The position numbers were made by a program, and so were the translations under genes. A stretch of 64,000 nt of DNA from Halobellus sp. MBLA0158 (GTDB taxonomy: Archaea > Halobacteriota > Halobacteria > Halobacteriales > Haloferacaceae), in assembly GCF_041477585.1 (NCBI RefSeq), contig NZ_JBGNYA010000001.1, positions 124,001 through 188,000 of the forward strand, in the 5' to 3' direction. A model generated the notes under the pieces. That model saw only the letters and a list, made by a program, of their open reading frames with translations. It made no database searches and was not told the origin of the DNA. Below are positions 1-64,000 of this stretch, piece by piece; the stretch's first letter is position 1; the number at the start of each line of letters is the position of its first letter.

Positions 1-499
1 GGACGCGGCGCAGTTGCGCGAGGCGCTCCGCGAACTCGGAATCGCGGACCAGGCCGTGCGGACGGTCTCCTACAGGCTCTCGCCCCGGTACGAGTCGCTC
101 GACGGGCGGAGCGGCGGCGAGGTCGCCGGCTACGAGGCGGTCCACGCCTACCGGATCGAGACCGCGCCCGCCGAGGCCGGGCGCGTCGTCGACACCGCCG
201 TCGGCAACGGCGCCAGCGAGGTGTACGGCGTGTCGTTCACGCTGAGCGACGAGGCCCGCGCCGAACTCCGCGCACAGGCGCTGGAGCGCGCGATGGCGGA
301 CGCCAGAGCCGACGCCGACGTCGTCGCCGGCGCGGCCGGGCTGTCGGTGACGGGGGTCCAGTCCGTCTCCGTTGGCAGCGACTACGGCCCGATCTACGAG
401 AGCCGAGTCGCGGCCGACGCCGGCGGGGCGGGGACGCAGTTCGACGCCGGTCCCGTGACGGTGACCGCGCGGGTCGACGTCACCTACACCGCGGCGTGA
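1..499 (+). CDS. SIMPL domain (DUF541) protein, 5' end outside window
   Basis: The reading frame is open to the left edge of the window, so this is the C-terminal ~165 residues of a longer protein; the first in-window start-like codon (TTG at 14) is probably internal. The fragment has the alternating strand and helix pattern of SIMPL/DUF541 proteins: a stretch with LDGRSGGEVAGYEAVHAYRI, a central VGNGASEVYGVSFTLSD segment, a helix of the form RAELRAQALERAMADARADAD, and a final TARVDVTYTA strand. The family is usually periplasmic or surface-associated; its biochemical role is not settled. The signal region, if present, lies outside the window. It converges on the NOG1-type GTPase gene, with 31 bp between them. 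Confidence 0.8.
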   Translation, partial: DAAQLREALRELGIADQAVRTVSYRLSPRYESLDGRSGGEVAGYEAVHAYRIETAPAEAGRVVDTAVGNGASEVYGVSFTLSDEARAELRAQALERAMADARADADVVAGAAGLSVTGVQSVSVGSDYGPIYESRVAADAGGAGTQFDAGPVTVTARVDVTYTAA

Positions 500-530
500 G
501 CCGTCGAAAAAGCGTTTTCCGCGGCGCCCG

Positions 531-1505
531 CTACTCCTGTCGCGACGGCGGGATGTCCGGCTCCCAGGCGACGGCTTCGACCGCGGCGTCGAGGACCTCG
601 TCCACCCCGTCGCCGCCCTCGACGCTCATCTGGTAGTCGGCGTCGATGTCCGTCGAGCGGTCGCTCTTGTTGTTGATCGTGAGGACGGGCACGTCCCGCT
701 CCCGGAAGCGCGTCGCGACCGCGTCGCGCAGCTCCAGTTGGGCCGAGAGCGGATAGCCGCAGGCCTCGCTGGCGTCGACGACGAAAAGCACCGCGTCCGC
801 GAGGTGTTCGAGCGCGCTCACGGCCTGGCGCTCGATGTCGTTTCGGTCCTCCTCGGGGCGGTCGAGCAGCCCCGGCGTGTCGATGATCTGGTACCGGATG
901 CGGTCGCGCTCGAAGTGCCCCACGTGGACGCTCTTGGTCGTGAACGGGTAGCGGGCGATCTCGTTGTGCGCCCGCGTCACCTGATTGACGAACGAGGACT
1001 TGCCGACGTTCGGGTAGCCGGCGACGACGATCGCGGGCTCGTCCGGCCGGATGTCGGGCAGCGTCTTCAGCGAGTCGCGGGCCTCGCCGATGCGCTGGAG
1101 GTCCTCGGCGACCTCCTCGACGACGTCGGCCATCCGCGCGAACGCCTGCTTGCGGTGCTTCCGGGCCGTCTCGGCGTCCGTGTTCCGGAGCTTGGGCTGG
1201 TACTCGCGTCGGAGTTCGCTGATCTGTCGGCTCGCCCAGGTCACCTCCGAGAGGCTCTGTCGCAGTTCGTCGACGTCGACGATGGCGTCCGCGAGTTCGT
1301 AGTAGAAGGGGTCGACGGTACCGAAGTCGGGCCACTGCGTCACGACGTTTTCGAGGTTGTCCGAGAGGATCGACGAGGCCGTCTGCAGCATCGACTGCTG
1401 GGCCTCCAGCCCGGACTTCGCTCGCCCCGCGCGCGCCGCCCGCGAGAACGCCTTGTCAAGAAGCTCCTCCGACCGGGGCGTCGTCGGAAGGGACTCGAAA
1501 ATCAT
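531..1505 (-). CDS. NOG1-family GTPase
   Basis: TRAFAC-class GTPase related to eukaryotic NOG1 and bacterial Obg, probably acting in large ribosomal subunit maturation (family knowledge). G1 is GYPNVGKSS near residue 165, G2 is the threonine pair in RYPFTTKSVHVG, G3 is DTPGLLD, and a degenerate G4 is NNKSD. An N-terminal helical domain of about 160 residues precedes the G domain, as in NOG1. The protein is 324 residues, so the long C-terminal extension of eukaryotic NOG1 is absent. Upstream start codons exist in frame, but the ATG at 1505 is chosen because a TATA-like cttttacccc lies about 27 nt upstream and the residues from there (MIFESLPTTPRSEELLD) resemble the family N terminus. Confidence 0.93.
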   Translation of the reverse strand: MIFESLPTTPRSEELLDKAFSRAARAGRAKSGLEAQQSMLQTASSILSDNLENVVTQWPDFGTVDPFYYELADAIVDVDELRQSLSEVTWASRQISELRREYQPKLRNTDAETARKHRKQAFARMADVVEEVAEDLQRIGEARDSLKTLPDIRPDEPAIVVAGYPNVGKSSFVNQVTRAHNEIARYPFTTKSVHVGHFERDRIRYQIIDTPGLLDRPEEDRNDIERQAVSALEHLADAVLFVVDASEACGYPLSAQLELRDAVATRFRERDVPVLTINNKSDRSTDIDADYQMSVEGGDGVDEVLDAAVEAVAWEPDIPPSRQE

Positions 1506-1624
1506 TACCACCCCGTACTCGGCCGAGGGGTAAAAGCGCGTCCGTTCGGCCGCCACGCGCGGGATCGCCGATTCGGGAGGCGTCGGCCCGGACCGTTTTA
1601 GTCCCGCGGCCCGTCGGCGGCGGT

Positions 1625-1990
1625 ATGGAGACGGACTGGCGCGCGGTGGGGATCGGGTTCGTGGTGATGATCGTCGGATCGATCGCCGGGATCGCCATCC
1701 CGCCGATCGGACAGCTCGGCGCCGGGTTCCTCGGCGGCGTCGCCGCGGGCTATCTCGCCGGCGGCGGGATCGGCAACGGCGCGTGGAACGGCCTGCTCGC
1801 GGGGTCGATCTCGGGGATCGTCGTCTCCGTCCTGATCGGGCTGATCGGCGGCCTGATCGGGCTGGCTGGCGGCCCGCTCGGCGGACTGCTCGGCGGGGCC
1901 GGCGCGTTCCTCGTCGGCATCGTCGTCACGGTTCTGTTCGCGCTCGACAGCGCCATCGGCGGCGCGATCGGCGGGTTCGTCGCCGACTGA
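1625..1990 (+). CDS. DUF5518-like small membrane protein
   Basis: This 121-residue protein is almost entirely hydrophobic and glycine-rich, with four predicted membrane segments: GIGFVVMIVGSIAGIAIPPI, a GAGFLGGVAAGYLAG segment, SISGIVVSVLIGLIGG, and a C-terminal AFLVGIVVTVLFAL. Small Gly/Ala/Ile-rich four-helix proteins of this form are common in haloarchaea as DUF5518; the function is unknown. It starts with ATG in the gap after the divergently transcribed NOG1-type GTPase gene. Glycine zippers suggest tight helix packing, but that is inference. Confidence 0.75.
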   Translation: METDWRAVGIGFVVMIVGSIAGIAIPPIGQLGAGFLGGVAAGYLAGGGIGNGAWNGLLAGSISGIVVSVLIGLIGGLIGLAGGPLGGLLGGAGAFLVGIVVTVLFALDSAIGGAIGGFVAD

Positions 1991-2020
1991 GCCGACAGCC
2001 GGACAGCCGCGCCCGAGCGG

Positions 2021-2611
2021 TCAGCCGTCCTCGCCGCGGTCGAGGTACTCCTGCTGGACGGCGACGACCGCCCCCGAGTCCGCGCAGTCGGCGTACCGGC
2101 GGAGCGGCTCGTCGTTCAGTTCCAGGAAGGTGTGGCCCCAGGAGAACTTCGAGAGCAGTCCCTCCGCGCGGTCGCGACGCCCGAAGATGGCGAGCGCGGC
2201 GGCGAGCGCCTCGACGGTCGTCAGCCGCATCGGCCGCCCGAAGTTGACGGGGTTCGCCGCCACGAGATACGGCAGCGCGCGGTGCTCGCCCGGGAGCGAA
2301 AAGCGCGCCTCGCCCGCGGACTCCCACGAGCAGTCGAGCGCGACGAGCGCCCCCGCTCCCGCGTCCGTGTCGGCGTCCGCGGGCGAGAGCGCCCGCTCGG
2401 CGTGGGGATTGAGCACGACGCCGTAGGGGGTCGCCCGGTCCGATCGGTGGAGTTCGACGAGGTCAAAGCGGGCGAGGTTTCGCGCCGTACACTTCTCGGG
2501 ATCGTCGTCGCCCTCGTAGCGGACGTGCAGCGAGCCGCTGAACCCCGCCGCGGACCCGTCGGAGTCGGCGGCGATGCGTTCGTCCGCGGCGGTGTCGGGA
2601 TCGGCGGTCAC
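2021..2611 (-). CDS. tsr3: Tsr3 16S rRNA aminocarboxypropyltransferase (DUF367)
   Basis: Tsr3 transfers the 3-amino-3-carboxypropyl group from SAM to a hypermodified uridine of small-subunit rRNA. Family signatures are present: the LDCSWE motif, [26 protein letters not shown], and [19 protein letters not shown] near the C terminus. An N-terminal acidic tail of about 25 residues precedes the conserved region. The start is the GTG at 2611; a T-rich box (cttttcg, about 2633-2640) lies 27 nt upstream, consistent with a leaderless transcript. Two hairpin-forming inverted repeats (2678-2736) separate it from the upstream gene on the same strand. Confidence 0.93.
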
Positions 2612-2677
2612 AGTCGTCGTAGGCGCCGGAAGCGCGAAAAGCCTTCCTCACTCGCGTCCGCCCGGAACGCGGCTGTG

Positions 2678-2736
2678 ACAGTGATTACTCTCACTGTTTA
2701 CCGCGAACGCCGTCACCTGGGTGGCGTTCGGCGGTA
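2678..2736. repeat. two consecutive inverted repeats between tsr3 and the HalOD1-like gene
   Basis: A perfect 7-bp inverted repeat ACAGTGA (2678-2684) and TCACTGT (2691-2697) is followed by a 13-bp stem (2699-2711 pairing with 2723-2736) with one bulged G at 2730 and an 11-nt loop. On the minus strand these lie downstream of the HalOD1-like stop codon and upstream of the tsr3 promoter. A terminator or processing hairpin for the first gene, or an operator for the second, are both possible. Confidence 0.5.
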
Positions 2737-2757
2737 AGAGACGAGAGTACTCGCTAC

Positions 2758-3060
2758 TCAGGAGTGCATACCCGCTCGGGCGGTTCTGATCTCGACGGTG
2801 CCGTCGGCCGACACGCGCACCGTCCTGTTCGACACGGAGAAGACGACGCTGGCGTCGTCGTTTCGCACGGAAGAGAGGAACCGCTCTGCGGGCTCGGTGT
2901 CGACGTCGGTGTACAGCGGCCGCCCGTCCAGCGACTCCTCGCTGTCGAGCGCAGAGAGGATCGTCGCATCGAGTTCGTCCGGGCCGTCGAAGTCGTGGTG
3001 AGCGACGGTCTTCCACTGCCAGGAGCCGCCGCCTGCGAGATGGTCCGTCCGTTCTGCCAT
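2758..3060 (-). CDS. HalOD1 output domain-like small protein
   Basis: A 100-residue soluble protein whose C-terminal 75 residues follow the pattern of the haloarchaeal output domain HalOD1: a helix (DELDATILSALDSEESLDG), the central PLYTDVDTEPAERFLSSV, then paired strands VVFSVSNRTVRVSADGTVEI. Stand-alone HalOD1 proteins are thought to act in signalling or transcription control, but no mechanism is established. The ATG at 3060 sits about 27 nt downstream of cttcttatcgg, supporting a leaderless start. No DNA-binding motif is evident. Confidence 0.75.
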   Translation of the reverse strand: MAERTDHLAGGGSWQWKTVAHHDFDGPDELDATILSALDSEESLDGRPLYTDVDTEPAERFLSSVRNDDASVVFSVSNRTVRVSADGTVEIRTARAGMHS

Positions 3061-3156
3061 ACGTCAGTGGACTGTCCGTACCGATAAGAAGGGGGATGAC
3101 CGTCGCTCCGGTTTTCGCCGAATTAGCCCGAATATCGCGTTTAATCGGTCGTTACA

Positions 3157-3169
3157 GGGGCTCAGCCCC
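3157..3169 (-). terminator. hairpin immediately after serS
   Basis: A GC-rich stem GGGGC/GCCCC with a 3-nt loop starts directly after the serS stop codon on the minus strand. There is no long T-tract, so termination is inferred from position and stem only. Confidence 0.35.
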
Positions 3170-3170
3170 G

Positions 3171-4553
3171 TCAGTCCCGGTCACCGGCGCCGACCGCGGC
3201 CTCGCCGACCGGCTCGTGGCCCTCGATGACCTCGGTGCCGCCCATATACGGCCGGAGCGCCTCGGGCACGGTCACGGTGCCGTCGTCGTTCTGGTAGTAC
3301 TCCAGGATCGCGACCATCACCCGCGGGATGGCGAGTCCCGAGCCGTTCAGGGTGTGGAGGTACTCGGCGGACTCGTGCCGTTCGGGGCGGTACCGCAGGC
3401 CCGCGCGCCGCGCCTGGAACGCGCCGAAGTTCGAGACCGACGAGACTTCGAGCCAGCGGCCGCCCTCCTCGGGGCCGCCCTCCATATCGTCGGCCGGCGC
3501 CCACACCTCGATGTCGTACTTCTTGCGCTGGGTGAAGCCGAGGTCGCCCGTACACATCTCGAGGATCCGGTACGGGAGGTCGAGCCGCCGGAGCACCTCC
3601 TCGGCCTCGTCGACGAGCCCCTCGAAGCGGTCTTCGCTCTCGTCCGGCCGGACGAAGTTCACCATCTCGACCTTGTTGAACTGGTGGACGCGGACGATCC
3701 CGCGGGTCTCGGTGCCGTGTTCGCCCGCCTCGCGCCGGAAGTTCGGCGTGTACGCCTGGAGCTTGAGCGGGAGATCGTCGTCCAGCAGGATCTCGTCGCG
3801 GTACATATTCGTCACCGGGACCTCCGCGGTCGGGCAGAGCCACAGGTCGTCGTCGTCCCAGGGCTCGTCGTTGGCGCCGCCGAGGCGGTAGGCGTCCTCG
3901 GTGAACTTCGGGAACTGCCCGGTGCCGACCATCGATCGGGAGTTCACCGGGATCGGCGGGAAGACGTCGACGTAGCCCTGCTCGCGGTGGAGGTCCAGCA
4001 TAAACTGGACCAGGGCGTGTTCGAGGCGCGCGCCGTCGCCCTTCGTGAAGTAGAAGCCGCCGCCGGTCACCTTCGCGCCGCGCTGGAAGTCCAGGATGTC
4101 GAGGTCCTCGCCGAGGTCGTAGTGGGGGACGACCTCGTCGGGCAGGGTCCGCAGATTGTCGAACCCCTCCCGGCGGCGCTCGACGTTCTCCGACTCGTCC
4201 GCGCCGATCGGGACCTCGTCGGCGGGGATCTGCGGGATCTCCAAGAGCGCGGCCTCCAGTTCGGCCTCCAGTTCGTCGGCGCGTGACTCGACGTCTTCGA
4301 GCTCCGCTTTGAGCTCCTGGGACCGCTCGATGGCTTCCTGGGCCTCCTCGTCTTTGCCCTCGGCCTTCAGGTCGCCGATCTTCGAGGAGATCTCGTTGCG
4401 CTCGTGTCGGAGGTCGTCGCCGCGCTGTTTGAGCTCCCGCCACTCCTCGTCGACGGCGAGGACGCGGTCGAGATCGACGTCCTCGACGCCTTTGTGCTCC
4501 AAGGCCGCGCGAACCGCCTCGGGGTTCTCGCGGAGGAACTGTCTCCCGATCAT
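3171..4553 (-). CDS. serS: seryl-tRNA synthetase
   Basis: Class II aminoacyl-tRNA synthetase charging tRNA-Ser, 460 residues. The N-terminal ~100 residues form the long antiparallel coiled coil that grips the tRNA (EWRELKQRGDDLRHERNEIS and following heptads). Motif 2 is FRREAGEHGTETRGIVRVHQ, and motif 3 lies in LNGSGLAIPRVMVAILEYYQ near the C terminus. This is the common bacterial/haloarchaeal form, not the rare methanogen form. The ATG at 4553 (MIGRQFLRENPEAVRAAL) matches the family N terminus and has a T-rich box about 27 nt upstream; longer in-frame extensions look non-coding. Confidence 0.98.
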   Translation of the reverse strand: MIGRQFLRENPEAVRAALEHKGVEDVDLDRVLAVDEEWRELKQRGDDLRHERNEISSKIGDLKAEGKDEEAQEAIERSQELKAELEDVESRADELEAELEAALLEIPQIPADEVPIGADESENVERRREGFDNLRTLPDEVVPHYDLGEDLDILDFQRGAKVTGGGFYFTKGDGARLEHALVQFMLDLHREQGYVDVFPPIPVNSRSMVGTGQFPKFTEDAYRLGGANDEPWDDDDLWLCPTAEVPVTNMYRDEILLDDDLPLKLQAYTPNFRREAGEHGTETRGIVRVHQFNKVEMVNFVRPDESEDRFEGLVDEAEEVLRRLDLPYRILEMCTGDLGFTQRKKYDIEVWAPADDMEGGPEEGGRWLEVSSVSNFGAFQARRAGLRYRPERHESAEYLHTLNGSGLAIPRVMVAILEYYQNDDGTVTVPEALRPYMGGTEVIEGHEPVGEAAVGAGDRD

Positions 4554-4681
4554 ACCCGCGCTTCTTCGGGATGCGGCAAAACCGTGTCGCATCCGCGAGC
4601 CGACACCGCGGGATTCGACACGAGCCAACGAAAAGACACATACCCGATGCCGGACTGGATGTCAGTAGCGTGAACTCGCGT

Positions 4682-5629
4682 ATGGCGAATCGGATTCGAC
4701 GACGGTTCGGGGACGCCTACGAGCGGATGCTCCGGCGGCAGCTCGATTCGGCCCCGACCCACGTCGCGATCATCCAGGACGGAAACCGACGCTACGCCCG
4801 CAAACAGGGCGACGACGCGCCCGAGGGCCACCGCGAGGGCGCACAGACGACAGAGCAGGTGCTGGAGTGGTGCGACGAACTGGGGATCGAAGAGCTGACG
4901 CTGTATGCCTTCTCGACGGAGAACTTCAACCGCCCCGACGAGGAGCTCGAACCGCTCTTCGACCTCCTCGAATCGAAGCTCTACGAGTTCGCCGACGCCG
5001 ACCGCGTCCACGAGAACGGCGTCCGGATCGGCGCGATCGGCGACGTGGAGCGGCTCCCCGACCGCGTCCGGGAGGCCGTCGAGTACGCCGAGTCCCGGAC
5101 CGCCGAGTACGACGCGCTTCGGCTCAACATCGCCCTCGCGTACGGCGGTCGCTCCGAGCTCCTGGGCGCCGCACGGGAGATCGCGCGGGAGGTGGACGCG
5201 GGCGAACTCGATCCCGACGACGTCGACACCGACGCCGTCGAGGACCGGCTGGCGCGCCACACCACCCGCGCCGTGGACCTGATCATCCGGACCGGCGGCG
5301 ACGAGCGGACCTCGAACTTCCTGCCGTGGCACGCCAACGGCAACGAGGCCGCCGTCTACTTCTGTGCGCCCTACTGGCCGGAGTTCTCGAAGATCGACTT
5401 CATGCGCGGGCTCCGGACCTACGAGTCCCGCGCCGAGTCCTGGCGCCAGTCCCGGACCGAGCGGGCTGTCGCGCTTTTGCGCGCGGTCGCGGAGACCGAA
5501 CTCGCCGACGCGAAAACCGTCGCCGGACGGCTCCGCGCGCAACTGCCGTCCGCGGGGGCCCAGGAGGTCTCGGCCGAACTGGAGCGCCAGCACGGCACCG
5601 ACGCGCCGTCCGTCGAGCGGGCCGACTGA
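4682..5629 (+). CDS. uppS: cis-prenyltransferase (polyprenyl diphosphate synthase), catalytic-type subunit
   Basis: Cis-prenyltransferases extend allylic diphosphates with isopentenyl diphosphate to make the lipid carrier used in N-glycosylation. Present are the substrate-binding motif HVAIIQDGNRRYA (residues ~22-34), LTLYAFSTENFNRP, LNIALAYGGR and DLIIRTGGDERTSNF. The canonical C-terminal R-x-G motif is missing: the tail reads LRTYESRAESWRQSRTERA and continues with a ~70-residue helical extension. A start at GTG 4670 is also possible; ATG 4682 gives the usual N-terminal length. It converges on a second paralogue 64 bp downstream, which has the R-x-G motif and lacks the catalytic one, suggesting the two form a heteromer. 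Confidence 0.95.
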   Translation: MANRIRRRFGDAYERMLRRQLDSAPTHVAIIQDGNRRYARKQGDDAPEGHREGAQTTEQVLEWCDELGIEELTLYAFSTENFNRPDEELEPLFDLLESKLYEFADADRVHENGVRIGAIGDVERLPDRVREAVEYAESRTAEYDALRLNIALAYGGRSELLGAAREIAREVDAGELDPDDVDTDAVEDRLARHTTRAVDLIIRTGGDERTSNFLPWHANGNEAAVYFCAPYWPEFSKIDFMRGLRTYESRAESWRQSRTERAVALLRAVAETELADAKTVAGRLRAQLPSAGAQEVSAELERQHGTDAPSVERAD

Positions 5630-5693
5630 TTTCGGACCGTCCGGCGGTCTTCGGGAGGCCGACAACCGCCACGGTCGCCTCGATCGAACAGCG

Positions 5694-6302
5694 TTAGCGG
5701 CCGAACCGCCGCTGTCGGTCCTGGTAGTCCAGGAGCGCCCGGAGGTAGTCGCGGCGGCGGAAGTCCCGCCAGTTGACGTCCGTGAAGTACAGCTCCGAGT
5801 AGACCGACTGCCAGATCAGGAAGTCCGAGAGCCGCTCGGCGCCGGTCTTGATCAGCAGATCGGGCTCGTCGTCGAAGACGAGCCGCTCTTCGATGCGGTC
5901 GGCGTCGACGTCGTCGGGGGCCAGGTCGCCGGCGTCGACCGCCTCGGCGATCTGCCTGACGGCCGCGGCGAACTCCCGCTTGCCGCCGAGGCCGATGCTG
6001 ATCCGGATCGGGGCGTCGGCGCGCTCGGTGTCGCCGGGGGCGCGGACGTCGACCGGCCGCGGCGCTTCCACGTTCCGGAGTTCGCGTTCGAGCGTCGGCA
6101 CGACGGCCTCGTCGAGGACGCTGACAGAGACCGTCACGCGGCGGGCGCCGTACTCGAAGGCCCACTCGAAGAAGTCCGCGAGCGTGTCGTAGGCGCCCTG
6201 CTCCAGGAGGTCGCGCTCGGTGATTACGACCGCGACGTGCGCCGGCGGGTCGGCGTCGTGGAGCCGGTAGCGGAGGGCGAGGTACCGATCGTACAGTCCC
6301 AC
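5694..6302 (-). CDS. cis-prenyltransferase paralogue lacking the catalytic motif (NgBR-like partner)
   Basis: A 202-residue member of the undecaprenyl diphosphate synthase family. The C-terminal half is canonical: ISIGLGGKREFAAAVRQIAE, PDLLIKTGAERLSDFLIWQS, VYSELYFTDVNWRDF, and a terminal QRRFG that is the R-x-G motif. In the N-terminal half the DGNRR catalytic motif is replaced (HVAVVITERDLLEQ), and the FSTEN motif is absent (VSVSVLDEAVV). It therefore cannot bind the allylic diphosphate in the usual way. Eukaryotic NgBR/Nus1 subunits show the same division of motifs. The GTG at 6302 is the family-like start; frames further upstream look non-coding. Confidence 0.88.
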   Translation of the reverse strand: MGLYDRYLALRYRLHDADPPAHVAVVITERDLLEQGAYDTLADFFEWAFEYGARRVTVSVSVLDEAVVPTLERELRNVEAPRPVDVRAPGDTERADAPIRISIGLGGKREFAAAVRQIAEAVDAGDLAPDDVDADRIEERLVFDDEPDLLIKTGAERLSDFLIWQSVYSELYFTDVNWRDFRRRDYLRALLDYQDRQRRFGR

Positions 6303-6470
6303 GCGAGGCCGTGCGCCGCCGAGCGGTAAATGCTCCGGGGATTCGAGCCCACCTGATACAATGGTTAATAGTGTCATAGAAAGCCATATAATCAAACGTA
6401 TTCGAACTCTAGTCGTAGTAAACGGGAATATACAGATGGAATTTGCCGAAATTGTTGCTGTATTTCGAAC

Positions 6471-7283
6471 GTGCGGATCGGCGCCGCGGGGGGTCGAACG
6501 GCGGTGAGCCACTCGCTGCGGACGGTCGCGCGGCGGCCGCTGGTGCGACACCTGCTGCGCCCGGTCGCGGCGTTCGCGGCCGTGGTCGGGGTCGGAGTCG
6601 CGGCGTTCGCGGCCGTGGTCGGGGTCGGAGTCGCGGGATTCAGTTCGCTCGGGGGCGTCGGCGTCGTCGACGCCCTCTTTTGGCTGCTGGATCCCACGAG
6701 CATCGAGTTGCACTTTCAGGCGCACGAGGGCCCCGAGACGCTGGTGAAGGGCTATGCGGTCGTGGTCCTCTCGGGGCTCGTCGTCACCGGGCTGTGGATC
6801 GGCGAGACGGTCTTTTCGGCGGCCTTCGGCGGGCAGATCAAATCGGAGTTCAAACAGATGCAGATCGAACGCGCGATCGACGAGGCGGAGGGGCACATCA
6901 TCATCTGCGGCTACGGGACGTTCGGCAAGACCGTCGCCGGGTCGCTGCGCGAGGGCGACCGGGAGGTCGTCGTGATCGAACAGGACGACGCCGAGTACCG
7001 GCGCGCGGTCGACGACGACGTCCTCGCGATCCAGGGCGACGCCCGGCGCGAGGAGACGCTGACCGACGCCGGCGTCAAGCGGGCCGCCACGGTCGTCGGC
7101 GCCATCGACGACTCGAACGCGAACATCCAGATCGCGATGGCCGCGAGCCAGATCGCGCCGACGGTGCGGCTCGTCGTCCGCGTCGGCGACGAGATGTACG
7201 AGCCGCTGGCGCGCCGGGCGGGCGCAGACGAGGTGATCATCCCGGAGATCGCGAGCGCCCGGCAGGTGACGGCGAACCTCTGA
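6471..7283 (+). CDS. membrane-anchored RCK (TrkA-N) NAD-binding protein
   Basis: The N-terminal ~110 residues hold two hydrophobic segments flanking a loop (DALFWLLDPTSIELHFQAHE), followed by a charged linker (GGQIKSEFKQMQIERAIDEA) and a Rossmann RCK/TrkA-N domain with HIIICGYGTFGKTVAGSL and an acidic strand end (VVVIEQDD). The layout is that of a two-helix potassium-channel-like protein, but no TVGYG-type selectivity filter is present, so channel activity is doubtful; it may be a regulatory or degenerate channel relative. The first hydrophobic segment is lengthened by a perfect 33-bp tandem duplication. GTG 6471 or GTG 6504 could be the start. Confidence 0.8.
   Translation: MRIGAAGGRTAVSHSLRTVARRPLVRHLLRPVAAFAAVVGVGVAAFAAVVGVGVAGFSSLGGVGVVDALFWLLDPTSIELHFQAHEGPETLVKGYAVVVLSGLVVTGLWIGETVFSAAFGGQIKSEFKQMQIERAIDEAEGHIIICGYGTFGKTVAGSLREGDREVVVIEQDDAEYRRAVDDDVLAIQGDARREETLTDAGVKRAATVVGAIDDSNANIQIAMAASQIAPTVRLVVRVGDEMYEPLARRAGADEVIIPEIASARQVTANL
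6564..6629 (+). repeat. perfect 33-bp tandem duplication in a membrane segment
   Basis: Two identical 33-bp units (6564-6596 and 6597-6629) encode the 11-residue unit VAAFAAVVGVG twice, and seven further bases of a third unit follow. The period is a multiple of three, so the frame is kept. The result is an unusually long Ala/Val/Gly membrane helix in the RCK protein. Confidence 0.9.
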
Positions 7284-7374
7284 GGCGGGCGCCGACGCGG
7301 AACCGCGACGCCGTGCCGAAATCGCGACACGCGATGTCGGGACCGTTAAGTGCGCGTCGGCGGAACCCCGGAGC

Positions 7375-8679
7375 GTGCAACCGACGCTTCGGCGAGCGGG
7401 CGGGTTCGCCCTCGTTGGGACGCTCGCGGTCGCCGCCCCGGTGCTCGGCCGGGCGGCGTTCGTCCCGTTCGCCGCCGTCGCCGTCCTCGCGGCGTTCGTG
7501 ATCACGGACGGGCCGCTGTTCGACCTCTTCGCCCGGCCCGCGGACCGCCGCGAGGGTCGGCTGAACGGCCTCGCCGGCTTCTCGCTCGCGGCGGCCGGCC
7601 TCGCGATCCTCGCCACCGAACTGGGCCTGCCGACGGACCTGTACGTCGCGGCGGTGTTCGTCCTCGCGTACGGGAACCTCGGCAAGCGGCTGGTGGCCGA
7701 GACCTCCGACGAGCCGTTCCTGGGCGCCGCGGGGTTCGGCGTCGGCGGCGCCGTCGCGGGGTTCGCCGGCCAGGCGGCCGTCTCCTCGCTGACGTCGACG
7801 TCGATCGCCGTCCCCCGGTTCGCCTTCCTCGCGGTGGCGGGGACGCTCGTCGCCGCGCTCTTCCGGGAGATGCTCTTCGAGCGCGACGACCCGCTCGTGA
7901 TGCTCTCGACGGGGCTGTTGCTGTGGCTGTTCGACGCGCTCGCCGTCTCTGTCGGCGTCGTCGACGTCGGCGCCGCGCTCGCGGTCACCGTCGCGCTCGG
8001 CTACGCCTCCTACGCGCTCGGCGCGGCCTCCGTCGCCGGGATGCTCTCGGGCGTCCTCCTGGGGCTCTTGGTGATCGTCTTCGGCGGCTTCGGGTGGTTC
8101 GCCGTCCTCATCACGTTCTTCGGCGTCGGGTCGCTGTCGACGAAGTTCCGGTACGAGGAGAAGAAGCGCCGCGGCATCGCCGAGGAGAACGAGGGCGCGC
8201 GCGGCACCGGCAACGTCCTCGGCAACGCCGCCGTCGCGCTGCTGTGTGTGATCTGCTTCGCCGGCAGCCAGTCGCTCTCGGTCGAGGGCGCAGTCTTCCA
8301 GTTCGCCTTCGCGGGGTCGATGGCGGCCGCCCTCAGCGACACGCTCTCCTCGGAGATCGGCGGCCTCTACGACAGCCCGCGGCTCATCACGACCCTCGAG
8401 CCAGTCCCGCCGGGGACCGACGGCGGCGTGACCTGGCAGGGCGAGGTGTTCGGACTCCTCGGCGCGCTCGTCGTGGGCGGCGTCGCGCTCGCGCTCCTGC
8501 CGGGCGTCTCGCCGACCGGCGCGGGGGTCGTCGTCCTCGGCGGCGTCGTCGGGATGACGGCCGACAGCGTCCTCGGCGCGACCGTCGAGGGGCCGCGGTT
8601 CGGCAACGAGGCGGTGAACTTCGCCGCGACGTTCGTCGGCGCGGTCGTGAGCGGCCTCGTCGCCCTGGCGCTGTTGTAG
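7375..8679 (+). CDS. DUF92 family integral membrane protein
   Basis: A 434-residue polytopic protein with about eleven hydrophobic segments. The C-terminal half is the DUF92/TMEM19 domain: FGGFGWFAVLITFFGVGSLS, STKFRYEEKKRRGIAEENEG, RGTGNVLGNA, SDTLSSEIGGLYDSPRLI and VPPGTDGGVTWQGEVFGLLG. The family includes plant VTE6, a phytyl-phosphate kinase, so a prenyl-phosphate kinase activity is plausible but unproven. The N-terminal ~200 residues are an extra hydrophobic domain. It starts at GTG 7375, about 27 nt after cgttaagtg, and is followed after 2 bp by a GNAT gene, so the two are co-transcribed. Confidence 0.88.
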   Translation: MQPTLRRAGGFALVGTLAVAAPVLGRAAFVPFAAVAVLAAFVITDGPLFDLFARPADRREGRLNGLAGFSLAAAGLAILATELGLPTDLYVAAVFVLAYGNLGKRLVAETSDEPFLGAAGFGVGGAVAGFAGQAAVSSLTSTSIAVPRFAFLAVAGTLVAALFREMLFERDDPLVMLSTGLLLWLFDALAVSVGVVDVGAALAVTVALGYASYALGAASVAGMLSGVLLGLLVIVFGGFGWFAVLITFFGVGSLSTKFRYEEKKRRGIAEENEGARGTGNVLGNAAVALLCVICFAGSQSLSVEGAVFQFAFAGSMAAALSDTLSSEIGGLYDSPRLITTLEPVPPGTDGGVTWQGEVFGLLGALVVGGVALALLPGVSPTGAGVVVLGGVVGMTADSVLGATVEGPRFGNEAVNFAATFVGAVVSGLVALALL

Positions 8680-8681
8680 CG

Positions 8682-9173
8682 ATGCCGACGATCCGCCGCG
8701 CCCGGCCCGCGGACCTCCCGACGCTCGCGGCGCTCCAGTCCGAACTCGACGCGCCGTCGCCGGACCTCCTCGCGTCGTTCGCCGCCGTCGGCGCCTGCCT
8801 CGTCGCCGTCCCCGACGGTGAGCGGGTCGGCGTCGACCGAAATGGGGACGCGACCGACGACGGGCGGCAGCCAGTCGGCTACGTCCTCGTGGTCGGCCGC
8901 GGCGACGCGGACGGCGACGGCGGCGACGCCCACCTCGCGGAGCTGGTCGTCCACCCCGATCACCGCCGGGAGGGCTACGGCCGCGCGCTCGTCGGGGCGG
9001 CGATCGACCGGCAGGCGCCGGGGACGCGCTTGACGCTGCTCGTCGCGGTCGACAACGGCCCGGCGCGATCGCTCTACGAGTCGGTCGGCTTCCGGCCGAT
9101 CGCGTACCAGCCGCGGTTCTACGAGGACGGCGACGGACGCACCGACGCGGTCGTCTACGCCTACGACGCCTGA
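8682..9173 (+). CDS. GNAT-family N-acetyltransferase
   Basis: A 163-residue acetyltransferase. The acetyl-CoA-binding motif A is LAELVVHPDHRREGYGRALV (the R/Q-x-x-G-x-G/A pyrophosphate loop), preceded by the strand QPVGYVLVVGR and followed by ARSLYESVGFRPI of motif B. A low-complexity acidic loop (DADGDGGDA) interrupts the middle. The ATG is two bases after the DUF92 stop codon, so expression is likely coupled to it. The substrate cannot be inferred. Confidence 0.9.
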   Translation: MPTIRRARPADLPTLAALQSELDAPSPDLLASFAAVGACLVAVPDGERVGVDRNGDATDDGRQPVGYVLVVGRGDADGDGGDAHLAELVVHPDHRREGYGRALVGAAIDRQAPGTRLTLLVAVDNGPARSLYESVGFRPIAYQPRFYEDGDGRTDAVVYAYDA

Positions 9174-9192
9174 TGCGGTTACTCAGTGCGAG

Positions 9193-10869
9193 TCAGTTCG
9201 CGACGGACCGGGCCAGCTGGTCCGCCGTCAGCAGCCGGACGCCGACGGGCTTTTTCACGAACTCGCCGGTCGAATCGGCGACCGCGTGATCGACGCCGCG
9301 CTGGGCCGCGACGTCGAGGAGGCGCTGGGTGAACTCGCCGTCGACGACGGCGGCGTAGGGCGCCGGCTCGGCCTCCGAGAGCGCGTCGAAGGCCTCCTCG
9401 ACGGGGTACTCGCCGGTCGCGACGAGGTCGTCGTCGAGGAGCCGGATCCGGCCGGTGTCGCCGTCGATGACCTCGCGGACGTGGTCCCCGAGCGACTGCG
9501 GGCGGGGCGTCTCGTCCCCGGTCCCGTCCGTCTCCTGCCCGGTTTCCTCCGAGTCCGCCGCGTCCCCGTCAGCGTCGACCGACGAATCGCTCTCGGAGTC
9601 TTCGGTACGTTCGTCGGCGTCCTCGCTCGCGGGCGCGTCGGCGGGGTCGGTGTCGGCCGCGGTTTCCGCTTCGGATTCCGATTCGGACTCCGGCTCGGGA
9701 CCCGATTCCGACGCCGATTTCGACTCCGGCTCGGGACCCGATTCCGACGCCGATTTCGACTCCGACTCGGCCGCCGGTTCGGCCGCGGAGTCGGCTTCGG
9801 CACCGTCCGGTCCGCCCGTCGCCGACGCCCCGTTCAGGTCCGCCGCCGACGCCTCGGGATCGGAGTCGGCGTCGAACACGAGATCCGCGGGGTCGGCCTC
9901 CGGCGGCGGCGCGGGCGCGCGCTCGACGTCCGGGGCCGCCGACGCCGACTCAGTCGTCGGCGACCCCCTGCGAGGGTCCGCGGAGGCGTCCTCCGCGGTC
10001 GCGTCCGCGTCCCCGTCCGTGTCCGCGTCCGCGTCGGCATCGAGGTCCTCCTCGGCCGCGGCCTCGAACTCGAAGGAGTCCATCGGGACCTTGTCGCGGA
10101 GCGCCGCGAACACCTCGTGGCGCTTGAGGTCCTCGACCGAGCGGCCCGCGGGCGCGAACGCCACGTAGTCGACGTCGCCCACCTGCGAGAGCTCCCGCAG
10201 GATGAGTTCGCCGCCGCGGTCGCCGTCGAAGAAGGCCGTCGTCGTGCGCTCTTGGGTAAGCTCCGCGACCGCCTCGGGGACGTTCGTCCCCTCGACGGCG
10301 ACGGCGTTCTTGATGCCGTAGCCCAGGAGCGTCAGGACGTCCGCGCGCCCCTCGACGACGACGACGGCGTCGGAGTCGGCGACGTTCGGGCCGGCGGGCA
10401 GGCCCTCGTACTCGCCGATGTCCTCGATCCGGACGCTCTCTTTGACCTCTTCGAGGATCTCGTTGGAGGACATCACGCTCTCGTCGAACGACTCCGAGAG
10501 GAGTTCCTTCGCGCGCTCGACGACCTCGCGGCGCTTGGCCTCGCGGACGTCCTCGATCTCGGTTACCTCGACGGTGGCCCGGCAGGGCCCGACGCGGGTA
10601 ATCGTCTCCAGGGAGGCCGCGAGAATCGCGGTCTTGACCCGGTCGAGGCTGCTCGCGATGGTGATCGTCCCGAACGACTGGCCGTTCTGGGAGTCGATCT
10701 CGACGTCGATGCGTCCGACCTTCGAGGACTGCTGGAGGTCCCGGAGGTCCAGGTCGTCGCCGAGGAGCCCCTCGGTCTGGCCGAAGATGGCCCCGACGAC
10801 GTCGGAGCGCTCGACGACCCCGTTCGCGGTGATCGCTGCGTGAATGAGATATTTTTCGGTGTCTTCCAT
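9193..10869 (-). CDS. dnaG: archaeal DnaG primase-like protein with acidic low-complexity insert
   Basis: Archaeal DnaG has a TOPRIM fold; in some archaea it associates with the RNA exosome, and primase activity has been reported. The N-terminal [20 protein letters not shown] begins the family-specific domain. The TOPRIM core has [20 protein letters not shown] (catalytic Glu) and the acidic motif [13 protein letters not shown]. Between the TOPRIM region and the C-terminal domain ([20 protein letters not shown]) is a disordered insert of about 170 residues made mostly of D, E, S, A and P, with a perfect tandem duplication. The total of 558 residues is longer than most homologues because of this insert. 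The ATG is at 10869. Confidence 0.95.
9686..9757 (-). repeat. perfect 36-bp tandem duplication in dnaG acidic linker
   Basis: Units 9686-9721 and 9722-9757 are identical at the DNA level and encode the 12-residue unit [12 protein letters not shown] twice, followed by a degenerate ESESESE run. Identity at the DNA level points to a recent slippage or recombination event in a region free to vary. Confidence 0.9.
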
Positions 10870-11335
10870 TGGTGAATCCCCCCGTGAGGGCGGCGTGATG
10901 GTGATGTGCGCGTCATGGGAAGCCCGATGACGTCATTATATATGGGACGCTCGCGGCAAATAACTATCGTGTCGGAGACAGAATATGATAATCGCGCGGT
11001 CGTCGCCGACGCGAGCCGCACGGCGCCGGAAGGCGGCGGCGAGTGCAGAACGCCGCCAGGCCGGCGAAGACGGGCGTGAAATCCCGGTCCGGGATGGCGG
11101 GTGTGGTCCCAGACCGCCGCCCGGACCGCACGACGACGACCACTCGAATAAGTAACAATTTTTCGTCCGGATTGTCGCCTCGGGCGCATCAGGGTGCTGA
11201 GATGACAGTCCATCGATCGCGATCTGTATCATCGATCACTACCGCTCGCCCTTATCGAAGAAAAATTCTCTTCGGTAGTGGTCTTCGAACTTCGAAAGAC
11301 AATTTTTACGTGTACCGAGCGATGAGAGAGATTCG
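10870..11335. promoter_or_regulatory. 466-bp divergent intergenic region between dnaG and the symporter operon
   Basis: The region holds a strong ttatata box (10937-10943) beside the palindrome ATGACGTCAT (10927-10936). The box could serve dnaG on the minus strand with a ~45-nt leader. On the plus strand a GTG at 10969 is 27-30 nt downstream and opens a 36-codon frame (10969-11079) beginning MSETEYDNRAVVADASR, whose reality is uncertain. Nested inverted repeats at 11237-11280, a near-palindrome at 11281-11300 and a tttttac box at about 11303 precede the symporter genes. I see no tRNA or other structured RNA. Confidence 0.6.
11237..11280. promoter_or_regulatory. nested inverted repeats upstream of the symporter operon
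   Basis: The outer arms CACTACCG (11237-11244) and CGGTAGTG (11273-11280) are a perfect 8-bp inverted repeat. Inside, CGAAGA (11256-11261) and TCTTCG (11269-11274) form a second 6-bp repeat sharing bases with the outer right arm. A third palindromic stretch, gtcttcgaa-c-ttcgaaagac, follows at 11281-11300, just before the likely TATA box. This is consistent with a regulator-binding site controlling the transporter. Confidence 0.45.
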
Positions 11336-11569
11336 ATGACGCGAAAGAAGACCGATTATCTTTGGATCGGGGTCTTCGCTGTACTCGTGACGTTCGCGAT
11401 TCCGTGGTTCCTCTGGCGGGACGCGGCGACCTGGCAGGGGCTGCCCGCGTGGCTGTGGTGGCACATCGGGTGGATGGCGCTCGCGTCGGTCGCGTTCTGG
11501 CTCTTCACGCGCGGCGCGTGGGACCGCGGGATGGACGTCGACCCCGAGGAGGTGGGCTTCGATGGCTGA
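11336..11569 (+). CDS. DUF3311 small membrane protein
   Basis: A 77-residue protein with two transmembrane helices (DYLWIGVFAVLVTFAIPWFL and WLWWHIGWMALASVAFWLF) and a short charged C terminus. DUF3311 proteins are typically encoded directly upstream of a sodium:solute symporter and are presumed accessory subunits. Its last 8 bases overlap the start of the symporter gene, so translation is coupled. The ATG at 11336 lies about 28 nt after tttttacg, consistent with a leaderless transcript. Confidence 0.85.
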   Translation: MTRKKTDYLWIGVFAVLVTFAIPWFLWRDAATWQGLPAWLWWHIGWMALASVAFWLFTRGAWDRGMDVDPEEVGFDG

Positions 11570-13061
11570 GTCGCTCGCCGTCCAGTTGGGCGTCGTCGGC
11601 GCGTACCTCCTCGTGGCGCTCGCGGTCGGGCTGGTCGCCTACCGGCTCACCGGCCGCGACGCGGAGGATTACTACCTGGCGAGTCGGTCGATCGGAACCC
11701 TGGTGCTGCTCTTTACGACGTTCGCGACGCTGCTGTCGGCGTTCACCTTCTTCGGCGGCCCCACCCTCGCCTACCGGGCCGGGCCGGAGTGGATCCTCGT
11801 GATGGGGCTGATGGACGGGATCATCTTCGCGATCCTGTGGTACCTGATCGGCTACCGCCAGTGGCTGATCGGGAAGGTCCGCGGCTACGTCACGCTGGGC
11901 GAGATGCTCGGCGACCGCTTCGGCTCCCGGCGCCTCCGGGCGCTCGTGGCGGGCGTCTCGCTGTTCTGGCTGTTCCCGTACGTGATGCTCCAGCAGATGG
12001 GCGCGGGCGAGGCCATCGTCGGCCTCACGAACGGCGCGGTCCCCTACTGGGTCGGCGCCGCGGCCATCACGCTGTTCATGATCGTCTACGTCGTCGCCGC
12101 GGGCCTCCGCGGCGTCGCCTGGACCGACACGATCCAGGGGCTCTTCATGCTCGGGATCGTCTGGCTCGCCGTCGTCTGGGTGCTCTCCAGCGCCGGCGGG
12201 CTCGAATCGGTTTCGGCGTCGATGGCCGAGTCGAAGCCCGAGTTCCTGGCGCTCGGCGGCGGCCTCTACTCGCCGCAGTGGATGATCTCGACGGCGGTGA
12301 CGATCGCGTTCGGGGTCACGATGTTCCCGCAGATCAATCAGCGCTTCTTCGTCGCGAAGGACGTCGGCGTCCTGAAGCGGTCGTTCGCGCTGTGGCCCGT
12401 GCTCGTCGTCCTGCTCTTCGTCCCCGCCTTCCTGCTCGGGTCGTGGGCCGCGGGGCTGGGCGTCGCGGTGCCGGAGGGCGCGAACGTGATCCCGCTCCTC
12501 CTGAACGAGTACACCCCCGCGTGGTTCGCGGCGCTCGTGATCGCGGGCGCGATGGCGGCGATGATGTCCTCGTCGGATTCGATGCTGCTGTCGGGATCGT
12601 CGTACCTGACGCGGGACCTCTATCGGCCCTTCGTGAACCCCGAGGCCACCGACGAGCGCGAGGCGTGGATCGCCCGGGTCGGCGTCGCCGCCTTCGCGGT
12701 CGGGACCTTCGCGGTCAGCCTGTTCCGCCCCGGCACGCTGATCACCGTCGGCGACACCGCCTTCGGCGGCTACGCCCAGCTGGCGCTCCCGGTGCTGGTC
12801 GCGCTCTACTGGCCGAAGACGACCCGGCAGGGGATGTTCGCGGGGATTGTCGGCTCGCAGGCGTTCTACCTCCTGCACGTGTTCCTGCCCGCCGTCACCG
12901 TCGGCGGCGTGACGGTCTTCGGCACGACGTACTTCACCTGGGACTTCGCGCTCTACGGGATGGCCCTCTCGCTCGTGCTGACCGTCGGCGGGTCGCTGCT
13001 CACGACCGCCGACGCCGACGAGCGGGCCGAGACGTTCACCGTCGGGACGCGGGCGGACTGA
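11562..13061 (+). CDS. sodium:solute symporter (SSS family)
   Basis: A 499-residue permease of the SSS family with about 13 membrane segments. Family marks include LVAYRLTGRDAEDYYLASRS near the N terminus, GGPTLAYRAGPEWILVMG in the first core helices, and GAMAAMMSSSDSMLLSGSSY, the conserved region near the Na+ site. The substrate cannot be fixed; SSS proteins paired with a DUF3311 subunit are often annotated as carboxylate or pantothenate-type transporters. It overlaps the DUF3311 gene by 8 bp. The inverted repeats upstream of that gene suggest regulated expression. Confidence 0.9.
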   Translation: MAESLAVQLGVVGAYLLVALAVGLVAYRLTGRDAEDYYLASRSIGTLVLLFTTFATLLSAFTFFGGPTLAYRAGPEWILVMGLMDGIIFAILWYLIGYRQWLIGKVRGYVTLGEMLGDRFGSRRLRALVAGVSLFWLFPYVMLQQMGAGEAIVGLTNGAVPYWVGAAAITLFMIVYVVAAGLRGVAWTDTIQGLFMLGIVWLAVVWVLSSAGGLESVSASMAESKPEFLALGGGLYSPQWMISTAVTIAFGVTMFPQINQRFFVAKDVGVLKRSFALWPVLVVLLFVPAFLLGSWAAGLGVAVPEGANVIPLLLNEYTPAWFAALVIAGAMAAMMSSSDSMLLSGSSYLTRDLYRPFVNPEATDEREAWIARVGVAAFAVGTFAVSLFRPGTLITVGDTAFGGYAQLALPVLVALYWPKTTRQGMFAGIVGSQAFYLLHVFLPAVTVGGVTVFGTTYFTWDFALYGMALSLVLTVGGSLLTTADADERAETFTVGTRAD

Positions 13062-13184
13062 CGGCGGCCCGCTCGGGCTCTGGCGACTCGCCCGCGGCCG
13101 CGGCCCCGTCGTCCACGGCGGCCCGCGTTGCCGGGAGACGGGACCGAGCGAAGCGCTCTTTGTCGATCGTTCCGAGTGTGAGGT

Positions 13185-13979
13185 ATGAACGAACCGGGCG
13201 TACAGTCGCTCGTGGACCAGGAGACGATGGCCGCGCGCGTCGACGCCGGCGCGGTCCCCGCGTGGGTGCAGCGGCACTTCGAGACGTTCACCGACGCCCT
13301 CCTCGGCGAGCGGAACGGCACGCCGTTCCCGTGTCACTTCGGCACGCAGTCGGTCCGTGACGGCGAGCCACTCTACACGGCGGTCCCCTCGACGACCGAT
13401 CCCGACGCCCTCCTGTCGTTCCGCGACACCCTGCTGGAGTACCTCGACACCTATCCCGACGCGCCGGGGCGGGCGTCGCTCGTGACGTTCTTCGAGCCGC
13501 CGGAGGAGCCGTGGGCCGAAGCCGACTACCACGAGGCGCTGTGGCACGTCCTCCAGTTCCTGCACGTCCACGACCCCGAGCCCTGGCCCGCGGAGATCCC
13601 GACCGACCCCGACGACCCCCACTGGGAGTTCTGCTTCGGCGGCGAGCCGATGTTCCCGACCTGCCGGGCGCCGTTCTACGACGAGCGGCAGAGCCGCTAC
13701 TGCCCGGTCGGCCTGGAGATCACCTTCCAGCCGCGGGCGCTCTTCGAGGGGATCACCCACGACACCGAGGCGGGCCAGCGCGCCCGCGAGCAGATCCAGG
13801 GGCGCCTGGAGGAGTACGACGGCGTCTGTCCGCACGCCGACCTGGGCGACTGGGGCGTCGAGGGCGACCGCGAGTGGCCGCAGTACCTCTTCCGGGAAGA
13901 CCCCGCGCAGTCGCCCGACGAGTGTCCGATCGAGGTGACCCGCGAGCACCCGAAGGCCGCGCCGCCGGCCGACGACTGA
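13185..13979 (+). CDS. YqcI/YcgG family protein
   Basis: A 264-residue soluble protein of the YqcI/YcgG family (function unknown). Recognisable segments are [72 protein letters not shown] and [20 protein letters not shown]. Several conserved Cys and His residues (CHFG, CFGG, FPTC, YCPVG, VCPHAD) could bind a metal, but this is inference. It starts at ATG 13185, ~27 nt after gctctttgtcg, and is followed 23 bp later by a cysteine hydrolase gene, so the two may form an operon. Confidence 0.85.
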
Positions 13980-14002
13980 GAGAGGACCACGACGAGAGAC
14001 CG

Positions 14003-14653
14003 ATGACGACCGACGCATCCACCGGAACCGACGGCGCGCTCGCCCTCGACGATCGGGCCGCGCTCGTGCTCGTGGACCTCCAGACCGGCTTCGACGACCC
14101 GGCGTGGGGCGAGCGCAACAACCCCGACGCCGAGGCCAACGCCGCCCGCCTGCTGGCGGCCTGGCGCGCCGCGGACCGACCGCTGGTCCACGTCCGCCAC
14201 GACTCCACGGAGCCCGACTCGCCGCTCCGCGGCGACGCCCCCGGCTTCGCGTGGAAGCCCGAGACCGCGCCCGCCGACGGCGAGACCGTGATGACAAAGC
14301 GGGTGAACGCGGCGTTCGTCGGGACCGACCTGGAGGCGTGGCTCCGGGAGCGGGGCTGTGAGTCCGTCGTCGTCGTCGGCCTCACCACCGACCACTGCGT
14401 CTCGACGACGACGCGGCTGGCGGAGAACCTCGGCTTCGCGCCGGTGGTCGTCTCGGACGCGACCGCGACCTTCGAGCGCGACGCCCCCGACGGGACGCAC
14501 TACGGGGCCGAGGAGATGCACCGGACCGCGCTGACCCACCTCCACGGGGAGTTCGCGGCGGTGGCGACGACGGCGGAAGTGTTCGCGGCGGTCGACGCCG
14601 CGGGCGCCGCGGCCGGGGACGACGACCGACCGTCGACGGCCGACCGCGGCTGA
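14003..14653 (+). CDS. isochorismatase-fold cysteine hydrolase
   Basis: A 216-residue member of the isochorismatase/nicotinamidase superfamily. The triad is visible: Asp in [13 protein letters not shown], Lys in [19 protein letters not shown], and the nucleophilic Cys in [20 protein letters not shown]. These enzymes hydrolyse amides such as nicotinamide, or related substrates; the sequence does not fix the substrate. The C-terminal ~15 residues are a disordered acidic tail. It follows the YqcI/YcgG-like gene by 23 bp. Confidence 0.92.
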
Positions 14654-14694
14654 GAAGATTACGCGCCGCCGCGGGCCGAAATCTAGTCTCGGAA

Positions 14695-14723
14695 ACATTT
14701 AGCCGCTTTTATTAGCGAAATGT
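14695..14723. promoter_or_regulatory. operator-like inverted repeat spanning the histidine kinase promoter
   Basis: ACATTTAGC (14695-14703) and GCGAAATGT (14715-14723) form a 9-bp inverted repeat with one mismatch around an 11-nt spacer containing cttttatta, a good TATA candidate. A transcript from it would have a ~55-nt leader before ATG 14792. A dimeric repressor bound here would block TBP. Confidence 0.45.
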
Positions 14724-14791
14724 CCTAGCAACGTAGTATCGATGGGGACGCGCGAGCGGCAGTCGCGAGCAGTCGTGGGAGTCGTGCGAAG

Positions 14792-16873
14792 ATGGGGCCG
14801 ATGATCGCCCACCTAGCGCTTTTCGGCGCCGGGTCGGTCGCGACAGCGGCGTCGCTCCGGTGGACGCTCCGGAACCGCGGGAAGCGCGCGACGACCGCGT
14901 TCGCGGCCTTCCTCTGTGCGGTGCTGATGTGGGCCGGCGCCCAGTCCGCCGAGGTCCTCGGCGGCGCGACCGTCGCGTACTACGCCTCGTTCGGCGTCGA
15001 GTTCGCGCGGGGGCTGATGGCGGCCTGTTGGTTCTACTTCACGATGACGTACGCGGGCTACGAGTCCGCGCTCGAATCGGTCCCGGGCCGGGCGCTCGTC
15101 GGCGCGGGCACCGGCTTTCTCCTGTTCGCGACGGGCGTCCCGCCGGTCGCGACGGCGCTCACCTTCGAGACGGTCCACCTGGTGCGCGAGCCGTTCGTCG
15201 CCGTCGCGCTGCGGGGGTCGACCCCGTACCACTACGCGGCGCAGGTCGTCGGCTACACGCTCGTCGGCGTCGGGACCGTCGCGCTCGCCTACCGGCTCGT
15301 CGAGACCGAGTACACGCGTCCGTGGCAGGTCGCGGTCTTCCTGAGCGCGGTCTTTCTGGTCATCGGGTTCGACATCGTCGCGAACGGCCTCCTTGTGCCG
15401 GTCGCGGGCGTCGACTACGCGGTCGTGGGGACGGCGGCGGCGTCGGTCGTGTTCATCCTGGCGCTCTACCGCGGCGACCTGTTCGGACACGTCCCGGTCG
15501 CGCGCGATCACGCCGTCCGCCACATCGACGAGGGCGTCGTCGTCGTGAACCCCGACGGGCGGATCATCGACGTCAACCGCGCTGCCCGCTCGCTGCTCGA
15601 TTCGTCCGTCCGCGTCGGAGCCGACATCGAGACCGCGCTGCCGGCCGCGATCGGAACGCACGACCTGCTTACCGACCAGACCCCGGGCCGGGCGACGGTG
15701 ACGCTTCAGGGAGACGAGTCGCGGCGGCACTACGAGCTGACCGTCTCGACGCTCGATCCGGGCGAGGCGGACGCCGGCGTCGTCGTCATCCTCCGCGACG
15801 TCACAGAGCGCGAGGAGTACGAGCGGGAACTCGAACAGTATCGCGCCTTCGTCGAGCAGTCTTCGGACCTGATCACGCTCATCGACGAGGAGGGCCGGAT
15901 CCGGTACACCAATCCGCAGGTCGAGGCGACGCTCGGCTACTCGCAGGCGGAGCTACAGGACGTGGACTGCCTCGGCTACATCCACCCCGAGGACCGCGAG
16001 CGGGTCCAGAGCGCGTTCGAGAGCGTCCTGGAATCGCCGGGGGCGACGACCCGCGTCGACTTCCGCTTCCGCGACGCCGACGGGGAGTGGGTCTGGCTGG
16101 AGAGCCGGGGGACGAACCGGCTCGACAACCCCGCGATCGACGGCGTCGTGCTCAATCAGCGCGACGTCACGGCCAAGAAGGAGCGCGCCGCGGAGCTGCG
16201 CCGGCAGAACGAGCGCCTCGAACAGTTCGCGAGCTTCGTCTCCCACGACCTGCGGAACCCCCTGAACGTGGCGCAGGGCCGGCTGAGGCTCGCCCGCGAG
16301 GAGGCCGACAGCGAGCACCTCGCGTCGGTCGCGCGGGCCCACGACCGGATGGCGGAGCTCATCGACGAGACCCTGGCCTTAGCGCGCGCCGGCACGACCG
16401 TCAGCGACGCGAGCGCGGTCGAGCTGGCGTCGCTCGCCCGGACCTGCTGGGGGACGGTGGCGACCGCGTCGGCGGGCCTCGAAGCCGACGCCGACGCGGT
16501 CGTCCGCGCCGACGAGTCGCGGCTCCGACAGCTCCTGGAGAACCTCTTCCGCAACGCGATCGAGCACGGCGGCGAGGACGTCACGATCCGCGTGGGACGC
16601 CTCGACGACGGCGCGGGGTTCTTCGTCGCCGACGACGGCCCGGGAATCCCCGAGGAGCGCCGGGAGAAGGTGTTCGAGTCGGGCTACTCGACCGGCGACG
16701 ACGGGGCCGGTATCGGGCTGGCGATCGTCCAGACCATCGCCGAGGCGCACGGCTGGGAGGTCGCGGTCGCGACCGGCGAGGCCGGCGGCGCGCGGTTCGA
16801 GTTCAGCGGCGTGACGCTCGTCGAGGACGGCGCGTCGCGGGCGGAAGAGCCGGTCGCCAGTCGACGGGATTGA
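14792..16873 (+). CDS. membrane sensor histidine kinase (7TM-PAS-PAS-HisKA-HATPase)
   Basis: A 693-residue kinase. Residues ~1-235 are seven membrane helices of the N-terminal 7TM histidine kinase type. Two PAS domains follow (about 240-345, with VRHIDEGVVVVNPDGRIIDV, and about 350-465, with DLITLIDEEGRIRYTNPQVE plus a PAC segment). The HisKA domain has the phosphoacceptor in FVSHDLRNPLN (His485). The HATPase domain has the N box NLFRNAIEH, DDGPGIP and GAGIGLAIV. It probably autophosphorylates in response to a membrane or redox/ligand signal; no response regulator is adjacent. ATG 14801 is an alternative start. A CARF-like regulator gene follows after 26 bp. Confidence 0.95.
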   Translation: MGPMIAHLALFGAGSVATAASLRWTLRNRGKRATTAFAAFLCAVLMWAGAQSAEVLGGATVAYYASFGVEFARGLMAACWFYFTMTYAGYESALESVPGRALVGAGTGFLLFATGVPPVATALTFETVHLVREPFVAVALRGSTPYHYAAQVVGYTLVGVGTVALAYRLVETEYTRPWQVAVFLSAVFLVIGFDIVANGLLVPVAGVDYAVVGTAAASVVFILALYRGDLFGHVPVARDHAVRHIDEGVVVVNPDGRIIDVNRAARSLLDSSVRVGADIETALPAAIGTHDLLTDQTPGRATVTLQGDESRRHYELTVSTLDPGEADAGVVVILRDVTEREEYERELEQYRAFVEQSSDLITLIDEEGRIRYTNPQVEATLGYSQAELQDVDCLGYIHPEDRERVQSAFESVLESPGATTRVDFRFRDADGEWVWLESRGTNRLDNPAIDGVVLNQRDVTAKKERAAELRRQNERLEQFASFVSHDLRNPLNVAQGRLRLAREEADSEHLASVARAHDRMAELIDETLALARAGTTVSDASAVELASLARTCWGTVATASAGLEADADAVVRADESRLRQLLENLFRNAIEHGGEDVTIRVGRLDDGAGFFVADDGPGIPEERREKVFESGYSTGDDGAGIGLAIVQTIAEAHGWEVAVATGEAGGARFEFSGVTLVEDGASRAEEPVASRRD

Positions 16874-16899
16874 TAACCGTCCCGGCGGACCGTACGGGT

Positions 16900-17814
16900 A
16901 TGCAGACCCACATCGTCCCGGTCGGGTTCGACTACGACCGGCTCATCGCGCCCCTCATCCGGGACCAGCAGGACGTCGACCGGGTGATTCTCCTCGAGGG
17001 CGCGGTCGGCAGCGAGTCGAACGTCGAGTACTCGCGGAACCTCTCGGGCAAGCTGGAGAAGGACTTCCAGAATCTGCTGGGCGCCGACACCGAGCGGGTC
17101 GTCGTCGACGACGTCTACGACTACGACGCCGCGTTCGAGCAGGCCTACGACCTCATCAACGAGGAGCTGGACGCCGCCGCCGAGTCGGAGGTCTGGGTGA
17201 ACGTCTCGGCGATGCCGCGGCCGGTCTCCTTCGCCTTCGCGACGGCCGCACACTCGATCATGGTCGAGCGCCAAGAGGACCGCGAGCGCATCCACACCTA
17301 CTACACCGCGCCGGAGAAGTACCTCGAAACCGAGCTCGCAGAGGAGGTCAGGGCCACGAAGGAACTGCTCGGCGAGCTGCGCTCGGGCGCCGACGTCGAC
17401 GACGAGCGGATCCGCGAGCGCCACGAGTCGGCCGCGGACATCCTAGAGGAGTTCGACGAGCGCGGGACCACCATCGGCGCCAAGCGGATCGGCGACAGCC
17501 ACATCGTCGAACTCCCGGTGGCGTCCTTCCGGAACGTCAAGCCGTTCGAGGAGGTCATCCTCTTCGAGCTCGGCGAGTACGGGGAGTTCGACTCGGTCTC
17601 GGAGCTCGCCGAGACGCTCGCGCGCGACATGAACGAGGAGTACACCGACTCCTTCAGGTCGAAGGTGATCTACAACGTCGACCGGCTCGGCCCCGGCGGG
17701 AAGGGCTACATCGAACAGGAGGAACACGGCAAGTCCTACCGGACGCGGCTCTCGCGGATCGGCCAGCTCTGGGTCCGCGCGCACGCCGAAGACGACGTCC
17801 TCGGCGACGAGTAG
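16900..17814 (+). CDS. HFX_2341-type transcriptional regulator (CARF-like domain + winged helix)
   Basis: A 304-residue protein. The N-terminal ~150 residues have a Rossmann-like pattern recalling the CARF domain of Csa3-type regulators: THIVPVGFDYDRLIAPLIRD, DRVILLEGAVGSESN, and WVNVSAMPRPVSFAFATAAH. The C-terminal ~100 residues form a predicted winged helix (EEVILFELGEYGEFDSVSEL and SFRSKVIYNVDRLGPGGKGY). Homologues are annotated as HFX_2341-family regulators in haloarchaea. The ATG at 16900 lies 27 nt after gattgataacc, suggesting its own promoter despite closeness to the kinase gene. No CRISPR or cas gene is in the window, so a ligand other than cyclic oligoadenylate is possible. Confidence 0.82.
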   Translation: MQTHIVPVGFDYDRLIAPLIRDQQDVDRVILLEGAVGSESNVEYSRNLSGKLEKDFQNLLGADTERVVVDDVYDYDAAFEQAYDLINEELDAAAESEVWVNVSAMPRPVSFAFATAAHSIMVERQEDRERIHTYYTAPEKYLETELAEEVRATKELLGELRSGADVDDERIRERHESAADILEEFDERGTTIGAKRIGDSHIVELPVASFRNVKPFEEVILFELGEYGEFDSVSELAETLARDMNEEYTDSFRSKVIYNVDRLGPGGKGYIEQEEHGKSYRTRLSRIGQLWVRAHAEDDVLGDE

Positions 17815-17841
17815 GGGCTGGAGTCGAGGCCCCGGTTTCGA

Positions 17842-18303
17842 TCACTCCTCGTCGACGTCGAGGTGGAACTGCTCGTTTTCGACGACCGCGTTGAGGACGA
17901 CGCTGGTGTTGGACTCCCGGATGTCGGCGTCGGTCAGGAGCTCCTTGATCTGGTCGTTCATTCCGTCGGTGTCCTCGAACTTCCCGACGGCGATGACGTC
18001 GTAGTCGCCCGTGACCTCGTAGACGGTGGTCATCTGCTTGTGGCCCTTCAGATTGTCCGTGATCTCGGGGAGCGCGCTCCCTTCGACCTTCAGCTGGATG
18101 ATCGCGGTGACGTCGTAGCCGAGCGCGTCGTAGTTGACCCGGGGCGTATAGCCCTCGATGACGCCTTCGTCTTCGAGATCCCGGAGGTGGTTCGAGACCG
18201 TCGTCACCGATACGTCGAGTTCTTCCGCGAGGCTGCGGAGGCTCGCGCGGCCATCGCCGAGCAGTGCGTTGATGAGTTTCGCATCGAGGTTTTCGTACGT
18301 CAT
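17842..18303 (-). CDS. lrp: Lrp/AsnC-family transcriptional regulator
   Basis: A 153-residue regulator with an N-terminal winged HTH ([20 protein letters not shown], then [20 protein letters not shown]) and a C-terminal RAM ligand-binding domain ([26 protein letters not shown]). It is divergent from glnA across 126 bp. Such lrp-glnA pairs are known in haloarchaea, where Lrp controls nitrogen metabolism including glnA. Amino acids such as glutamine are the probable effectors. The start is the ATG at 18303. Confidence 0.95.
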
Positions 18304-18392
18304 TACACCTAAGATACCTCTGGGGGCATTAGAATTTTACGAATATCCAATTAGGGGAGAGACGAGAGGCATTTGCACTAAGCGATAAGGTC

Positions 18393-18398
18393 TTTATA
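18393..18398 (+). promoter_or_regulatory. glnA TATA box
   Basis: tttata at 18393-18398 is 32-37 nt upstream of the glnA ATG, implying a leader of only about 7-10 nt. The 94 bp between this box and the lrp start are AT-rich (for example attagaattttacgaatatc) and are the likely site of Lrp binding and of the lrp promoter. Confidence 0.6.
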
Positions 18399-18429
18399 CT
18401 GGGAGTGTTCGGATTCGATTGTCCAGGAT

Positions 18430-19800
18430 ATGACGGACGAAAACGCACCAACTCCCGCCACCGACGGGGGACTCTCAGCCGAAGCACAGCGCGTCATCGA
18501 CGAGATCGAAGAGAAGGACGTCGACTTCCTCCGCCTGCAGTTCACCGACATTCTGGGGACTGTAAAGAACGTCGCCGTCCCGGCCACGCAGGCCGAGAAG
18601 GCCTTCACCGACGGCATCTACTTCGACGGGTCGAGCATAGAGGGCTTCGTCCGCATCCAGGAGTCCGACATGCGCCTCAAGCCCGACCCCGAAACGTTCG
18701 CGGTCCTGCCGTGGCGCGACGGCCGCTCGGCGCGGCTCATCTGTGACGTCATCAACACCTCCACGGGCGAGCCCTTCGAGGGCGACCCGCGCCGCGTCCT
18801 GAAGAACGTCCTCGAACGCGCCGAGGACATGGGCTACGAGGTCAACGTCGCCCCCGAACCGGAGTTCTTCCTGTTCGAGGAGGACGAAGAGGGCCGCGCG
18901 ACGACGAAGACCAGCGACGCCGGCGGCTACTTCGACCTCGCGCCGAAGGACCTCGCTTCGGACGTCCGCCGCGACATCATCTACGGCCTCGAACAGATGG
19001 GCTTCGAGATCGAGGCCAGCCACCACGAGGTCGCCGAGGGGCAACACGAGATCAACTTCGAGTACGACGACGCGCTCTCGACGGCCGACAACGTCGCGAC
19101 GTTCCGGACGGTCGTCCGCGCCATCGCGGCCCAGCACGACCTCCACGCGACGTTCATGCCCAAGCCGATCCCGAAGATCAACGGCTCGGGGATGCACACC
19201 CACATGTCGCTGTTCGAGGACGGAGAGAACGCCTTCCACGACCCCGACGACGAGTTCGACCTCTCCGAGACGGCGCACTCGTTCCTCGCGGGCATCCTCG
19301 AACACGCGCCGGCCATCACGGCCGTCGCCGACCCGACGGTGAACTCCTACAAGCGCCTCGTCCCCGGCTACGAGGCGCCGGTCTACATCGCGTGGTCCGA
19401 CCGCAACCGCTCGGCGCTCATCCGGAAGCCGGCCGCGCGCGTGCCGGCCGCCTCCCGGATCGAGGCCCGCTTCCCCGACCCGTCCTGTAACCCCTACCTC
19501 GCCTTCGCGGCGCTGCTGTCGGCCGGTCTCGACGGGATCGAGAAGGGCCTCGACTGCCCCGACCCGGTCCGGGAGAACATCTACGAGTTCGACGAGCAGA
19601 AGCGCCAGGAGTACGGCATCGAGACGCTCCCGGAGAACCTCGGCGAGGCCGTCGACGCGCTCGAAGAGGACGAGGTCATCGCGGATGCGCTCGGCGAGCA
19701 CGTCTTCGAGAAGTTCGTCGAAGCCAAGAGCCAGGAGTACGACGAGTTCCGCGTCGACGTCTCCCAGTGGGAACTCGACCGCTACCTCGAGACCTACTGA
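18430..19800 (+). CDS. glnA: glutamine synthetase type I
   Basis: Makes glutamine from glutamate, ammonia and ATP. The 456-residue protein has the type I signatures: [20 protein letters not shown], the metal-binding [23 protein letters not shown], the ATP-site [18 protein letters not shown], and [20 protein letters not shown] with RSALIRKPA. It is preceded by a divergent lrp gene, so nitrogen or amino-acid control is likely. A T-tract directly after the gene is a probable terminator. Confidence 0.98.
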
Positions 19801-19819
19801 ACGGCGTCAGTCCGTCCCG

Positions 19820-19830
19820 ATTTCTTTTTT
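19820..19830 (+). terminator. T-tract terminator after glnA
   Basis: atttctttttt at 19820-19830 begins 20 nt after the glnA stop codon. Oligo-T runs act as intrinsic terminators in archaea. The next gene is on the opposite strand. Confidence 0.6.
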
Positions 19831-19907
19831 GCGCGCTACGCACTGCCACGCGATCGTGAGCGGCGGCTGCGGCTGTCGCGGACGACGTTACGCGTCGGCG
19901 CCGCCGC

Positions 19908-20810
19908 TCACGCGTCGTCGCCGGAGGCGTCGCCGACGAGAAGCGGCAGCGACAGGAGTACGACCGCGCCGACGGCGCCCGCGGCGACGACGACCCGCGC
20001 GTTCTCCGAGAGCTCGGCCGCGCCGCTCATCGCCGCGAGCGCGACGGCGAGTCCGCCGACGCCCACGGCGAGCGAGCGCGGCGAGGGATCGATCGCGGCC
20101 GCGGCCGCCTGCGGCCCGAAGCGGTACCACGAGAGCGTCCCGCCCAGGGCCGTGCCGACGCCCAGGAGGAGTTCGCTCTCGCCGGGCGCGACGGCGAGGC
20201 CGGCCAGCCCGAGGAGGAAGGCGAGGCCGAACAGCGCGGTGACGTGGCGGTGCTCGGGCGTCGCGAGCGCGCCCGTCGGATCCGATGACGAGAATCCGGG
20301 GCCGAGCGCGACGGCCGCGAGGAGGAACGCGATACCGATCCCGACGCCGGCGACGACGTCCGCGAGGTAGTGGACGCCGATCAGCACCCGCGAGAGCGCG
20401 ACGACGGCGACGACGGCGCCCGCGATTCCGAGTCGGCGTCGCCAGCGCCCCCGGGTCGCCAGCACCGCGACGCCGCCCCAGAACATCGTCGATCCGAGGG
20501 CGTGACCGCTGGGGAAGCCGTACCCGCCGCGGTAGGAGGTTGGCGGGCGCGGGAGCGCGAAGAGGTGTTTGAGCCCGATCGTGAGCCCGATCGCACAGAG
20601 CCCGAGCGCGAGCGCGAACGCCGCAGAGCGCCGCGGGATCCCGGCCCGCTCGCCGAGCAGGTACGCCAGCGCGACGAGCGAGAGGAGCAGATAGGGGTTT
20701 CCGAGGTGGGTGAGCCACCAGAACGCGGCGGCGACGGCCTCGGGCAGCGACTCCGCGAACGCCACCTCGCCGACGCCGCGGGTCGCGAGCGGCAGCGCGG
20801 TCGGGTGCAT
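19908..20810 (-). CDS. PAP2-family membrane phosphatase
   Basis: A 300-residue protein with the three phosphatase motifs of the PAP2 family: KHLFALPRP, YGFPSGHALGST, and SRVLIGVHYLADVVAG, all within the first ~165 residues among six membrane helices. A C-terminal membrane region of four more segments follows. Likely roles are dephosphorylation of phosphatidic acid or polyprenyl diphosphates. The latter would fit recycling of the lipid carrier made by the cis-prenyltransferases in this window, but that is inference. Confidence 0.92.
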   Translation of the reverse strand: MHPTALPLATRGVGEVAFAESLPEAVAAAFWWLTHLGNPYLLLSLVALAYLLGERAGIPRRSAAFALALGLCAIGLTIGLKHLFALPRPPTSYRGGYGFPSGHALGSTMFWGGVAVLATRGRWRRRLGIAGAVVAVVALSRVLIGVHYLADVVAGVGIGIAFLLAAVALGPGFSSSDPTGALATPEHRHVTALFGLAFLLGLAGLAVAPGESELLLGVGTALGGTLSWYRFGPQAAAAAIDPSPRSLAVGVGGLAVALAAMSGAAELSENARVVVAAGAVGAVVLLSLPLLVGDASGDDA

Positions 20811-20885
20811 CGGTACGCCTCTCGCCGGGCGAGCGACAAATACCTGCGGGAAGCGGGACGGGCGAACCGCGCGGCGGCCAGGCGG

Positions 20886-21329
20886 TCAGGAGCGCCGGTC
20901 GCGGACCCAGTCGACCAGCCGGCCGGGCACGCCGAGGGCGTTGAGGCCGACGCCGAAGATCACAAAGAGGAGATAGAGGCCGAGCGTCGAGAGGTAGATG
21001 ACGAGCATCGCGACGACCGCGAGCAGGTCCGAGAGGAAGTAGAACGCAGCGATCGTGGCCGCGGTGCCGTAGAGCAGGACCAGATACGGACCCCAGCCGC
21101 GGGCCTTCCCCCGCCGGAGGCGGCCGCGGACGTACCGGCGCATCTCGGATGTGACCTCGGGGCGGTCGACCGTCCGCGAGTCGACCTCCTCCTCGAAGGC
21201 GTCGAGGTCGGCGCGGAGTTCCTCGATCTCCCGTTCGAGCTTCTCGATGTCGGGCGCCCCGCGGGGTTCGACCTCGGTCCCGTCGTCGTCGGCCTCCTCG
21301 CTCGGCGTCGTCGCGTCGCCTTCGCTCAT
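20886..21329 (-). other. possible independent gene inside the YihY fusion (alternative start)
   Basis: If the upstream frame is really shifted by one base, the downstream part is its own 147-residue gene starting at ATG 21329, overlapping the YihY stop in an ATGA junction. Its content (acidic N terminus, coiled coil, two C-terminal membrane helices with LLYGTAATIAAFYFLSDLLA) is coherent as a stand-alone membrane protein. Confidence 0.4.
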
Positions 21330-22238
21330 CGTCCGGTCGTCACGTCGGTCCCGCGGGTGTTGTAGCTGCCGGTCTCGGTCCCGAGCGGACGTGAGCGCGG
21401 CCTCGGCCGCGGGCCCGCTCGTCGAAGTCGCGGTCGCCGCCGACGAGCCCGCAGCGACCCCCGGGAGTCCGGTCCGGCCCGACAGGACCGCGTTCACGGC
21501 CGCGCCGGTGAGGACGAGCAGCCCGGAGAGGTAGAACCACGTCACGAGAAGCAGGAGGCCGCCGAGCGCGCCCGCGACGCCGCTCGTCGCCTGGGCGTAG
21601 AGCCCGAAGGCCGCGCTCAGGATCGCCCAGCCGACCGCCGCGAACAGCGCGCCCGGAAACGCCTGGCGGACCGGGACCCGGACGTCCGGGATCACGGCGT
21701 AGAGCGGCACGAACGCCGCCGCGAGGAATCCCAGGAGCACGAGCGGCCCCAGGACGTCCACGAGCGGGAGGTCGGCGACGGCGATGAGCGCGGCGACGAC
21801 CGCGACGCCGACGGTCGCGACGCCGAGCGTGACGAGCGTGACGAGGCCGTCCGAGAGCTGTCGCAGGAGCGGGCTCGTCGGGTAGCCGTAGATCCGGGCG
21901 AAGGCGACGTCTACGCCGCGGAACAGCTTCAGCGCGCCCCAGACCGTCACGGCCAGGCTCAGCGCGGAGACGGTCCCGCGGCCGGTCCCGTCCGCGAGCG
22001 CGTCGGTCACGAGCTCGGAGCCGGTCGGCAGCAGGTAGCGCTGGGCGATTGACTGGACCTGGGCGGCGAGGTCCGCCCCGCCGAGGACCGTCGCGGCCAC
22101 GACGGCCAGGGTCAGGATCGGCACGAGCGAGACGAGGACGTAGTAGGAGATCCCCGCCGCGAGGAACGTGACCTCGCGCTCGCGGACGGTCGCGACGACA
22201 GAGCGGGAGACGGCCGGGAGAGAGGTGCGGGCGCTCAC
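20886..22238 (-). CDS. YihY/BrkB-family membrane protein fused in frame to a coiled-coil membrane protein
   Basis: Residues ~1-265 form a YihY/virulence factor BrkB-type protein with six membrane helices (VTFLAAGISYYVLVSLVPIL, WGALKLFRGVDVAFARIYGY, GLYAQATSGVAGALGGLLLL). Residues ~304-450 begin with MSEGDATTPSEEADDD and contain a coiled coil (DIEKLEREIEELRADLDAFE), a basic segment and two membrane helices; they look like a separate protein. The junction is low complexity. In the +1 frame the DNA just upstream of the internal ATG reads GTETGSYNTRGTDVTTGR and then a TGA overlapping that ATG (21326-21329), which suggests a frameshift joined two genes. A GTG at 22238 with actctttgtcc 27 nt upstream is the start. 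Confidence 0.8.
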   Translation of the reverse strand: MSARTSLPAVSRSVVATVREREVTFLAAGISYYVLVSLVPILTLAVVAATVLGGADLAAQVQSIAQRYLLPTGSELVTDALADGTGRGTVSALSLAVTVWGALKLFRGVDVAFARIYGYPTSPLLRQLSDGLVTLVTLGVATVGVAVVAALIAVADLPLVDVLGPLVLLGFLAAAFVPLYAVIPDVRVPVRQAFPGALFAAVGWAILSAAFGLYAQATSGVAGALGGLLLLVTWFYLSGLLVLTGAAVNAVLSGRTGLPGVAAGSSAATATSTSGPAAEAALTSARDRDRQLQHPRDRRDDRTMSEGDATTPSEEADDDGTEVEPRGAPDIEKLEREIEELRADLDAFEEEVDSRTVDRPEVTSEMRRYVRGRLRRGKARGWGPYLVLLYGTAATIAAFYFLSDLLAVVAMLVIYLSTLGLYLLFVIFGVGLNALGVPGRLVDWVRDRRS

Positions 22239-22325
22239 GGCGGAGGGTTCGGCCGATCGGACAAAGAGTGTACGGGGAACAGGGGGCGGGAAAATGACAG
22301 AGCGGCGGCGCGGGCAGGAGACGGC

Positions 22326-23459
22326 TCAGTCGGCGTCCGCGTCGGCGGTCGCCTCGCGGATCTCGGGGACGGTCGCGTCGGTCTTGAACGAGGTGCCCGA
22401 GTAGTGGGCGCGGGTCGCCGCGAAGCCGGCGTCGCAGAGGTCCGCGAGGAAGTCGTCCATCGCGGGCGCCGAGCGGCTCCACTGCTTGCAGAGGCGGTGC
22501 TGGTCGTAGTGGGTCGGCGTGTCGAGTTCGGCTTCGAGCGCGTCCAACAGGCGCTCGGCGTGGGCGGCCTCGCCCATCTCCTCGCCGACCGCGTCGGCGA
22601 CGCCCCGGACGAACTCCCGGTCGCGGACCGATCCGAGGTAGATCGGTCCGGCGGTGAGCAGGCGGTCGCCGCCGCAGGCGTCGCACGTCTCCGGCGGGTG
22701 GGCGACGAGGCCGTACTCGTGGGTCCGGCGGAGGCAGTCCTCGCAGTGGTGGACGTACCCCAGATCGTCGATCAGGCCGTCCGCGCGGGTCGCGCGGGCG
22801 TCGAGTTCGAGGTAGACCCGGGCGTAGTGGCGCGTGGCGTGCGAGAGGATCGGCACCGCGGCCTTGTCGTAGCGGGCGGCGGTGCGGATCAGCGCCGAGA
22901 GCAGCACTCGAAGCCCCATCTCGGGGTGGTAGTCGGTGTTCTGCGGGAGCGTCGCGTACTTGCGGATCCCCGAACGCTGGTGGGCGCCGCAGAGCGGCGC
23001 GGTGTCGGTCGCGGTGACGCAGACCAGATTGCGGGCGTTGGCGAACGCCGCGTCCGCGAAGGGGATCGGCGTGCCGAAGGGGTCCAGGTCGACGACGTCG
23101 AACACCCGCTCGCAGTCGTAGAGGAGGGCGTTGACGTCGCGCTCGACCGCCTCGCCGTCGAGGTCGTTGCGCGCGAGGTTCTCGCGGGCGAGCGCGACGG
23201 CGTCGGCGTCGACGTCGGCGCAGGTGACGTCGTAGCCCTCGGCGGCGGCGCGGACCCCGCGGATCCCGCTGGCGGCCATCGCGTCGAGGTAGGAGTCGAC
23301 GCGGGGCTCGCGCTCGCGGTAGGCGCGGAGCACCGCCACCGTGACGTCGCGGTTGAGTTCCTGGGTCGGGTTGTAGAACACGTCGTCGCCAGCGCCCTCG
23401 GAAGCGCCGTCGCGGGCGTCGGGGACCGCGACCTCGACGCCGCCCTCACGAACGTCCAT
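22326..23459 (-). CDS. trm1: tRNA (guanine26-N2)-dimethyltransferase
   Basis: Trm1 makes N2,N2-dimethylguanosine at position 26 of tRNA. The 377-residue protein has [20 protein letters not shown], a SAM-binding [17 protein letters not shown], the catalytic region [25 protein letters not shown], and a zinc finger with paired cysteines (HHCEDC and ETCDACGG). The ATG at 23459 has cgcttttcgcc about 27 nt upstream. It is divergent from the SWIM gene. Confidence 0.97.
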
Positions 23460-23551
23460 AGCGGGGGAGGACGCTCCGCGGCGAAAAGCGATGCGATGCG
23501 GAGCTGACGGGCACCGGTGGGATTTTGTCCGGCCCCTGGCAACCCACGGGC

Positions 23552-24067
23552 GTGAGCGACGGCGGCGACTCCGAGAGCGGTCGCGATCCGACCGAGGAGC
23601 GCCGCGACTCCGCCGACAGCGACGGCCAGGGCTCCGACGGCAAGTCCGAAGATGGAGCCGACGTCGGAACCGAATCCGGGACCGCACCCGAACCGTACGT
23701 CGTCCCGACCGAAGCCGGCGACGAGCGCGAGACAGCGTGGCGCCGGGAGCTGGAGCGCGAGGGCGAGCTGACGCCGGGCGCGGTCGAGACCATCGTCGAC
23801 CTCCACGACGGTCGCGGCGCCCGGGCGGTCGAGGCCGTCTCCGAGGGGCGGATCAAGCGCTACCGGGACTTCACGGTCGTCGTCGGCCACGAGGACGAGT
23901 ACGTCGTCGAGGACGGCGGCTGCACCTGCAAGGACAGCGAGTACAACCTCGATCCCGAGGAGCCGCTGGAGCGCTGCTGGCACGTCCTCGCGGTGGCGAT
24001 CGCCGAGCGCATCGGCGAGGTCGACCGCCACGAGATGTGGTACTCCGAGGTGCGGGACTTCCTGTAA
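23552..24067 (+). CDS. SWIM zinc-finger protein
   Basis: A 171-residue protein. The first ~55 residues are disordered and acidic (D/S/G/E). The C-terminal half has a SWIM zinc finger, C-x-C-xn-C-x-H, visible as [11 protein letters not shown] and [17 protein letters not shown], preceded by a strand pair ([20 protein letters not shown]). SWIM fingers bind DNA or proteins and are associated with RadA paralogues in some haloarchaea (SWSAP-like proteins); a recombination role here is speculative. GTG 23552 is preceded by gattttgtcc at -27, which argues for a leaderless start there. Confidence 0.85.
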
Positions 24068-24179
24068 CTCCGCGAATACGTATTCCGATCCCGTCATCAC
24101 GCCCTGAGCTCAGGGCCGGACCCACCTTCCGCTCGCGCCCTCCGCACCGTTTTTACCCCGCCTCGGCGAACGGCCGACA

Positions 24180-25049
24180 ATGCCCACCATCGACGAGAAG
24201 CGCGTGTACACGGACAACGCGGGGACCGAGACCGTCTACCTCGCGACGGGCCTGGGCGTCGTCGCCGTCGCCGTCTCCGACGACCTGATCGGGGAGTTCG
24301 GGATCGCCCATCGGTGTGCGGCGCGCGACGTCGCGACCGCGGGTTCGCTCGTCGCGGTCGCGACAGACGAGGCCGTCTTCCTCGCCGACCGGAGCGAGAG
24401 CGACGCCGGGGACGCCGAGGGCGGCTCCACCGTCGTCGCCGCCGAGGGGCTCTCCTTCGCCGAGACCGGTTTCGGTCCGGCGACGGCGGTCGGCTTCGAC
24501 GACGGCTCGCTCGTCGCCGGCGACGGGGCCGGGCGGGTCGCGCGGCTGACGGACCCAACCCCCGACACCGCGGCCGAGGACGGGTGGACCGACCTCGGGA
24601 CGGCGGGCTCGGTGCGCGCCATCGACGGCGGCCTCGTCGCCGCCGCCGACGGCGTCTACCGGCTCGGGTCGTCGTCGCTCACCCATACCGGCCTCGACGA
24701 CGCGCGCGACGTCGACGCCGAGCCGCTCGTCGCGACGGGAGCGGGGCTCTACAAGCTCGGCAACGGCTGGATGGATGTCCTCGACGGGGCGGTCGACGCC
24801 GTCGACGCGGCGGGCGAGCGCGCGCAGGCCGTCCGGGATGGCGAGCTCTACGTCCGGACCGCCGCGGGCGCGACCCAGGAGTGGCGCGCCGAGGAGCTCC
24901 CGGTCGACGAGCCGGTCGCGGCCGTGGCCCACGGCATCGACGCCTCCTACGCCGTCACCGAGCACGGGACGTTCGCGGTGCGACTGCCGGACGGCGAGTG
25001 GCGCTACCGCGGCGTGGGCGTCCGCGACGTCGTGGCCGCCGCGGTGTAG
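24180..25049 (+). CDS. HVO_0234-type beta-propeller protein
   Basis: A 289-residue protein built of repeating short strand units such as VYLATGLGVVAVAVSDDLIG, GSLVAVATDEAVFLADR, GSLVAGDGAGRVARL, GGLVAAADGVYRLGSSSL and PLVATGAGLYKLGNGWMDVL, i.e. a beta-propeller with no catalytic motif. The family is haloarchaeal and of unknown function. The ATG at 24180 follows tttttacc at -27. prs begins 75 bp downstream with its own TATA-like box. Confidence 0.82.
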   Translation: MPTIDEKRVYTDNAGTETVYLATGLGVVAVAVSDDLIGEFGIAHRCAARDVATAGSLVAVATDEAVFLADRSESDAGDAEGGSTVVAAEGLSFAETGFGPATAVGFDDGSLVAGDGAGRVARLTDPTPDTAAEDGWTDLGTAGSVRAIDGGLVAAADGVYRLGSSSLTHTGLDDARDVDAEPLVATGAGLYKLGNGWMDVLDGAVDAVDAAGERAQAVRDGELYVRTAAGATQEWRAEELPVDEPVAAVAHGIDASYAVTEHGTFAVRLPDGEWRYRGVGVRDVVAAAV

Positions 25050-25123
25050 CACAGATCGCCACCGCGACGACCGCGCCGAACCGGACGGAAAGGGGTTTTA
25101 CCGCGCGTCGTGAGACATCGGAT

Positions 25124-25990
25124 ATGATCGTACCCGGCGGATCCTCGCAGGCCCTCGCGGCGGCGCTCTCGGCGGAGCTGGGCGAGCCGCTCGCGGCCGT
25201 GACCTACGACCGCTTCCCCGACGGCGAGACGTACGCCGCCGTGCCCGAGTTCGATGCCGAGCGCGCGGTGGTGGTCGCGACGACCGACTCGAACGACGCG
25301 TGGGTCGAACTGCTCCAGCTCCAGGACGCCGTCCGCGAGGCCGGCGCGAGCGAGGTCGTGACCGTGCTCCCGTATATGGGCTACGCGCGGCAGGACCGCG
25401 CGTTCGAGGACGGCGGTCCCGTCTCGGCGCGGGCGATGGCGCGGGCGGTCTCGACGGGCACCGACCGCGTCGTGCTCGTGAATCCGCACGAGACCTCGAT
25501 TTCGGACTTCTTCGACGTCCACGTCACCGTCTGCGACGCCGCCGGGCGCCTGGCCGAACCCCTCCCCGGGGATCTGACCGACCCGCTCTTCCTCGCGCCC
25601 GACGCCGGCGCAATCGACCTCGCGGAGTCGGCGTGTGCGGCCTACGGGCGCGGCGAGACCGACTACTTCGAGAAGACGCGCCACTCCGGGACCGACGTCG
25701 AGATCACTCCGAGCGACGCCGACGCCCGAGGGCGGGACGTCGTGATCGTCGACGACATCGTCGCGACCGGGTCGACGATGAGCGAGGCCATCGCGCACCT
25801 GAACGACGGCGGATCCGAGCGGGTCTTCGCGACCTGCGTCCACCCGCTCTTGGCCCGGAGCGCCCGCACGAAACTGGAGCGCGCCGGCGTCGAGCGGATC
25901 GTCGGCACCGACACGATCGAGCGGGACGTCAGTGCCGTCTCGGTCGCGCCGGTCGTCGCCAGCGCGGTCGACGCCGTCGAAGTCGCCTAA
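25124..25990 (+). CDS. prs: ribose-phosphate diphosphokinase (PRPP synthetase)
   Basis: Transfers pyrophosphate from ATP to ribose-5-phosphate, giving PRPP for nucleotide, His and Trp synthesis. The 288-residue protein has RFPDGETYAAVPE, VVTVLPYMGYARQDRAFEDG (flexible loop and catalytic region) and the PRPP-binding loop DVVIVDDIVATGSTMSEAIA. The short length is typical of archaeal class enzymes that lack the ADP regulatory features of bacterial Prs. gttttacc lies 26 nt before the ATG. The UDG gene starts 6 bp downstream, so they are co-transcribed. rpiA, which supplies ribose-5-phosphate, is also in this window. Confidence 0.96.
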   Translation: MIVPGGSSQALAAALSAELGEPLAAVTYDRFPDGETYAAVPEFDAERAVVVATTDSNDAWVELLQLQDAVREAGASEVVTVLPYMGYARQDRAFEDGGPVSARAMARAVSTGTDRVVLVNPHETSISDFFDVHVTVCDAAGRLAEPLPGDLTDPLFLAPDAGAIDLAESACAAYGRGETDYFEKTRHSGTDVEITPSDADARGRDVVIVDDIVATGSTMSEAIAHLNDGGSERVFATCVHPLLARSARTKLERAGVERIVGTDTIERDVSAVSVAPVVASAVDAVEVA

Positions 25991-25996
25991 GGATCG

Positions 25997-26665
25997 ATGA
26001 CCGACGACGGGAACGGGACCAAAAGCGGTGATCCGGACCCGCTGTTTCCCGAGGACCGACACGTCCTCGAAGCCGACTGCGCGCGCTGTCCCGACCTGGT
26101 GGCGTGCCGCGAGCAAATCTCGTGGGGCACCGGCGACCGCGACGCCGCGGTGCTGGCGGTCGGCGAGGCGCCGGGCGCGGGCGCTCCCGACGCCGAGACC
26201 TGGCGCGGCGGCAACTGGACCGGTCGGGCGTACACGACCCGCCACTCGGGGCGCCGCATTCGGAAACTGCTCACGGACGCCGGCCACCCCGACGCGTACG
26301 TCACGAACGCCGTCAAGTGCTTCCCGTGCGACGGCGCGGGGTCGAACCGCGAGCCCACCGCCGACGAGCGGGCGAACTGCCGGGCTCACCTCGAACGCGA
26401 ACTCGACACCGTCGATCCGGCTGTCGTCGTCGCGACCGGAAAGCACGCGACGACGAGCGTGCTGGCGCTCGACGGCCGCGAATTAGATGGGTTTATCGAC
26501 TCGATCCTGGAGCCGATCGATCTCGAATCGGCGGACGCGACGCTGCTGCCGATCCTACATCCCTCGTACCAAGACGTCTGGCGCGCCCGCCTCGGCTACG
26601 ACGACGGCGAGTATCGGGACGCGGTCTGCGAGGCGATCCGGAACGCGGTCGGCGAACGGGCGTGA
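25997..26665 (+). CDS. uracil-DNA glycosylase family protein (family 4-like)
   Basis: A 222-residue glycosylase-fold protein. Motif 1 is AVLAVGEAPGAG, and the C-terminal motif is LLPILHPSYQD. Iron-sulphur cysteines of the family 4 type are visible: CARCPDLVAC near residues 28-37, then KCFPCDG and ERANCRAHL. It would remove uracil from DNA at the start of base-excision repair. The loop after motif 1 (PDAETWRGGNWTGRAYTTRH) differs from the usual E-x-x-x-G-x-P-F, so substrate preference may differ. It is coupled to prs. Confidence 0.9.
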   Translation: MTDDGNGTKSGDPDPLFPEDRHVLEADCARCPDLVACREQISWGTGDRDAAVLAVGEAPGAGAPDAETWRGGNWTGRAYTTRHSGRRIRKLLTDAGHPDAYVTNAVKCFPCDGAGSNREPTADERANCRAHLERELDTVDPAVVVATGKHATTSVLALDGRELDGFIDSILEPIDLESADATLLPILHPSYQDVWRARLGYDDGEYRDAVCEAIRNAVGERA

Positions 26666-26676
26666 GTCGCGGCGAC

Positions 26677-26698
26677 GAGGGATCCGAGGGCATCCCTC
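26677..26698 (+). terminator. hairpin downstream of the UDG gene
   Basis: A perfect 7-bp stem GAGGGAT (26677-26683)/ATCCCTC (26692-26698) with an 8-nt loop lies 12 nt after the UDG stop codon, before the promoter of the HIT gene. There is no T-tract, so termination is inferred from position. Confidence 0.35.
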
Positions 26699-26792
26699 CG
26701 AGGCGGTCACGGTCTCGGAGTTCGAACCGGACGCGGACCTGCGCCCGAACACAGACCGAACTTACTTCGGCGATCCGTACGACCGAACGCGT

Positions 26793-27221
26793 ATGAGCGA
26801 CGATCCGACCATCTTCGAGCAGATCATCGACGGCGACATCCCCGGGCGCATCGTCTACGAGACCGAGACGGTCGCGGCCTTCCTCGACGCCAACCCCCTC
26901 GCGCCCGGCCACACCCTCGTCGTCCCGAAAGAGCCCTACGAGCGCCTCGACGAGCTGCCCGACGACGTCGCCGCGGACGTCTGGGCCGCCGTTCAGGAGC
27001 TGACGCCGCGGATCGAAGACGCCGTCGACGCCGACGCGACGACCGTCGGGGTCAACAACGGCCCGGCGGCGGGCCAGGAGGTCCCGCACGTCCACGTCCA
27101 CGTCGTGCCGCGGTTCGAGGGCGACGGCGGCGGGCCGATCCACGCCGTCGCCGGGTCGCGGCCGAACCTCTCCGACGCGGAGATGGACGAGATCGCGGCG
27201 GACATCGAAGCGAGCGACTGA
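26793..27221 (+). CDS. HIT-family nucleotide hydrolase
   Basis: A 142-residue histidine-triad protein. The N-terminal IFEQIIDGDIPGRIVYET and LDANPLAPGHTLVVPKEPY are typical, and the catalytic triad is in VPHVHVHVVPRFEGDGGG. HIT proteins hydrolyse nucleotide phosphoramidates or dinucleoside polyphosphates. The ATG at 26793 is 27-33 nt after a cttactt box. Confidence 0.95.
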   Translation: MSDDPTIFEQIIDGDIPGRIVYETETVAAFLDANPLAPGHTLVVPKEPYERLDELPDDVAADVWAAVQELTPRIEDAVDADATTVGVNNGPAAGQEVPHVHVHVVPRFEGDGGGPIHAVAGSRPNLSDAEMDEIAADIEASD

Positions 27222-27266
27222 GCGGCCGACGCCGACCCCTTCTCGCGGCCGCGGCCGACCGGATCA

Positions 27267-27273
27267 CTTAAAT
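27267..27273 (+). promoter_or_regulatory. TATA box of the ParA-like gene
   Basis: cttaaat at 27267-27273 is centred 27 nt before ATG 27297, the spacing expected for a leaderless transcript, and fixes the start of the downstream gene. Confidence 0.6.
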
Positions 27274-27296
27274 CCGAGTGCGCGGCCAGGTGCGGT

Positions 27297-28055
27297 ATGT
27301 CAGACACAGACCGCGGGACGGCGTCCGTCGTCGCGTTCGCGGGTGCGACGGGCGGCGCGGGCACGACGCGGACGGTCGTCGAAGTCGCCGCCGCGCTCGC
27401 GGCCGACGGGCGCGAAGTGTGCGTCGTCGACGCCGCCTACGCGACCCAGGGCCTCGGCGAGTACCTCGACGGACGGCTCGCGCCCGACGTGACCGCGCTC
27501 GTGACCGACGAGCGCGACGCCGACCTCGGCGCCGGACTGGTCGAGATGGACCTCGGCGTCTCCGGGCGGGTGGCTGCCGCGCCGGCGAACGCGCCCTTCG
27601 AGCGGCTCGCCCGGGCGAAGACTGTCGAGGCCGCCGAGGCCCTCGAAGCGCGGATCGAGACGGCGGCCGCGCGGTTCGATCACGTCCTCCTCGACGTCCC
27701 GCCGATCGCGGCGAACCAGGCCGTCGCCGCGGTGAACGCCGCGGACCGGATCGCCGTCGTCGCGCCGGGGTCCGACAGAGGGACGGAAGCCGTCCAGCGG
27801 ACGCACGAGCGCCTCGCCGACGTCGGAGCCGAGGCGTCGCTCGTGGTCGCGGTCCGCGGCGACGGGGTCGGTGACCTGTCGATCCCGGCGACGAAAGCGA
27901 CTGACGCCGCGGCGGCCCCCGCGTGTCTCGGCGCGACCGGCGCGTTCGCGACCGCGATCGAGCGGGTCGCCGCCGCGGCGGTCGGCGAGGAGATCGTCGT
28001 GCCCGAAGCGGACAGCGGCTTCCTGGGAACGGTCGGGGAGTACGTGGGCCGATAA
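27297..28055 (+). CDS. ParA/MinD-like protein with degenerate P-loop
   Basis: A 252-residue deviant-Walker (SIMIBI) fold protein: VVAFAGATGGAGTTRTVVEV, EVCVVDAAYATQGLGEYLDG, HVLLDVPPIAANQAVAAVNA and ADRIAVVAPGSDRGTEAVQR match the MinD/ParA strand order. In the P-loop, the signature lysine of KGG and the lysine of GKT are both replaced (ATGGAGTTRT, residues 17-26), so normal ATP hydrolysis is unlikely. It lies one gene away from a canonical MinD-like protein (29698-30363), from which it is separated by tfb and a hypothetical gene, and might be a regulatory pseudo-ATPase partner; that is inference. Confidence 0.8.
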   Translation: MSDTDRGTASVVAFAGATGGAGTTRTVVEVAAALAADGREVCVVDAAYATQGLGEYLDGRLAPDVTALVTDERDADLGAGLVEMDLGVSGRVAAAPANAPFERLARAKTVEAAEALEARIETAAARFDHVLLDVPPIAANQAVAAVNAADRIAVVAPGSDRGTEAVQRTHERLADVGAEASLVVAVRGDGVGDLSIPATKATDAAAAPACLGATGAFATAIERVAAAAVGEEIVVPEADSGFLGTVGEYVGR

Positions 28056-28085
28056 GAGAGCAGTCGCAGAATCGAATCCGGGCAG

Positions 28086-28607
28086 CTACCGGAGGTCGCC
28101 GCCGGCGCTCATCGTCTCCGCCAGGGCGTCGCGCTTCGAGACGAGGGCGTCGCCGGCGATCGGCGCCGACGCGTCCCGGCGGACCGCCTCGGCGAGTTCG
28201 GGGATCGGTTCGTGGGTCTCAACGTACGCCGCGAGCGCGAACTCCGCCTCGCTGGCGCCGGTGAGTTCCAGCGCGTCCGCCCGCGCGATGCGGCCGTCGA
28301 GCCAGTCGCGGAGCACGCGGCGGGCCGTCGGAGCGAGCGGCGTCACGCCCTCGAAGCCGCAGCGGTGGAGGAGCTTCGCGGCCGTGACCTCCGCGACCGC
28401 GGCCGCCCCGGCCGCGTCGCCGACGCTGCCGCCCGACTCGTAGCCGTCGAGAACCTCCCCCGCCGCGACGGCCGAGCACGGCAGCTCGTCCTCGTACGCG
28501 CGGAGGCGGGCGTCGCGGTCGACGCCCGTGTCGTCGACGGTCGCCACGCCGCGGTCGACCTGCGCCGTCGTCAGTTCCAGTCCCGCCGCGATGTCCGACA
28601 GACTCAT
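28086..28607 (-). CDS. conserved haloarchaeal protein, function unknown
   Basis: A 173-residue, mostly alpha-helical soluble protein. The N terminus (MSLSDIAAGLELTTAQ) and a central AAVAEVTAAKLLHRCGFEGV resemble HTH-like helices, but no confident DNA-binding motif is present. There are two cysteines (LPCSAV and HRCGF) and no membrane segment. It is convergent with the ParA-like gene (30 bp) and divergent from tfb. I do not recognise a characterised relative. Confidence 0.65.
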   Translation of the reverse strand: MSLSDIAAGLELTTAQVDRGVATVDDTGVDRDARLRAYEDELPCSAVAAGEVLDGYESGGSVGDAAGAAAVAEVTAAKLLHRCGFEGVTPLAPTARRVLRDWLDGRIARADALELTGASEAEFALAAYVETHEPIPELAEAVRRDASAPIAGDALVSKRDALAETMSAGGDLR

Positions 28608-28735
28608 CGCTCGACTCTCCCGCGCGATCGCATAAGGTGTTTCGTTTTCGGTATCTTATTCGATAATTGTAACCGACCGGTCACCGGTAGGTAACACCTC
28701 GCTTTTCCGGCCCGAAACGGGCGTTTCTTCCTTCA

Positions 28736-28744
28736 TTTAAATAT
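28736..28744 (+). promoter_or_regulatory. TATA box of tfb
   Basis: tttaaatat at 28736-28744 is centred 28-31 nt before GTG 28768/ATG 28771, a strong promoter giving a leaderless or near-leaderless tfb transcript. Confidence 0.65.
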
Positions 28745-28770
28745 GGCTTCGAGCCCAATTTTCAGATGTG

Positions 28771-29658
28771 ATGAGTGAAGCACCCGCCGCCGACGCCGCC
28801 GCGCCCACGAACGCCTGCCCCGAATGCGGGGGTCACCCCGAGACGGCCCGCGGCGAGACCCTCTGTGGTGACTGCGGGCTCGTGCTCTCGGAGTACCGGA
28901 TCGACCACGGCCCCGACTGGCGCTCGTTCGACGACAGCGACACCGACCCGAAGCGGACGGGCGCGCCGCTGACGCGGTCGCGCCACGACCGCGGGCTGTC
29001 GACCGAGATCGGCCGCTCGACGCGCGTGAAGGGCCGGAAGCGGCGCCGACTCGCCCGGATGCGTCGCCAACACAACCGCGCGCGCATCGCCTCGAAGCGG
29101 GAGCGCAATCAGGTGTACGCGTTCACCGAGATCCGGCGGCTCACGGGCGCCCTGTCGCTTCCCGAGCGCATCCGCGACCACGCCTGCTCGCTGTTCCGCT
29201 CCGCGCAGTCCGAGGACCTCCTCCGCGGCCGCTCGCTCGAGGGGTTCGCCGCGGCCGCCGTCTACGCCGCCTGCCGGATCGCGCGCGTCTCGCGGACGGT
29301 CGACGAGGTCGCCGACGCCGCGAAGGCGACGAAGGGAGAGCAGACGACCGCCTACGACGCGATCAACCGCGAACTCGGCCTCCCCGTCGGCCCGATCGAC
29401 CCCGCGGAGTACCTGCCCCGGTTCGCCTCGGAGCTGGACCTCGTCGGCGAGGTCGAACGGCGCGCCCGGGAGTACGTCGACGAGGCCGCAGAGCGGGGTC
29501 TCTCTGTCGGTCGGAACCCCAGCGGCGTCGCCGCGGCCTGCCTCTACACCGCCGGTCGCGACCTCGGCGTCGGGGTGACGCAGCGCGACGCCGCCGACGT
29601 GGCGGGCGTGACCCCGGTGACGCTCCGCTCGACGTACCAGCAGCTCCGCGAGGAGTGA
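28771..29658 (+). CDS. tfb: transcription initiation factor IIB (TFB)
   Basis: TFB joins TBP at the promoter and recruits RNA polymerase. The 295-residue protein has the N-terminal zinc ribbon CPECGGHPETARGETLCGDC, the B-reader region GAPLTRSRHDRGLSTEIG, and two cyclin-like repeats (ALSLPERIRDHACSLFRSAQ; ERRAREYVDEAAERGLSVGR), with GVTPVTLRSTYQQL at the end. Haloarchaea usually have several TFBs; this one looks complete. A GTG three bases upstream (28768) could also be used. Confidence 0.96.
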   Translation: MSEAPAADAAAPTNACPECGGHPETARGETLCGDCGLVLSEYRIDHGPDWRSFDDSDTDPKRTGAPLTRSRHDRGLSTEIGRSTRVKGRKRRRLARMRRQHNRARIASKRERNQVYAFTEIRRLTGALSLPERIRDHACSLFRSAQSEDLLRGRSLEGFAAAAVYAACRIARVSRTVDEVADAAKATKGEQTTAYDAINRELGLPVGPIDPAEYLPRFASELDLVGEVERRAREYVDEAAERGLSVGRNPSGVAAACLYTAGRDLGVGVTQRDAADVAGVTPVTLRSTYQQLREE

Positions 29659-29697
29659 GCGCGGCGGCGAGTCGAAAGCGACGTCGAAAACGAGTTC

Positions 29698-30363
29698 TCA
29701 GACGCGTTTCGTCCGCCGAACAGCGTCGGCGACGGTCGTGACCGCGCGGGCGGCCCGCGTCGACGGCGCCGACCGGACCACCGGCCGGAACGACTCGACG
29801 GTCTGGCCCACGCGCGGATCGGCGGGGACCGTCACGGCCGGCGCGCCGAGGACGTCCCTGAAGGCCGCCTCGGGCGGGTCGTCGACGGCGCGGTTGATCA
29901 CGACCGCGACGAGCCCGGCGCCGAGTTCGCGGGCGAGTTCACGGGAGCGCACGGCGTCGGCGAGCGCGTAGGCGTCGGGCGAGGCGACGACGACGCAGGC
30001 GTCCGCGACCGCGAGCGGCACGCCGGCGTCGGCTTTCATCCCCGCGGGACAGTCGACGACGACGTCGCCGTAGGCGGCCTCGACTGCCCGGAGCGCGCTC
30101 TCTAATTTGGTCACGTCGGCTGCGCGGGCGCCCGCGAGCGAGCGGCCGCACGGGAGGAGCCGCACGGGGCCCGTCTCGCGGACCGCCTCGATCGGATCCG
30201 CGCGCCCGGCGAGCACGTCGTGGAGGTCCGGGCCCGGCCCGGTCGGCAGGTCCGCCATCCCGAGGTCGGCGTCGACGACCGTGGCGTCGAGGGCGGCCCC
30301 GAGTTCGACCGCGAGCGTGGACTTGCCGACGCCGCCCTTTCCGCCCGTGACGGCGAGGATCAC
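29698..30363 (-). CDS. minD: MinD-like P-loop ATPase
   Basis: A 221-residue canonical deviant-Walker ATPase: ILAVTGGKGGVGKSTLAVEL (both lysines present), ATVVDADLGMADLPT, and GDVVVDCPAGMKADAGVPLA. It is shorter than bacterial MinD, and no amphipathic membrane-targeting helix is obvious at the C terminus (TTVADAVRRTKRV). The GTG start at 30363 overlaps the TGA of the upstream gene (GTGA), so the two are translationally coupled. By gene order it appears to correspond to one of the MinD paralogues of Haloferax; their roles are in cell-surface and motility positioning rather than division-site choice. Confidence 0.9.
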   Translation of the reverse strand: MILAVTGGKGGVGKSTLAVELGAALDATVVDADLGMADLPTGPGPDLHDVLAGRADPIEAVRETGPVRLLPCGRSLAGARAADVTKLESALRAVEAAYGDVVVDCPAGMKADAGVPLAVADACVVVASPDAYALADAVRSRELARELGAGLVAVVINRAVDDPPEAAFRDVLGAPAVTVPADPRVGQTVESFRPVVRSAPSTRAARAVTTVADAVRRTKRV

Positions 30364-31166
30364 CGGCCCGCCTCCGTCGCCAACTGAGACTCGGACAGCC
30401 CCGCCGCGCCCTCGGCCAGCGCCGTCGCGACCGGCTCGGGATTCGCGGCCGCCGCCCGCGACAGCAGGCGTTCGACGCGTTCCAGCGCCCCGCGGAGCGC
30501 CGTCGTGTCCGCTCCGAGCCTGTCGGGGACTGCCGCGACGGCGTCTGGATCTCCGCAGTCTTCGAGAACCGACGCCGCTTCCGCCGCCGACGCGTCGGTC
30601 AGCCGCTCCGCGCGCTCGACGCGCGCCTCGACGGCATCGAGCCACGCGGCGACCGAATCGGGGAGGTCCGGATCCGCGTCGTCACGCGGACCGTCGCCTG
30701 GGTGCCCTGTGAGATCGACAGACTCCACGGAGCCTGTGGGCACCGCGTCGGCGGGCGGTACCGACCGCCCGAGATCGCGGACGGCGGCAGCGACGTGGCC
30801 CGTGTCTTCTTCGTTTCCGCCGTCCGACGGGCCGAGAAGTTCGACCGCGACGGGCGCTTCGGATTCCTCGACGACGCGCGGACAGGCGTAGCCGACGCCG
30901 AGAGAGCCGTTCGCCGGGAGCGTCCCCGTGAATTCCCCGTCGTCCCACCCGTCGGCGGGGACGCCCTCGGTCCGCGGCGGCAGAACGGGACCGTCGAGTC
31001 GGTTCCGGAGACGGACGCGAAGCGGCGCATCGACGTCGCTGTGGAGTTCCACGCGGACGAGCGTCACCGCCCGGACGGCGTCGGTCGCGGCGGTGACGTC
31101 GACCGGCGGGCGCTCCGAGACGGCCGATTCGGAATCGAGCGATTCCGGCGGCGGATGGATCTGCAT
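30360..31166 (-). CDS. conserved haloarchaeal protein upstream of minD
   Basis: A 268-residue soluble acidic protein. The N-terminal ~110 residues look like a beta-sandwich (VRAVTLVRVELHSDVDAPLR, VRLRNRLDGPVLPPR, GSLGVGYACP, APVAVELLG). The C-terminal ~120 residues are helical (DSVAAWLDAVEARVERAERL, LRGALERVERLLSRAAAANP). A linker rich in D/G/P joins them. Tight coupling to minD suggests a functional link, perhaps a regulator or cargo of the ATPase. ATG 31166 lies 27 nt downstream of a strong TATA box. I recognise no known family. Confidence 0.75.
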   Translation of the reverse strand: MQIHPPPESLDSESAVSERPPVDVTAATDAVRAVTLVRVELHSDVDAPLRVRLRNRLDGPVLPPRTEGVPADGWDDGEFTGTLPANGSLGVGYACPRVVEESEAPVAVELLGPSDGGNEEDTGHVAAAVRDLGRSVPPADAVPTGSVESVDLTGHPGDGPRDDADPDLPDSVAAWLDAVEARVERAERLTDASAAEAASVLEDCGDPDAVAAVPDRLGADTTALRGALERVERLLSRAAAANPEPVATALAEGAAGLSESQLATEAGR

Positions 31167-31190
31167 ACGGCGCCTGGCCGCGGGTTCGGA

Positions 31191-31196
31191 TATAAA
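31191..31196 (-). promoter_or_regulatory. internal TATA box driving the minD gene pair
   Basis: On the minus strand the sequence reads gagTTTATAtcc, centred 27 nt upstream of ATG 31166. This is one of the best TATA boxes in the window and would let the 268-residue gene and minD be expressed independently of mcm. Confidence 0.65.
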
Positions 31197-31209
31197 CTCC
31201 CGGTCGGAT

Positions 31210-32142
31210 TCAGCAGATCACGAGCGGCGCGGCGAGGAGCGCCGCCGTCGCCCTCGCGCCCCCGAGCCACGCAACGACGTCGGGCGCGACGATCACCGGG
31301 GCTCGGACGGGCGCGAGGCGGGCCGCGGCGAGCGCGTCCGCGAGCGCTTCCGGCTCGTCGGTCGGGGTCCGATCCTCGCCGGGACCGGCGTCCATCCCTG
31401 CGAGCACCCGCCGACGGGCGGTCGCGAAGTCGTCTTCGACCGCGGCGACGCGGGCCGCTCTGACCGCGCGTTCCTCGTTTCCGATCCGGTCTTCGAGTCG
31501 GAGCCGCGCCGCGCGCCGATCCCGGACGGACCGGGCACGAGCAGCCAGAAGCGACAGGCGTTCCTCGGCGGCGATCCGCTCGGTCGCGACCTCCGAGAGC
31601 CGGCGCATCGTCTCCGACAGCGACCCCTCGGCGGCGGCGAGCGCCTCCGCCGTCGCGTCGGTCGCCTCGGCGTCGCGGAGCGCGGTGACCCGCCCGCGGA
31701 TCGTCGCGACGCGCTCCCGCAGTCGCTCGGTCTCGGTGCCGACCTCGGCGGCGCGACGGCGTGCCTCCCGGAGTTCGGCGGCGTCGACGGGCGTGGACGG
31801 CGCGTCGCGGAGGGCCCGACGAGCCGCAGTGAGAGACTCGTCGTGGTCGGTCTCGACGCCGCGGGCGGCCGCGACGGCCGCCAGCGCGGATCGGCGATCG
31901 ATCCCGGCTTCGGCCGTCAGAAGTGCGACGTGGGCGTGCGCGGGACCCGGCGCGGGCGCGTGGATCGCGGGGGAGTCGGTCGGCACCGGACCGCCGGCCC
32001 GGACGGCGTCAACGAGGGCACGACGCGGCGGCCTCTCCGGCCGAGCGCGGAGGTCGACGACCGGCCCAGAAAAGCGGGGCCCGTCCGCGAGGAGTACCTG
32101 GAACGTCTCGTCGGCGTCGCGCGGATCGCCGTCACCGCTCAC
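31210..32142 (-). CDS. conserved haloarchaeal coiled-coil protein
   Basis: A 310-residue protein. Residues ~1-110 are a mixed domain (ETFQVLLADGPRFSGPVVDL; AHAHVALLTAEAGIDRRSAL). Residues ~125-235 form a long Ala/Arg/Glu coiled coil (AELREARRRAAEVGTETERL onward). The last ~45 residues contain hydrophobic runs (APVIVAPDVVAWLGG, TAALLAAPLVIC) that may contact the membrane. GTG 32142 overlaps the previous gene's TGA. The layout recalls chromosome- or membrane-organising proteins, but no family is recognised. Confidence 0.7.
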   Translation of the reverse strand: MSGDGDPRDADETFQVLLADGPRFSGPVVDLRARPERPPRRALVDAVRAGGPVPTDSPAIHAPAPGPAHAHVALLTAEAGIDRRSALAAVAAARGVETDHDESLTAARRALRDAPSTPVDAAELREARRRAAEVGTETERLRERVATIRGRVTALRDAEATDATAEALAAAEGSLSETMRRLSEVATERIAAEERLSLLAARARSVRDRRAARLRLEDRIGNEERAVRAARVAAVEDDFATARRRVLAGMDAGPGEDRTPTDEPEALADALAAARLAPVRAPVIVAPDVVAWLGGARATAALLAAPLVIC

Positions 32143-32477
32143 AGCTCCCGCTCGCGCATCGCGTCCGACGGCGGGTGGTCGGTCCCGGCCGCGAAGCGGT
32201 CGTACGGCGTGCTCGGCGACTCCCGCCGCGCGTAGGCGACGGCGGCCTCCCGAACGCCTTCGGGCGCGTCGGCGAACTCGTTGAACGGCTCGGTCCGCTC
32301 GACCTGCACGTCGCCGGCGTGCCGCTCCCGGAGCCGACAGGCCAGGAACGCGCCGTACTCCGTCTCGCGCAGCAGCGCGGCGCGGCCGAACCGACGGACG
32401 ACGGTCTCCTCGTGGGCTCGACACGCGTTCCGCAGCGCCTCGCGCGCACGGCGCGAGTAGGTCACCACCAGCAACAC
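32139..32477 (-). CDS. small conserved haloarchaeal protein in the mcm-minD block
   Basis: A 112-residue protein starting VLLVVTYSRRAREALRN and containing ACRAHEETVVRRFGRAALLR and ETEYGAFLACRLRERHAGDV. Basic helices at the N terminus could bind nucleic acid, but no known motif is present. GTG 32477 is chosen because cttttatc (32503-32510 on the minus strand) lies ~30 nt upstream; GTG 32495 is in frame but too close to that box. The 3' end overlaps the coiled-coil gene by 4 bp. Confidence 0.7.
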   Translation of the reverse strand: MLLVVTYSRRAREALRNACRAHEETVVRRFGRAALLRETEYGAFLACRLRERHAGDVQVERTEPFNEFADAPEGVREAAVAYARRESPSTPYDRFAAGTDHPPSDAMREREL

Positions 32478-32515
32478 GACTACCTCGCGGTCCACGCGGG
32501 GTGATAAAAGTCTAC

Positions 32516-32800
32516 TCACACCGGCGAGACGTCGACGTCGAGCGATTCCGGCTCGGCGTCGAGCAACTCGGCGATGCGCTCGCGCGCGGCGGCCTCGCTC
32601 TCGGCGACGACGACGAGCCCGTGCGCGCGGCCCTCCCCCGTCGCCTGATAGGCCCGTACGTCCGCTTCCGTCTCGAAGTCGGTCGCGTACGTCCGGAGGA
32701 TCGTCACGACGCGCTGTTCGGTCGCCGCGAGGTCGGCCTCGCCGGACTCGAAGTCGCCGAGCGCCTCTTCGATGTTCCGGAGCGCGGAGATGCGGTCCAT
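32516..32800 (-). CDS. small conserved haloarchaeal protein directly after mcm
   Basis: A 94-residue acidic protein (MDRISALRNIEEALGDFE, LAATEQRVVTILRTYATDFE, GLVVVAESEAAARERIAELL) with an alpha/beta pattern. Its ATG follows the mcm TAG with no intervening base (TAGATG), so it is almost certainly translated from the mcm mRNA. It could be an accessory of the helicase; there is no recognised domain. Confidence 0.75.
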   Translation of the reverse strand: MDRISALRNIEEALGDFESGEADLAATEQRVVTILRTYATDFETEADVRAYQATGEGRAHGLVVVAESEAAARERIAELLDAEPESLDVDVSPV

Positions 32801-35800
32801 CTACGTCGTCCGGAGGTAGTCCTGCCGAGGCTCGTAGAGCTCGCCCTTGCGCTTCAGGTTCTCGATCTCGCCTTCGGCCTTCGACTCGTCGAGGCCCAGG
32901 TCGGCGGTCGCGCGCTCGATCACCTCCTCGACGGGCGCGCCCTCCTCGTACTCGTCTTCCAGCTCTTCGATCAGGTGCTTGATGTTCTTGATCCGGTCCC
33001 GCTGGTTCTTCGAGGTGCCGGTCTCGACGATGTCGGCGTCGAACTCGCCCGTCTCGGGGTCCATCCCGATGTCGCGGAGACACGACTCGACGATCTCGGT
33101 CACGCGGACGGCGTCCTCGCGCTCGACCGTGTCGGAGAGGCGGAGCCGCGCCGACGCCTCGGAGAGCCGGACGAGCGCTTCGAGCTTCCGCGCGGTCACC
33201 GGCACGGGGGCGTCGTCGTCGGCACCCTTCGCCCGGAAGTCGACGTAGAAGTCGCGGATGACCTCCTTCGCCTCCTCGGTCATCGTCGGGTAGCAGTTGC
33301 GCTTGGCGTAGGCGATGTACTTCCGGAGGAGCTCGGCGTCGATCTCGGGGGTGACCTCCTCGGTGGCGCTGTCGACCTCGTCGTCTGTGAACTCCGAGCT
33401 CGGGACCTTCGACTTCTGGGTGTGGAGCTCGCCCGCGTAGTTGGTGTTGATGATGTGCTCTGCGAGCTCGGCGTCGGACTCGGGATCGGGGTCGTCGGTG
33501 ACGGTGAAGATCAGGTCGAACCGCGAGATGAGCGCGGGTTCGAGGTCGATCTGCTCGCCGATCGGTTCGTACTGGTCGAAGCGGCCGTACTTCGGGTTCG
33601 CGGCACCGAGTAGCGAACACCGGGATTTGAGGGTGGCGTTGATTCCGGCCTTCGAGACGGAGATGGAATTGTGGAGGACGACGCCGCCGCTGACGAACGT
33701 GTTCGTCGGCTCGACGGTCACGTCGTAGACCCACTCGCAGGCGTGCTCGCCCTCGTTCGGCACCGTCTGGACGTCCCGTACGCGGTAGTAACGCAGGTCG
33801 CACCTGGATTCCAGTGCGTCGATCCGCCTCTCCGCTTCCGTAAGTGCGTCTTCGATCGCGCCGACGGCGTTCCTTCGCATCTCGGCCCGTCGTGCGGCGG
33901 TGTAGCCGCCGTCTTCGGCGTAGTGGACGGCGCTCGTCGTCGCCGCCGGGAGCCGATCGGCGAGCTGTCTCCCCGACCAGCCGACGAGTTCGCGAGCTTC
34001 GGCGAGCGTCGAGACGTCGTCGATCCCGGCGCGGATCGTCTCGGTCCGCTCGCGAAGCGTCTCTAGCTCCGTTTCGACAGTGCTGATCTGGACGCCGTAT
34101 TCCTCATCGAGAGCCGCTCTGAAGCGACCGTCGAGCGGGATTCCGAGGAGGCGTTTGAGCGAGCGGAGTTCCCTCGCGGCGCTCGTCGGGAGGACGTCGT
34201 GATGGCGTTCCGTCTCGTTGCTCCGTTCGACGAACTGCTGGGCTTTCTCGTAGCGATCGTCGGCCGGTTCCACGACCGCTTCGACGAAGCGCTCCGTGGA
34301 ATCGCCCATCACGTACGTCTTCCAGGAATCCTCGGCCTCGTCGTGGTGGATCCGGGACGCCACGCCGATCTTCAGAAGCGCGTCGGCGTAGTCTTCGGCG
34401 AGGCCCGGAGAGGCGGTCGAGAAGGACATCGCCTCGCTTTCGACGCCGCCGTCGCCGGCGAACGCGCCGACGAGGAAGCGCCGGATCTCCTCTTCGGAGG
34501 CGCCGAGGACGGCCGCCGGCATCCGCTTCTGCCGCGATTTCTCCATCACTTCCGGGAAATTCGACTCGAACCACCGGTAGAGCTTCGTCGACACCCACCG
34601 CTTCGTGGTCGTCCCGGCGCCGTTGACCGCGTCCGTGCTCCCCAAGCCGAAGAGGTCGCCCATCAGCCGATCCATCCGGTCGAGGAGCCGTTCGTCCTGG
34701 TTCGAGAACCCGATCTCGTGGGTCCGGCCGCCGGAGTAGGAGTGTCCCTCCGCGGTCAGAAATCCGAGCACCTCCGCGAGATCGGGCGACATCTCGTTCG
34801 GGAAATCGACGTCGCGCTCCTTGCCTCGGTGCTCTTCGTCGGCGAGCGGCATCGGTGCCGCCGAGTTCGGGAGTTTCCGTGGTGCGGGGACGAAATCTCC
34901 CTCCGAGATGTCGGCGGCGTCGACCGTCCCGACCGCGCCCCCGTCGTCGACGAACATCGGGTGTTCCGGCGTGACCGTCACAGAGCGCCCGTTCGAGAGC
35001 GTGACGCGGACGAACTCCTCGGGCGCCTCGTGTCGGCTCACGCGGTCGATCGGGACTTTTTCGACGTCGTTCGCGTCGAGATCGACCGTGTGGACGCCGA
35101 CGTCGTCGACGGGGAGGATCTCGCAGTCGACACCGTCGACGACGTCGTCGGCGCGCTCGTCCATCAGGGAATCCACGAACGGGCCGATCTCGACGCGCCG
35201 GCCATCCGATAGGAGAATCTCGGATTTCGGGTGGTAGGACTGCTGTTCGAGCGCTTCGTGCATCGCGCTTCGATCCTCTGAGTTGTGTACGATCATTCCG
35301 TTCGCGACGAAATTGTGCGTTCCTTGCACGGTGAGATCGTACACCTTGGGTGACCGGTCGCGGCTCTCGATTTCATCGTAGATGGACTCGATCCGAATCC
35401 GAACATCGTCCAGCAGATCGAAGGCGGCCTCACTGACTCGCTCGAAGTTATCGACATCGACTGTTCTCGAGAACCATCGCGAGACAGTCGATCCCGCGAC
35501 GCCTAGTTCGTCCGCGAGCCGCTGGAACGAAACGCCGTGTCGTTCGAGTTCGGATCTGAGTTCGACCCACGACTCGGCCGTCGGCTCCGTATCGAGTAGC
35601 TTCCGGGCGCGTTCTCGGGCACAATCGCGGTCGCAACCGAGTTCGTCGGCTAACTGTCGCTCTAAGACGGGGATCTTGTCGTCGTCGGATGCCGGCGACG
35701 TCGGTTCGACTGATTCGATCCGACGCCACCGAACGTCGGCCGCGACCAGTTCGGAGACTCCTTCGATATCGGTTTCTACGACGGTTTTCAGGATATTTCG

Positions 35801-38416
35801 GAGTCGTTCGGCGACTGTTTCCCGTAGCGCGTCGTCCTGTTCCCAGTGGTAAGAGATCCGTTGCTGTGTGTACGCAGTCCCCGCAGCGAGTTCGCGCTGT
35901 GAGACGTGGTACTCGTCGCGGAGAACGTTGAGAACAGTCCACGACGGGGGTTCGTCTAACAGGTCGAGATCAGTGTACGCCTGGCGACGGCGTGCGGCGA
36001 ACGCAGAGACGATCCGTTTTGCTCGATGGAGCGAGGGGTTCGCATCGCCGTTCTCGAAGTTACAGTACGTCGCCCCGTTGAGTCCACATTCGGACTGATG
36101 AAGTCGCAGCGACTTCCGTATCTGCCGGAGTCGGTCTCCAATATCCGGGAGGACGTCGATAATCGCTCTGTCTCCGGTGGTCCGTCCAGCGGCCTCATCC
36201 AGCGCCGACTGCTTCCGGTCCAGCGTGAATCCGATCTCCCGGTTGTACGAATCTATGGAGTCCGCCGCAGTAATCGCCAAGACGTAGAGGTCACGCTTGT
36301 TTTCACGCGAACGCGTCTGTATCTGACAGCGAATGCTGAACTCCGAGAGGAGCATCTTCGACCCCAACAGCAGATCGTAGCTGCTGGAGTGGATCTTGAC
36401 CGACCGTTCGTCTACGGTCCCCTCCGAATCGGCGAGCGCTCGGATGAAAGCGGCCTTCGTTTCCCCATCGCTTCGAGTGACTTCGACCGGGACACGTTTT
36501 CCCTCGTACGTCTCGAGATTCAGCCCCGACTCAAGGAGGTCGTCGACGTACTCCTTCCCGTGGAGGCGGACTGTTTCGACCCCGTCGTCTCGCTGTTCGC
36601 TCGGGTGTCGGACCGCTTTTTTGCCGTACGCCTTCCGGCAGACCGACTCGAAATGACTGAGGAGTTGTTCTTCCTTGTTCGTAAACCGAATTCCGTGGCT
36701 TCCTCCGGTATCGTGGCTGTAGACGTTGCCGTCGCCGGCGAGATACCCTAGTATCGCACCCTTCGCCGGAGAGAGATCCGCCGCGGGACCGGAAGTATCT
36801 CCGGCCGTCTGCGGAGTTGGAGCCGACGCCGTACCCCCGTCAGTCGCCGTGTCCTGAACGGTCTCGGGAACGTACACCCAATCGCCGGCTTCGAGTTCCG
36901 CAGTCGCTCTCTCGCGGCGGTCGCCGCCCTCGAAGACGAAGAACGGATGGTCGGCAGTTGCAGACACCGACTCGCCGGATTCCAGCGTCACCTCATAGAG
37001 CGTATCGGGAGCGTTGTACTCGTGAACGGCAGTGACGGGGCGTTGAACGAGTTTTCCGTCCTGCGCGAGCGTCCAGACCCCGGTGACGTCGTCTCGGATC
37101 GTCCGACCGTTCGACAGCGGTTCTACCGTGCCTGACGATGCTGCCTCGCGGGCGAGTTCGCGGATCGGCCGGATCCCGTCTGTCGTGTGCACGAGCGTGT
37201 CTCCGGTCACACACCTCATCTTGTCGAGCTCGTCGACGGCCGCGATCCCCTTGTCGGCGAGCACGAGCGCGCCGGCTTCGAGCGTCCACTGCTGTCCGTC
37301 GCCGAAGTCGTCGCGGACGGCCGCCGCGGTGAGCCCCGCCGAGGAACTCCCTTTCCCCGACGTGTAGACGGATCGTGGAGCAATATTGCGTATATATTGC
37401 AACATTGCGCTCTTCCCGGTCCCGGGGTCCCCGATAAGAAGCATATGCAGGTCCCCGCGGATCCGGGATCCGTCCGGGAGGTGCTTCGTGACCCCCGAAA
37501 AGAGCTGGAGGATCATCGCGAGCTTCTCCTGCTCGTAGCCGTAGATCGAGGGCGCGACCGAGGCGACCATCTTCTCGTAGATGTCGGGCTCGTTCGAGAG
37601 GTCGACGATCTCGGCGACGTCCTCGTCTGTGATGTCCATATCCTCGAACTCCTCGTCTTCGATCTCCACCGAGACGCCGTCCATGTAGAGGTCGAAGATG
37701 GGCGTCTTCTCGTTGCCGGAGGTCTGCTGTTCGATGTGGAGGACGCCCGTGACGGTGACGTGGTCGCCCGCGGTCACCTTCCCGGTGACGTCGTCTTCGA
37801 GGTCGATGTCGATGCTCTGTGGCGTCTCGCCGCCCCGCAGGCCCTCGGGGCTCTCCTGAACGCGCACCTTCTGGGCGTCGACGAACTCCGACTGGTCGAA
37901 GTCGACGTGGAACGGCCCCTGGCGCTCGCAGCCCTGGCACTCGTGGGGCTCCTGGAAGCCGCTGTCCGATTGCGGAATGTAGGTCATCGTCCCGCAGCGC
38001 TGGCACTCGAAGGCGGCCTCGGTGATCTTCGGCCGGACGTCGGTGGCCTTGCGGACGATCCCCTGGACGGCGATCAGGCGCCCGATGTGGTCGTCGTGGA
38101 CCCGGATGTCACGGATGTCGACCGTCTCGGGGAGCCCGCGGAGGCGGACGTGCGCGCGGCCCAGTTTGACGTCGGCGGGGAGGTCATAGAGGCGCAGCGC
38201 CTCTTCTGCGTACTCGCGGATCTGGTCGGGCTGCTTGCGGTAGTCCTCGGCGAGCTCGGTGTCGAACTTGTAGAGGTCCTCGTAGTCGACGTAGAGCGAG
38301 CGCTGCTCGTTCGGGTACTTCTGCGCGAGCGTGCCGATCTCGTCGCGGTAGTACTTCCGGTAGAACTGGATGAACCGGTCGGTGAGGTCGCGCGAGTCTT
38401 GGGGGGCCTGGGCCAT
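32801..38416 (-). CDS. mcm: replicative DNA helicase MCM with two inteins
   Basis: The ORF encodes 1871 residues; removing two inteins (644 and 524 residues) leaves a 703-residue MCM, a normal archaeal size. The N-terminal domain has the zinc-binding cysteines CQRCGTMTY and CQGCERQG; the AAA+ core has Walker A LIGDPGTGKSAM and Walker B AAVDELDKM, then pre-sensor and sensor 1 (ISVSKAGINATLKSRCSLLG, GAANPKYGRFD), the arginine-finger region LISRFDLIF and a C-terminal winged helix. Intein 1 sits right after Walker B and intein 2 before the pre-sensor-1 hairpin, with only 14 extein residues between. cttacc at 38441-38446 is 28 nt upstream of the ATG. Confidence 0.97.
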   Translation of the reverse strand: MAQAPQDSRDLTDRFIQFYRKYYRDEIGTLAQKYPNEQRSLYVDYEDLYKFDTELAEDYRKQPDQIREYAEEALRLYDLPADVKLGRAHVRLRGLPETVDIRDIRVHDDHIGRLIAVQGIVRKATDVRPKITEAAFECQRCGTMTYIPQSDSGFQEPHECQGCERQGPFHVDFDQSEFVDAQKVRVQESPEGLRGGETPQSIDIDLEDDVTGKVTAGDHVTVTGVLHIEQQTSGNEKTPIFDLYMDGVSVEIEDEEFEDMDITDEDVAEIVDLSNEPDIYEKMVASVAPSIYGYEQEKLAMILQLFSGVTKHLPDGSRIRGDLHMLLIGDPGTGKSAMLQYIRNIAPRSVYTSGKGSSSAGLTAAAVRDDFGDGQQWTLEAGALVLADKGIAAVDELDKMRCVTGDTLVHTTDGIRPIRELAREAASSGTVEPLSNGRTIRDDVTGVWTLAQDGKLVQRPVTAVHEYNAPDTLYEVTLESGESVSATADHPFFVFEGGDRRERATAELEAGDWVYVPETVQDTATDGGTASAPTPQTAGDTSGPAADLSPAKGAILGYLAGDGNVYSHDTGGSHGIRFTNKEEQLLSHFESVCRKAYGKKAVRHPSEQRDDGVETVRLHGKEYVDDLLESGLNLETYEGKRVPVEVTRSDGETKAAFIRALADSEGTVDERSVKIHSSSYDLLLGSKMLLSEFSIRCQIQTRSRENKRDLYVLAITAADSIDSYNREIGFTLDRKQSALDEAAGRTTGDRAIIDVLPDIGDRLRQIRKSLRLHQSECGLNGATYCNFENGDANPSLHRAKRIVSAFAARRRQAYTDLDLLDEPPSWTVLNVLRDEYHVSQRELAAGTAYTQQRISYHWEQDDALRETVAERLRNILKTVVETDIEGVSELVAADVRWRRIESVEPTSPASDDDKIPVLERQLADELGCDRDCARERARKLLDTEPTAESWVELRSELERHGVSFQRLADELGVAGSTVSRWFSRTVDVDNFERVSEAAFDLLDDVRIRIESIYDEIESRDRSPKVYDLTVQGTHNFVANGMIVHNSEDRSAMHEALEQQSYHPKSEILLSDGRRVEIGPFVDSLMDERADDVVDGVDCEILPVDDVGVHTVDLDANDVEKVPIDRVSRHEAPEEFVRVTLSNGRSVTVTPEHPMFVDDGGAVGTVDAADISEGDFVPAPRKLPNSAAPMPLADEEHRGKERDVDFPNEMSPDLAEVLGFLTAEGHSYSGGRTHEIGFSNQDERLLDRMDRLMGDLFGLGSTDAVNGAGTTTKRWVSTKLYRWFESNFPEVMEKSRQKRMPAAVLGASEEEIRRFLVGAFAGDGGVESEAMSFSTASPGLAEDYADALLKIGVASRIHHDEAEDSWKTYVMGDSTERFVEAVVEPADDRYEKAQQFVERSNETERHHDVLPTSAARELRSLKRLLGIPLDGRFRAALDEEYGVQISTVETELETLRERTETIRAGIDDVSTLAEARELVGWSGRQLADRLPAATTSAVHYAEDGGYTAARRAEMRRNAVGAIEDALTEAERRIDALESRCDLRYYRVRDVQTVPNEGEHACEWVYDVTVEPTNTFVSGGVVLHNSISVSKAGINATLKSRCSLLGAANPKYGRFDQYEPIGEQIDLEPALISRFDLIFTVTDDPDPESDAELAEHIINTNYAGELHTQKSKVPSSEFTDDEVDSATEEVTPEIDAELLRKYIAYAKRNCYPTMTEEAKEVIRDFYVDFRAKGADDDAPVPVTARKLEALVRLSEASARLRLSDTVEREDAVRVTEIVESCLRDIGMDPETGEFDADIVETGTSKNQRDRIKNIKHLIEELEDEYEEGAPVEEVIERATADLGLDESKAEGEIENLKRKGELYEPRQDYLRTT
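33668..35239 (-). mobile_element. MCM intein 2 (524 residues, LAGLIDADG type)
   Basis: Boundaries follow from host conservation: extein EALEQQ, then SYHPKSEILLSDG, and at the far end VVLHN followed by SISVSKAG. The intein begins with Ser and ends in His-Asn with Ser at +1. Splicing block B has VTVTPEHPMFV, and the C-terminal block is VYDVTVEPTNTFVSGG. LAGLIDADG motifs are VLGFLTAEGHSYS and FLVGAFAGDGGVES, both with acidic residues, so the endonuclease may be active. An HTH-like segment (ARELVGWSGRQLADRL, then TTSAVHYAEDGG) lies at about 33880-34010. Confidence 0.93.
35282..37213 (-). mobile_element. MCM intein 1 (644 residues, LAGLIDADG plus HTH repeats)
   Basis: Inserted after DELDKMR; begins CVTGDTLVHTTDG (Cys1) and ends GMIVHN with Ser at +1. 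Block B is SVSATADHPFFVF. LAGLIDADG motifs are ILGYLAGDGNVYS and FIRALADSEGTVDE. Three XRE-like HTH segments follow: DRLRQIRKSLRLHQSECG (~36010-36150), VLRDEYHVSQRELAAGTA (~35830-35930) and FQRLADELGVAGSTVSRW (~35445-35570). The last is placed between two strands of the splicing fold (VRWRRIESVEPTSP and VYDLTVQGTHNFVANG). By eye it is richer in A/T than the extein. Confidence 0.93.
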
Positions 38417-38440
38417 CGCACCGGAGTAGGGACCTCACCG

Positions 38441-38446
38441 GGTAAG
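38441..38446 (-). promoter_or_regulatory. TATA-like box of mcm
   Basis: cttacc on the minus strand is centred 28 nt upstream of ATG 38416, indicating that mcm has its own leaderless promoter in the 68-bp gap after the preceding gene. Confidence 0.45.
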
Positions 38447-38484
38447 AGTCTTCGCCACCCGCGGCGGAAGTGATCGGTCGGGAC

Positions 38485-39186
38485 TCACAGCGACACGTCG
38501 GTCTCGATGTCTTCTGTGGCCTCGCGCAGGCCGTCCTCGCGGGCGTCCTCCGCGAGCCGCGTCGAGAGGTCCGCGTCTGTGAGCAGTTCCGCGAAGGCGT
38601 CGCGGAAGCGGTGGCTCGCGCGCCGGGAGGCGAGGTCGGCCGCCGCGACGCGGCGATAGCGGCGGACCGTCTCGGCGTCGGGCGCGGAGTCGACGCCCTC
38701 CGACGCCGCGAGCGATTCGGCCAGATCGACATCGTCGACATCCGCGCCGGTCCCGACGCCGCCCTCGTCGCTCGCCCGCGACACGAGCGCGCGGAGTCGC
38801 TCGTAGGGGAACGGGGCGTCGCGGTCGGTCGCCGCGACGAGGTGGAGGTCCATCCGCGCGCGGAAGATATCGTCCGCGTCTGCGTCGGTGTCGAGCGACG
38901 CCGCGAGTGCGGCGTCGGCGTCCCGCGACCACGACTCCGGCCCGGCGCCGTCGATCTCGGGTTCGAAGAAGCCGCGGACGACCTCCCGGAGGTCGGCCGT
39001 CGACAGCGACGACGCGAAGTCGTAGCGCTCGCGCATCTCCTCGACGAGTTCGGTCAGGCGCTCGTCGACGGTCGCGTCGTCGGCGCTCGACAGCGACCCG
39101 CGCGGGTCGGACTGGGACTCCGTCACGGTCTCCTCGCCCGTGGTCGACACGAACAGGTCGCGGAGTTCGGCCGTCTTGTCGTCCAT
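38485..39186 (-). CDS. conserved haloarchaeal protein upstream of mcm
   Basis: A 233-residue acidic, largely helical soluble protein (MDDKTAELRDLFVSTTGEE at the N terminus; ERLTELVEEMRERYDFASSL; VRRYRRVAAADLASRRASHR). No membrane segment, cysteine cluster or known catalytic motif is seen. ATG 39186 lies 27 nt after ctttgtacg on the minus strand. It precedes mcm on the same strand with a 68-bp gap and might belong to the replication gene cluster by context only. Confidence 0.7.
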   Translation of the reverse strand: MDDKTAELRDLFVSTTGEETVTESQSDPRGSLSSADDATVDERLTELVEEMRERYDFASSLSTADLREVVRGFFEPEIDGAGPESWSRDADAALAASLDTDADADDIFRARMDLHLVAATDRDAPFPYERLRALVSRASDEGGVGTGADVDDVDLAESLAASEGVDSAPDAETVRRYRRVAAADLASRRASHRFRDAFAELLTDADLSTRLAEDAREDGLREATEDIETDVSL

Positions 39187-39268
39187 CGGGCGGCGATACG
39201 CCCCGCGGACGTACAAAGATTGTCGTCGGGCGCGCCTCCGATGCGATCCGCACGGTCCCTACCCAATT

Positions 39269-39298
39269 CGTAAACCGAACGATTCATACGAGTTTACG
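39269..39298. promoter_or_regulatory. BirA-like biotin operator over the bioY promoter
   Basis: CGTAAAC (39269-39275) and GTTTACG (39292-39298) are perfect inverted half-sites with a 16-bp spacer. This matches the known BirA box arrangement (GTAAAC-N14-16-GTTTAC). The spacer contains attcata (39282-39288), centred 28 nt before the bioY ATG, so a bound repressor would cover the TATA box. Confidence 0.7.
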
Positions 39299-39312
39299 AG
39301 ACACGGGAGAGT

Positions 39313-39894
39313 ATGTCGACAGAGACGGAGTCGGTCGAACTCGTCGGCGACGACGTCGTCGGCAACGTCGCGCGGGCGGCGTTGTTTGCGGCGCTCACCG
39401 GCGCGTTCGCGTACGTGTCGTTTCCAAATCCGATCTCGCCCGTCCCGGTGAGCCTCCAGGTGCTCGGGGTCTTCCTCGCGGGGATCTTCCTCGGGCCGGT
39501 CTGGGGCGGCGTCTCGCTCGCGTTCTACCTCGCCGCGGGGGCCGCCGGCGCGCCGATCTTCGCGGGCGGCTCCGCCGGCATCGGCCCGCTCGTCGGCTAC
39601 ACCGCGGGCTACCTCTGGTCGTACCCGATCGCCGCCGCGCTGATCGGCGCCGTCGTCCACGGCACCGACGACCTCGCGGACCCGAAGAACGTCGGGACGG
39701 CCCGGCTCGTCGCCGGGATGGTCGCCGGGACGGTCGTGATCTACGCGCTCGGGACGGTCGGTTTCTCCCTGGTCCAGAACGTCGGGCTCGTGGAGGCCTT
39801 CACCGTGAGCGCGCTGGCGTTCGTGCCGTTCGAGGCCGTGAAGATCGCCGCCGCCGTCGGCGTCGTCCGGAGCGACGCGGCCGCGGCCGCGTGA
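39313..39894 (+). CDS. bioY: biotin transporter BioY (ECF S component)
   Basis: A 193-residue membrane protein with six helices and the BioY signatures PNPISPVPVSLQVLGVFLAG, LGPVWGGVSLAFYLAAGAAG, GAPIFAGGSAGIGPLVGYTA and AGYLWSYPIAAALIG. BioY binds biotin and works with an ECF module, which is encoded by the next two genes. The ATG is 28 nt after a TATA element lying between BirA-like half-sites, suggesting repression when biotin is plentiful. Confidence 0.96.
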   Translation: MSTETESVELVGDDVVGNVARAALFAALTGAFAYVSFPNPISPVPVSLQVLGVFLAGIFLGPVWGGVSLAFYLAAGAAGAPIFAGGSAGIGPLVGYTAGYLWSYPIAAALIGAVVHGTDDLADPKNVGTARLVAGMVAGTVVIYALGTVGFSLVQNVGLVEAFTVSALAFVPFEAVKIAAAVGVVRSDAAAAA

Positions 39895-39931
39895 AGCGCC
39901 TCGTCAGACTCAGGGCGACGAGAGCCGCACC

Positions 39932-40672
39932 GTGATCCGCACCGAGAACCTAGTCCACCGCTACGGCGACGCCGTCGCGGTCGACGGCGTCTCGATCGAG
40001 ATCGGGGACGGCGAGTGCGTCGTCCTCGCGGGCGCGAACGGCTCCGGCAAGACAACCCTCGTGCGGCACTTCAACGGCCTCTTAGAGCCCGATTCGGGAT
40101 CGGTCGCGGTGAACGGCCGCGCGGTCGGCGCGGACCTCGTGGCCGCTCGGACCGCCGTGGGGATGGTGTTTCAGGATCCGAGAGACCAGTTCGTCGCGGC
40201 CACCGTCGGCGCCGACGTCGCCTTCGGGCCCGAGAACCTCGGGCTCGAACGGGGAGAAATCGACCGGCGCGTCGCGGACGCGCTGGCAGCGGTGAACCTC
40301 GCCGGCCGCGAAGACGACCGCGTGACAGACCTCTCGGGCGGCGAGCGCGAGCGCGTCGCGATCGCGGGCGCCGTGGCGATGGAGCCCGACCACCTCGTCC
40401 TCGACGAGCCGTTCACCGGGCTCGACGCGCCCGCCCGCGAGTCGGTCCTCGATCGCCTCCGCGCGCTCGCCGCCGACGGAACGAGCGTCGTGGTCGTGAC
40501 CCACGACCTGCGCGACGTCCTCGACCTCGCCGATCGGGTGGTCGCGATGTCGGCGGGGCGCGTCGTCGTCGACGATGACCCCGAAACCGCGCGGGCGGCT
40601 CTTCCCGACTACGACGTGCGGGTGCCCGAAGCAGAGCGCGGGAGCACTGACGCGCGGAGCGACGGATGCTGA
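39932..40672 (+). CDS. ECF transporter ATPase (BioM-like)
   Basis: A 246-residue ABC ATPase: Walker A LAGANGSGKTTLVRHFNG, Q-loop VFQDPRDQFVAATVGADVAF, signature LSGGERERVAIAGAVAMEP, Walker B HLVLDEPFTGLD, and switch His in VVVVTHDLRDVLDLAD. It starts with GTG 37 bp after bioY and overlaps ecfT by 7 bp. It energises biotin uptake with BioY and EcfT. Only one ATPase gene is present, so the module is probably BioMNY-like with an ATPase homodimer. Confidence 0.95.
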   Translation: MIRTENLVHRYGDAVAVDGVSIEIGDGECVVLAGANGSGKTTLVRHFNGLLEPDSGSVAVNGRAVGADLVAARTAVGMVFQDPRDQFVAATVGADVAFGPENLGLERGEIDRRVADALAAVNLAGREDDRVTDLSGGERERVAIAGAVAMEPDHLVLDEPFTGLDAPARESVLDRLRALAADGTSVVVVTHDLRDVLDLADRVVAMSAGRVVVDDDPETARAALPDYDVRVPEAERGSTDARSDGC

Positions 40673-41382
40673 GCTACCGCCCCGGCGACTCCCTCGCTCA
40701 CCGGCTCGACCCGCGGACCAAGCTCCTCTGCCAGGCGGCGTTCGCGCTCGCGGCGTTCGCCCACACGACGCCCCGCGGGCTCGCCGCGCTGACGGGCGTC
40801 GCCGGGCTCTTTCTGGCCAGCGGCCGCGTCTCGCCGATCCGCGCGGTCCGCGGCTACCTGCCCGCGCTTCCCTTCCTGGTCGCCGGGCCGCTCGTGGCGA
40901 CCGTCGGCGTCGACCTCCGCGGGTGGACGGTCGGCCTCGATTCCGGCGCGGCCGCCGGCCCGCTGCTCGCGAGCTACCGCGTCCTCCTGATCCTCCTCGT
41001 GTCGGCGACGTACCTGGAGACGACGCCCGTCCGCGACTCCCGCGCGGCGATCCAGCGGCTCGTGCCCGGGAAGCCCGGGCGACTGCTGGGCGTCGGCGTC
41101 GCGCTCGTGTTCCGGTTCGTGCCGCTCCTGCGGGCGGATCTCGGTCGCGTCCGGGACGCCTCGCGGGCGAGGCTCGGCACGGAGCGGCCGCTTCGGGACC
41201 GGATGCAGGTCGTCGCGGCCGCCGGACTCCGACGGGCGTTCGGCCGGGCCGACCGGCTCGCGCTCGCGCTCCGGGCCCGGTGTTTCGCGTGGAATCCCAC
41301 GCTCCCGGCGCTCCGGTTCGGTCGGTCCGACGCCCTCGGGCTGGGCGTCGCGGGCGCGCTGGCGGCGTCGGCGCTGCTCTGA
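40666..41382 (+). CDS. ECF transporter transmembrane protein EcfT (BioN-like)
   Basis: A 238-residue membrane protein beginning MLSYRPGDSLAHRLDPRTKL, typical of EcfT, with about five hydrophobic segments and a coupling region containing the A-R-G-type motif (ADRLALALRARCF). The conserved LGVGVALVFRFVPLLRADLG precedes it. It couples the ATPase to BioY. The ORF overlaps the ATPase gene by 7 bp, and the three biotin genes form one operon. Confidence 0.93.
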   Translation: MLSYRPGDSLAHRLDPRTKLLCQAAFALAAFAHTTPRGLAALTGVAGLFLASGRVSPIRAVRGYLPALPFLVAGPLVATVGVDLRGWTVGLDSGAAAGPLLASYRVLLILLVSATYLETTPVRDSRAAIQRLVPGKPGRLLGVGVALVFRFVPLLRADLGRVRDASRARLGTERPLRDRMQVVAAAGLRRAFGRADRLALALRARCFAWNPTLPALRFGRSDALGLGVAGALAASALL

Positions 41383-41405
41383 TCAGACGGGGACCGCGAC
41401 CGCCG

Positions 41406-41858
41406 TTACGACCCTTCGTACTCCTTCTCGAAGCCGCGGAACTCCGTGCGGTGGGCCTCCTCGTCGGCCAGGATCGTCACCGCGAGGTCCTCCGTCACGG
41501 GGTCGTCGGCCTCCTCGGCGGCGTCGATGAGATCCCGGTAGGTCGCGATCGCGTCCTCCTCGGCGTCGAGGACGCCGCGGATGACAGCGAGGACGTCCGT
41601 GGTGTCCTCGGGCGGCTGGAGGGTCGTCTGGGTCGCCTCGAACGCGGCCGACCCGGGCGGGTGCTCGTCGAGCTGTTTGAGCCGATTGCCGAGCTGCTCG
41701 GCGTGGGTGAGTTCCTCCTGGATGTCCTGCTGGAGGGACTCTTTGATCTCCTCGGCGCGGACGCCGTCGAGGACGATCGAGTTCGAGAGGTAGTTCATCA
41801 CGGTCTCGATCTCGTCCTGATACGCCTTCTGCAGCAGCCGGACGACTTCGTCAGACAT
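41406..41858 (-). CDS. ferritin-like (Dps-like) diiron protein
   Basis: A 150-residue four-helix protein. Metal ligands fit the ferritin/DPSL pattern: AYQDEIETVMNYLSNS in helix 1, QEELTHAEQLGNRL (E-x-x-H) in helix 2, LDAEEDAIATYRDLI in helix 3 and ADEEAHRTEFRGFE (E-x-x-H) in helix 4. It may store iron or detoxify peroxide. ATG 41858 has cagtatctt at about -30. The 16-bp inverted repeat upstream, with an extra copy of its first 9 bases at 41889-41897 over that promoter, could be a regulatory site. Confidence 0.9.
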   Translation of the reverse strand: MSDEVVRLLQKAYQDEIETVMNYLSNSIVLDGVRAEEIKESLQQDIQEELTHAEQLGNRLKQLDEHPPGSAAFEATQTTLQPPEDTTDVLAVIRGVLDAEEDAIATYRDLIDAAEEADDPVTEDLAVTILADEEAHRTEFRGFEKEYEGS

Positions 41859-41931
41859 AGCGTCCGTAGTTCGACGGGCGGCGGCAAGATACTGTCGACG
41901 GCGAGAACCGTCGCCCCGACCCGTCGGGGTC

Positions 41932-42009
41932 ATACTGTCGGACACAAGTCTGTGAAGAATTTCGGCGCCCGGGGCGGCGAATATCTTGAAACAGTTGTGT
42001 CCGACAGTA

Positions 42010-42010
<1 letters not shown>
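41932..42010. repeat. 79-bp element with perfect 16-bp terminal inverted repeats
   Basis: The arms 41932-41947 and 41995-42010 are perfect reverse complements (ATACTGTCGGACACAA), and the 47-bp interior is itself imperfectly palindromic around a GC-rich centre. The element lies between the ferredoxin stop codon, which it touches, and the ferritin-like gene's promoter. The first 9 bases (ATACTGTCG) recur at 41889-41897. TA dinucleotides at both ends would fit an IS630/Tc1-type miniature element; alternatively the arms are operators or a terminator. Confidence 0.7.
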
Positions 42011-43084
<1,074 letters not shown>

Positions 43085-43132
43085 GGCCGTTCGCACCCCC
43101 TGATTGACATTCGGGAGGGCCGAACGGTCGCT

Positions 43133-43618
43133 ATGGGACGGGTCAACGAAGCCGACCTCGACTGGAGCGAGACCGAACGCGAGACGACGCACTTCCGGCG
43201 CAAGGAACTGGGCGCCGAGACCGACGTCTCCGACCTCGGCGCGAGCCTCTATGAGCTCCCGCCGGGCGGGTCGTCGTGGCCGTACCACTTCCACACCGGA
43301 AATGCAGAGGCGATCTACGTGCTCTCGGGCCGCGGGACCCTCCGGACGCCCGACGGCGAGGAACCCATCGCGGCGGGCGACTACTGCGACTTCCCCGCCA
43401 GCGAGGACGGCGCCCACCGGCTCCGCAACGACGGCGACGAGCCGCTGCGCTTCCTCGCGGTGTCGACGATGCGGGACCCGGACGTGACGGTCTATCCCGA
43501 CTCGGGGAAGATCGGCGTCTACGCGGGCTCGCCGCCCGGCGGCGACGAGGACGAGCGCGTCGTCGCGGGCTACTACCGCGAGGACGACGACGTGGATTAC
43601 TGGGAGGACGAATCTTAG
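43133..43618 (+). CDS. cupin-domain protein
   Basis: A 161-residue single cupin. Motif 1 is YHFHTGNAEAIYVLSGRGTL (with His, His and Glu ligands) and motif 2 is AGDYCDFPASEDGAHRLRND. The C terminus is acidic (YYREDDDVDYWEDES). Such proteins bind sugar nucleotides or small carboxylates and may be isomerases, dioxygenases or simple binding proteins; nothing here decides. Confidence 0.9.
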   Translation: MGRVNEADLDWSETERETTHFRRKELGAETDVSDLGASLYELPPGGSSWPYHFHTGNAEAIYVLSGRGTLRTPDGEEPIAAGDYCDFPASEDGAHRLRNDGDEPLRFLAVSTMRDPDVTVYPDSGKIGVYAGSPPGGDEDERVVAGYYREDDDVDYWEDES

Positions 43619-43640
43619 CCGCGACAGAGCGGGCCCGGCG

Positions 43641-44342
43641 CTACTGCGCGGGCGCCTCTCGCACGCGACGGACGTGCGAGGTGAAGTTCTCGAAGAGCCG
43701 CTTCGTCCGGCAGGCGGCCTCGTAGTTGTCCCGGTCGATGCCGTCCAGCACGGACTGGATCCGCTCGTCGGGCAGGTCCTTGCCCTTCGTCACCGTCGCG
43801 GCGGTGTCGCGGTCGTACTCGGGGTGGAACTGGACGCCCCAGGCGTCGCCGCACCGGAAGGCGTGGACTCCGTAGTCGTTCTCGGCGAGCAGTTCGGCGT
43901 CGGGCGGGAGTTCGGTGACGACGTCCGAGTGGGTCGTGAAGGCCGTGAACGACTCGGGGATGCCCTCGAAGAGGTCGTCGTCTTCGAGTTTGCGGATCTC
44001 CCGGTAGCCGATCTCGTACTCGCCCATGTCCTCGACGCGGCCGCCGAGCGCCGACGCGAGGACCTGGTGGCCGTAACAGACGCCCAGGATCGGGAGGCCG
44101 CGCTCGTGGGCCGCGGCGACGTAGTCGACGAGCGGCCGGATCCAGTCGCGGTCCCAGTAGACGGAGGTCCGCGAGCCCGTGATCACGACGCCGTCGAAGT
44201 CGAAGCCCGCCGGGCGGTCGTTGTCCGTGACGTCGAACTCGACGAGGTCCGCGTCGAGTTCGCGCCGGAAGTTCCGCCGGGTGTGATCGCTCTTCGAGGC
44301 GTCGAGGAGGGCGAGGCGTGGTCGGTCGCGTGCCGCAGTCAT
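43641..44342 (-). CDS. class I glutamine amidotransferase-like protein
   Basis: A 233-residue GATase with the nucleophile elbow LPILGVCYGHQVLASALGG and the His-Glu pair in WGVQFHPEYD. The order and size match stand-alone GMP-synthase-like amidotransferases, sometimes acting as gamma-glutamyl hydrolases. No synthetase partner gene is adjacent. The neighbouring alpha/beta hydrolase gene is upstream on the same strand, 63 bp away. Confidence 0.92.
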   Translation of the reverse strand: MTAARDRPRLALLDASKSDHTRRNFRRELDADLVEFDVTDNDRPAGFDFDGVVITGSRTSVYWDRDWIRPLVDYVAAAHERGLPILGVCYGHQVLASALGGRVEDMGEYEIGYREIRKLEDDDLFEGIPESFTAFTTHSDVVTELPPDAELLAENDYGVHAFRCGDAWGVQFHPEYDRDTAATVTKGKDLPDERIQSVLDGIDRDNYEAACRTKRLFENFTSHVRRVREAPAQ

Positions 44343-44405
44343 CGTCTGGACGAGGCGACGCGGAGGGAAGTGGCTTGCGCCGGGTCGCGAGGACTGGACG
44401 CCCGT

Positions 44406-45176
44406 CTACCCGTCGGCCAGGAACCCGAGCAGTTCGTCGTTGACCCGCTTTGAGGCCTCGACGTGGACGAGGTGGCCGGCGTCCTCGACGGCACGGAACG
44501 CCCCGCGCGGGAGGCCCTCGGCCAGCGTCCGACCCCGCTCGACCGGCCAAATTGCGTCGTCGGCGCCGTGGAGCACGAGCGCCGGCTCTGTGATCTCGTA
44601 GAGCGCGTCGGAGACGTCGAAGTCCGAGACGGCGGCCGCTTGGGCCGCCCACGCCGCCCGGTCGGCGTCCTCGCTCGCGCGCCACTCGACCATCCGCTCG
44701 ACCTCGCCGGGGCGGTCGTCGACGAAGGACGGAGAGAGCGCCGCCGCGAGCGACCGTTCGAGCGCGTCGGGGTCGTCGGGTGCGCCCCACAGCGGATCGA
44801 GGTCGAGGCCGTCGCCGCGGGCGGCGGTGCCGACGAGCGTGAGGCTGTCCACGCGGGCCGTCTCGCGGGCGGCGGAGAGCGCGACCATCCCGCCGAGGCC
44901 CGCGCCGACGACGTGCGCCGAGCGGGCGCCGGCGTCCGAGAGGACCGTCGTGAGGTCGTCGGCGAGCGTCGAAACCGAGTACGGGCCCGCGGGCGCGTCC
45001 GATCGCCCGCACCCGCGGAGGTCGGCCACGAGGCTCCGGTAGGGCCCGGCGACCGCGGCGTGTTGCCAGCCCCACTGCCAGGCGCCGTAGCCGACGTCGC
45101 CGACGAAGGCGACCGTCTCGCCGGCGCCGGCCGTCTCGTAGTAGAGGTCGACGCCGTCGTTCGAGACCGTGGGCAT
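44406..45176 (-). CDS. alpha/beta-hydrolase fold protein lacking the nucleophile
   Basis: A 256-residue alpha/beta hydrolase: N-terminal DGVDLYYETAGAGETVAFVG, oxyanion region, LVLHGADDAIWPVERG (acid), and EDAGHLVHVEASKRVND (His). The nucleophile elbow reads VVGAGLGGMVAL, with Gly93 (codon 44898-44900) where Ser is expected in G-x-S-x-G, so hydrolysis by the usual mechanism is not possible. It may be a non-hydrolytic member or a different enzyme on the same fold. cctaaaccg lies ~30 nt upstream of the ATG. Confidence 0.87.
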   Translation of the reverse strand: MPTVSNDGVDLYYETAGAGETVAFVGDVGYGAWQWGWQHAAVAGPYRSLVADLRGCGRSDAPAGPYSVSTLADDLTTVLSDAGARSAHVVGAGLGGMVALSAARETARVDSLTLVGTAARGDGLDLDPLWGAPDDPDALERSLAAALSPSFVDDRPGEVERMVEWRASEDADRAAWAAQAAAVSDFDVSDALYEITEPALVLHGADDAIWPVERGRTLAEGLPRGAFRAVEDAGHLVHVEASKRVNDELLGFLADG

Positions 45177-45300
45177 ACCGGACGGTGGGCCGCGGACGGT
45201 TTAGGCGTCCCGGAGCCGGTCGGAAAACGGGAACAAGAACGGAAGCGAAGACGGGAGTCGAAGCGAGAGCAGGAACGGAAACGGCTGTCGCGACCCCACT

Positions 45301-45888
45301 CTATCCGGCCCGACAGCTGACCGTCCACTCGTCGTCGCCCTCGTATTCGAGGACCGCATCGAAGAGCGTCTTGAGGAGTTCGACGGTCTGGTCGTCCTGA
45401 GCAGTCGAATCGAAGAAGAACTGCCCGCACGCGTCGGCCGCGCGGAGCCGGCTCGTGAGCACGTGGAGGAACCGGTAGACGATCTGCGGGTCCGCGTACT
45501 GGAGCAACACCGTCAGCGACTCCACGGTCACGACCGGGTCGTTCCACTCGTTCAGGTACGGTGTGAACTTCACGCCGACGCCGGTGAGGTTCGAGGGGCT
45601 CGCGACGGTCTCGACCGAGAGCGCCTCGGCGGGGTCGTCGGCGTCAGCGAGGTCCGGGGTCGTGATCAGGGCGGCGTTCGCGGGCCCGCCGTCGACCACC
45701 TCGGCCCACTCGTCGTACCATCCCGACGGCGGCGTCGAGAAGTCGACGCCGAGGACGTCGACCTCGTCGCGGCCGTTGAGAAGTAGGCGCTTGCACCGGC
45801 CGTCCGCGGCGGCGGCGGTCCGCGGACGGAGGACGAGAACGGCGTTAGCGTCACCGATCCGTTCGACGGCCTGTTCTAAGGAGGACAC
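45301..45888 (-). CDS. conserved haloarchaeal protein (DUF7504-like)
   Basis: A 195-residue alpha/beta protein: SSLEQAVERIGDANAVLVLR, KRLLLNGRDEVDVLGVDF, GPANAALITTPDLADADD, DPVVTVESLTVLLQYADPQI, and VYRFLHVLTSRLRAADACGQ. The strand order resembles KaiC/RecA-like folds without a P-loop, as in a large haloarchaeal family associated with signalling; the assignment is tentative. GTG 45888 is 27 nt downstream of cttatc (45913-45918 on the minus strand), which argues for this start over one 60 bp upstream. Confidence 0.75.
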   Translation of the reverse strand: MSSLEQAVERIGDANAVLVLRPRTAAAADGRCKRLLLNGRDEVDVLGVDFSTPPSGWYDEWAEVVDGGPANAALITTPDLADADDPAEALSVETVASPSNLTGVGVKFTPYLNEWNDPVVTVESLTVLLQYADPQIVYRFLHVLTSRLRAADACGQFFFDSTAQDDQTVELLKTLFDAVLEYEGDDEWTVSCRAG

Positions 45889-45972
45889 AATGTTAGATCG
45901 ATTACAGCTGTCGATAAGTCTTTTGTCGGCGGAACCGACGACCGCCAACGCGACGACGAGAGCGGGGGCGTC

Positions 45973-48741
45973 TCAGGCGCTCTGGACCGCGCGGAGGACC
46001 TCGGGCGCTTCTTCGAGCGTCTCGTCGAGGGCGTCGACGTCGGGACCGCCGCCCTGGGCGAAGTCCGGCGGGCCGCCCCCGCCGCCGCCGACCTTCGCGG
46101 CGAGTCGGCCGACGACCTCGCCCGCGTTGATCCCGACGTCGTCGGGGACGCCGACGACGAACTGGGCGCTGTCGCCCGCGCCCGAGCCGAGGACGGCGAT
46201 CGTGCCCTCCTCGACGAGCGCGTTGGCGGTCGCGCGCAGCTCGTCGGCGTCGCCGTCGAGCCGCCGGACGACCGCGGGCGTCCCGTCGACGTCGATGGCG
46301 TCCTCGCCGGCCGCGGCGCGCGCCTCCGCGAGCTCGGTCTTCAGCCGGTCGATCGTCTTGCCGCGCTCCTTCCACTCGGTGAAGAACCGCTCGGCGGTCT
46401 CGGGGACGTCCTCGGGCGTCACGTCGAGCACGTCGGCCGCCTCGTAGAGCGCGTCCTCGGTGCGCTGGGTGGCCTCGATCGCGGCGTCGCCGGCGGCGAA
46501 GGCGATCCGCTCGACGCCGTCTTGGACCGGCTCCGTCGAGAGGATCTTGATCGCGCCGATGTCGCCCGTCCGGCTCACGTGGGTGCCGCCGCAGGCCTGG
46601 ACGTCGTCGCCGACGGTGATGGTGCGGATCGTCTCGCCCGGCGGGATGCCGCCCTGGTAGAGGTCGAAGCCGTGTTCCTTCTCGGCCTCGTGGCGGTCGG
46701 GCCAGCGCTGCTTGACCGTGAGGTTCTGCCGGACGACGTCGTTGGCGACCGCCTCGATCTCCTTCACCTCCTCGCGGGTGATGCGCTCGTAGTGGGCGAC
46801 GTCCAGGCGGGCGCGGTCGGTGCCCTTCTGCGCGCCGGCCTGGCGGACGTGCTCGCCGAGGACCTGCCGCGCCGCGTAGCCGATCACGTGGGTCGCGGTG
46901 TGGTGGCGCATCAGGCGGCGGCGGCGCTCGACGTCGAGCTGCCCGCGGACGAACTCGCCCTTGCCGGGGTTGGCGTCGGCGCGGTGGAGGACCACGCCGC
47001 TTCGGGCCTGGACGTCCGTGACCTGGACGGTCGCGTCGTCTGTCGCGAGCGTCCCGTGGTCGGCGGGCTGGCCCCCGCCCTCGGGGTAGAACATCGTCTG
47101 GTCGAGGACGACGTCGTAGCCCTCCTCGCGCTCGATGACGTCCAGCACGACGGCCTCGAACTCCGTGCGCTCCTGGTCGTCGTAGTAGAGCTTCTCGGTC
47201 TCCGGAAGGTCAGCGAGGCGCTCCTCGCGCTCTACGGCCTCGCGGGAGGCGCCCTCGCCGCCGTGGCGGTCGGCCACGAGCGAGTAGAAGTCGTCGGGGA
47301 CGTCGACGTCGGCGCCGCGCTCGTCGGCGATCTCCGCGACCATCTCGGGCTGGATGCCGTGGGAGTCGTACAGCTCGATGAGCTCTTCGACCGGGATGGG
47401 TTCGTCCTTGTCGGCGTAGTCGGCCGCGAGCGTCTCGACCTTCCGGCGGCCGCGTTCGAGCGTCTCGCGGTACTTGCGCTCTTCCGTTCGGACGATGTCG
47501 CGGATCGTGTCGCGGTTCTCGTAGCCCAGGCGCTCGGCCTGCATATCGACGAGCTCGTCGAGCGGCGCGTCGACGCCGACGTCGTCGACGAGGCGCTTCG
47601 TGCGGCGGAGGACCATCCGCGCGAGGTAGCCCGTGCCGACGTTCGAGGGGACGATCTCGTCGCCGAACATGTACGCCAGCGTCCGGCAGTGGTCGGCGAT
47701 GGCGTAGATCGTCTCCAGGGGTTCGAGGAGTTCGGTGAGTTCCTCGCGGTCGACGCCGAGCTCGTCGGCGACGTCGGCGCGGGCGGCCGTCAGGTCGTCG
47801 ACCTCGTCGATGTCGAGGTAGCCCGAGAGCTTCGCCGCGCGGTGGACGAGCTCCTCGTCCTCGTCGGTGAGCTCGATCCCGGCGTTGTCCTTCAGGAATT
47901 CGATCATCTCGGGGTAGACCGCCTCATAGACGGTGGGGGTCCCCTGGGACACCCACGTCCAGCGTTCGAGGCCGTAGCCGGTGTCGACGATGTAGGTGTC
48001 CATCGGCGAGTACCGGTTCCCGTCTTTCATCTCGTAGTCACCCTCCTCGTCCTGTTCCATCGACATGAAGACGAGCGTGGCGAGCTCGGCGCCCCGGTAT
48101 AAGACCTCGAAGGCGGGCCCGGCGTTGCCGCCGCCGACCCACGGGTCCTCGATGTAGGTGATCTCCTCCAGGTTCGCGCCCATGTGCTCGAAGAACTCGT
48201 CGCAGAGCTCGACGGTCTTGTCTTTCCAGTAGACCTCGCCCTCGTAGGCGTAGGCGTCTTCGACCTCCTCGCGGGCGTTGAAGGCGTGGTGGGCCATCAT
48301 CTCGAAGGCCATCGTGTGGCGGCCGGTCTTGCCCACGTTGTCGATGTCCTGCATCCGGATGCAGGGCTGGGAGATACAGAGCGGGTTCGCCGGCGGCGGG
48401 GTCTGGCCCGAGGTGACGAGCGGCTGGAAGTCGTAGATCGACGCCTGGGTCAGGAGGACGTCGTCGCGCCAGCGGTTGGCGGCGACGGGGTACGGCTCGA
48501 TGCGCTCGTGGCCGTGCTCCTCGAAGAACGAGAGGAACTCCTCGCGCATCTCTTCGAGGGTGTACTCCTCGTCGAAGCCGGGGTTGTCGATGAAGGAGTA
48601 GTCGTCCGCGGGCGGTTCGCCGCAGGTCTCGCGGTCGGGGTCCCGCGTCCAGAAGTGGACGCCGGTCACCGGACACTGCTTCCGGTGGAACCCCTCCTCC
48701 TCGAAGTAGTCGAGACGGTACTCCGCTTCGAGTTCACTCAT
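45973..48741 (-). CDS. alaS: alanyl-tRNA synthetase
   Basis: A 922-residue class II synthetase with an archaeal-type N-terminal extension ([20 protein letters not shown]). The aminoacylation core has MEMMAHH-like [20 protein letters not shown]. The editing domain has the zinc/editing motif [19 protein letters not shown] and [21 protein letters not shown] glycine-rich C-terminal domain ([15 protein letters not shown]) follows. gttttaccc is ~28 nt upstream of the ATG, with a 10-bp palindrome (GTTGGCCAAC, 48751-48760) between them. Confidence 0.98.
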
Positions 48742-48853
48742 TACGAGTCAGTTGGCCAACGGCCGGGTAAAACAGTTCCGGGTGCGCGAGATCGCGGACG
48801 GGAGCGCGAGCCCGTTTAACGAGGGATTAGACCCGCGACGGGCGCTCGGACGC

Positions 48854-51832
48854 TCACTCTTCGGCCGCCAGCGACGCCAACAGCGCCTCCAGTTGGACCC
48901 GCTCGTTGGCGCCGGCGGTGATCCGGTAGTCGGCCTCGCCGATGCGCTCCATCAGCCGGATCGTCGTCCGCTCGTCGAGGTCGAAGTCCCACGCCGAGCG
49001 GTGCAGTTGGTCGATGATGTCGCCGCCGGCCATCCCGGTGTCGACCAGCAGCGTCTCCAGTTTCGCGCGGGCGCTCGCGAAGTCGCCCTCGATGGCGGCG
49101 CTGACCATCTCCTCGATGTCCTCGGGCCTCGCCGTGGAAGTGATCATAAACACCGCCTCCTCGTCGACGACGTCGCCCGTCGTGGCCGCCGCCTGGAGGG
49201 AGTTGATCGCGCGGCGCATATCGCCGCCCGCGGCGTAGACCAGGGCGTCGAGGCCGTCGTCTGTCACCTCGATGTCCTCGCTCGCGGCGATCTCTTCGAC
49301 CTGGTCGCGGACGGCCGCGTCCGAGAGCGGCGCGAAGCGGAACACCGCACAGCGGGACTGGATCGGGTCGATGATCTTCGAGGAGTAGTTACACGAGAGG
49401 ATGAAGCGCGTGTTGTCGGAGAACTGCTCCATCGTCCGGCGGAGCGCCGACTGGGCGTCGTCGGTGAGCGAGTCGGCCTCGTCGAGGAAGATGATCCGGT
49501 AGTCGTGGCCGCCGAACGACGACCGCGCGAAGTTCTTGATTCTATCTCTGACGACGTCGATACCGCGCTCGTCGGAGGCGTTGAGTTCGAGGAAGTTCTC
49601 CTCCCAGTCGTCGCCGTAGAGTTCGCGCGCGATGGCGGTGGCTGCGGTCGTGTTGTGCATTACCGTCGGGACGTCACCGGCGACGTAGTTTCGCGAAGAT
49701 GGGACAGTGAGGTCGTACACGCGGCGAGACTCGTCGACCGTTTCGACGTGAGTCACCTCGTCGTAATAGAGGTCCGAGTCGGCGACCCGCGAAACGTCGT
49801 CGAGGAGTTCGATTACGTCGAGCGAGAGCATCTCGTTCGCCACCGTACGGAGTCGATCCGCCACCGTCTCGAACCGGGCCAGCGATCCGAGTTCGTGATC
49901 GTCAGTGTTCAGGAGATTGTTTACGTCGAGACCGCGGAGATCAGTTCCCTCCGCGATCCGTTCGTAAGAGACGCCGAGCGCGTCGACGCACGTCGAGAGG
50001 TCACGCTGTAGCCGTTCGATGTCCGGTCCGCTTCCGGACGGCGAATCGGGAACTGAGGGGTCCGGTCCCGCGTCAAATTCGGACACAAGGCGACAGACAC
50101 GCGATGCGTATGGAGTCCGCCGCCCGTCTGCGTATTCGAGTAATCGGTCGCTCCGAACGCCAGTGGACTCGCTGACTTCCCGCCGAACGGAGATGGGTTC
50201 GAGAGACTCGCGCGTCCCGATCCACGTCGCTGGTATCGCACTGGTGGTATCGAGTTCCCGCGAGAGGGCTTCGATGCGAGAAAGAACTTCCTGTGCCGAT
50301 TCTAACCGCTCCGTCGCCGCTTCGACGACGTCTGTGAGTTCCGCCCGGTGTGTCTCTCGTCCGGGGTTCTTCGGATCGAGCGTGTTCGAGAGGAGCGACT
50401 CGACGGGGAGATTGAGACGCTCGCACAGACGCCGAGCGGCTCGCTGTCGTGGGATCGTGTCGTGGTTTGGATTCGAGGCTTTTCTCGCATTCGCCTCGAG
50501 CTTCCGCTGTTTTGCGTCGATATCGAATCCGACCTGCTCGGAGAACCGTCTGAGCGCCGGAGCACCCGAAATATAGAGGGCGTGGTACTCACGTATGGTC
50601 CCGGATCCGTTGGTCGCAGACTTCTCGACCGTTTTGCGACGGCTCGGGACACCGAACGACGAGAGGAGGTACGAGAGCAGCGTGATGTGTGCTTCGTTCT
50701 TTTGGATCAGTTCGATGATGCCGTGATCCGAAACGTGCGCCTCGCCGTCGAACATCGCACGAAGGAACGCCGCGCGGCTCTCGTCGTCGCCGGCGACGAG
50801 CGTCGATCCGATTCCCGTGCCACCGCTCGCGCTCTCGAAGACGTCGAACGACGCACGGAGCAGGTGCGTGAGCATCTTCGACCGGAGTGCGACGTAGGGG
50901 ACATCCTTCTGGATGCCGCGCTCGGGGGCGAGAGCGAACAGCGACTCGGCCGCACTAGCGAACGCATCGCAGAGCCCGTCGTCGGTGTTGTAGAACTTGA
51001 TCCGGCCGTTCTCGATCCGCGCTTCGGCCACCGCGAGACCGACGAACCGCGCCAGCTCGGGCGTCAGTCGCCACGGCGGCGTGATCGGTCGAGAGCGCCC
51101 GCCGGACGCGCTGACGTACTGGATCGATTCGACACCCGCGCGCAGCCGGTCGGTAGACGCGTCCAGCGCGCGGAGTGCCGACGGTGAGACCGTCGTCTCG
51201 GGGAGGTCGAACTCGGCGGCGAACGCGTCGGTAACGGAAACCCGGATCCGATCGTCGTCGACCGCGTCAAGCCAGTCGAGGGCGACGCGTTCTCCGTCGG
51301 CGTTCCCGGAAGGGGTCGGTGTCCGTCGCGGTCGAGCGATCCGGTCGCCGTCGGTGACCTCGGCCGCTTCCTTCCAACTGAGACCGTCTTCGGTCGCGAC
51401 GAGCAGTTTGTGCTCGGGCGTGACTTCCATCACGTTCCCGTCGCGCGTCTCGATCCGCCGGAGTTCAGAGGTCCGCTTGCCGAACACGTGTGAGGGGCGG
51501 ACGTACTCGAAGTCGTTCGAATCCGTGAGCGAGAGCACTTCCAGGTCGTCGTCGGGATCGTCGAACCCCTCGACATCGCCGACGACGGAGCCGATACGCT
51601 CGACACCGTGATTCGTGAGTACTGGCGTATCACCCGTCACGCACTTCCCCACGCCGGCCGGACCGGCGAAGAGCAGGTGCGGCAGGTCGTCGCGGTCGAC
51701 GTACGACTGGAGTCGGTCGACGATCTCCTCCTGTCCGTGGATGTCTGCCAGCCGCTCTGGCCGGAACTTCTCGATCCAGATCTCGCGCCCGGCCGGGGTG
51801 TCGTCGTCCGCGGGCGCGTCGGCCTCGCTCAT
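48854..51832 (-). CDS. rfcS: replication factor C small subunit with intein
   Basis: The clamp-loader small subunit loads PCNA. The ORF encodes 992 residues; the intein at residues 64-727 splits Walker A after GPAGVGK, and the extein resumes at [13 protein letters not shown], leaving 328 residues, a normal size. Other AAA+ motifs are [20 protein letters not shown], Walker [12 protein letters not shown], sensor 1 [11 protein letters not shown], and the SRC motif QSRCAVFRF. Because the insertion splits the P-loop, the protein is inactive until splicing. The ATG at 51832 is 28 nt downstream of a TATA box flanked by an inverted repeat. Confidence 0.97.
49652..51643 (-). mobile_element. RFC intein (664 residues) in the Walker A motif
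   Basis: Starts [17 protein letters not shown] and ends VPTVMHN with Thr at +1. Block B is [13 protein letters not shown]; the C-terminal block is [25 protein letters not shown] motif 1 is degraded ([14 protein letters not shown], no G-D-G), while motif 2 [12 protein letters not shown] keeps acidic residues, so cleavage activity is doubtful. Two HTH-like segments follow: [20 protein letters not shown] (~50100-50200) and [20 protein letters not shown] (~49915-50010). It is visibly more A/T-rich than the extein. Confidence 0.92.
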
Positions 51833-51850
51833 ACGGACCAGACGGATCCG

Positions 51851-51870
51851 GCGGGTGATAAACCACCCGC
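51851..51870. promoter_or_regulatory. inverted repeat around the rfcS TATA box
   Basis: GCGGGTG (51851-51857) and CACCCGC (51864-51870) form a perfect 7-bp inverted repeat with a 6-bp spacer ATAAAC; on the minus strand this is the GTTTAT box 28 nt upstream of rfcS. The arrangement would let a regulator compete with TBP. On the plus strand it lies ~95 nt before samp2. Confidence 0.5.
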
Positions 51871-51956
51871 GTTCCGATCGGCCGGCTGGCGGAGGATCGA
51901 CGGCGACGGCGACACCGGAGCGAAACGCGCAAGCCCGCGACGCGTCAAGCGGGGAT

Positions 51957-52163
51957 ATGCGCGTGCGCGTCGAAGTCGTCGGCGAGGGCGAAACGGACGT
52001 CGAAGTCGACGACGACGGGACCTACGCCGACGTCGTCCGGGCGGTGGGCTACTCGCCGCACGAGACCTCGGTCCTCGTCGACGGCTCGCCGGTGCCGGAG
52101 GACCAGCCGGTCGAGGCCGAGCGAGTGCGGGTGCTCAGGCTCATCAAGGGCGGCGCGGAGTGA
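51957..52163 (+). CDS. samp2: ubiquitin-like small archaeal modifier protein (SAMP2-like)
   Basis: A 68-residue beta-grasp protein: [67 protein letters not shown]. It is clearly SAMP2-like, which is conjugated to proteins by isopeptide bonds and also supports sulphur transfer to tRNA. SAMP2 normally ends in Gly-Gly; here Ala-Glu follows the di-glycine at 65-66, so the C terminus would need trimming before E1 (UbaA) activation. Lys64 is the only lysine. It is divergent from rfcS and followed by a GNAT gene after 6 bp. Confidence 0.9.
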
Positions 52164-52169
52164 CGGGCG

Positions 52170-52613
52170 ATGGCGGCCACCGTCCGCGAGGCGACCGGCG
52201 ACGACGCCGACGACATCGAGCGGCTGCTCGACGCCGCGATGCTGGATTTCTCACGGGAACGGCTCAGACAGCGGATCGAGCGCGGCAGCGCGCTCGTCGC
52301 CGTCGTCGGCGACGGGGCGGATGACGAGCGCGTCGTCGGGGGGTGCGTGTTCGACGACCCCGCTCGGGCACCCGCGAGCGTCGGCGACGCGGACGCTCCG
52401 GTCACCGAGATCGAACACGTCGCCGTCCACCGCTCGCGACGCGGGCGCGGGATCGGCCGCGCGCTCGTGGCGGCGGTCGACGAGCGCGCGACCGGGCCGC
52501 TGATCGCGCGGTTCCGCGAGTCGGTGCGGCCCTTCTACGAGTCGCTCGGGTTCGAGATCCGCGAGGACGGCGCCGATATGTCCGAGAAGCGCCTGCTCGG
52601 TGTCCGGGTCTGA
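52170..52613 (+). CDS. GNAT-family N-acetyltransferase
   Basis: A 147-residue acetyltransferase with motif A EIEHVAVHRSRRGRGIGRAL and a C-terminal RESVRPFYESLGFEIREDGA. The N terminus is VREATGDDADDIERLLDAAM. It starts 6 bp after samp2, so it is probably in the same transcript; whether it acts with SAMP2 is unknown. It converges with the phosphohexomutase gene, with only one base between the stop codons. Confidence 0.9.
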   Translation: MAATVREATGDDADDIERLLDAAMLDFSRERLRQRIERGSALVAVVGDGADDERVVGGCVFDDPARAPASVGDADAPVTEIEHVAVHRSRRGRGIGRALVAAVDERATGPLIARFRESVRPFYESLGFEIREDGADMSEKRLLGVRV

Positions 52614-52614
52614 G

Positions 52615-53994
52615 TCAGATCAGCGGCTCGACCAGGTCCCGGCCGGCCGCCAGGAGGGCGTCGGCGCGCTCCTGGCTCGCGGCCTCCGCGTAGACGCGCA
52701 TCTTCGGTTCGGTGCCCGAGGGCCGGATCAGGAACCACGAGCCGTCGTCGAGCAGGAGCTTGAAGCCGTCGAGGGTGACGACCTCGGCGATGTCGCGGCC
52801 GGCGACCTGCTCGGGGAGGGCGTCGTCGAGGTCGGCGATGACCCGCTCCTTCTCGGCGTCGGGGCAGTCGAGGCTGATCTTGTCCGCGACGATGTCGCCG
52901 TGAGTGTCGAGCAGGCGGTCGACGCGCTCGTCCATCGGCTCCTCGGCTACGGCGGCGGCGCCGAGCAGCGCCATCAGGACGCCGTCCTTCTCGCGGACGT
53001 GACCCCGGATGGAGAAGCCGCCGGACTCCTCGCCGCCCATCAGGGCGTCGTGCTCGGCCATCCCCTCGGCGACCCACTTGAAGCCGACCGCGGTCTCGAA
53101 GACCTCCTCGCCGTGTGCCTCCGCGATGCGGTCGATCAGGAACGTCGTCGAGACCGTCCGGATCGCCGGGCCCGAGTCGGATTCGAGCAGGTAGTCGTAG
53201 GCGGCCGCGAAGAAGAGGTTCTCGTCGAGGTGGCCGCGGTCGGGCGTGACGAACGCGACGCGGTCGGCGTCGCCGTCGTTGGCGACGCCCAGGTCCGCGT
53301 CGTGGGCCTCGACGGCCTCGACGAGGGGTTCGAGGTTCTCGGCGCTCGGCTCGGGCGGCGTCCCGCCGAACTCGGGATCCCGGTCGTCGCGGATGCACAC
53401 CACCTCGGCGCCCGCCGAGCGGAGGAGTTCGTCGGTGACGCCCCGGCCCGAGCCGTGCATCGCGTCGTGGACCACCGTCAGCCCCGAGAGGTCCGCGTCG
53501 ATCAGGTCGCGGGCGTGCTCGAAGTGCGGCGTCGCCAGGTCGACCCGGCGGACGGCGCCGCGCTCGCCCTCCGGGAGAAGTTCGGGCTCGCGGAGCCGCT
53601 CTGCGACGGCGTCGGTCACGGCTGGCAGCGCCGGGGCGCCGTCGGCGGGGATGAACTTCACGCCGTTGTACTCGGGGGGGTTGTGGGAGGCCGTGATCAT
53701 CAGCGCGCCCGAGAGCCCCCGGTCGGCGATCGCGTACGCGACGAGCGGCGTCGGGCAGTCGCGCTCGGGGAGGAGCACGTCGAAGCCGTTGCCGGTGAGC
53801 ACGTCGGCCAGCGAGCCGGCGAACCCCTCGGAGCTCGGCCGGGCGTCGTAGCCGACGAGGACGGGCTCTGTGAACCCCTCGTCGCGGAGGTAGTCCGCGA
53901 CCGCCTGGCCGACGATCCGGACCCGATCGTCGGTGAAGGTATCGAGCGTCGCGCGCCACCCGTCGGTGCCGAAAGAGATCGCGTTCGCGTCCAT
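52615..53994 (-). CDS. phosphoglucomutase/phosphomannomutase
   Basis: A 459-residue alpha-D-phosphohexomutase. Catalytic phosphoserine is in MITASHNPPEYNGVKF; metal-binding loop is ANDGDADRVAFVTPD; sugar-binding loop is LMGGEESGGFSIRGH; phosphate-binding loop is FLIRPSGTEPKMRVYAEA. Substrate (glucose, mannose or glucosamine phosphate) is not fixed by these motifs. Such enzymes feed nucleotide-sugar synthesis for glycosylation. ctttttgatc lies ~27 nt upstream of the ATG. Confidence 0.95.
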   Translation of the reverse strand: MDANAISFGTDGWRATLDTFTDDRVRIVGQAVADYLRDEGFTEPVLVGYDARPSSEGFAGSLADVLTGNGFDVLLPERDCPTPLVAYAIADRGLSGALMITASHNPPEYNGVKFIPADGAPALPAVTDAVAERLREPELLPEGERGAVRRVDLATPHFEHARDLIDADLSGLTVVHDAMHGSGRGVTDELLRSAGAEVVCIRDDRDPEFGGTPPEPSAENLEPLVEAVEAHDADLGVANDGDADRVAFVTPDRGHLDENLFFAAAYDYLLESDSGPAIRTVSTTFLIDRIAEAHGEEVFETAVGFKWVAEGMAEHDALMGGEESGGFSIRGHVREKDGVLMALLGAAAVAEEPMDERVDRLLDTHGDIVADKISLDCPDAEKERVIADLDDALPEQVAGRDIAEVVTLDGFKLLLDDGSWFLIRPSGTEPKMRVYAEAASQERADALLAAGRDLVEPLI

Positions 53995-54093
53995 ACTGCG
54001 GTGTTTCCGTCAGCGATCAAAAAGGTACGGCGCCCGACGACCTCGACGGGTCGCCCCGCCGCGCTTTTCGGGGTCGGCGTCCGAGTGAGAGTA

Positions 54094-54633
54094 ATGCTCA
54101 CCGTCGTCGCCATCAGCGGCAGCCGCCGGGACCGGAGCTACACCCGCAAGTCGCTCGGGATCGTCCTCGAGGCCGTCGGAGACGAGCCCGACGTCGAGAC
54201 CGACTGCATCAATCTGGCCGCGGCCGACCTGCCGCTGTACCACCCCGACCGGGACGAACAGGGTCAGTCCGAGACGCTGACGCGTCGCGTCCGCGAGGCC
54301 GAGGCCGTCGTCATCGGCTCGCCGGTGTACCACGGCTCGTACTCCTCGACGTTCCGGAACTTCCACGACTACTGCTCGAAAGACGAGTTCCGCGACACCG
54401 CCGTCGGCCTCGTCGCGACCGCCGGCGGCGGCTCCTACGGCGCGACCCTCGAACACATGCGGAGCACCGTCCGCGGCGTCCACGGCCACACCGTCCCCGA
54501 ACAGGTCGGGATCCGGAAGGCGTCGAGCAAGTACGACGGTGACGACCTCACCGACGACGACACGCGGCGGCGACTCGAAGAGCTGGGCGCGGCGGTCCTC
54601 GCGGAGGCGCGGCGACTGCATCCCAACGCCTGA
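54094..54633 (+). CDS. NADPH-dependent FMN reductase-family flavoprotein
   Basis: A 179-residue flavodoxin-like protein: FMN phosphate loop VAISGSRRDRSYTRKSL, VIGSPVYHGSYSSTFRNFHD, and VGLVATAGGGSYGATLEHMR. The family reduces flavins, quinones, chromate or azo dyes with NAD(P)H. The ATG is 27 nt after gcttttcggg. Confidence 0.93.
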   Translation: MLTVVAISGSRRDRSYTRKSLGIVLEAVGDEPDVETDCINLAAADLPLYHPDRDEQGQSETLTRRVREAEAVVIGSPVYHGSYSSTFRNFHDYCSKDEFRDTAVGLVATAGGGSYGATLEHMRSTVRGVHGHTVPEQVGIRKASSKYDGDDLTDDDTRRRLEELGAAVLAEARRLHPNA

Positions 54634-54663
54634 GCCGGGAGCGCGCCAGCCGGCGGATGGCCC

Positions 54664-54915
54664 TCAATCGAGGCCGACCAGCCGCTCCTTGTCGGCCCGC
54701 GAGAGCTGTTTGATCTCGTACTCGCGGGACATCGCCGCGGACTTCGAGTCGAAGGACTCGACGTGGGCGAGTTCGACCGGCGTCCGCCCGCGCGTGTACT
54801 TCGCGCCCTCGCCGGCGTCGTGCTCGGCGACGCGCCGCTCGACATCGGTGGTGTAGCCCGTATAGAGCGAGCCGTCCGCACAGGAGAGGACGTAGACGTA
54901 GTGGTCGGCGGTCAT
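54664..54915 (-). CDS. GIY-YIG domain protein
   Basis: An 83-residue stand-alone GIY-YIG domain of the UPF0213/YhbQ type: [20 protein letters not shown] (the Y-V and Y-T-G motifs), [20 protein letters not shown] (catalytic Arg), and [20 protein letters not shown] (metal-binding Glu). Such proteins have nuclease folds, and bacterial relatives act on branched or damaged DNA. It lies 11 bp downstream of surE on the same strand, so they are probably one transcript. Confidence 0.93.
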
Positions 54916-54926
54916 TCGCCCCGACG

Positions 54927-55823
54927 CTACTCGACGCTGATCGTCTCCACGACATCGGCCAGCGCCGCGCTGTCGGGCGAGGCGTGAGTGACGGAGAGCG
55001 GCGAGACCGAGACCGCGGCGTCGACGAGCGCCCGCCGGTCGGTGCCGACGGGGTAGCGCTCGCGGTGTTCGTCGGTCGGCGGGAAGGGGCTCTCCCAGCC
55101 GACGACGCCCGGCCAGGTCCGGTCCTGGAGGCGGACGACGTGCTCGTCGGAGGCGAGGTCGTCGGGGTCGACCCCGTCGAGTTCCAGGTCCGACGAGAGC
55201 GCGCCGTCGGCCGCGACGCCCTCGGGCGAGACGTGCTCGACGTCCTGCTCGTAGTCGTGGTACGGCTCGGTGAGGATGACCGGCGGCGACGACGCGTCGA
55301 CGGGGGCGTTGACGTTCAGGAGATCGACGTCGTCGTAGACGCCGGCGTCGAGCGCGCGGGCGACGAGCCGGCGGGCGATCCGGGCCGGTCGGGCGAAGTC
55401 GTACTCCTCGGGCGGCGAGAGGAAGAAGTCGGTGGAGTGGTACGCCGAGATGGCGAGCGCGGGCGTCCCGAGGAAGGCCGACTCGATGCCGGCGCCGACG
55501 GTGCCCGAGCGCCCGACGACGTAGTTGCCGGCGTTCGGGCCGTTGTTGACGCCGGAGACGACGACGTCGAAGTCGGTGTCGAGCCCGCGGAGGCCGTAGG
55601 CGACGCAGTCGGCGGGCGTGCCGTCGAGGGCGACGCCCCAGGGGTGGTCGCGGACGATGGCGGTGTGGCTCCGGGTCCGGCCGACGCCGCTCTGGTTCGA
55701 GGCCGGCGCGACCACGGTGACGTCGCCGAGCGCCGTGAGCTCGGTGCGGAGCGTGGCGAGCCCCGGCGCGTCGATGCCGTCGTCGTTGGTCAGGAGAATC
55801 GTGGGGGAGGGACCGTCGCTCAT
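54927..55823 (-). CDS. surE: 5'/3'-nucleotidase SurE
   Basis: A 298-residue SurE phosphatase with [18 protein letters not shown] (metal-binding Asp-Asp), [16 protein letters not shown], and [20 protein letters not shown]. It dephosphorylates nucleoside monophosphates and is linked to stress survival. It is longer than bacterial SurE by a C-terminal domain ([20 protein letters not shown]). The 165 bp upstream to the next gene contain nothing recognisable beyond its promoter region. Confidence 0.95.
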
Positions 55824-55988
55824 TACGCGTACGTTCGTGGAGAGTCAGGTAGCCCTTCCGGTCCGCGGCGCGGTGGCGCGCGGCCGCACCGCTCGGGAAC
55901 GCGGAATTAGCGGACCGGACGGCGGTTCACCCGCCCGGCCGCAGAACGGAACACGGCTTCGCGTGGTGGTCTGAGTCCGCTTCAGTGG

Positions 55989-56138
55989 TCACGCTGTGCG
56001 GGTCCGCTGTCTCGCGACCTCCGCGATCCCCGCGTTCGCCGAGCAGTTTGGACAGGCGAGGAGTCGCCCGTTCTCGTCGGCGAACACGCGCGCGAACCGA
56101 TCGGAGACGTGTGACCCGCAATGGTCACAGGTTGGCAT
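55989..56138 (-). CDS. small zinc-ribbon protein (DUF7563-like)
   Basis: A 49-residue protein with two Cys pairs: CDHCGSHVSDRFARVF and ACPNCSANAGIAEVARQR, forming a small zinc ribbon. Very similar short proteins are common in haloarchaea and uncharacterised. ATG 56138 is chosen; an in-frame ATG at 56192 would add WWLPDTR and neighbouring residues that look non-conserved. taatat at about 56190-56196 could be its TATA box with a ~25-nt leader. Confidence 0.7.
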   Translation of the reverse strand: MPTCDHCGSHVSDRFARVFADENGRLLACPNCSANAGIAEVARQRTRTA

Positions 56139-56326
56139 GCGTGTGTCCGGCAGCCACCAGTTGCCGGTATCCCGGATACGAGCGCGCCCCATATTAGGCT
56201 TCCCGCGCGTGCGCGTGAGCGTTCGATTTGTGCAGAAATACGGCGCATAATCGGACGTTTGTCTGTGTCTGTGTCGCACACCGCCGCCTCGTTCGGCGCG
56301 CGTGGCGACAGCGAGCGGGTCGGTCC

Positions 56327-57094
56327 CTACTCGCGCGCGGCGGCGATGGCGCGGGCGATGAGCCCCGCCTGCGTGCCGGCGACGAAGCCTGCGTCGACGT
56401 TGACGACCGAGAGGACGGTACAGGACTGGAGCAGCCCCGCGAGCGCCGCCTCGCCGTCGCCGCCGTGGCCGTAGCCCGTCGAAATCGGAAGGCCGACGAC
56501 GGGCGTGTCGACCAGCCCGGCCACGACGGTCGGGAGCGCCCCCTCCCGGCCCGCGGCGACGACGAGGACGTCGGCCTCGCGGAGCAGTTCCAGGTGGTCG
56601 AGCACGCGCCCCAGGTGGGCCACGCCGACGTCGTCGACGCGCTCGACGGTCGCGCCCATCGCGTCGAGGACGGTCTTGGCCTCGCCCGCCGCGGCCGCGT
56701 CGGCCGTGCCGCCGGTGACGACGCCGACCGTCGCGTCGATCGATGGGGGCTCGAACCGATCTGTTCGAGCGACGAGCGTCCGGGCGCGCTCGTCGTGGTC
56801 GAGGTCGACCGCGACGTCGATTTCGGCGTCGACGATCTCGGCCACGGCCGCGACGTCGTCCTCGCCCGCGCGGGTCACGAGCGCGCGGCCGGTCGATTCG
56901 AGCGCCGCCGCCGCGAGCGCGGCGACCTCGGCGGGCGTCTTCCCGGCGGCGAGGATGCCCTCGGGCGCGCCGCGGCGGTGCTCGCGGGCCGCGTCGAACC
57001 GCCCGGCGGCGGTCGTGACGTAGCCCGACAGTCGCGCTTCGGCGGCCGCCGGCGAGAATTCCCCGTCGGCGACGGCCTCCAGAACATCGCGCAT
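56327..57094 (-). CDS. larB: nickel pincer cofactor biosynthesis protein LarB
   Basis: LarB carboxylates nicotinic acid adenine dinucleotide, the first step of the nickel pincer nucleotide (NPN) cofactor of lactate racemase-type enzymes. The 255-residue protein has a small N-terminal region (MRDVLEAVADGEFSPAAA) and a PurE-like C-terminal domain with TVGVVTGGTADAAAAGEAKT, DVLVVAAGREGALPTVVAGL and VVGLPISTGYGHGGDGEAAL. larE is 5 kb away in this window; larC and a LarA-type enzyme are not seen here. Confidence 0.94.
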   Translation of the reverse strand: MRDVLEAVADGEFSPAAAEARLSGYVTTAAGRFDAAREHRRGAPEGILAAGKTPAEVAALAAAALESTGRALVTRAGEDDVAAVAEIVDAEIDVAVDLDHDERARTLVARTDRFEPPSIDATVGVVTGGTADAAAAGEAKTVLDAMGATVERVDDVGVAHLGRVLDHLELLREADVLVVAAGREGALPTVVAGLVDTPVVGLPISTGYGHGGDGEAALAGLLQSCTVLSVVNVDAGFVAGTQAGLIARAIAAARE

Positions 57095-57240
57095 AGCCGC
57101 GGTCGATCTGCGAGGGGGACGTAGCTGTCGCTTCCGTCGGGCGGGCGCGCCCGTGTCGTCAGCGCGCCCTCGACCGCCGTTTCGCGCGGCGCGGAAGCCC
57201 TTCGACGGCGAATTCGAGATCCCGCTCCGTTGCGAGCCCT

Positions 57241-57276
57241 GGGTATATAAATTATTCCCCTGCGAAACCCCGCAGA
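57241..57276. promoter_or_regulatory. orphan TATA-like sequence and small hairpin upstream of larB
   Basis: tatataaattatt (57244-57256) between GGG and CCCC runs, followed by a 5-bp hairpin CTGCG/CGCAG (57261-57276). No gene starts 25-30 nt away on either strand. It could drive larB with a ~120-nt leader or a short untranslated RNA. Confidence 0.3.
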
Positions 57277-57315
57277 CGACGGGCACGGACGGAGACGCCG
57301 GCGTTTTGGAAAATA

Positions 57316-57341
57316 TTTTTATATAGGGCCGATATAGGAGG
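57316..57341 (+). promoter_or_regulatory. promoter and Shine-Dalgarno of the DUF1931 gene
   Basis: tttttatata (57316-57325) is centred ~27 nt before ATG 57348 and would give a leaderless RNA, but GGAGG (57337-57341) sits 6 nt before the ATG. The SD would be used only if transcription starts further upstream, from aaatatttt (57310-57318). Confidence 0.55.
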
Positions 57342-57347
57342 ACCTGT

Positions 57348-57515
57348 ATGGCAGACCTCATTGTCAAGGCAGCCGTCAAGGAAGCGCTTCAGGACAAAAA
57401 CGTCGCTTCTGATTTCTACGACGCGCTCGACGAAGAAGTCGAAGAACTGCTCGAAGACGCGGCCCGTCGCGCGGAACAGAACGACCGCAAGACGGTCCAG
57501 CCGCGCGACCTGTAA
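57348..57515 (+). CDS. DUF1931 histone-fold mini-protein
   Basis: A 55-residue protein, MADLIVKAAVKEALQDKN at the N terminus, then VASDFYDALDEEVEELLEDA and ARRAEQNDRKTVQPRDL. This is the DUF1931 family: a histone-fold-like helical pattern with the RKTVQPRDL ending similar to the histone C-terminal helix, but very acidic. Whether it binds DNA is unknown. It has a strong promoter, a rare good Shine-Dalgarno, and a T-tract terminator, suggesting high expression as a single-gene transcript. Confidence 0.88.
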   Translation: MADLIVKAAVKEALQDKNVASDFYDALDEEVEELLEDAARRAEQNDRKTVQPRDL

Positions 57516-57519
57516 CTCG

Positions 57520-57540
57520 GGAGAACGACTCCGATTTTTT
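57520..57540 (+). terminator. terminator of the DUF1931 gene
   Basis: A short GGAG/CTCC stem (57520-57523, 57529-57532) followed by TTTTTT at 57535-57540, beginning 5 nt after the stop codon. Confidence 0.6.
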
Positions 57541-57579
57541 GCGACGCCACCCGCTGAGCCGTCGGTCTCGCGTTCGCGA

Positions 57580-58272
57580 CTATTCTCGGGTCCGGACCTC
57601 GACCCCGTCGTCGGTACCGACGTAGACGGCGTCCGCCAGCCCGACGAACAGGCCGTGTTCGACGACGCCGGGGACCGCGGCGAGATCGGCCGCCAGGGCC
57701 GCGGGCTCTGCGATCGCGCCGAAGTCGCAGTCGAGGACGACGTTCCCGTTGTCGGTGACGACCGGCCCGTCCTTGCGCTCGGCCCGCCGGAGCGTCGGCT
57801 CGCCGCCCAGGGCGTCGACGTCGCGCTCGACGGCCGCTCGGGCGTCGGGGAGGACCTCGACGGGCACCGAGCGGGAGAGCGTCTCGGCCGTCTTCGAGGG
57901 GTCGGCGACGACGACGAAGCGCTCGGCGGCGGCGTCGACGACCTTCTCGCGGGCGTGGGCCGCGCCGCCGCCCTTGATCGCATCGAGTCTCGAATCGAGC
58001 TGGTCCGCGCCGTCGATCGCGACGTCGATCCGCTCGACCTCGTCGAGCGCCCGGAGGGGGACGCCGACCTCCCGCGCGAGCTGGCGGGAGTCGAACGACG
58101 TCGGGACGCCGACGACGTCGAGGCCGTCGTCGACCGCCCGGCCGAGCGCGCGGATGGCGTACGCGGCGGTGCTGCCCGTGCCGAGCCCGACCACGTCGCC
58201 GTCGTCGACCGCCTCGGCGGCGCGCTCGCCGGCGCGCCGCTTCTGGTCGTCGGTGCCGCCGGTGGTCTTCAT
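57580..58272 (-). CDS. rpiA: ribose-5-phosphate isomerase A
   Basis: Interconverts ribose-5-phosphate and ribulose-5-phosphate. The 230-residue enzyme has VVGLGTGSTAAYAIRAL, VAIDGADQLDSRLDAIKGGG, AAHAREKVVDAAAERFVVVA and the terminal PGVVEHGLFVGLADAVYVGT. aacttttgtgcc lies ~30 nt upstream of ATG 58272. It supplies substrate to prs elsewhere in the window. Confidence 0.97.
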   Translation of the reverse strand: MKTTGGTDDQKRRAGERAAEAVDDGDVVGLGTGSTAAYAIRALGRAVDDGLDVVGVPTSFDSRQLAREVGVPLRALDEVERIDVAIDGADQLDSRLDAIKGGGAAHAREKVVDAAAERFVVVADPSKTAETLSRSVPVEVLPDARAAVERDVDALGGEPTLRRAERKDGPVVTDNGNVVLDCDFGAIAEPAALAADLAAVPGVVEHGLFVGLADAVYVGTDDGVEVRTRE

Positions 58273-58324
58273 ACGCGCCGCCTCGCCTCGCGCGGGCACA
58301 AAAGTTCCGCTCTCTCGGTCGACG

Positions 58325-59449
58325 TCAGAGCCGCTCCAGCACGGCGTCGGCGTCGTAGGCCAGCGACAGCGACCGCGACCGCCCCCGGCCCTCGACGTCG
58401 GCGTACGAGGCATCGAGCACGCCCAGCTGGTCGAGCTTGTTGACGATCTCGGAGTACCGCGTGTAGCCGAGGTCGGTCTCCTCGTGGAACGCCTCGTAGA
58501 CCGCGCCCGCCTGGTCGCCGTCGTGCTCGGCGACGACGCGGACGAGGTCGCGCTCCCGGTCCGAGAGCCCGCGGAGCCGCCGCGAGAGGTGGACGTACTT
58601 GGACTTCTCGTAGGCGGCCTCGACGTCTTCGACCTCGACGGTTCGGCTCGCGCGCATCTCGGCGTGGAGGCCGGCCCGCCGGAGCAGGTCGATTCCTACC
58701 CTGAGGTCGCCGCTCTCGGCGGTGAGTTCGGCCACTCGGTCGAGTTCGGGCGCGCCGACGACGTCCTCGTGGAACCCCCGGCGCACGCGCTCCCGCAGGA
58801 TGTCGACGATCTCGTTGACGTCGTAGACCGGGAAATACACCTCCTCCGGCCGGAAGACGCTCTGGACGCGGCCGTCGAGCTCCTCGATCACGTCGAGCGC
58901 GAGGTCCGAGGAGACGACGACGACGCCGATCCGGGCGCCCGAGTGCGCCTCGTGGGCCCGCAGGAGCGAGTACAGCGTGTCGGAGGCCTCGTTCTCGTAG
59001 AAGAGGTAGTTCACGTCGTCGAGGGCGACCGCCAGCACCTCGTCTTCCTCGACGAGGCGGTCTGTGATCTGGCTGAAGAGCTTCTTGAACGAGATGCCCG
59101 AGGAGGGAGGTTCGTACTCGAAGATGTGCTCGAAGATCCGCGAGAAGACGGCGTATCGCGTCGAGTCGACCTGGCAGTTGACGCGGACGGTCTGGACACC
59201 GCTCTGGGCGCCGAGCTCGCCGAAGAGCTTCTGGACCGCCGTGGTCTTGCCCGTCCCCGGCGGGCCGCGGACCATCGTGTTCAGCGGTCGCGAGCCCCGG
59301 ACCGCGGGCCGAAGCGCGTACTTCAGGCTCTCCAGTTGGCTCTCGCGGTGCTCGAACGTCTCGGGGACGTAGTCGATCTCGAAGACGTGCTCGTCGCGGA
59401 AGACGGTCTCGTCCCACGACAGCATCCCCTCCTCGGGGTCGTCCCTCAT
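58325..59449 (-). CDS. Orc1/Cdc6-family AAA+ ATPase
   Basis: Archaeal Orc1/Cdc6 proteins bind origin recognition boxes and recruit MCM. The 374-residue protein has Walker A MVRGPPGTGKTTAVQKLFGE, Walker B AVALDDVNYLFYENE, sensor 1 GVVVVSSDLALDVIEELDGR and a C-terminal winged helix (GLSDRERDLVRVVAEHDGDQ; TRYSEIVNKLDQLGVLDASY). ATG 59449 is preferred over GTG 59461 because gttaagtag is ~33 nt from the ATG and only ~21 from the GTG. There is no long intergenic region with origin-like repeats beside it. Confidence 0.95.
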   Translation of the reverse strand: MRDDPEEGMLSWDETVFRDEHVFEIDYVPETFEHRESQLESLKYALRPAVRGSRPLNTMVRGPPGTGKTTAVQKLFGELGAQSGVQTVRVNCQVDSTRYAVFSRIFEHIFEYEPPSSGISFKKLFSQITDRLVEEDEVLAVALDDVNYLFYENEASDTLYSLLRAHEAHSGARIGVVVVSSDLALDVIEELDGRVQSVFRPEEVYFPVYDVNEIVDILRERVRRGFHEDVVGAPELDRVAELTAESGDLRVGIDLLRRAGLHAEMRASRTVEVEDVEAAYEKSKYVHLSRRLRGLSDRERDLVRVVAEHDGDQAGAVYEAFHEETDLGYTRYSEIVNKLDQLGVLDASYADVEGRGRSRSLSLAYDADAVLERL

Positions 59450-59506
59450 CGGTTCAATCACGGCCAGGAATCTACTTAACCGTTCCCCAGCGCGGGGGCG
59501 TGCGCC

Positions 59507-59794
59507 TCACTCCGTGACGAGCCGATACGCGCGGAACGCGGCGAAGAGGCCGACGCCGAGCGCGACGAGGCCGAGCGCGAGCGCCGTGAGCGAGGCCGAC
59601 CCGCGGAGGAAGGGGCCGATCCCGCCGACTGCGATCGACAGCGCGATCGCCGCGAGCGCCAGGTAAAACAGGATCAGCGTCGCGGTGCCGACGACGTCCC
59701 AGACCGCGTCGCGGGTCGCGCGGTAGACGAGGGCGTAGGCGTCGTCGGCGTCGAGATCGGCGAGCGTCGTCTCGGCGGAGGAGTCGGGGACCAT
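59507..59794 (-). CDS. small haloarchaeal membrane protein
   Basis: A 95-residue protein: an acidic cytoplasmic N terminus (DADDAYALVYRATRDAVWDV) and two membrane helices (ATLILFYLALAAIALSIAV and LTALALGLVALGVGLFAAF). Function unknown. A ttttttgtcc box is ~27 nt upstream of the ATG. It lies between orc1/cdc6 and the MutS-like gene, all on the minus strand but probably separately transcribed. Confidence 0.75.
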   Translation of the reverse strand: MVPDSSAETTLADLDADDAYALVYRATRDAVWDVVGTATLILFYLALAAIALSIAVGGIGPFLRGSASLTALALGLVALGVGLFAAFRAYRLVTE

Positions 59795-59830
59795 ACCGGC
59801 GCTTGTGCCGAAACGGACAAAAAACCCCGC

Positions 59831-61831
59831 TCAGAACTTCCGCAGCAGGCGGTCGTAGAACGCCGAGTCTGAGGCGTCGCCGTCGGCGAGCTTCTCGACG
59901 ATGAGCTCGGGCGTCGAGCGCGCGAGGTGGTCCTTCACCGGCGAGCGGTTCACCACCAGCTCGCCGTCCTCCAGCCCGAGCGCCTCGATGCCGTCGACCG
60001 CGACGTCGAAGGCGGCGACCTCGCGGATCTCGCCCGCCAGGTGGGAGACGAAGACGGCCGTCGCGTCCTGCTCGGAGAGCGCCTCCAGGATGCCGGCGAT
60101 GATCTTCGCCGAGGCGCCCGGCTCGGTGATGCTCTCCAGTTCGTCGACGAGCACGAGGCGGTTCGCCTCGCCGTCGACCAGGTCCCGGAAGTCCCGGAGC
60201 GTGCTCTCGAAGGCGCCGGCGTCGAGCGTCCCCTGGGTCTTGGCGTAGTAGTGCAGTTCGGAGAAGCGTTCGAGCCGGACCCGCTCGGCCGGAACGGGCA
60301 GGCCCATCTGGGCGAGGACGACGACGAGCGCGACGAGATCGAGCGTCGAGGTCTTGCCGCCGGAGTTGACTCCCGACAGCAGCGTCGCGCCCGAGACGCG
60401 GTAGTCGACGGGATCGACGTCCTCGAAGTCGACGTCCAGGAGGGGCGAGCGGCCGCCCTCGATGGCGAAGCCGCGGGGTGCGTCGTCGCTCTCCCGGCCG
60501 TCGACGAACTCCGGGAGCGTGCAGTCGAAGTCGTCGTCGAACCGCGCGACCGCGAGCTCGACGTCGAGTTCGAGCGCGTCGCGGGCGAGCGTCTCCACGG
60601 ACTCGCGGAGGTCCGAGAGGTCCGCGGCGAGCTCGCGCTTCAGGCGGGCAGCCCGCTGGTCGCGGGCGGCCTTGAGCTCGGTTCGGAGCCGCGAGACCAC
60701 CGAGTCGTTGTGCTCGACCGGAAACGAGGGGTCGTCGGGGAAGGCGCGCTCGGCGAAGTCGGCCTCGCCGGGCCCGAGGTCGAGCGCCTCGATCAGGTGC
60801 TCGCGCGCGGCCGCGACGGCGGCGTCGTACTCGTCGGCCAGTTCGCGGTCGAGCAGGGAGTCGACGCGCGCGCCCTGTTCGACTAAGGAGAGGAAGTCCG
60901 TGCCCTCGATGGTCACGTCGCGCTCGCGGATCGCGTCGCGGAGGCGGTCGTTGGCGACGGACTCCGCGGTGCCGACGGCGGCGTCGAGGTCGTCGACCGC
61001 GGTAGAGAGGCGATCGAGTTTGGCGTCGCCGACGACGGTGCCGTCCTCGTCCAGGCGATCGAGCGCGTCGCGGAGGCTGTCGGGGTCGCAGGGCGGGTCG
61101 AGGTCGGCCGCCTCGTGGACGGCCACCGCCGCGAGGATCCGCTCGCGGTTCGCCGCGAAGAACGCCAGCACGCGCTCGGGGACGATCTCCTCCTGCTCGT
61201 CGAGCGCGTCGGGGCGTACCCGGACATCGCCCTCGACGTCGACGCCGGCGAACTGCTCGTCGAGGGCGATCACGGTGGCGTACGACCGGGCGAGCTCGGC
61301 GAGCCCGCGGGCGTCGTCGACGACTTCGACCGACAGTTCGGGGAACGCCTCGTCGGCCTCGGCGTAGCGCTCGGCGTCGGCGGTGGCCAGACAGCGGTCG
61401 CGGACGCGACGCGTCGGCGGCGGATCGAGCGGTTCGACGCCGGAGAGCGCGTCCAGCACGTCGGGGTCGGGCGCGCGCTCGGTCGCGCGCTCGACGAACT
61501 CCCGCACCTCGGCGATGCGGGAGGACGACCGCGTCGGGTAGAACGTCTCGATCCGCCGGGCCGCGTAGTCGGTGACGGTCCGCTCGCGCAACAGTTCGCA
61601 GACGTCGTCGTAGATCTCCCGCGCGCGATCGGTCGCGAGGAAGCCGCCGTCGTCGTCGTGTCGTCGCCGGATCGCCCCGCGGGCGACGGCGGCCGCGCGC
61701 CCCTCCGAGAGGCCGGGGGCGCGGGCGAGCGCCGCGACGTCGCCCTCTTCCAGTGCCCGCTCGGCGTCGTCGAGTTCCGACAGCGCCGCCGCCGTCTTCT
61801 CGCCGACGCCCGGGATCGCCTCGAACTCCAT
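59831..61831 (-). CDS. HhH-MutS family ATPase
   Basis: A 666-residue protein. Residues 1-60 form a helix-hairpin-helix region (IPGVGEKTAAALSELDDAER; APGLSEGRAAAVARGAI). Residues ~100-420 are helical core and clamp-like segments. The C-terminal ~200 residues are a MutS ATPase: P-loop GVNSGGKTSTLDLVALVVVL, VVLAQMGLPVPAERV, Walker B LVLVDELESITEPG, and FVSHLAGEIREVAAF. There is no mismatch-recognition domain with the Phe-x-Glu motif, so it is closer to MutS2/MutS5-like proteins than to mismatch repair MutS. ATG 61831 is 30 nt after aggttttgtcc. Confidence 0.88.
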   Translation of the reverse strand: MEFEAIPGVGEKTAAALSELDDAERALEEGDVAALARAPGLSEGRAAAVARGAIRRRHDDDGGFLATDRAREIYDDVCELLRERTVTDYAARRIETFYPTRSSSRIAEVREFVERATERAPDPDVLDALSGVEPLDPPPTRRVRDRCLATADAERYAEADEAFPELSVEVVDDARGLAELARSYATVIALDEQFAGVDVEGDVRVRPDALDEQEEIVPERVLAFFAANRERILAAVAVHEAADLDPPCDPDSLRDALDRLDEDGTVVGDAKLDRLSTAVDDLDAAVGTAESVANDRLRDAIRERDVTIEGTDFLSLVEQGARVDSLLDRELADEYDAAVAAAREHLIEALDLGPGEADFAERAFPDDPSFPVEHNDSVVSRLRTELKAARDQRAARLKRELAADLSDLRESVETLARDALELDVELAVARFDDDFDCTLPEFVDGRESDDAPRGFAIEGGRSPLLDVDFEDVDPVDYRVSGATLLSGVNSGGKTSTLDLVALVVVLAQMGLPVPAERVRLERFSELHYYAKTQGTLDAGAFESTLRDFRDLVDGEANRLVLVDELESITEPGASAKIIAGILEALSEQDATAVFVSHLAGEIREVAAFDVAVDGIEALGLEDGELVVNRSPVKDHLARSTPELIVEKLADGDASDSAFYDRLLRKF

Positions 61832-61943
61832 TCGGGGATGGGTTGGCCCCCCATCGGACAAAACCTTGTGGGTATCCGTGCCACGGCCTCGCACCCCGAT
61901 CGCGACGCGTCGCGCTTTTGCGAGTGCGTCGAGTAGCGCGGAT

Positions 61944-62903
61944 ATGCAACCCGAGACGGACGTCGAGGGCGGCGCGACGGGCGCGACGGGAGCGACCGAC
62001 GCGGACGCGACGCCATCGGCGCGGGAGAAGGCCGAGGCCGTCCGCGAGTCGCTGTCGGCCCGCGACGGCGTCCTCGTCGCCTTCTCCGGCGGCGTCGACT
62101 CCGCGGTCGTCGCCGCGCTCGCAGACGATGCCCTCGGCGACGACGCCGTGGCCTGCACGGCGAAGTCCGAGACGCTGCCCGACGCCGAACTCGACGACGC
62201 AAAGCGGGTCGCGTCCGAGATCGGCATCCGCCACGAGGTCGTCGAGTTCTCCGAGCTTGACGACCCCGACTTCGTGCGGAACGACGGCGAGCGGTGCTAT
62301 CACTGCCGGACGATGCGGCTCGGCCGGATGTACGAGGCCGCCGCCGAACTGGGCATCGAGACGATCTGTGACGGCACCAACGCCTCCGATCCGGGCGAGG
62401 GCCACCGCCCCGGGCTCCGCGCGGTCGAGGAACTGGAGGTGCGGTCGCCGCTCCTGGAGGCCGGCATCGAGAAGGAAGAAGTGAGAGCGATCGCCGACGA
62501 CCTCGGGCTCTCGGTCGCGGACAAGCCCGCGATGGCGTGTCTCTCCTCGCGGATTCCGACCGGCCTCGAAGTGACGAACGAGCGGCTCACGCGGATCGAG
62601 AAGGCAGAGCGCGTCCTCAGAGAGTGGGGCTTCTCGCAGTTCCGCGTCCGCGACCACGACGGCCTCGCGCGCATCGAGATCGACCCCGACGAACTCGACG
62701 CGGCGCTGAATCACGACTTCGTCGTCGCCGCCCGCGAGCACCTCTCGGACCTGGGCTTCGAGCACGTGACGCTCGACCTCCACGGGTACCGGACGGGGAG
62801 CGTCAGCCCCGAGGGAGACGAATCGGAGCCGGACGAAAGCAGCGAGAGGGACGCCGAGCCGGTCGTCGCCGACGTCTTCGACGCGGAGTACCCGACCCGG
62901 TAG
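61944..62903 (+). CDS. larE: ATP-dependent sulfur transferase LarE (three-cysteine type)
   Basis: LarE inserts sulfur into the NPN cofactor precursor. The 319-residue protein has the PP-loop VLVAFSGGVDSAVVAALADD, ERCYHCRTMRLGRM, TICDGTNASDPGEGHRPGLR, and KPAMACLSSRIPTG. Two cysteines in CYHC plus the Cys in MACLSS match the LarE subclass that carries a [4Fe-4S] cluster and does not sacrifice its own cysteine. The N-terminal ~30 residues and C-terminal ~30 residues are acidic and disordered. It is divergent from the HhH-MutS gene. Confidence 0.93.
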   Translation: MQPETDVEGGATGATGATDADATPSAREKAEAVRESLSARDGVLVAFSGGVDSAVVAALADDALGDDAVACTAKSETLPDAELDDAKRVASEIGIRHEVVEFSELDDPDFVRNDGERCYHCRTMRLGRMYEAAAELGIETICDGTNASDPGEGHRPGLRAVEELEVRSPLLEAGIEKEEVRAIADDLGLSVADKPAMACLSSRIPTGLEVTNERLTRIEKAERVLREWGFSQFRVRDHDGLARIEIDPDELDAALNHDFVVAAREHLSDLGFEHVTLDLHGYRTGSVSPEGDESEPDESSERDAEPVVADVFDAEYPTR

Positions 62904-62906
62904 GCG

Positions 62907-64000
62907 TCAGTTCCCGGAGCCGGTCCACCGGAGCGCGAGCAGCGTCCCCTCGAACAGGCCGATCATCGTCAGCGCGATGATGATCGGCGCCATCCCGGTC
63001 GGGTCCGGGGAGACGAGGAAGGCGAGCCCGAGGAACGTCCCCCAGAAGAGCAAGCGGCGCTCCTCCAGCCACGTCCGGGTGACGAGGTTCATCATAATCG
63101 CCAGCATCACGAAGAGGGGAATCTGGAAGATGATGGCGTTGTAGCCCATCAGGATCAGGATGAGGTTGAACGTCTCCTTGAGGCCGAACGCCACGAGCGC
63201 CGTCCCGGTCGTATAGGAGGTGAAGTACGCGAAGATCGCCGGCAGGACGATGAAGTGCGCGAAGGAGATGCCGATGAACGCCAACACGACGCTCGTCGGG
63301 ACGGCCGCGAGGTAGTACCGGCGCTCCTTCGGATAGAGGCCCGGCCGCATAAACAGGTACGTCTCGTAGACGAACACCGGGAGCGCGACGACGAGGCCGC
63401 CGAGCGCGGCCACCTTCAGTTCGGTGAGGAGGAGTTCGAGCGGCCCGTAGACCCGCGGCCGGCGGTCGACCATCTCGGGCGCGCCGGGGATGTGCTTGTT
63501 CCAGAGGAAGTCGATGACCTCCGTAGAGCTGACGAGATCCAGCCCGAACGCGGAGTTCACCAGGTCGGCGCCGGGGTACAGGAGCAGCGTGACGATGCCG
63601 CCGACGCCGAGGACGACCGCCAGCCGGCGGATCATCTCCTCGATGTGGTCCGCCAGCGGCATCTCCTCGTCGCTCTCGGGGCCCTCGGGCTCGAACCCCT
63701 CGTCGACGACGGGCGCGGGGTCGGCGACGCCGGTCTCGCCGGCGTTCACCGAGGCGCCGCCGTCGGTGCCGGCGACGATCTCCTCCGAGGAGGGGCCGAT
63801 CTCGGAGTCGGTGGCGGTGTCGGCGTCGAAGTCCGGGTCGGAGTCCGAATCCGAGTCCGAGTCCGAATCTTCCTCGTCGTCCGCTGTCTTCTTTGCGTCG
63901 TCGTCTGCGGCGTCGTCGTCTGCGGCGTCGGCCGCGACGTCGGCGACTGACGGCGCTTCGGGGTCGTCGGCCGTCTCGGAGTCGGCATCGGTGTCGGAGT
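62907..64000 (-). CDS. tatC: Sec-independent protein translocase TatC (5' end outside window)
   Basis: Six membrane helices with the TatC N-terminal signature PLADHIEEMIRRLAVVLGVG, a periplasmic loop region VYGPLELLLTELKVAALGG, and YETYLFMRPGLYPKERRYYL. A GTG at 63749 could be a start, but the frame stays open to the right edge through an acidic low-complexity segment rich in D, S, E and A (SDSDSDSDPDFDADTATDSE and before), typical of haloarchaeal N-terminal tails, so the true start is probably beyond the window. It would form the receptor for Tat substrates such as the lipoprotein at 42422. Confidence 0.92.
   Translation of the reverse strand, partial: SDTDADSETADDPEAPSVADVAADAADDDAADDDAKKTADDEEDSDSDSDSDSDPDFDADTATDSEIGPSSEEIVAGTDGGASVNAGETGVADPAPVVDEGFEPEGPESDEEMPLADHIEEMIRRLAVVLGVGGIVTLLLYPGADLVNSAFGLDLVSSTEVIDFLWNKHIPGAPEMVDRRPRVYGPLELLLTELKVAALGGLVVALPVFVYETYLFMRPGLYPKERRYYLAAVPTSVVLAFIGISFAHFIVLPAIFAYFTSYTTGTALVAFGLKETFNLILILMGYNAIIFQIPLFVMLAIMMNLVTRTWLEERRLLFWGTFLGLAFLVSPDPTGMAPIIIALTMIGLFEGTLLALRWTGSGN

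Follow-up and report, generated by a model that had tools for sequence, protein, structure and literature searches.

To our knowledge, heteromeric cis-prenyltransferases (cis-PTs) are usually described as a feature of eukaryotes, with one archaeal example. The bacterial UppS enzymes (E. coli, B. subtilis) are homodimers with all active-site motifs on one chain. In the human enzyme the R-x-G tail of NgBR extends across the interface into DHDDS, where it organises the two substrate sites (PMC7573591). Among the archaea, MM_0618 and MM_1083 of M. mazei make up a heteromeric enzyme with C45-50 products, according to a passage of PMC8131916 that cites Emi et al. 2019. On the other hand, the MM_0014-type archaeal enzyme is an active homomer that has no R-x-G (PMC8131916), so the loss of R-x-G alone is no proof of inactivity.

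We analysed a window of 64,000 nucleotides of the Halobellus sp. MBLA0158 genome, that is, the whole stretch of DNA in which the positions below are counted. It contains two cis-PT-like genes, called A and B, with the following features.

4682..5629, + strand: subunit A, cis-prenyltransferase-like, putative catalytic subunit, 315 aa (PF01255, TIGR00055, AF2 fold)
4778..4792, + strand: DGNRR motif of A (E. coli UppS Asp26-Arg30 region; D, N and R in 53/53 A)
4910..4924, + strand: FSTEN motif of A (S71, E73 and N74 in 53/53 A; F70 in 52/53)
5327..5362, + strand: A-specific loop WHANGNEAAVYF, with two residues inserted at the site of Glu213 (from the alignment)
5438..5626, + strand: C-terminal helical extension of A, no R-x-G (AF2 helices H237-270, H274-287, H290-305)
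5694..6302, - strand: subunit B, cis-prenyltransferase-like putative partner, 202 aa (C-terminal part of PF01255, AF2 fold)
5700..5708, - strand: R-F-G (R-x-G) tail of B (Gly and Arg/Lys in 49/49 B)
5784..5813, - strand: WQSVYSELYF segment of B, with E170 as the Glu213 equivalent (Glu in 49/49 B)
7375..8679, + strand: DUF92 (PF01940) membrane protein, putative prenyl-phosphate kinase, neighbour of B (Pfam, 199 bits)

Active-site residues of the two proteins

The genes are arranged tail-to-tail, with start codons ATG at 4682 (A, + strand) and GTG at 6302 (B, - strand) and with 64 nt between the two stop codons. In the Pfam search A matched positions 1-216 of the 219 of PF01255 (232 bits), and its match to TIGR00055 (uppS) reached 241 bits; B matched only positions 110-219 of the same 219 (93 bits). 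An earlier note on this DNA had described a plus-strand protein with DGNRR and FSTEN and no C-terminal R-x-G, next to and convergent with a minus-strand protein that lacks DGNRR and FSTEN and keeps WQSVYSELYF and QRRFG. The motifs read in A and in B, as well as the coordinates, agree with this description. The same note had named a third, complete cis-PT elsewhere in the genome as something that would refute its reading; a profile search of all 3.29 Mb found no third PF01255 gene besides A and B.

The residues were counted in 53 A-type and 49 B-type proteins and numbered as in E. coli UppS. Besides those of the window and its relatives, these proteins came from about 40 other genomes, in all from about 30 families. 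Nine residues (Asp26, Asn28, Arg30, Ser71, Asn74, Arg77, Arg194, Arg200 and Ser202) were invariant in all 53 A proteins, and four others (Glu213, Arg239, Arg241 and Gly244) in all 49 B proteins. All the A-type proteins combine intact S1/S2 residues with the absence of an R-x-G tail (53/53), and A of the window also has the RTGG..R.SN motif, while the B-type proteins carry the C-terminal R-x-G (49/49) and have no conservation at the residues of DGNRR and FSTEN. Neither protein has DGNxR and R-x-G on one chain, as a homodimeric UppS does. The Glu213 site of A, read as W-H-A-N-G-N-E-A-A-V-Y-F in the alignment, is remodelled, not merely missing: the insertion is kept in the relatives, most A proteins of the phylum have the inserted form, and N-E is conserved in most of them. 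The terminus of B is QRRFG-R, with one residue beyond the Gly.

In these motifs A is like the catalytic subunits of human DHDDS/NgBR and yeast Rer2/Nus1, which have DGNRR-FS.EN and no R-x-G, and B is like NgBR, which has R-x-G and no DGNRR. B differs from NgBR in keeping the Glu213 residue. The N-terminal membrane anchor of the DHDDS/NgBR subtype is absent as well, B (202 aa) beginning at the cis-PT fold. With bacterial UppS the pair has the fold and the catalytic residues in common, and the C-terminal half of B aligns with it free of gaps from ELYF to RRFG; the difference is that in Halobellus the motifs are divided over two proteins.

For the AF2 monomer model of A (pLDDT 83.5) the best-ranking PDB fold was that of substrate-bound E. 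coli UppS (1x06; Foldseek TM 0.88 by target length), and the model also aligned with DHDDS over a longer stretch. The model of B (pLDDT 85.5) had the cis-PT fold, with the active-site loops and the tail at lower confidence, and matched UppS and DHDDS chains. In profile comparisons the best PDB match of A was DHDDS, at 220 bits versus 214 for E. coli UppS, whereas B matched bacterial UppS at 129 bits versus 41 for NUS1.

One could regard B as a decaying cis-PT pseudogene, as its N-terminal half has no catalytic motif at all and is not recognised by Pfam. Its reading frame, however, is open and is kept throughout the phylum: an alignment of 58 proteins has 18 invariant columns, and the identity to the B protein of Halobellus inordinatus is 87%. 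This conservation rules the pseudogene out, and we give it practically no probability. Besides, we saw two departures from the usual form of B: short and divergent open frames of 164-168 aa that retain the RRFG end (L077 and L079, family f26), and a B gene interrupted by a single in-frame TAG in the Methanosarcina family (G209:C1:2055464-2056108), where the TAG is possibly a pyrrolysine codon or a sequencing error.

A candidate two-subunit enzyme

From these residues, and from the co-occurrence, linkage and parallel divergence described below, we consider it very probable that A and B together form an obligate heteromeric cis-PT, making the polyprenol of a glycosyl carrier, with the tail of B completing the active site of A. 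Since B has exactly the R-x-G tail and A has precisely those residues that B lacks, a composite site on A is the most economical reading. Subunit A would supply the residues that bind Mg2+ and the allylic substrate, those that bind IPP, and the chain tunnel. Subunit B, its own active site lost, would pack on A as the other half of the usual dimer, and its C-terminal Arg-x-Gly tail would reach over the interface to complete the active site of A, as NgBR does for DHDDS. Each A-B dimer would have one composite active site, located on A, and the product, a cis-polyprenyl diphosphate of about C50-C60, would go on to the glycosyl carrier (a dolichol-type phosphate) for surface glycoproteins. The sequences themselves show how the motifs are divided and conserved, that the two genes occur together, diverge in parallel and are linked, and that this genome has no other cis-PT; the physical complex, the completion of the active site in trans, the product length and the role in N-glycosylation are what we infer for this pair. 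The annotation of both genes as undecaprenyl diphosphate synthase implies two enzymes and would need correction.

Co-occurrence, layout and gene neighbours

We surveyed 391 genomes of the host phylum that were at least 90% complete, calling A by a strong full-length match to PF01255 and B by its score against a B profile. The latter bears on family f26, the deepest one, in which B is short and divergent. Any cis-PT was present in 388 of the 391 genomes, and both A and B in 386. Among 40 relatives, all had cis-PT genes, nearly always one full-length and one C-terminal-only match to PF01255. The pattern of A and B is not due to chance, because relatives of both are kept across the phylum; the pair is the near-universal, normal arrangement there, not an oddity.

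No genome of the 391 had A without B. B was found without A in two, G321 and G185. The stretches on either side of A in a congener of G321 correspond to the extreme ends of two G321 contigs, C22 and C75. The A gene of G321 therefore falls in an assembly gap, and G321 is ruled out as a genuine B-only genome. The second, G185, apparently with B alone, is 95% complete in 80 contigs. Three genomes, all more than 90% complete, had no cis-PT of either type: G412, and two members of a single genus, G046 and G054. Their lack of cis-PT reflects either binning gaps or a lineage lacking the enzyme. The congeners of G412 carry both A and B; with two genomes of one genus lacking both, there may be at least one lineage that manages without.

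The earlier note had named co-occurrence as a further check, and the result is near-strict: 386 of the 388 genomes with any cis-PT have both subunits, and one of the two exceptions is an assembly gap. The two-subunit reading that it proposed is thus supported by the motif split, by this co-occurrence and by the finding of only two cis-PT genes in the Halobellus genome. Within this one archaeal phylum, the survey points to two subunits as the rule, the active-site residues being cleanly divided between them.

It could still be argued that A works as a stand-alone homodimer and that B, a former paralogue, has a separate role, for instance as a regulator of A or as a protein that binds a prenyl lipid. 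The MM_0014-type enzymes, active as homomers without R-x-G (PMC8131916), speak for this, as does the position of B on the opposite strand, hence outside any operon shared with A. However, R-x-G is missing in 53 of 53 A proteins, not one A in the survey lacks a B, and the Glu and Arg-x-Gly of B, invariant in 49 of 49, would be superfluous in a regulator. The Methanosarcina pair of the 2019 work by Emi and co-workers is, moreover, reportedly active only when the two proteins are together. That this pair is a heteromer is also what the passage cited from PMC8131916 states. Altogether, we regard a stand-alone A as very unlikely.

The Methanosarcina pair belongs to the same phylum, and both the A and the B types are present in Methanosarcina genomes. 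One of these is G338, presumably that of Methanosarcina acetivorans. Besides A and B it encodes a third protein, whose match to M. mazei MM_0014 reaches 456 bits; this third protein is the MM_0014 orthologue, and A and B therefore correspond to MM_0618 and MM_1083 by elimination. On this ground, and given the account of the M. mazei enzymes in PMC8131916, the link to the Methanosarcina heteromer that the earlier note drew is upheld. In G338, A and B lie far apart beside a third enzyme of the MM_0014 type, while in Halobellus 64 nt separate them and no third enzyme exists. Neither A nor B of Halobellus is itself of the MM_0014 type (short chain, TLGG end, orthology to MM_0014), which in some methanogens is a separate third gene.

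Extra copies were also seen. An additional full-length, divergent cis-PT occurs in G040, G057, G145, G168 and G338; those of G338 and G057 are MM_0014-like with a TLGG end. Two haloarchaea (G309 and G289) and G057 (L086, L087) have a second A-type gene and no second B; the extra A is possibly an alternative catalytic subunit that uses the single B.

For the gene layout, genome contigs were scanned with the B alignment, which gave 80 named loci, all from the host phylum or from unassigned Euryarchaeota. They come from haloarchaea, Methanosarcina, Methanoperedens, Methanothrix, Argoarchaeum, Syntrophoarchaeum and Methanophagales. In 45 of these named loci A lay no more than 5 kb from B; all 45 pairs were convergent, about half of them with a gap of less than 100 nt. 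The convergent layout is not universal, even among haloarchaea: the two genes are separated in some of these, as well as in Methanosarcinaceae, family f21 (Archaeoglobi-like) and several further families. In seven loci of other genomes (L033, L038, L039, L040, L041, L046 and L051) the 3' ends of the convergent frames overlap, and the end of A is there antisense to the R-x-G tail of B. In Halobellus inordinatus (L158) the gene order from DnaG to RLI is identical to that of the window, with 86% identity for A and 87% for B.

The DUF92 gene stands head-to-head (divergent) with B, and not with A, in most of the 80 named loci, both in haloarchaea and in several lineages of methanogens or methanotrophs. 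For example, in Methanothrix it is beside B although A is elsewhere. A context of uppS with arCOG02245 (DUF92) was described by Makarova et al., who predicted a kinase of isoprenoid metabolism (PMC5898192). The conserved neighbourhood supports a role in polyprenyl-phosphate metabolism. In the window a TrkA_N gene (6471-7283, + strand) lies between B and DUF92, as it does in Halobellus inordinatus (L158); no TrkA_N homologue was detected in the other named loci of the 80-locus scan.

The neighbours of the pair in the window are SerRS, TrkA_N, DUF92, GNAT and DnaG, and no glycosylation gene adjoins it. This would suit a heteromer that is active but whose polyprenol serves as a carrier for exopolysaccharide or glycolipid, or as some other isoprenoid, and not in N-glycosylation. 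Haloarchaeal N-glycosylation, on the other hand, needs a dolichol-type carrier, and the genome has no other cis-PT to supply it. We therefore hold this variant unlikely and keep to a two-subunit enzyme that would serve N-glycosylation.

A search of the open-access literature found no paper that names the haloarchaeal A/B pair as a heteromer. What was already known is the Methanosarcina heteromer; the additions are that the pair is near-universal in the phylum, that its tail-to-tail layout is conserved and that B is linked to DUF92.

Origin of the pair

Distances among A proteins and among B proteins were compared over 47 genomes and gave a Mantel r of 0.83, with 0 of 2000 shuffles as high. Such a correlation is as expected for a jointly inherited pair, and shared species history alone also gives a high value. 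A FastTree phylogeny of A, B, bacterial and DHDDS sequences was made from the C-terminal half (about 100 columns). B formed one clade (0.95) and A one group, with the divergent family f26 apart, and the internal order of the two was similar. This topology suggests that the duplication behind A and B probably predates the radiation of the phylum. The grouping of DHDDS with B in the same tree (0.80) is likely due to long-branch attraction and was not used.

A wider scenario would have a single split before the phylum diversified, in which a homodimeric carrier-lipid synthase was abandoned, and would derive the eukaryotic DHDDS/NgBR from the same archaeal pair and not from an independent split; we put it forward as a speculation that is rather improbable as it stands. 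As a model of the human complex, the archaeal A/B pair has the merit of lacking the membrane anchor, and it makes the evolutionary origin of that complex testable.

The C-terminal extension of A was compared with the C-terminal (tetramerisation) domain of DHDDS. No significant sequence match was found between them, and homology of the two has no support from that side; Foldseek covers the extension against DHDDS only at an rmsd of about 10-14 Å. The extension is short or absent in the Methanomicrobia-type families and in some others.

Follow-up and report, generated by a model that had tools for sequence, protein, structure and literature searches.

The promoter of the biotin uptake operon bioY-ecfA-ecfT of Halobellus sp. 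MBLA0158 carries a 30 bp inverted repeat, CGTAAAC-N16-GTTTACG, very probably an operator for the bifunctional BirA that the organism itself encodes and the site through which holo-BirA would repress the operon. The site, its conservation, the company of biotin genes in which it occurs and the architecture of the helix-turn-helix (HTH) ligase were each established directly. The repeat was identified from sequence reading and conservation at bioY in a window of 64,000 nucleotides (the whole stretch of DNA analyzed) at positions 39269–39298, and is assigned to neither strand. The left half-site CGTAAAC (39269–39275, + strand), with its core GTAAAC, and the right half-site GTTTACG (39292–39298, + strand), both based on the sequence and on a survey of bioY loci, form a perfect 7+7 inverted repeat around a 16-nt spacer (39276–39291, CGAACGATTCATACGA). 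A TATA-like ATTCATA (39282–39288, + strand), centered 28 nt ahead of the bioY ATG at 39313, is flanked on both sides by the operator arms. It is preceded, within the operator, by CGAACG (39276–39281, + strand; family consensus CGAAG), which is the probable BRE region, judging from conserved columns of the bioY spacer. The original prediction described CGTAAAC-N16-GTTTACG with ATTCATA at −28 from the bioY ATG, and this arrangement can be read directly in the sequence. Its further claim, that half-sites and spacing match the BirA box, holds against the published consensus TTGTAAACC-[N14/15]-GGTTTACAA (PMC545781). The site reads CGTAAACC-N14-AGTTTACG, with the inner right arm differing at one base, and it lies in the promoter of a biotin uptake gene, bioY, the location expected for a BirA regulon of biotin uptake and synthesis genes.

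The pattern GTAAAC-N10..20-GTTTAC occurs once in the window and in none of 100 shuffles. Restricted to N14..16, it is found as a single copy in the 3,286,070-bp genome, with no match for the reversed-pattern control. A genome scan allowing up to three mismatches returned 12 matches, including the bioY operator, versus 14 per strand for the reversed-pattern control. A near-match with two mismatches (C1:524684) was rejected as a second site, as it precedes a small unrelated gene and is at chance level. The accC-birA operon of Halobellus contains no box, the best match having three mismatches.

The S, A and T units of a BioY-type ECF transporter are encoded on the + strand in one operon downstream of the box, as had been proposed and is now confirmed by their Pfam families. 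These are bioY, the biotin-specific S component (39313–39894; PF02632, E 7.9e-36), ecfA, a bioM-like ABC ATPase (39932–40672; PF00005, ABC_tran, E 2.5e-29), and ecfT, a bioN-like transmembrane component (40666–41382; PF02361, CbiQ, E 2.6e-15). The ecfA and ecfT reading frames share 7 nt, and ecfA scores 222 bits against TIGR04520, under the cut-off of that model. The closest BioY proteins among named relatives are those of Halobellus species (Haloferacaceae), with sequence identities of 87–92%. BioB was not found over the family cut-off in the genome of Halobellus sp. MBLA0158 (best match 37 bits, partial) and the organism is, therefore, probably a biotin auxotroph dependent on uptake. The divergent neighbor of bioY (38485–39186, − strand) has no Pfam family and probably lies outside the regulon; several relatives also have a similar ORF (MDEKTAELRDIF...) divergent to bioY. 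Elsewhere in the window, an MCM helicase gene (32801–38416, − strand; 1871 aa) contains two inteins with LAGLIDADG domains, identified by Pfam. A 79-bp element (41932–42010) with perfect 16-bp terminal inverted repeats (ATACTGTCGGACACAA) sits between ferritin-like and ferredoxin-like genes and resembles a MITE.

The absence of an HTH-containing BirA would have counted against the original prediction; one is encoded in the same genome. This protein of 328 residues carries an N-terminal DNA-binding domain, as expected of the regulator of a BirA regulon: an HTH_11 domain that scores over its cut-off (E 8e-11) is followed by BPL_LplA_LipB and BPL_C. Its gene is directly 3′ of a biotin carboxylase-type gene (accC-type by reading). 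An AF2 model, computed with 33 haloarchaeal sequences as input (pLDDT 90), has a canonical winged HTH ahead of the ligase, consisting of helices 2–12 and 19–26, a recognition helix (30–42) and a wing (strands 46–50 and 53–58). Comparison of the model with PDB structures placed S. aureus and E. coli BirA among the best matches, and the recognition helix reads SRAAVWKHI, compared to SRAAINKHI in E. coli BirA. The NCBIfam model TIGR00122 (birA_repr_reg, cut-off 70 bits) gives Halobellus BirA only 45.6 bits. As none of 243 genomes reaches this cut-off, the model appears to be tuned to bacteria.

The box is conserved far beyond this genome. At 135 bioY loci across the Halobacteriales, CGTMAAC-N15/16-GTTKACG is perfect at 71, within one mismatch at 119 and within two mismatches at 126, while none of 461 control stretches matches within two mismatches. 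The right arm ends 13–14 nt ahead of the bioY start at most of these loci, and the arms are constant while the sequence around them varies. Among 29 named haloarchaeal bioY loci, all have the box within two mismatches and 20 have a perfect one; it is perfect at all six named Halobellus loci, where 14 nt separate the right arm from the start. Retention upstream of bioY in close relatives, on which the original prediction also depended, was thereby borne out and extends to distant relatives. These sequence comparisons give good support to the box as a real element, conserved across the whole haloarchaeal order. An apparent absence in genus g28 and genome G224 was ruled out, since their spacer is N15 and had been missed by a fixed-N16 pattern. 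The bioY box of genus g22 (family f5), 36 nt before the start, is a near direct repeat, CGTMAACC-N14-GGTAAACC, and not inverted, in all five genomes examined, so that a symmetric dimer would not contact both arms in the usual way.

Further copies had been anticipated at other biotin genes. This did not hold within the Halobellus genome, which has the single copy at bioY and no bioB over the cut-off, and did hold among relatives, at bioB and accC-birA. The box was found at 30 of 30 bioB genes examined in haloarchaeal relatives, and it precedes accC in some accC-birA operons (loci L089, L058 and L068; genomes G133, G186 and G085). A second box about 3 kb 5′ of birA in three genomes (G054, G071 and G078) fits the same operon. 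Since it is present at bioY, bioB and accC-birA operons, the box marks a biotin regulon, and these genes are the set expected of a BirA regulon.

Two promoter layouts are observed. The spacer of bioY boxes is conserved as CGAAG...TTnA (consensus CGTAAACCGAAGTTTTGATCTCGGTTTACG), and across the order the arms appear to enclose BRE and TATA; 79 of 121 bioY sites have TTNA at the corresponding place in the spacer, compared to 0 of 29 bioB sites. At bioB, the spacer lacks a TATA, and a TATA-like element (e.g. ccgaatctttatc) is located within 20 nt directly 5′ of the left arm. The right arm overlaps the bioB start codon (GTG GTT TAC GAR ACN, encoding VVYET), and operator and coding constraints, therefore, coincide. 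Such an overlap was noted in nearly all haloarchaea examined (L210–L239; VVYETG). Based on these two layouts, bound BirA would sit over the TATA in the case of bioY and over the initiation region in that of bioB. We infer the step blocked at each promoter from these positions, and the position of the bioY box likewise suggests that BirA may compete directly with TBP, as originally proposed.

Genome G230 combines a biotin ligase that lacks the HTH (L147) with a bioY without the box, the one clean natural case of paired loss. This ligase is preceded, at a distance of less than 100 nt, by the start of a divergent gene (hisD-like by reading), which leaves no room for an HTH. Eleven genomes without bioY also have no match to Halobellus BirA and no palindromic site. 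In G210, which has neither bioY nor site, the recognition helix of BirA is degenerate (SRTAVRRAV). Two genomes (G019 and G028) contain an HTH-BirA and a bioB box together with a divergent bioY that has no box. A second, HTH-less biotin ligase, about 41–50% identical to the ligase part, is present in G020 (L149) and G229 (L150), with matches also in G044, G060, G117, G132 and G181.

Residue x of the recognition-helix motif SRxAVWKH is asparagine in family f12, in some genomes of f11 and in two of f3. The bioY boxes of asparagine genomes have GTCAAC in both arms in 26 of 26 cases, and boxes with GTAAAC in both arms are accompanied only by alanine (42 of 42). Alanine is also paired with CC (15) and AC (17) boxes, and the bioB boxes of asparagine genomes are mixed in half-site type. 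Strict co-variation of residue x with the half-site base was rejected, as alanine accompanies either type and the classes track family membership. For the same reasons, tuning of the fourth half-site base by residue x is a lead, suggestive only, and not a test. The full combination, in which one BirA box serves two order-wide layouts (TBP/TFB exclusion at bioY, a polymerase or start-codon block at bioB) and residue x provides a specificity code, is a tentative proposal, somewhat more apt to fail in one of its parts than to hold in all.

By analogy with known bacterial BirA, from which the corepressor, dimerization, sign of regulation and TBP exclusion are taken, the following mechanism may be envisaged. 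With ample biotin and no unbiotinylated carrier protein left to modify, BirA carrying biotinyl-5′-AMP would dimerize, and its two HTH domains would bind the two GTAAAC half-sites. The bound dimer would cover the BRE and TATA of bioY and keep TBP/TFB off, silencing the uptake genes bioY-ecfA-ecfT. Under biotin limitation, BirA would act as a ligase and leave the DNA, and uptake would be derepressed.

Weighing against this scheme are the restriction of the Halobellus box to a single operon, the score of its BirA below the birA_repr_reg cut-off, the occurrence of paired HTH and box loss in one genome, and the boxless bioY of G019 and G028, which have an HTH-BirA. The part most exposed to revision is the exclusion of TBP. 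BirA might bind the box and activate, or form a roadblock once TBP/TFB are bound, and the bioB box, just 3′ of its TATA and overlapping the start codon, indicates that BirA need not cover a TATA to act. Nevertheless, the TATA enclosed by the bioY arms across the order, with the TTNA contrast between bioY and bioB sites, favors occlusion, and BirA is a repressor of biotin genes in those bacteria in which it has been studied, such as B. subtilis (PMC4016012); we consider action without exclusion unlikely. There is a smaller chance that a different haloarchaeal regulator of biotin genes binds the box and that BirA carries a vestigial HTH. The evidence linking box and BirA is entirely comparative, and numerous further HTH_11 proteins are encoded in the Halobellus genome. 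However, core, spacing and A/C variant of the box are identical to those of the BirA consensus of bacteria, and G230, the sole bioY-bearing genome whose BirA lacks an HTH, also lacks the box there. In addition, genomes with the box retain SRxAVWKH, in contrast to its degenerate form in G210, which lost bioY and box.

Least probable of all, to the point of being hardly credible, are readings of the repeat as a hairpin or terminator formed in the transcript or as a palindrome that arose by chance. The strand can fold, albeit weakly (z −1.3), but the predicted transcription start is downstream of the bioY box, and no terminator-like site was found. Moreover, three unrelated operons share the sequence of the half-sites and not only their ability to pair, and the 461 controls yielded no matches. 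Repression of bioY by BirA itself, thus preferred, would place a vitamin repressor of bacterial type, conserved together with its operator across haloarchaea according to comparative genomics, on a eukaryote-like TBP/TFB promoter. A repressor that engages the basal transcription machinery of archaea at two separate points could be tested directly by Haloferax genetics. The system would, if confirmed, also provide a ready-made biotin-responsive promoter for haloarchaea.

The bacterial BirA operators (E. coli bioO; B. subtilis bioW, yuiG and yhfU; the bio operons of delta-proteobacteria) have in common with the haloarchaeal box the half-site GTAAACC/GGTTTAC. The haloarchaeal box, nCGTMAACC-N14-GGTTKACGn, shares the bacterial core, spacing and A/C alternation (GTcAAC/GTTgAC), the last seen in the TTGTcAACC/GGTTgACAA of Desulfuromonas and Geobacter (PMC545781). 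The outer bases differ, being CG in the haloarchaeal box and TG or TT in the bacterial one, and the haloarchaeal box lies within a BRE/TATA promoter of archaeal type, in contrast to the bacterial promoter that houses the bacterial operator. As in the bacterial BirA regulon, the targets are biotin uptake and synthesis genes and the regulator is a winged-HTH biotin ligase; unlike in bacteria, accC-birA operons are also targets in some haloarchaeal species. The ligase domain is 28–35% identical, by structure match, to those of Group I biotin protein ligases (e.g. Pyrococcus horikoshii and M. jannaschii), which lack the N-terminal HTH present in Halobellus BirA. Other biotin-gene repressors, BioR (GntR) and BioQ (TetR), also act via palindromes, although both the proteins and their boxes are different from those of BirA. 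BioR is named in PMC4554459.

Both BPL and BirA genes have been mentioned for Halobacterium (PMC3199775). A literature search, in which the 2002 paper of Rodionov, Mironov and Gelfand (PMID 12368242) was represented by its title and citations, found no description or test of a haloarchaeal BirA box. According to that title and to citing papers (PMC545781, PMC4877710, PMC3199775), both the biotin regulon and the BirA signal are conserved in bacteria and archaea, and, as far as these indicate, the archaeal signal proposed then is the same proposal as our reading of haloarchaeal bioY. The present analysis contributes the survey across the order, the description of two promoter layouts and the loss pairs. 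Thus, the bioY box is well supported as a strong example of an already known type of regulon.
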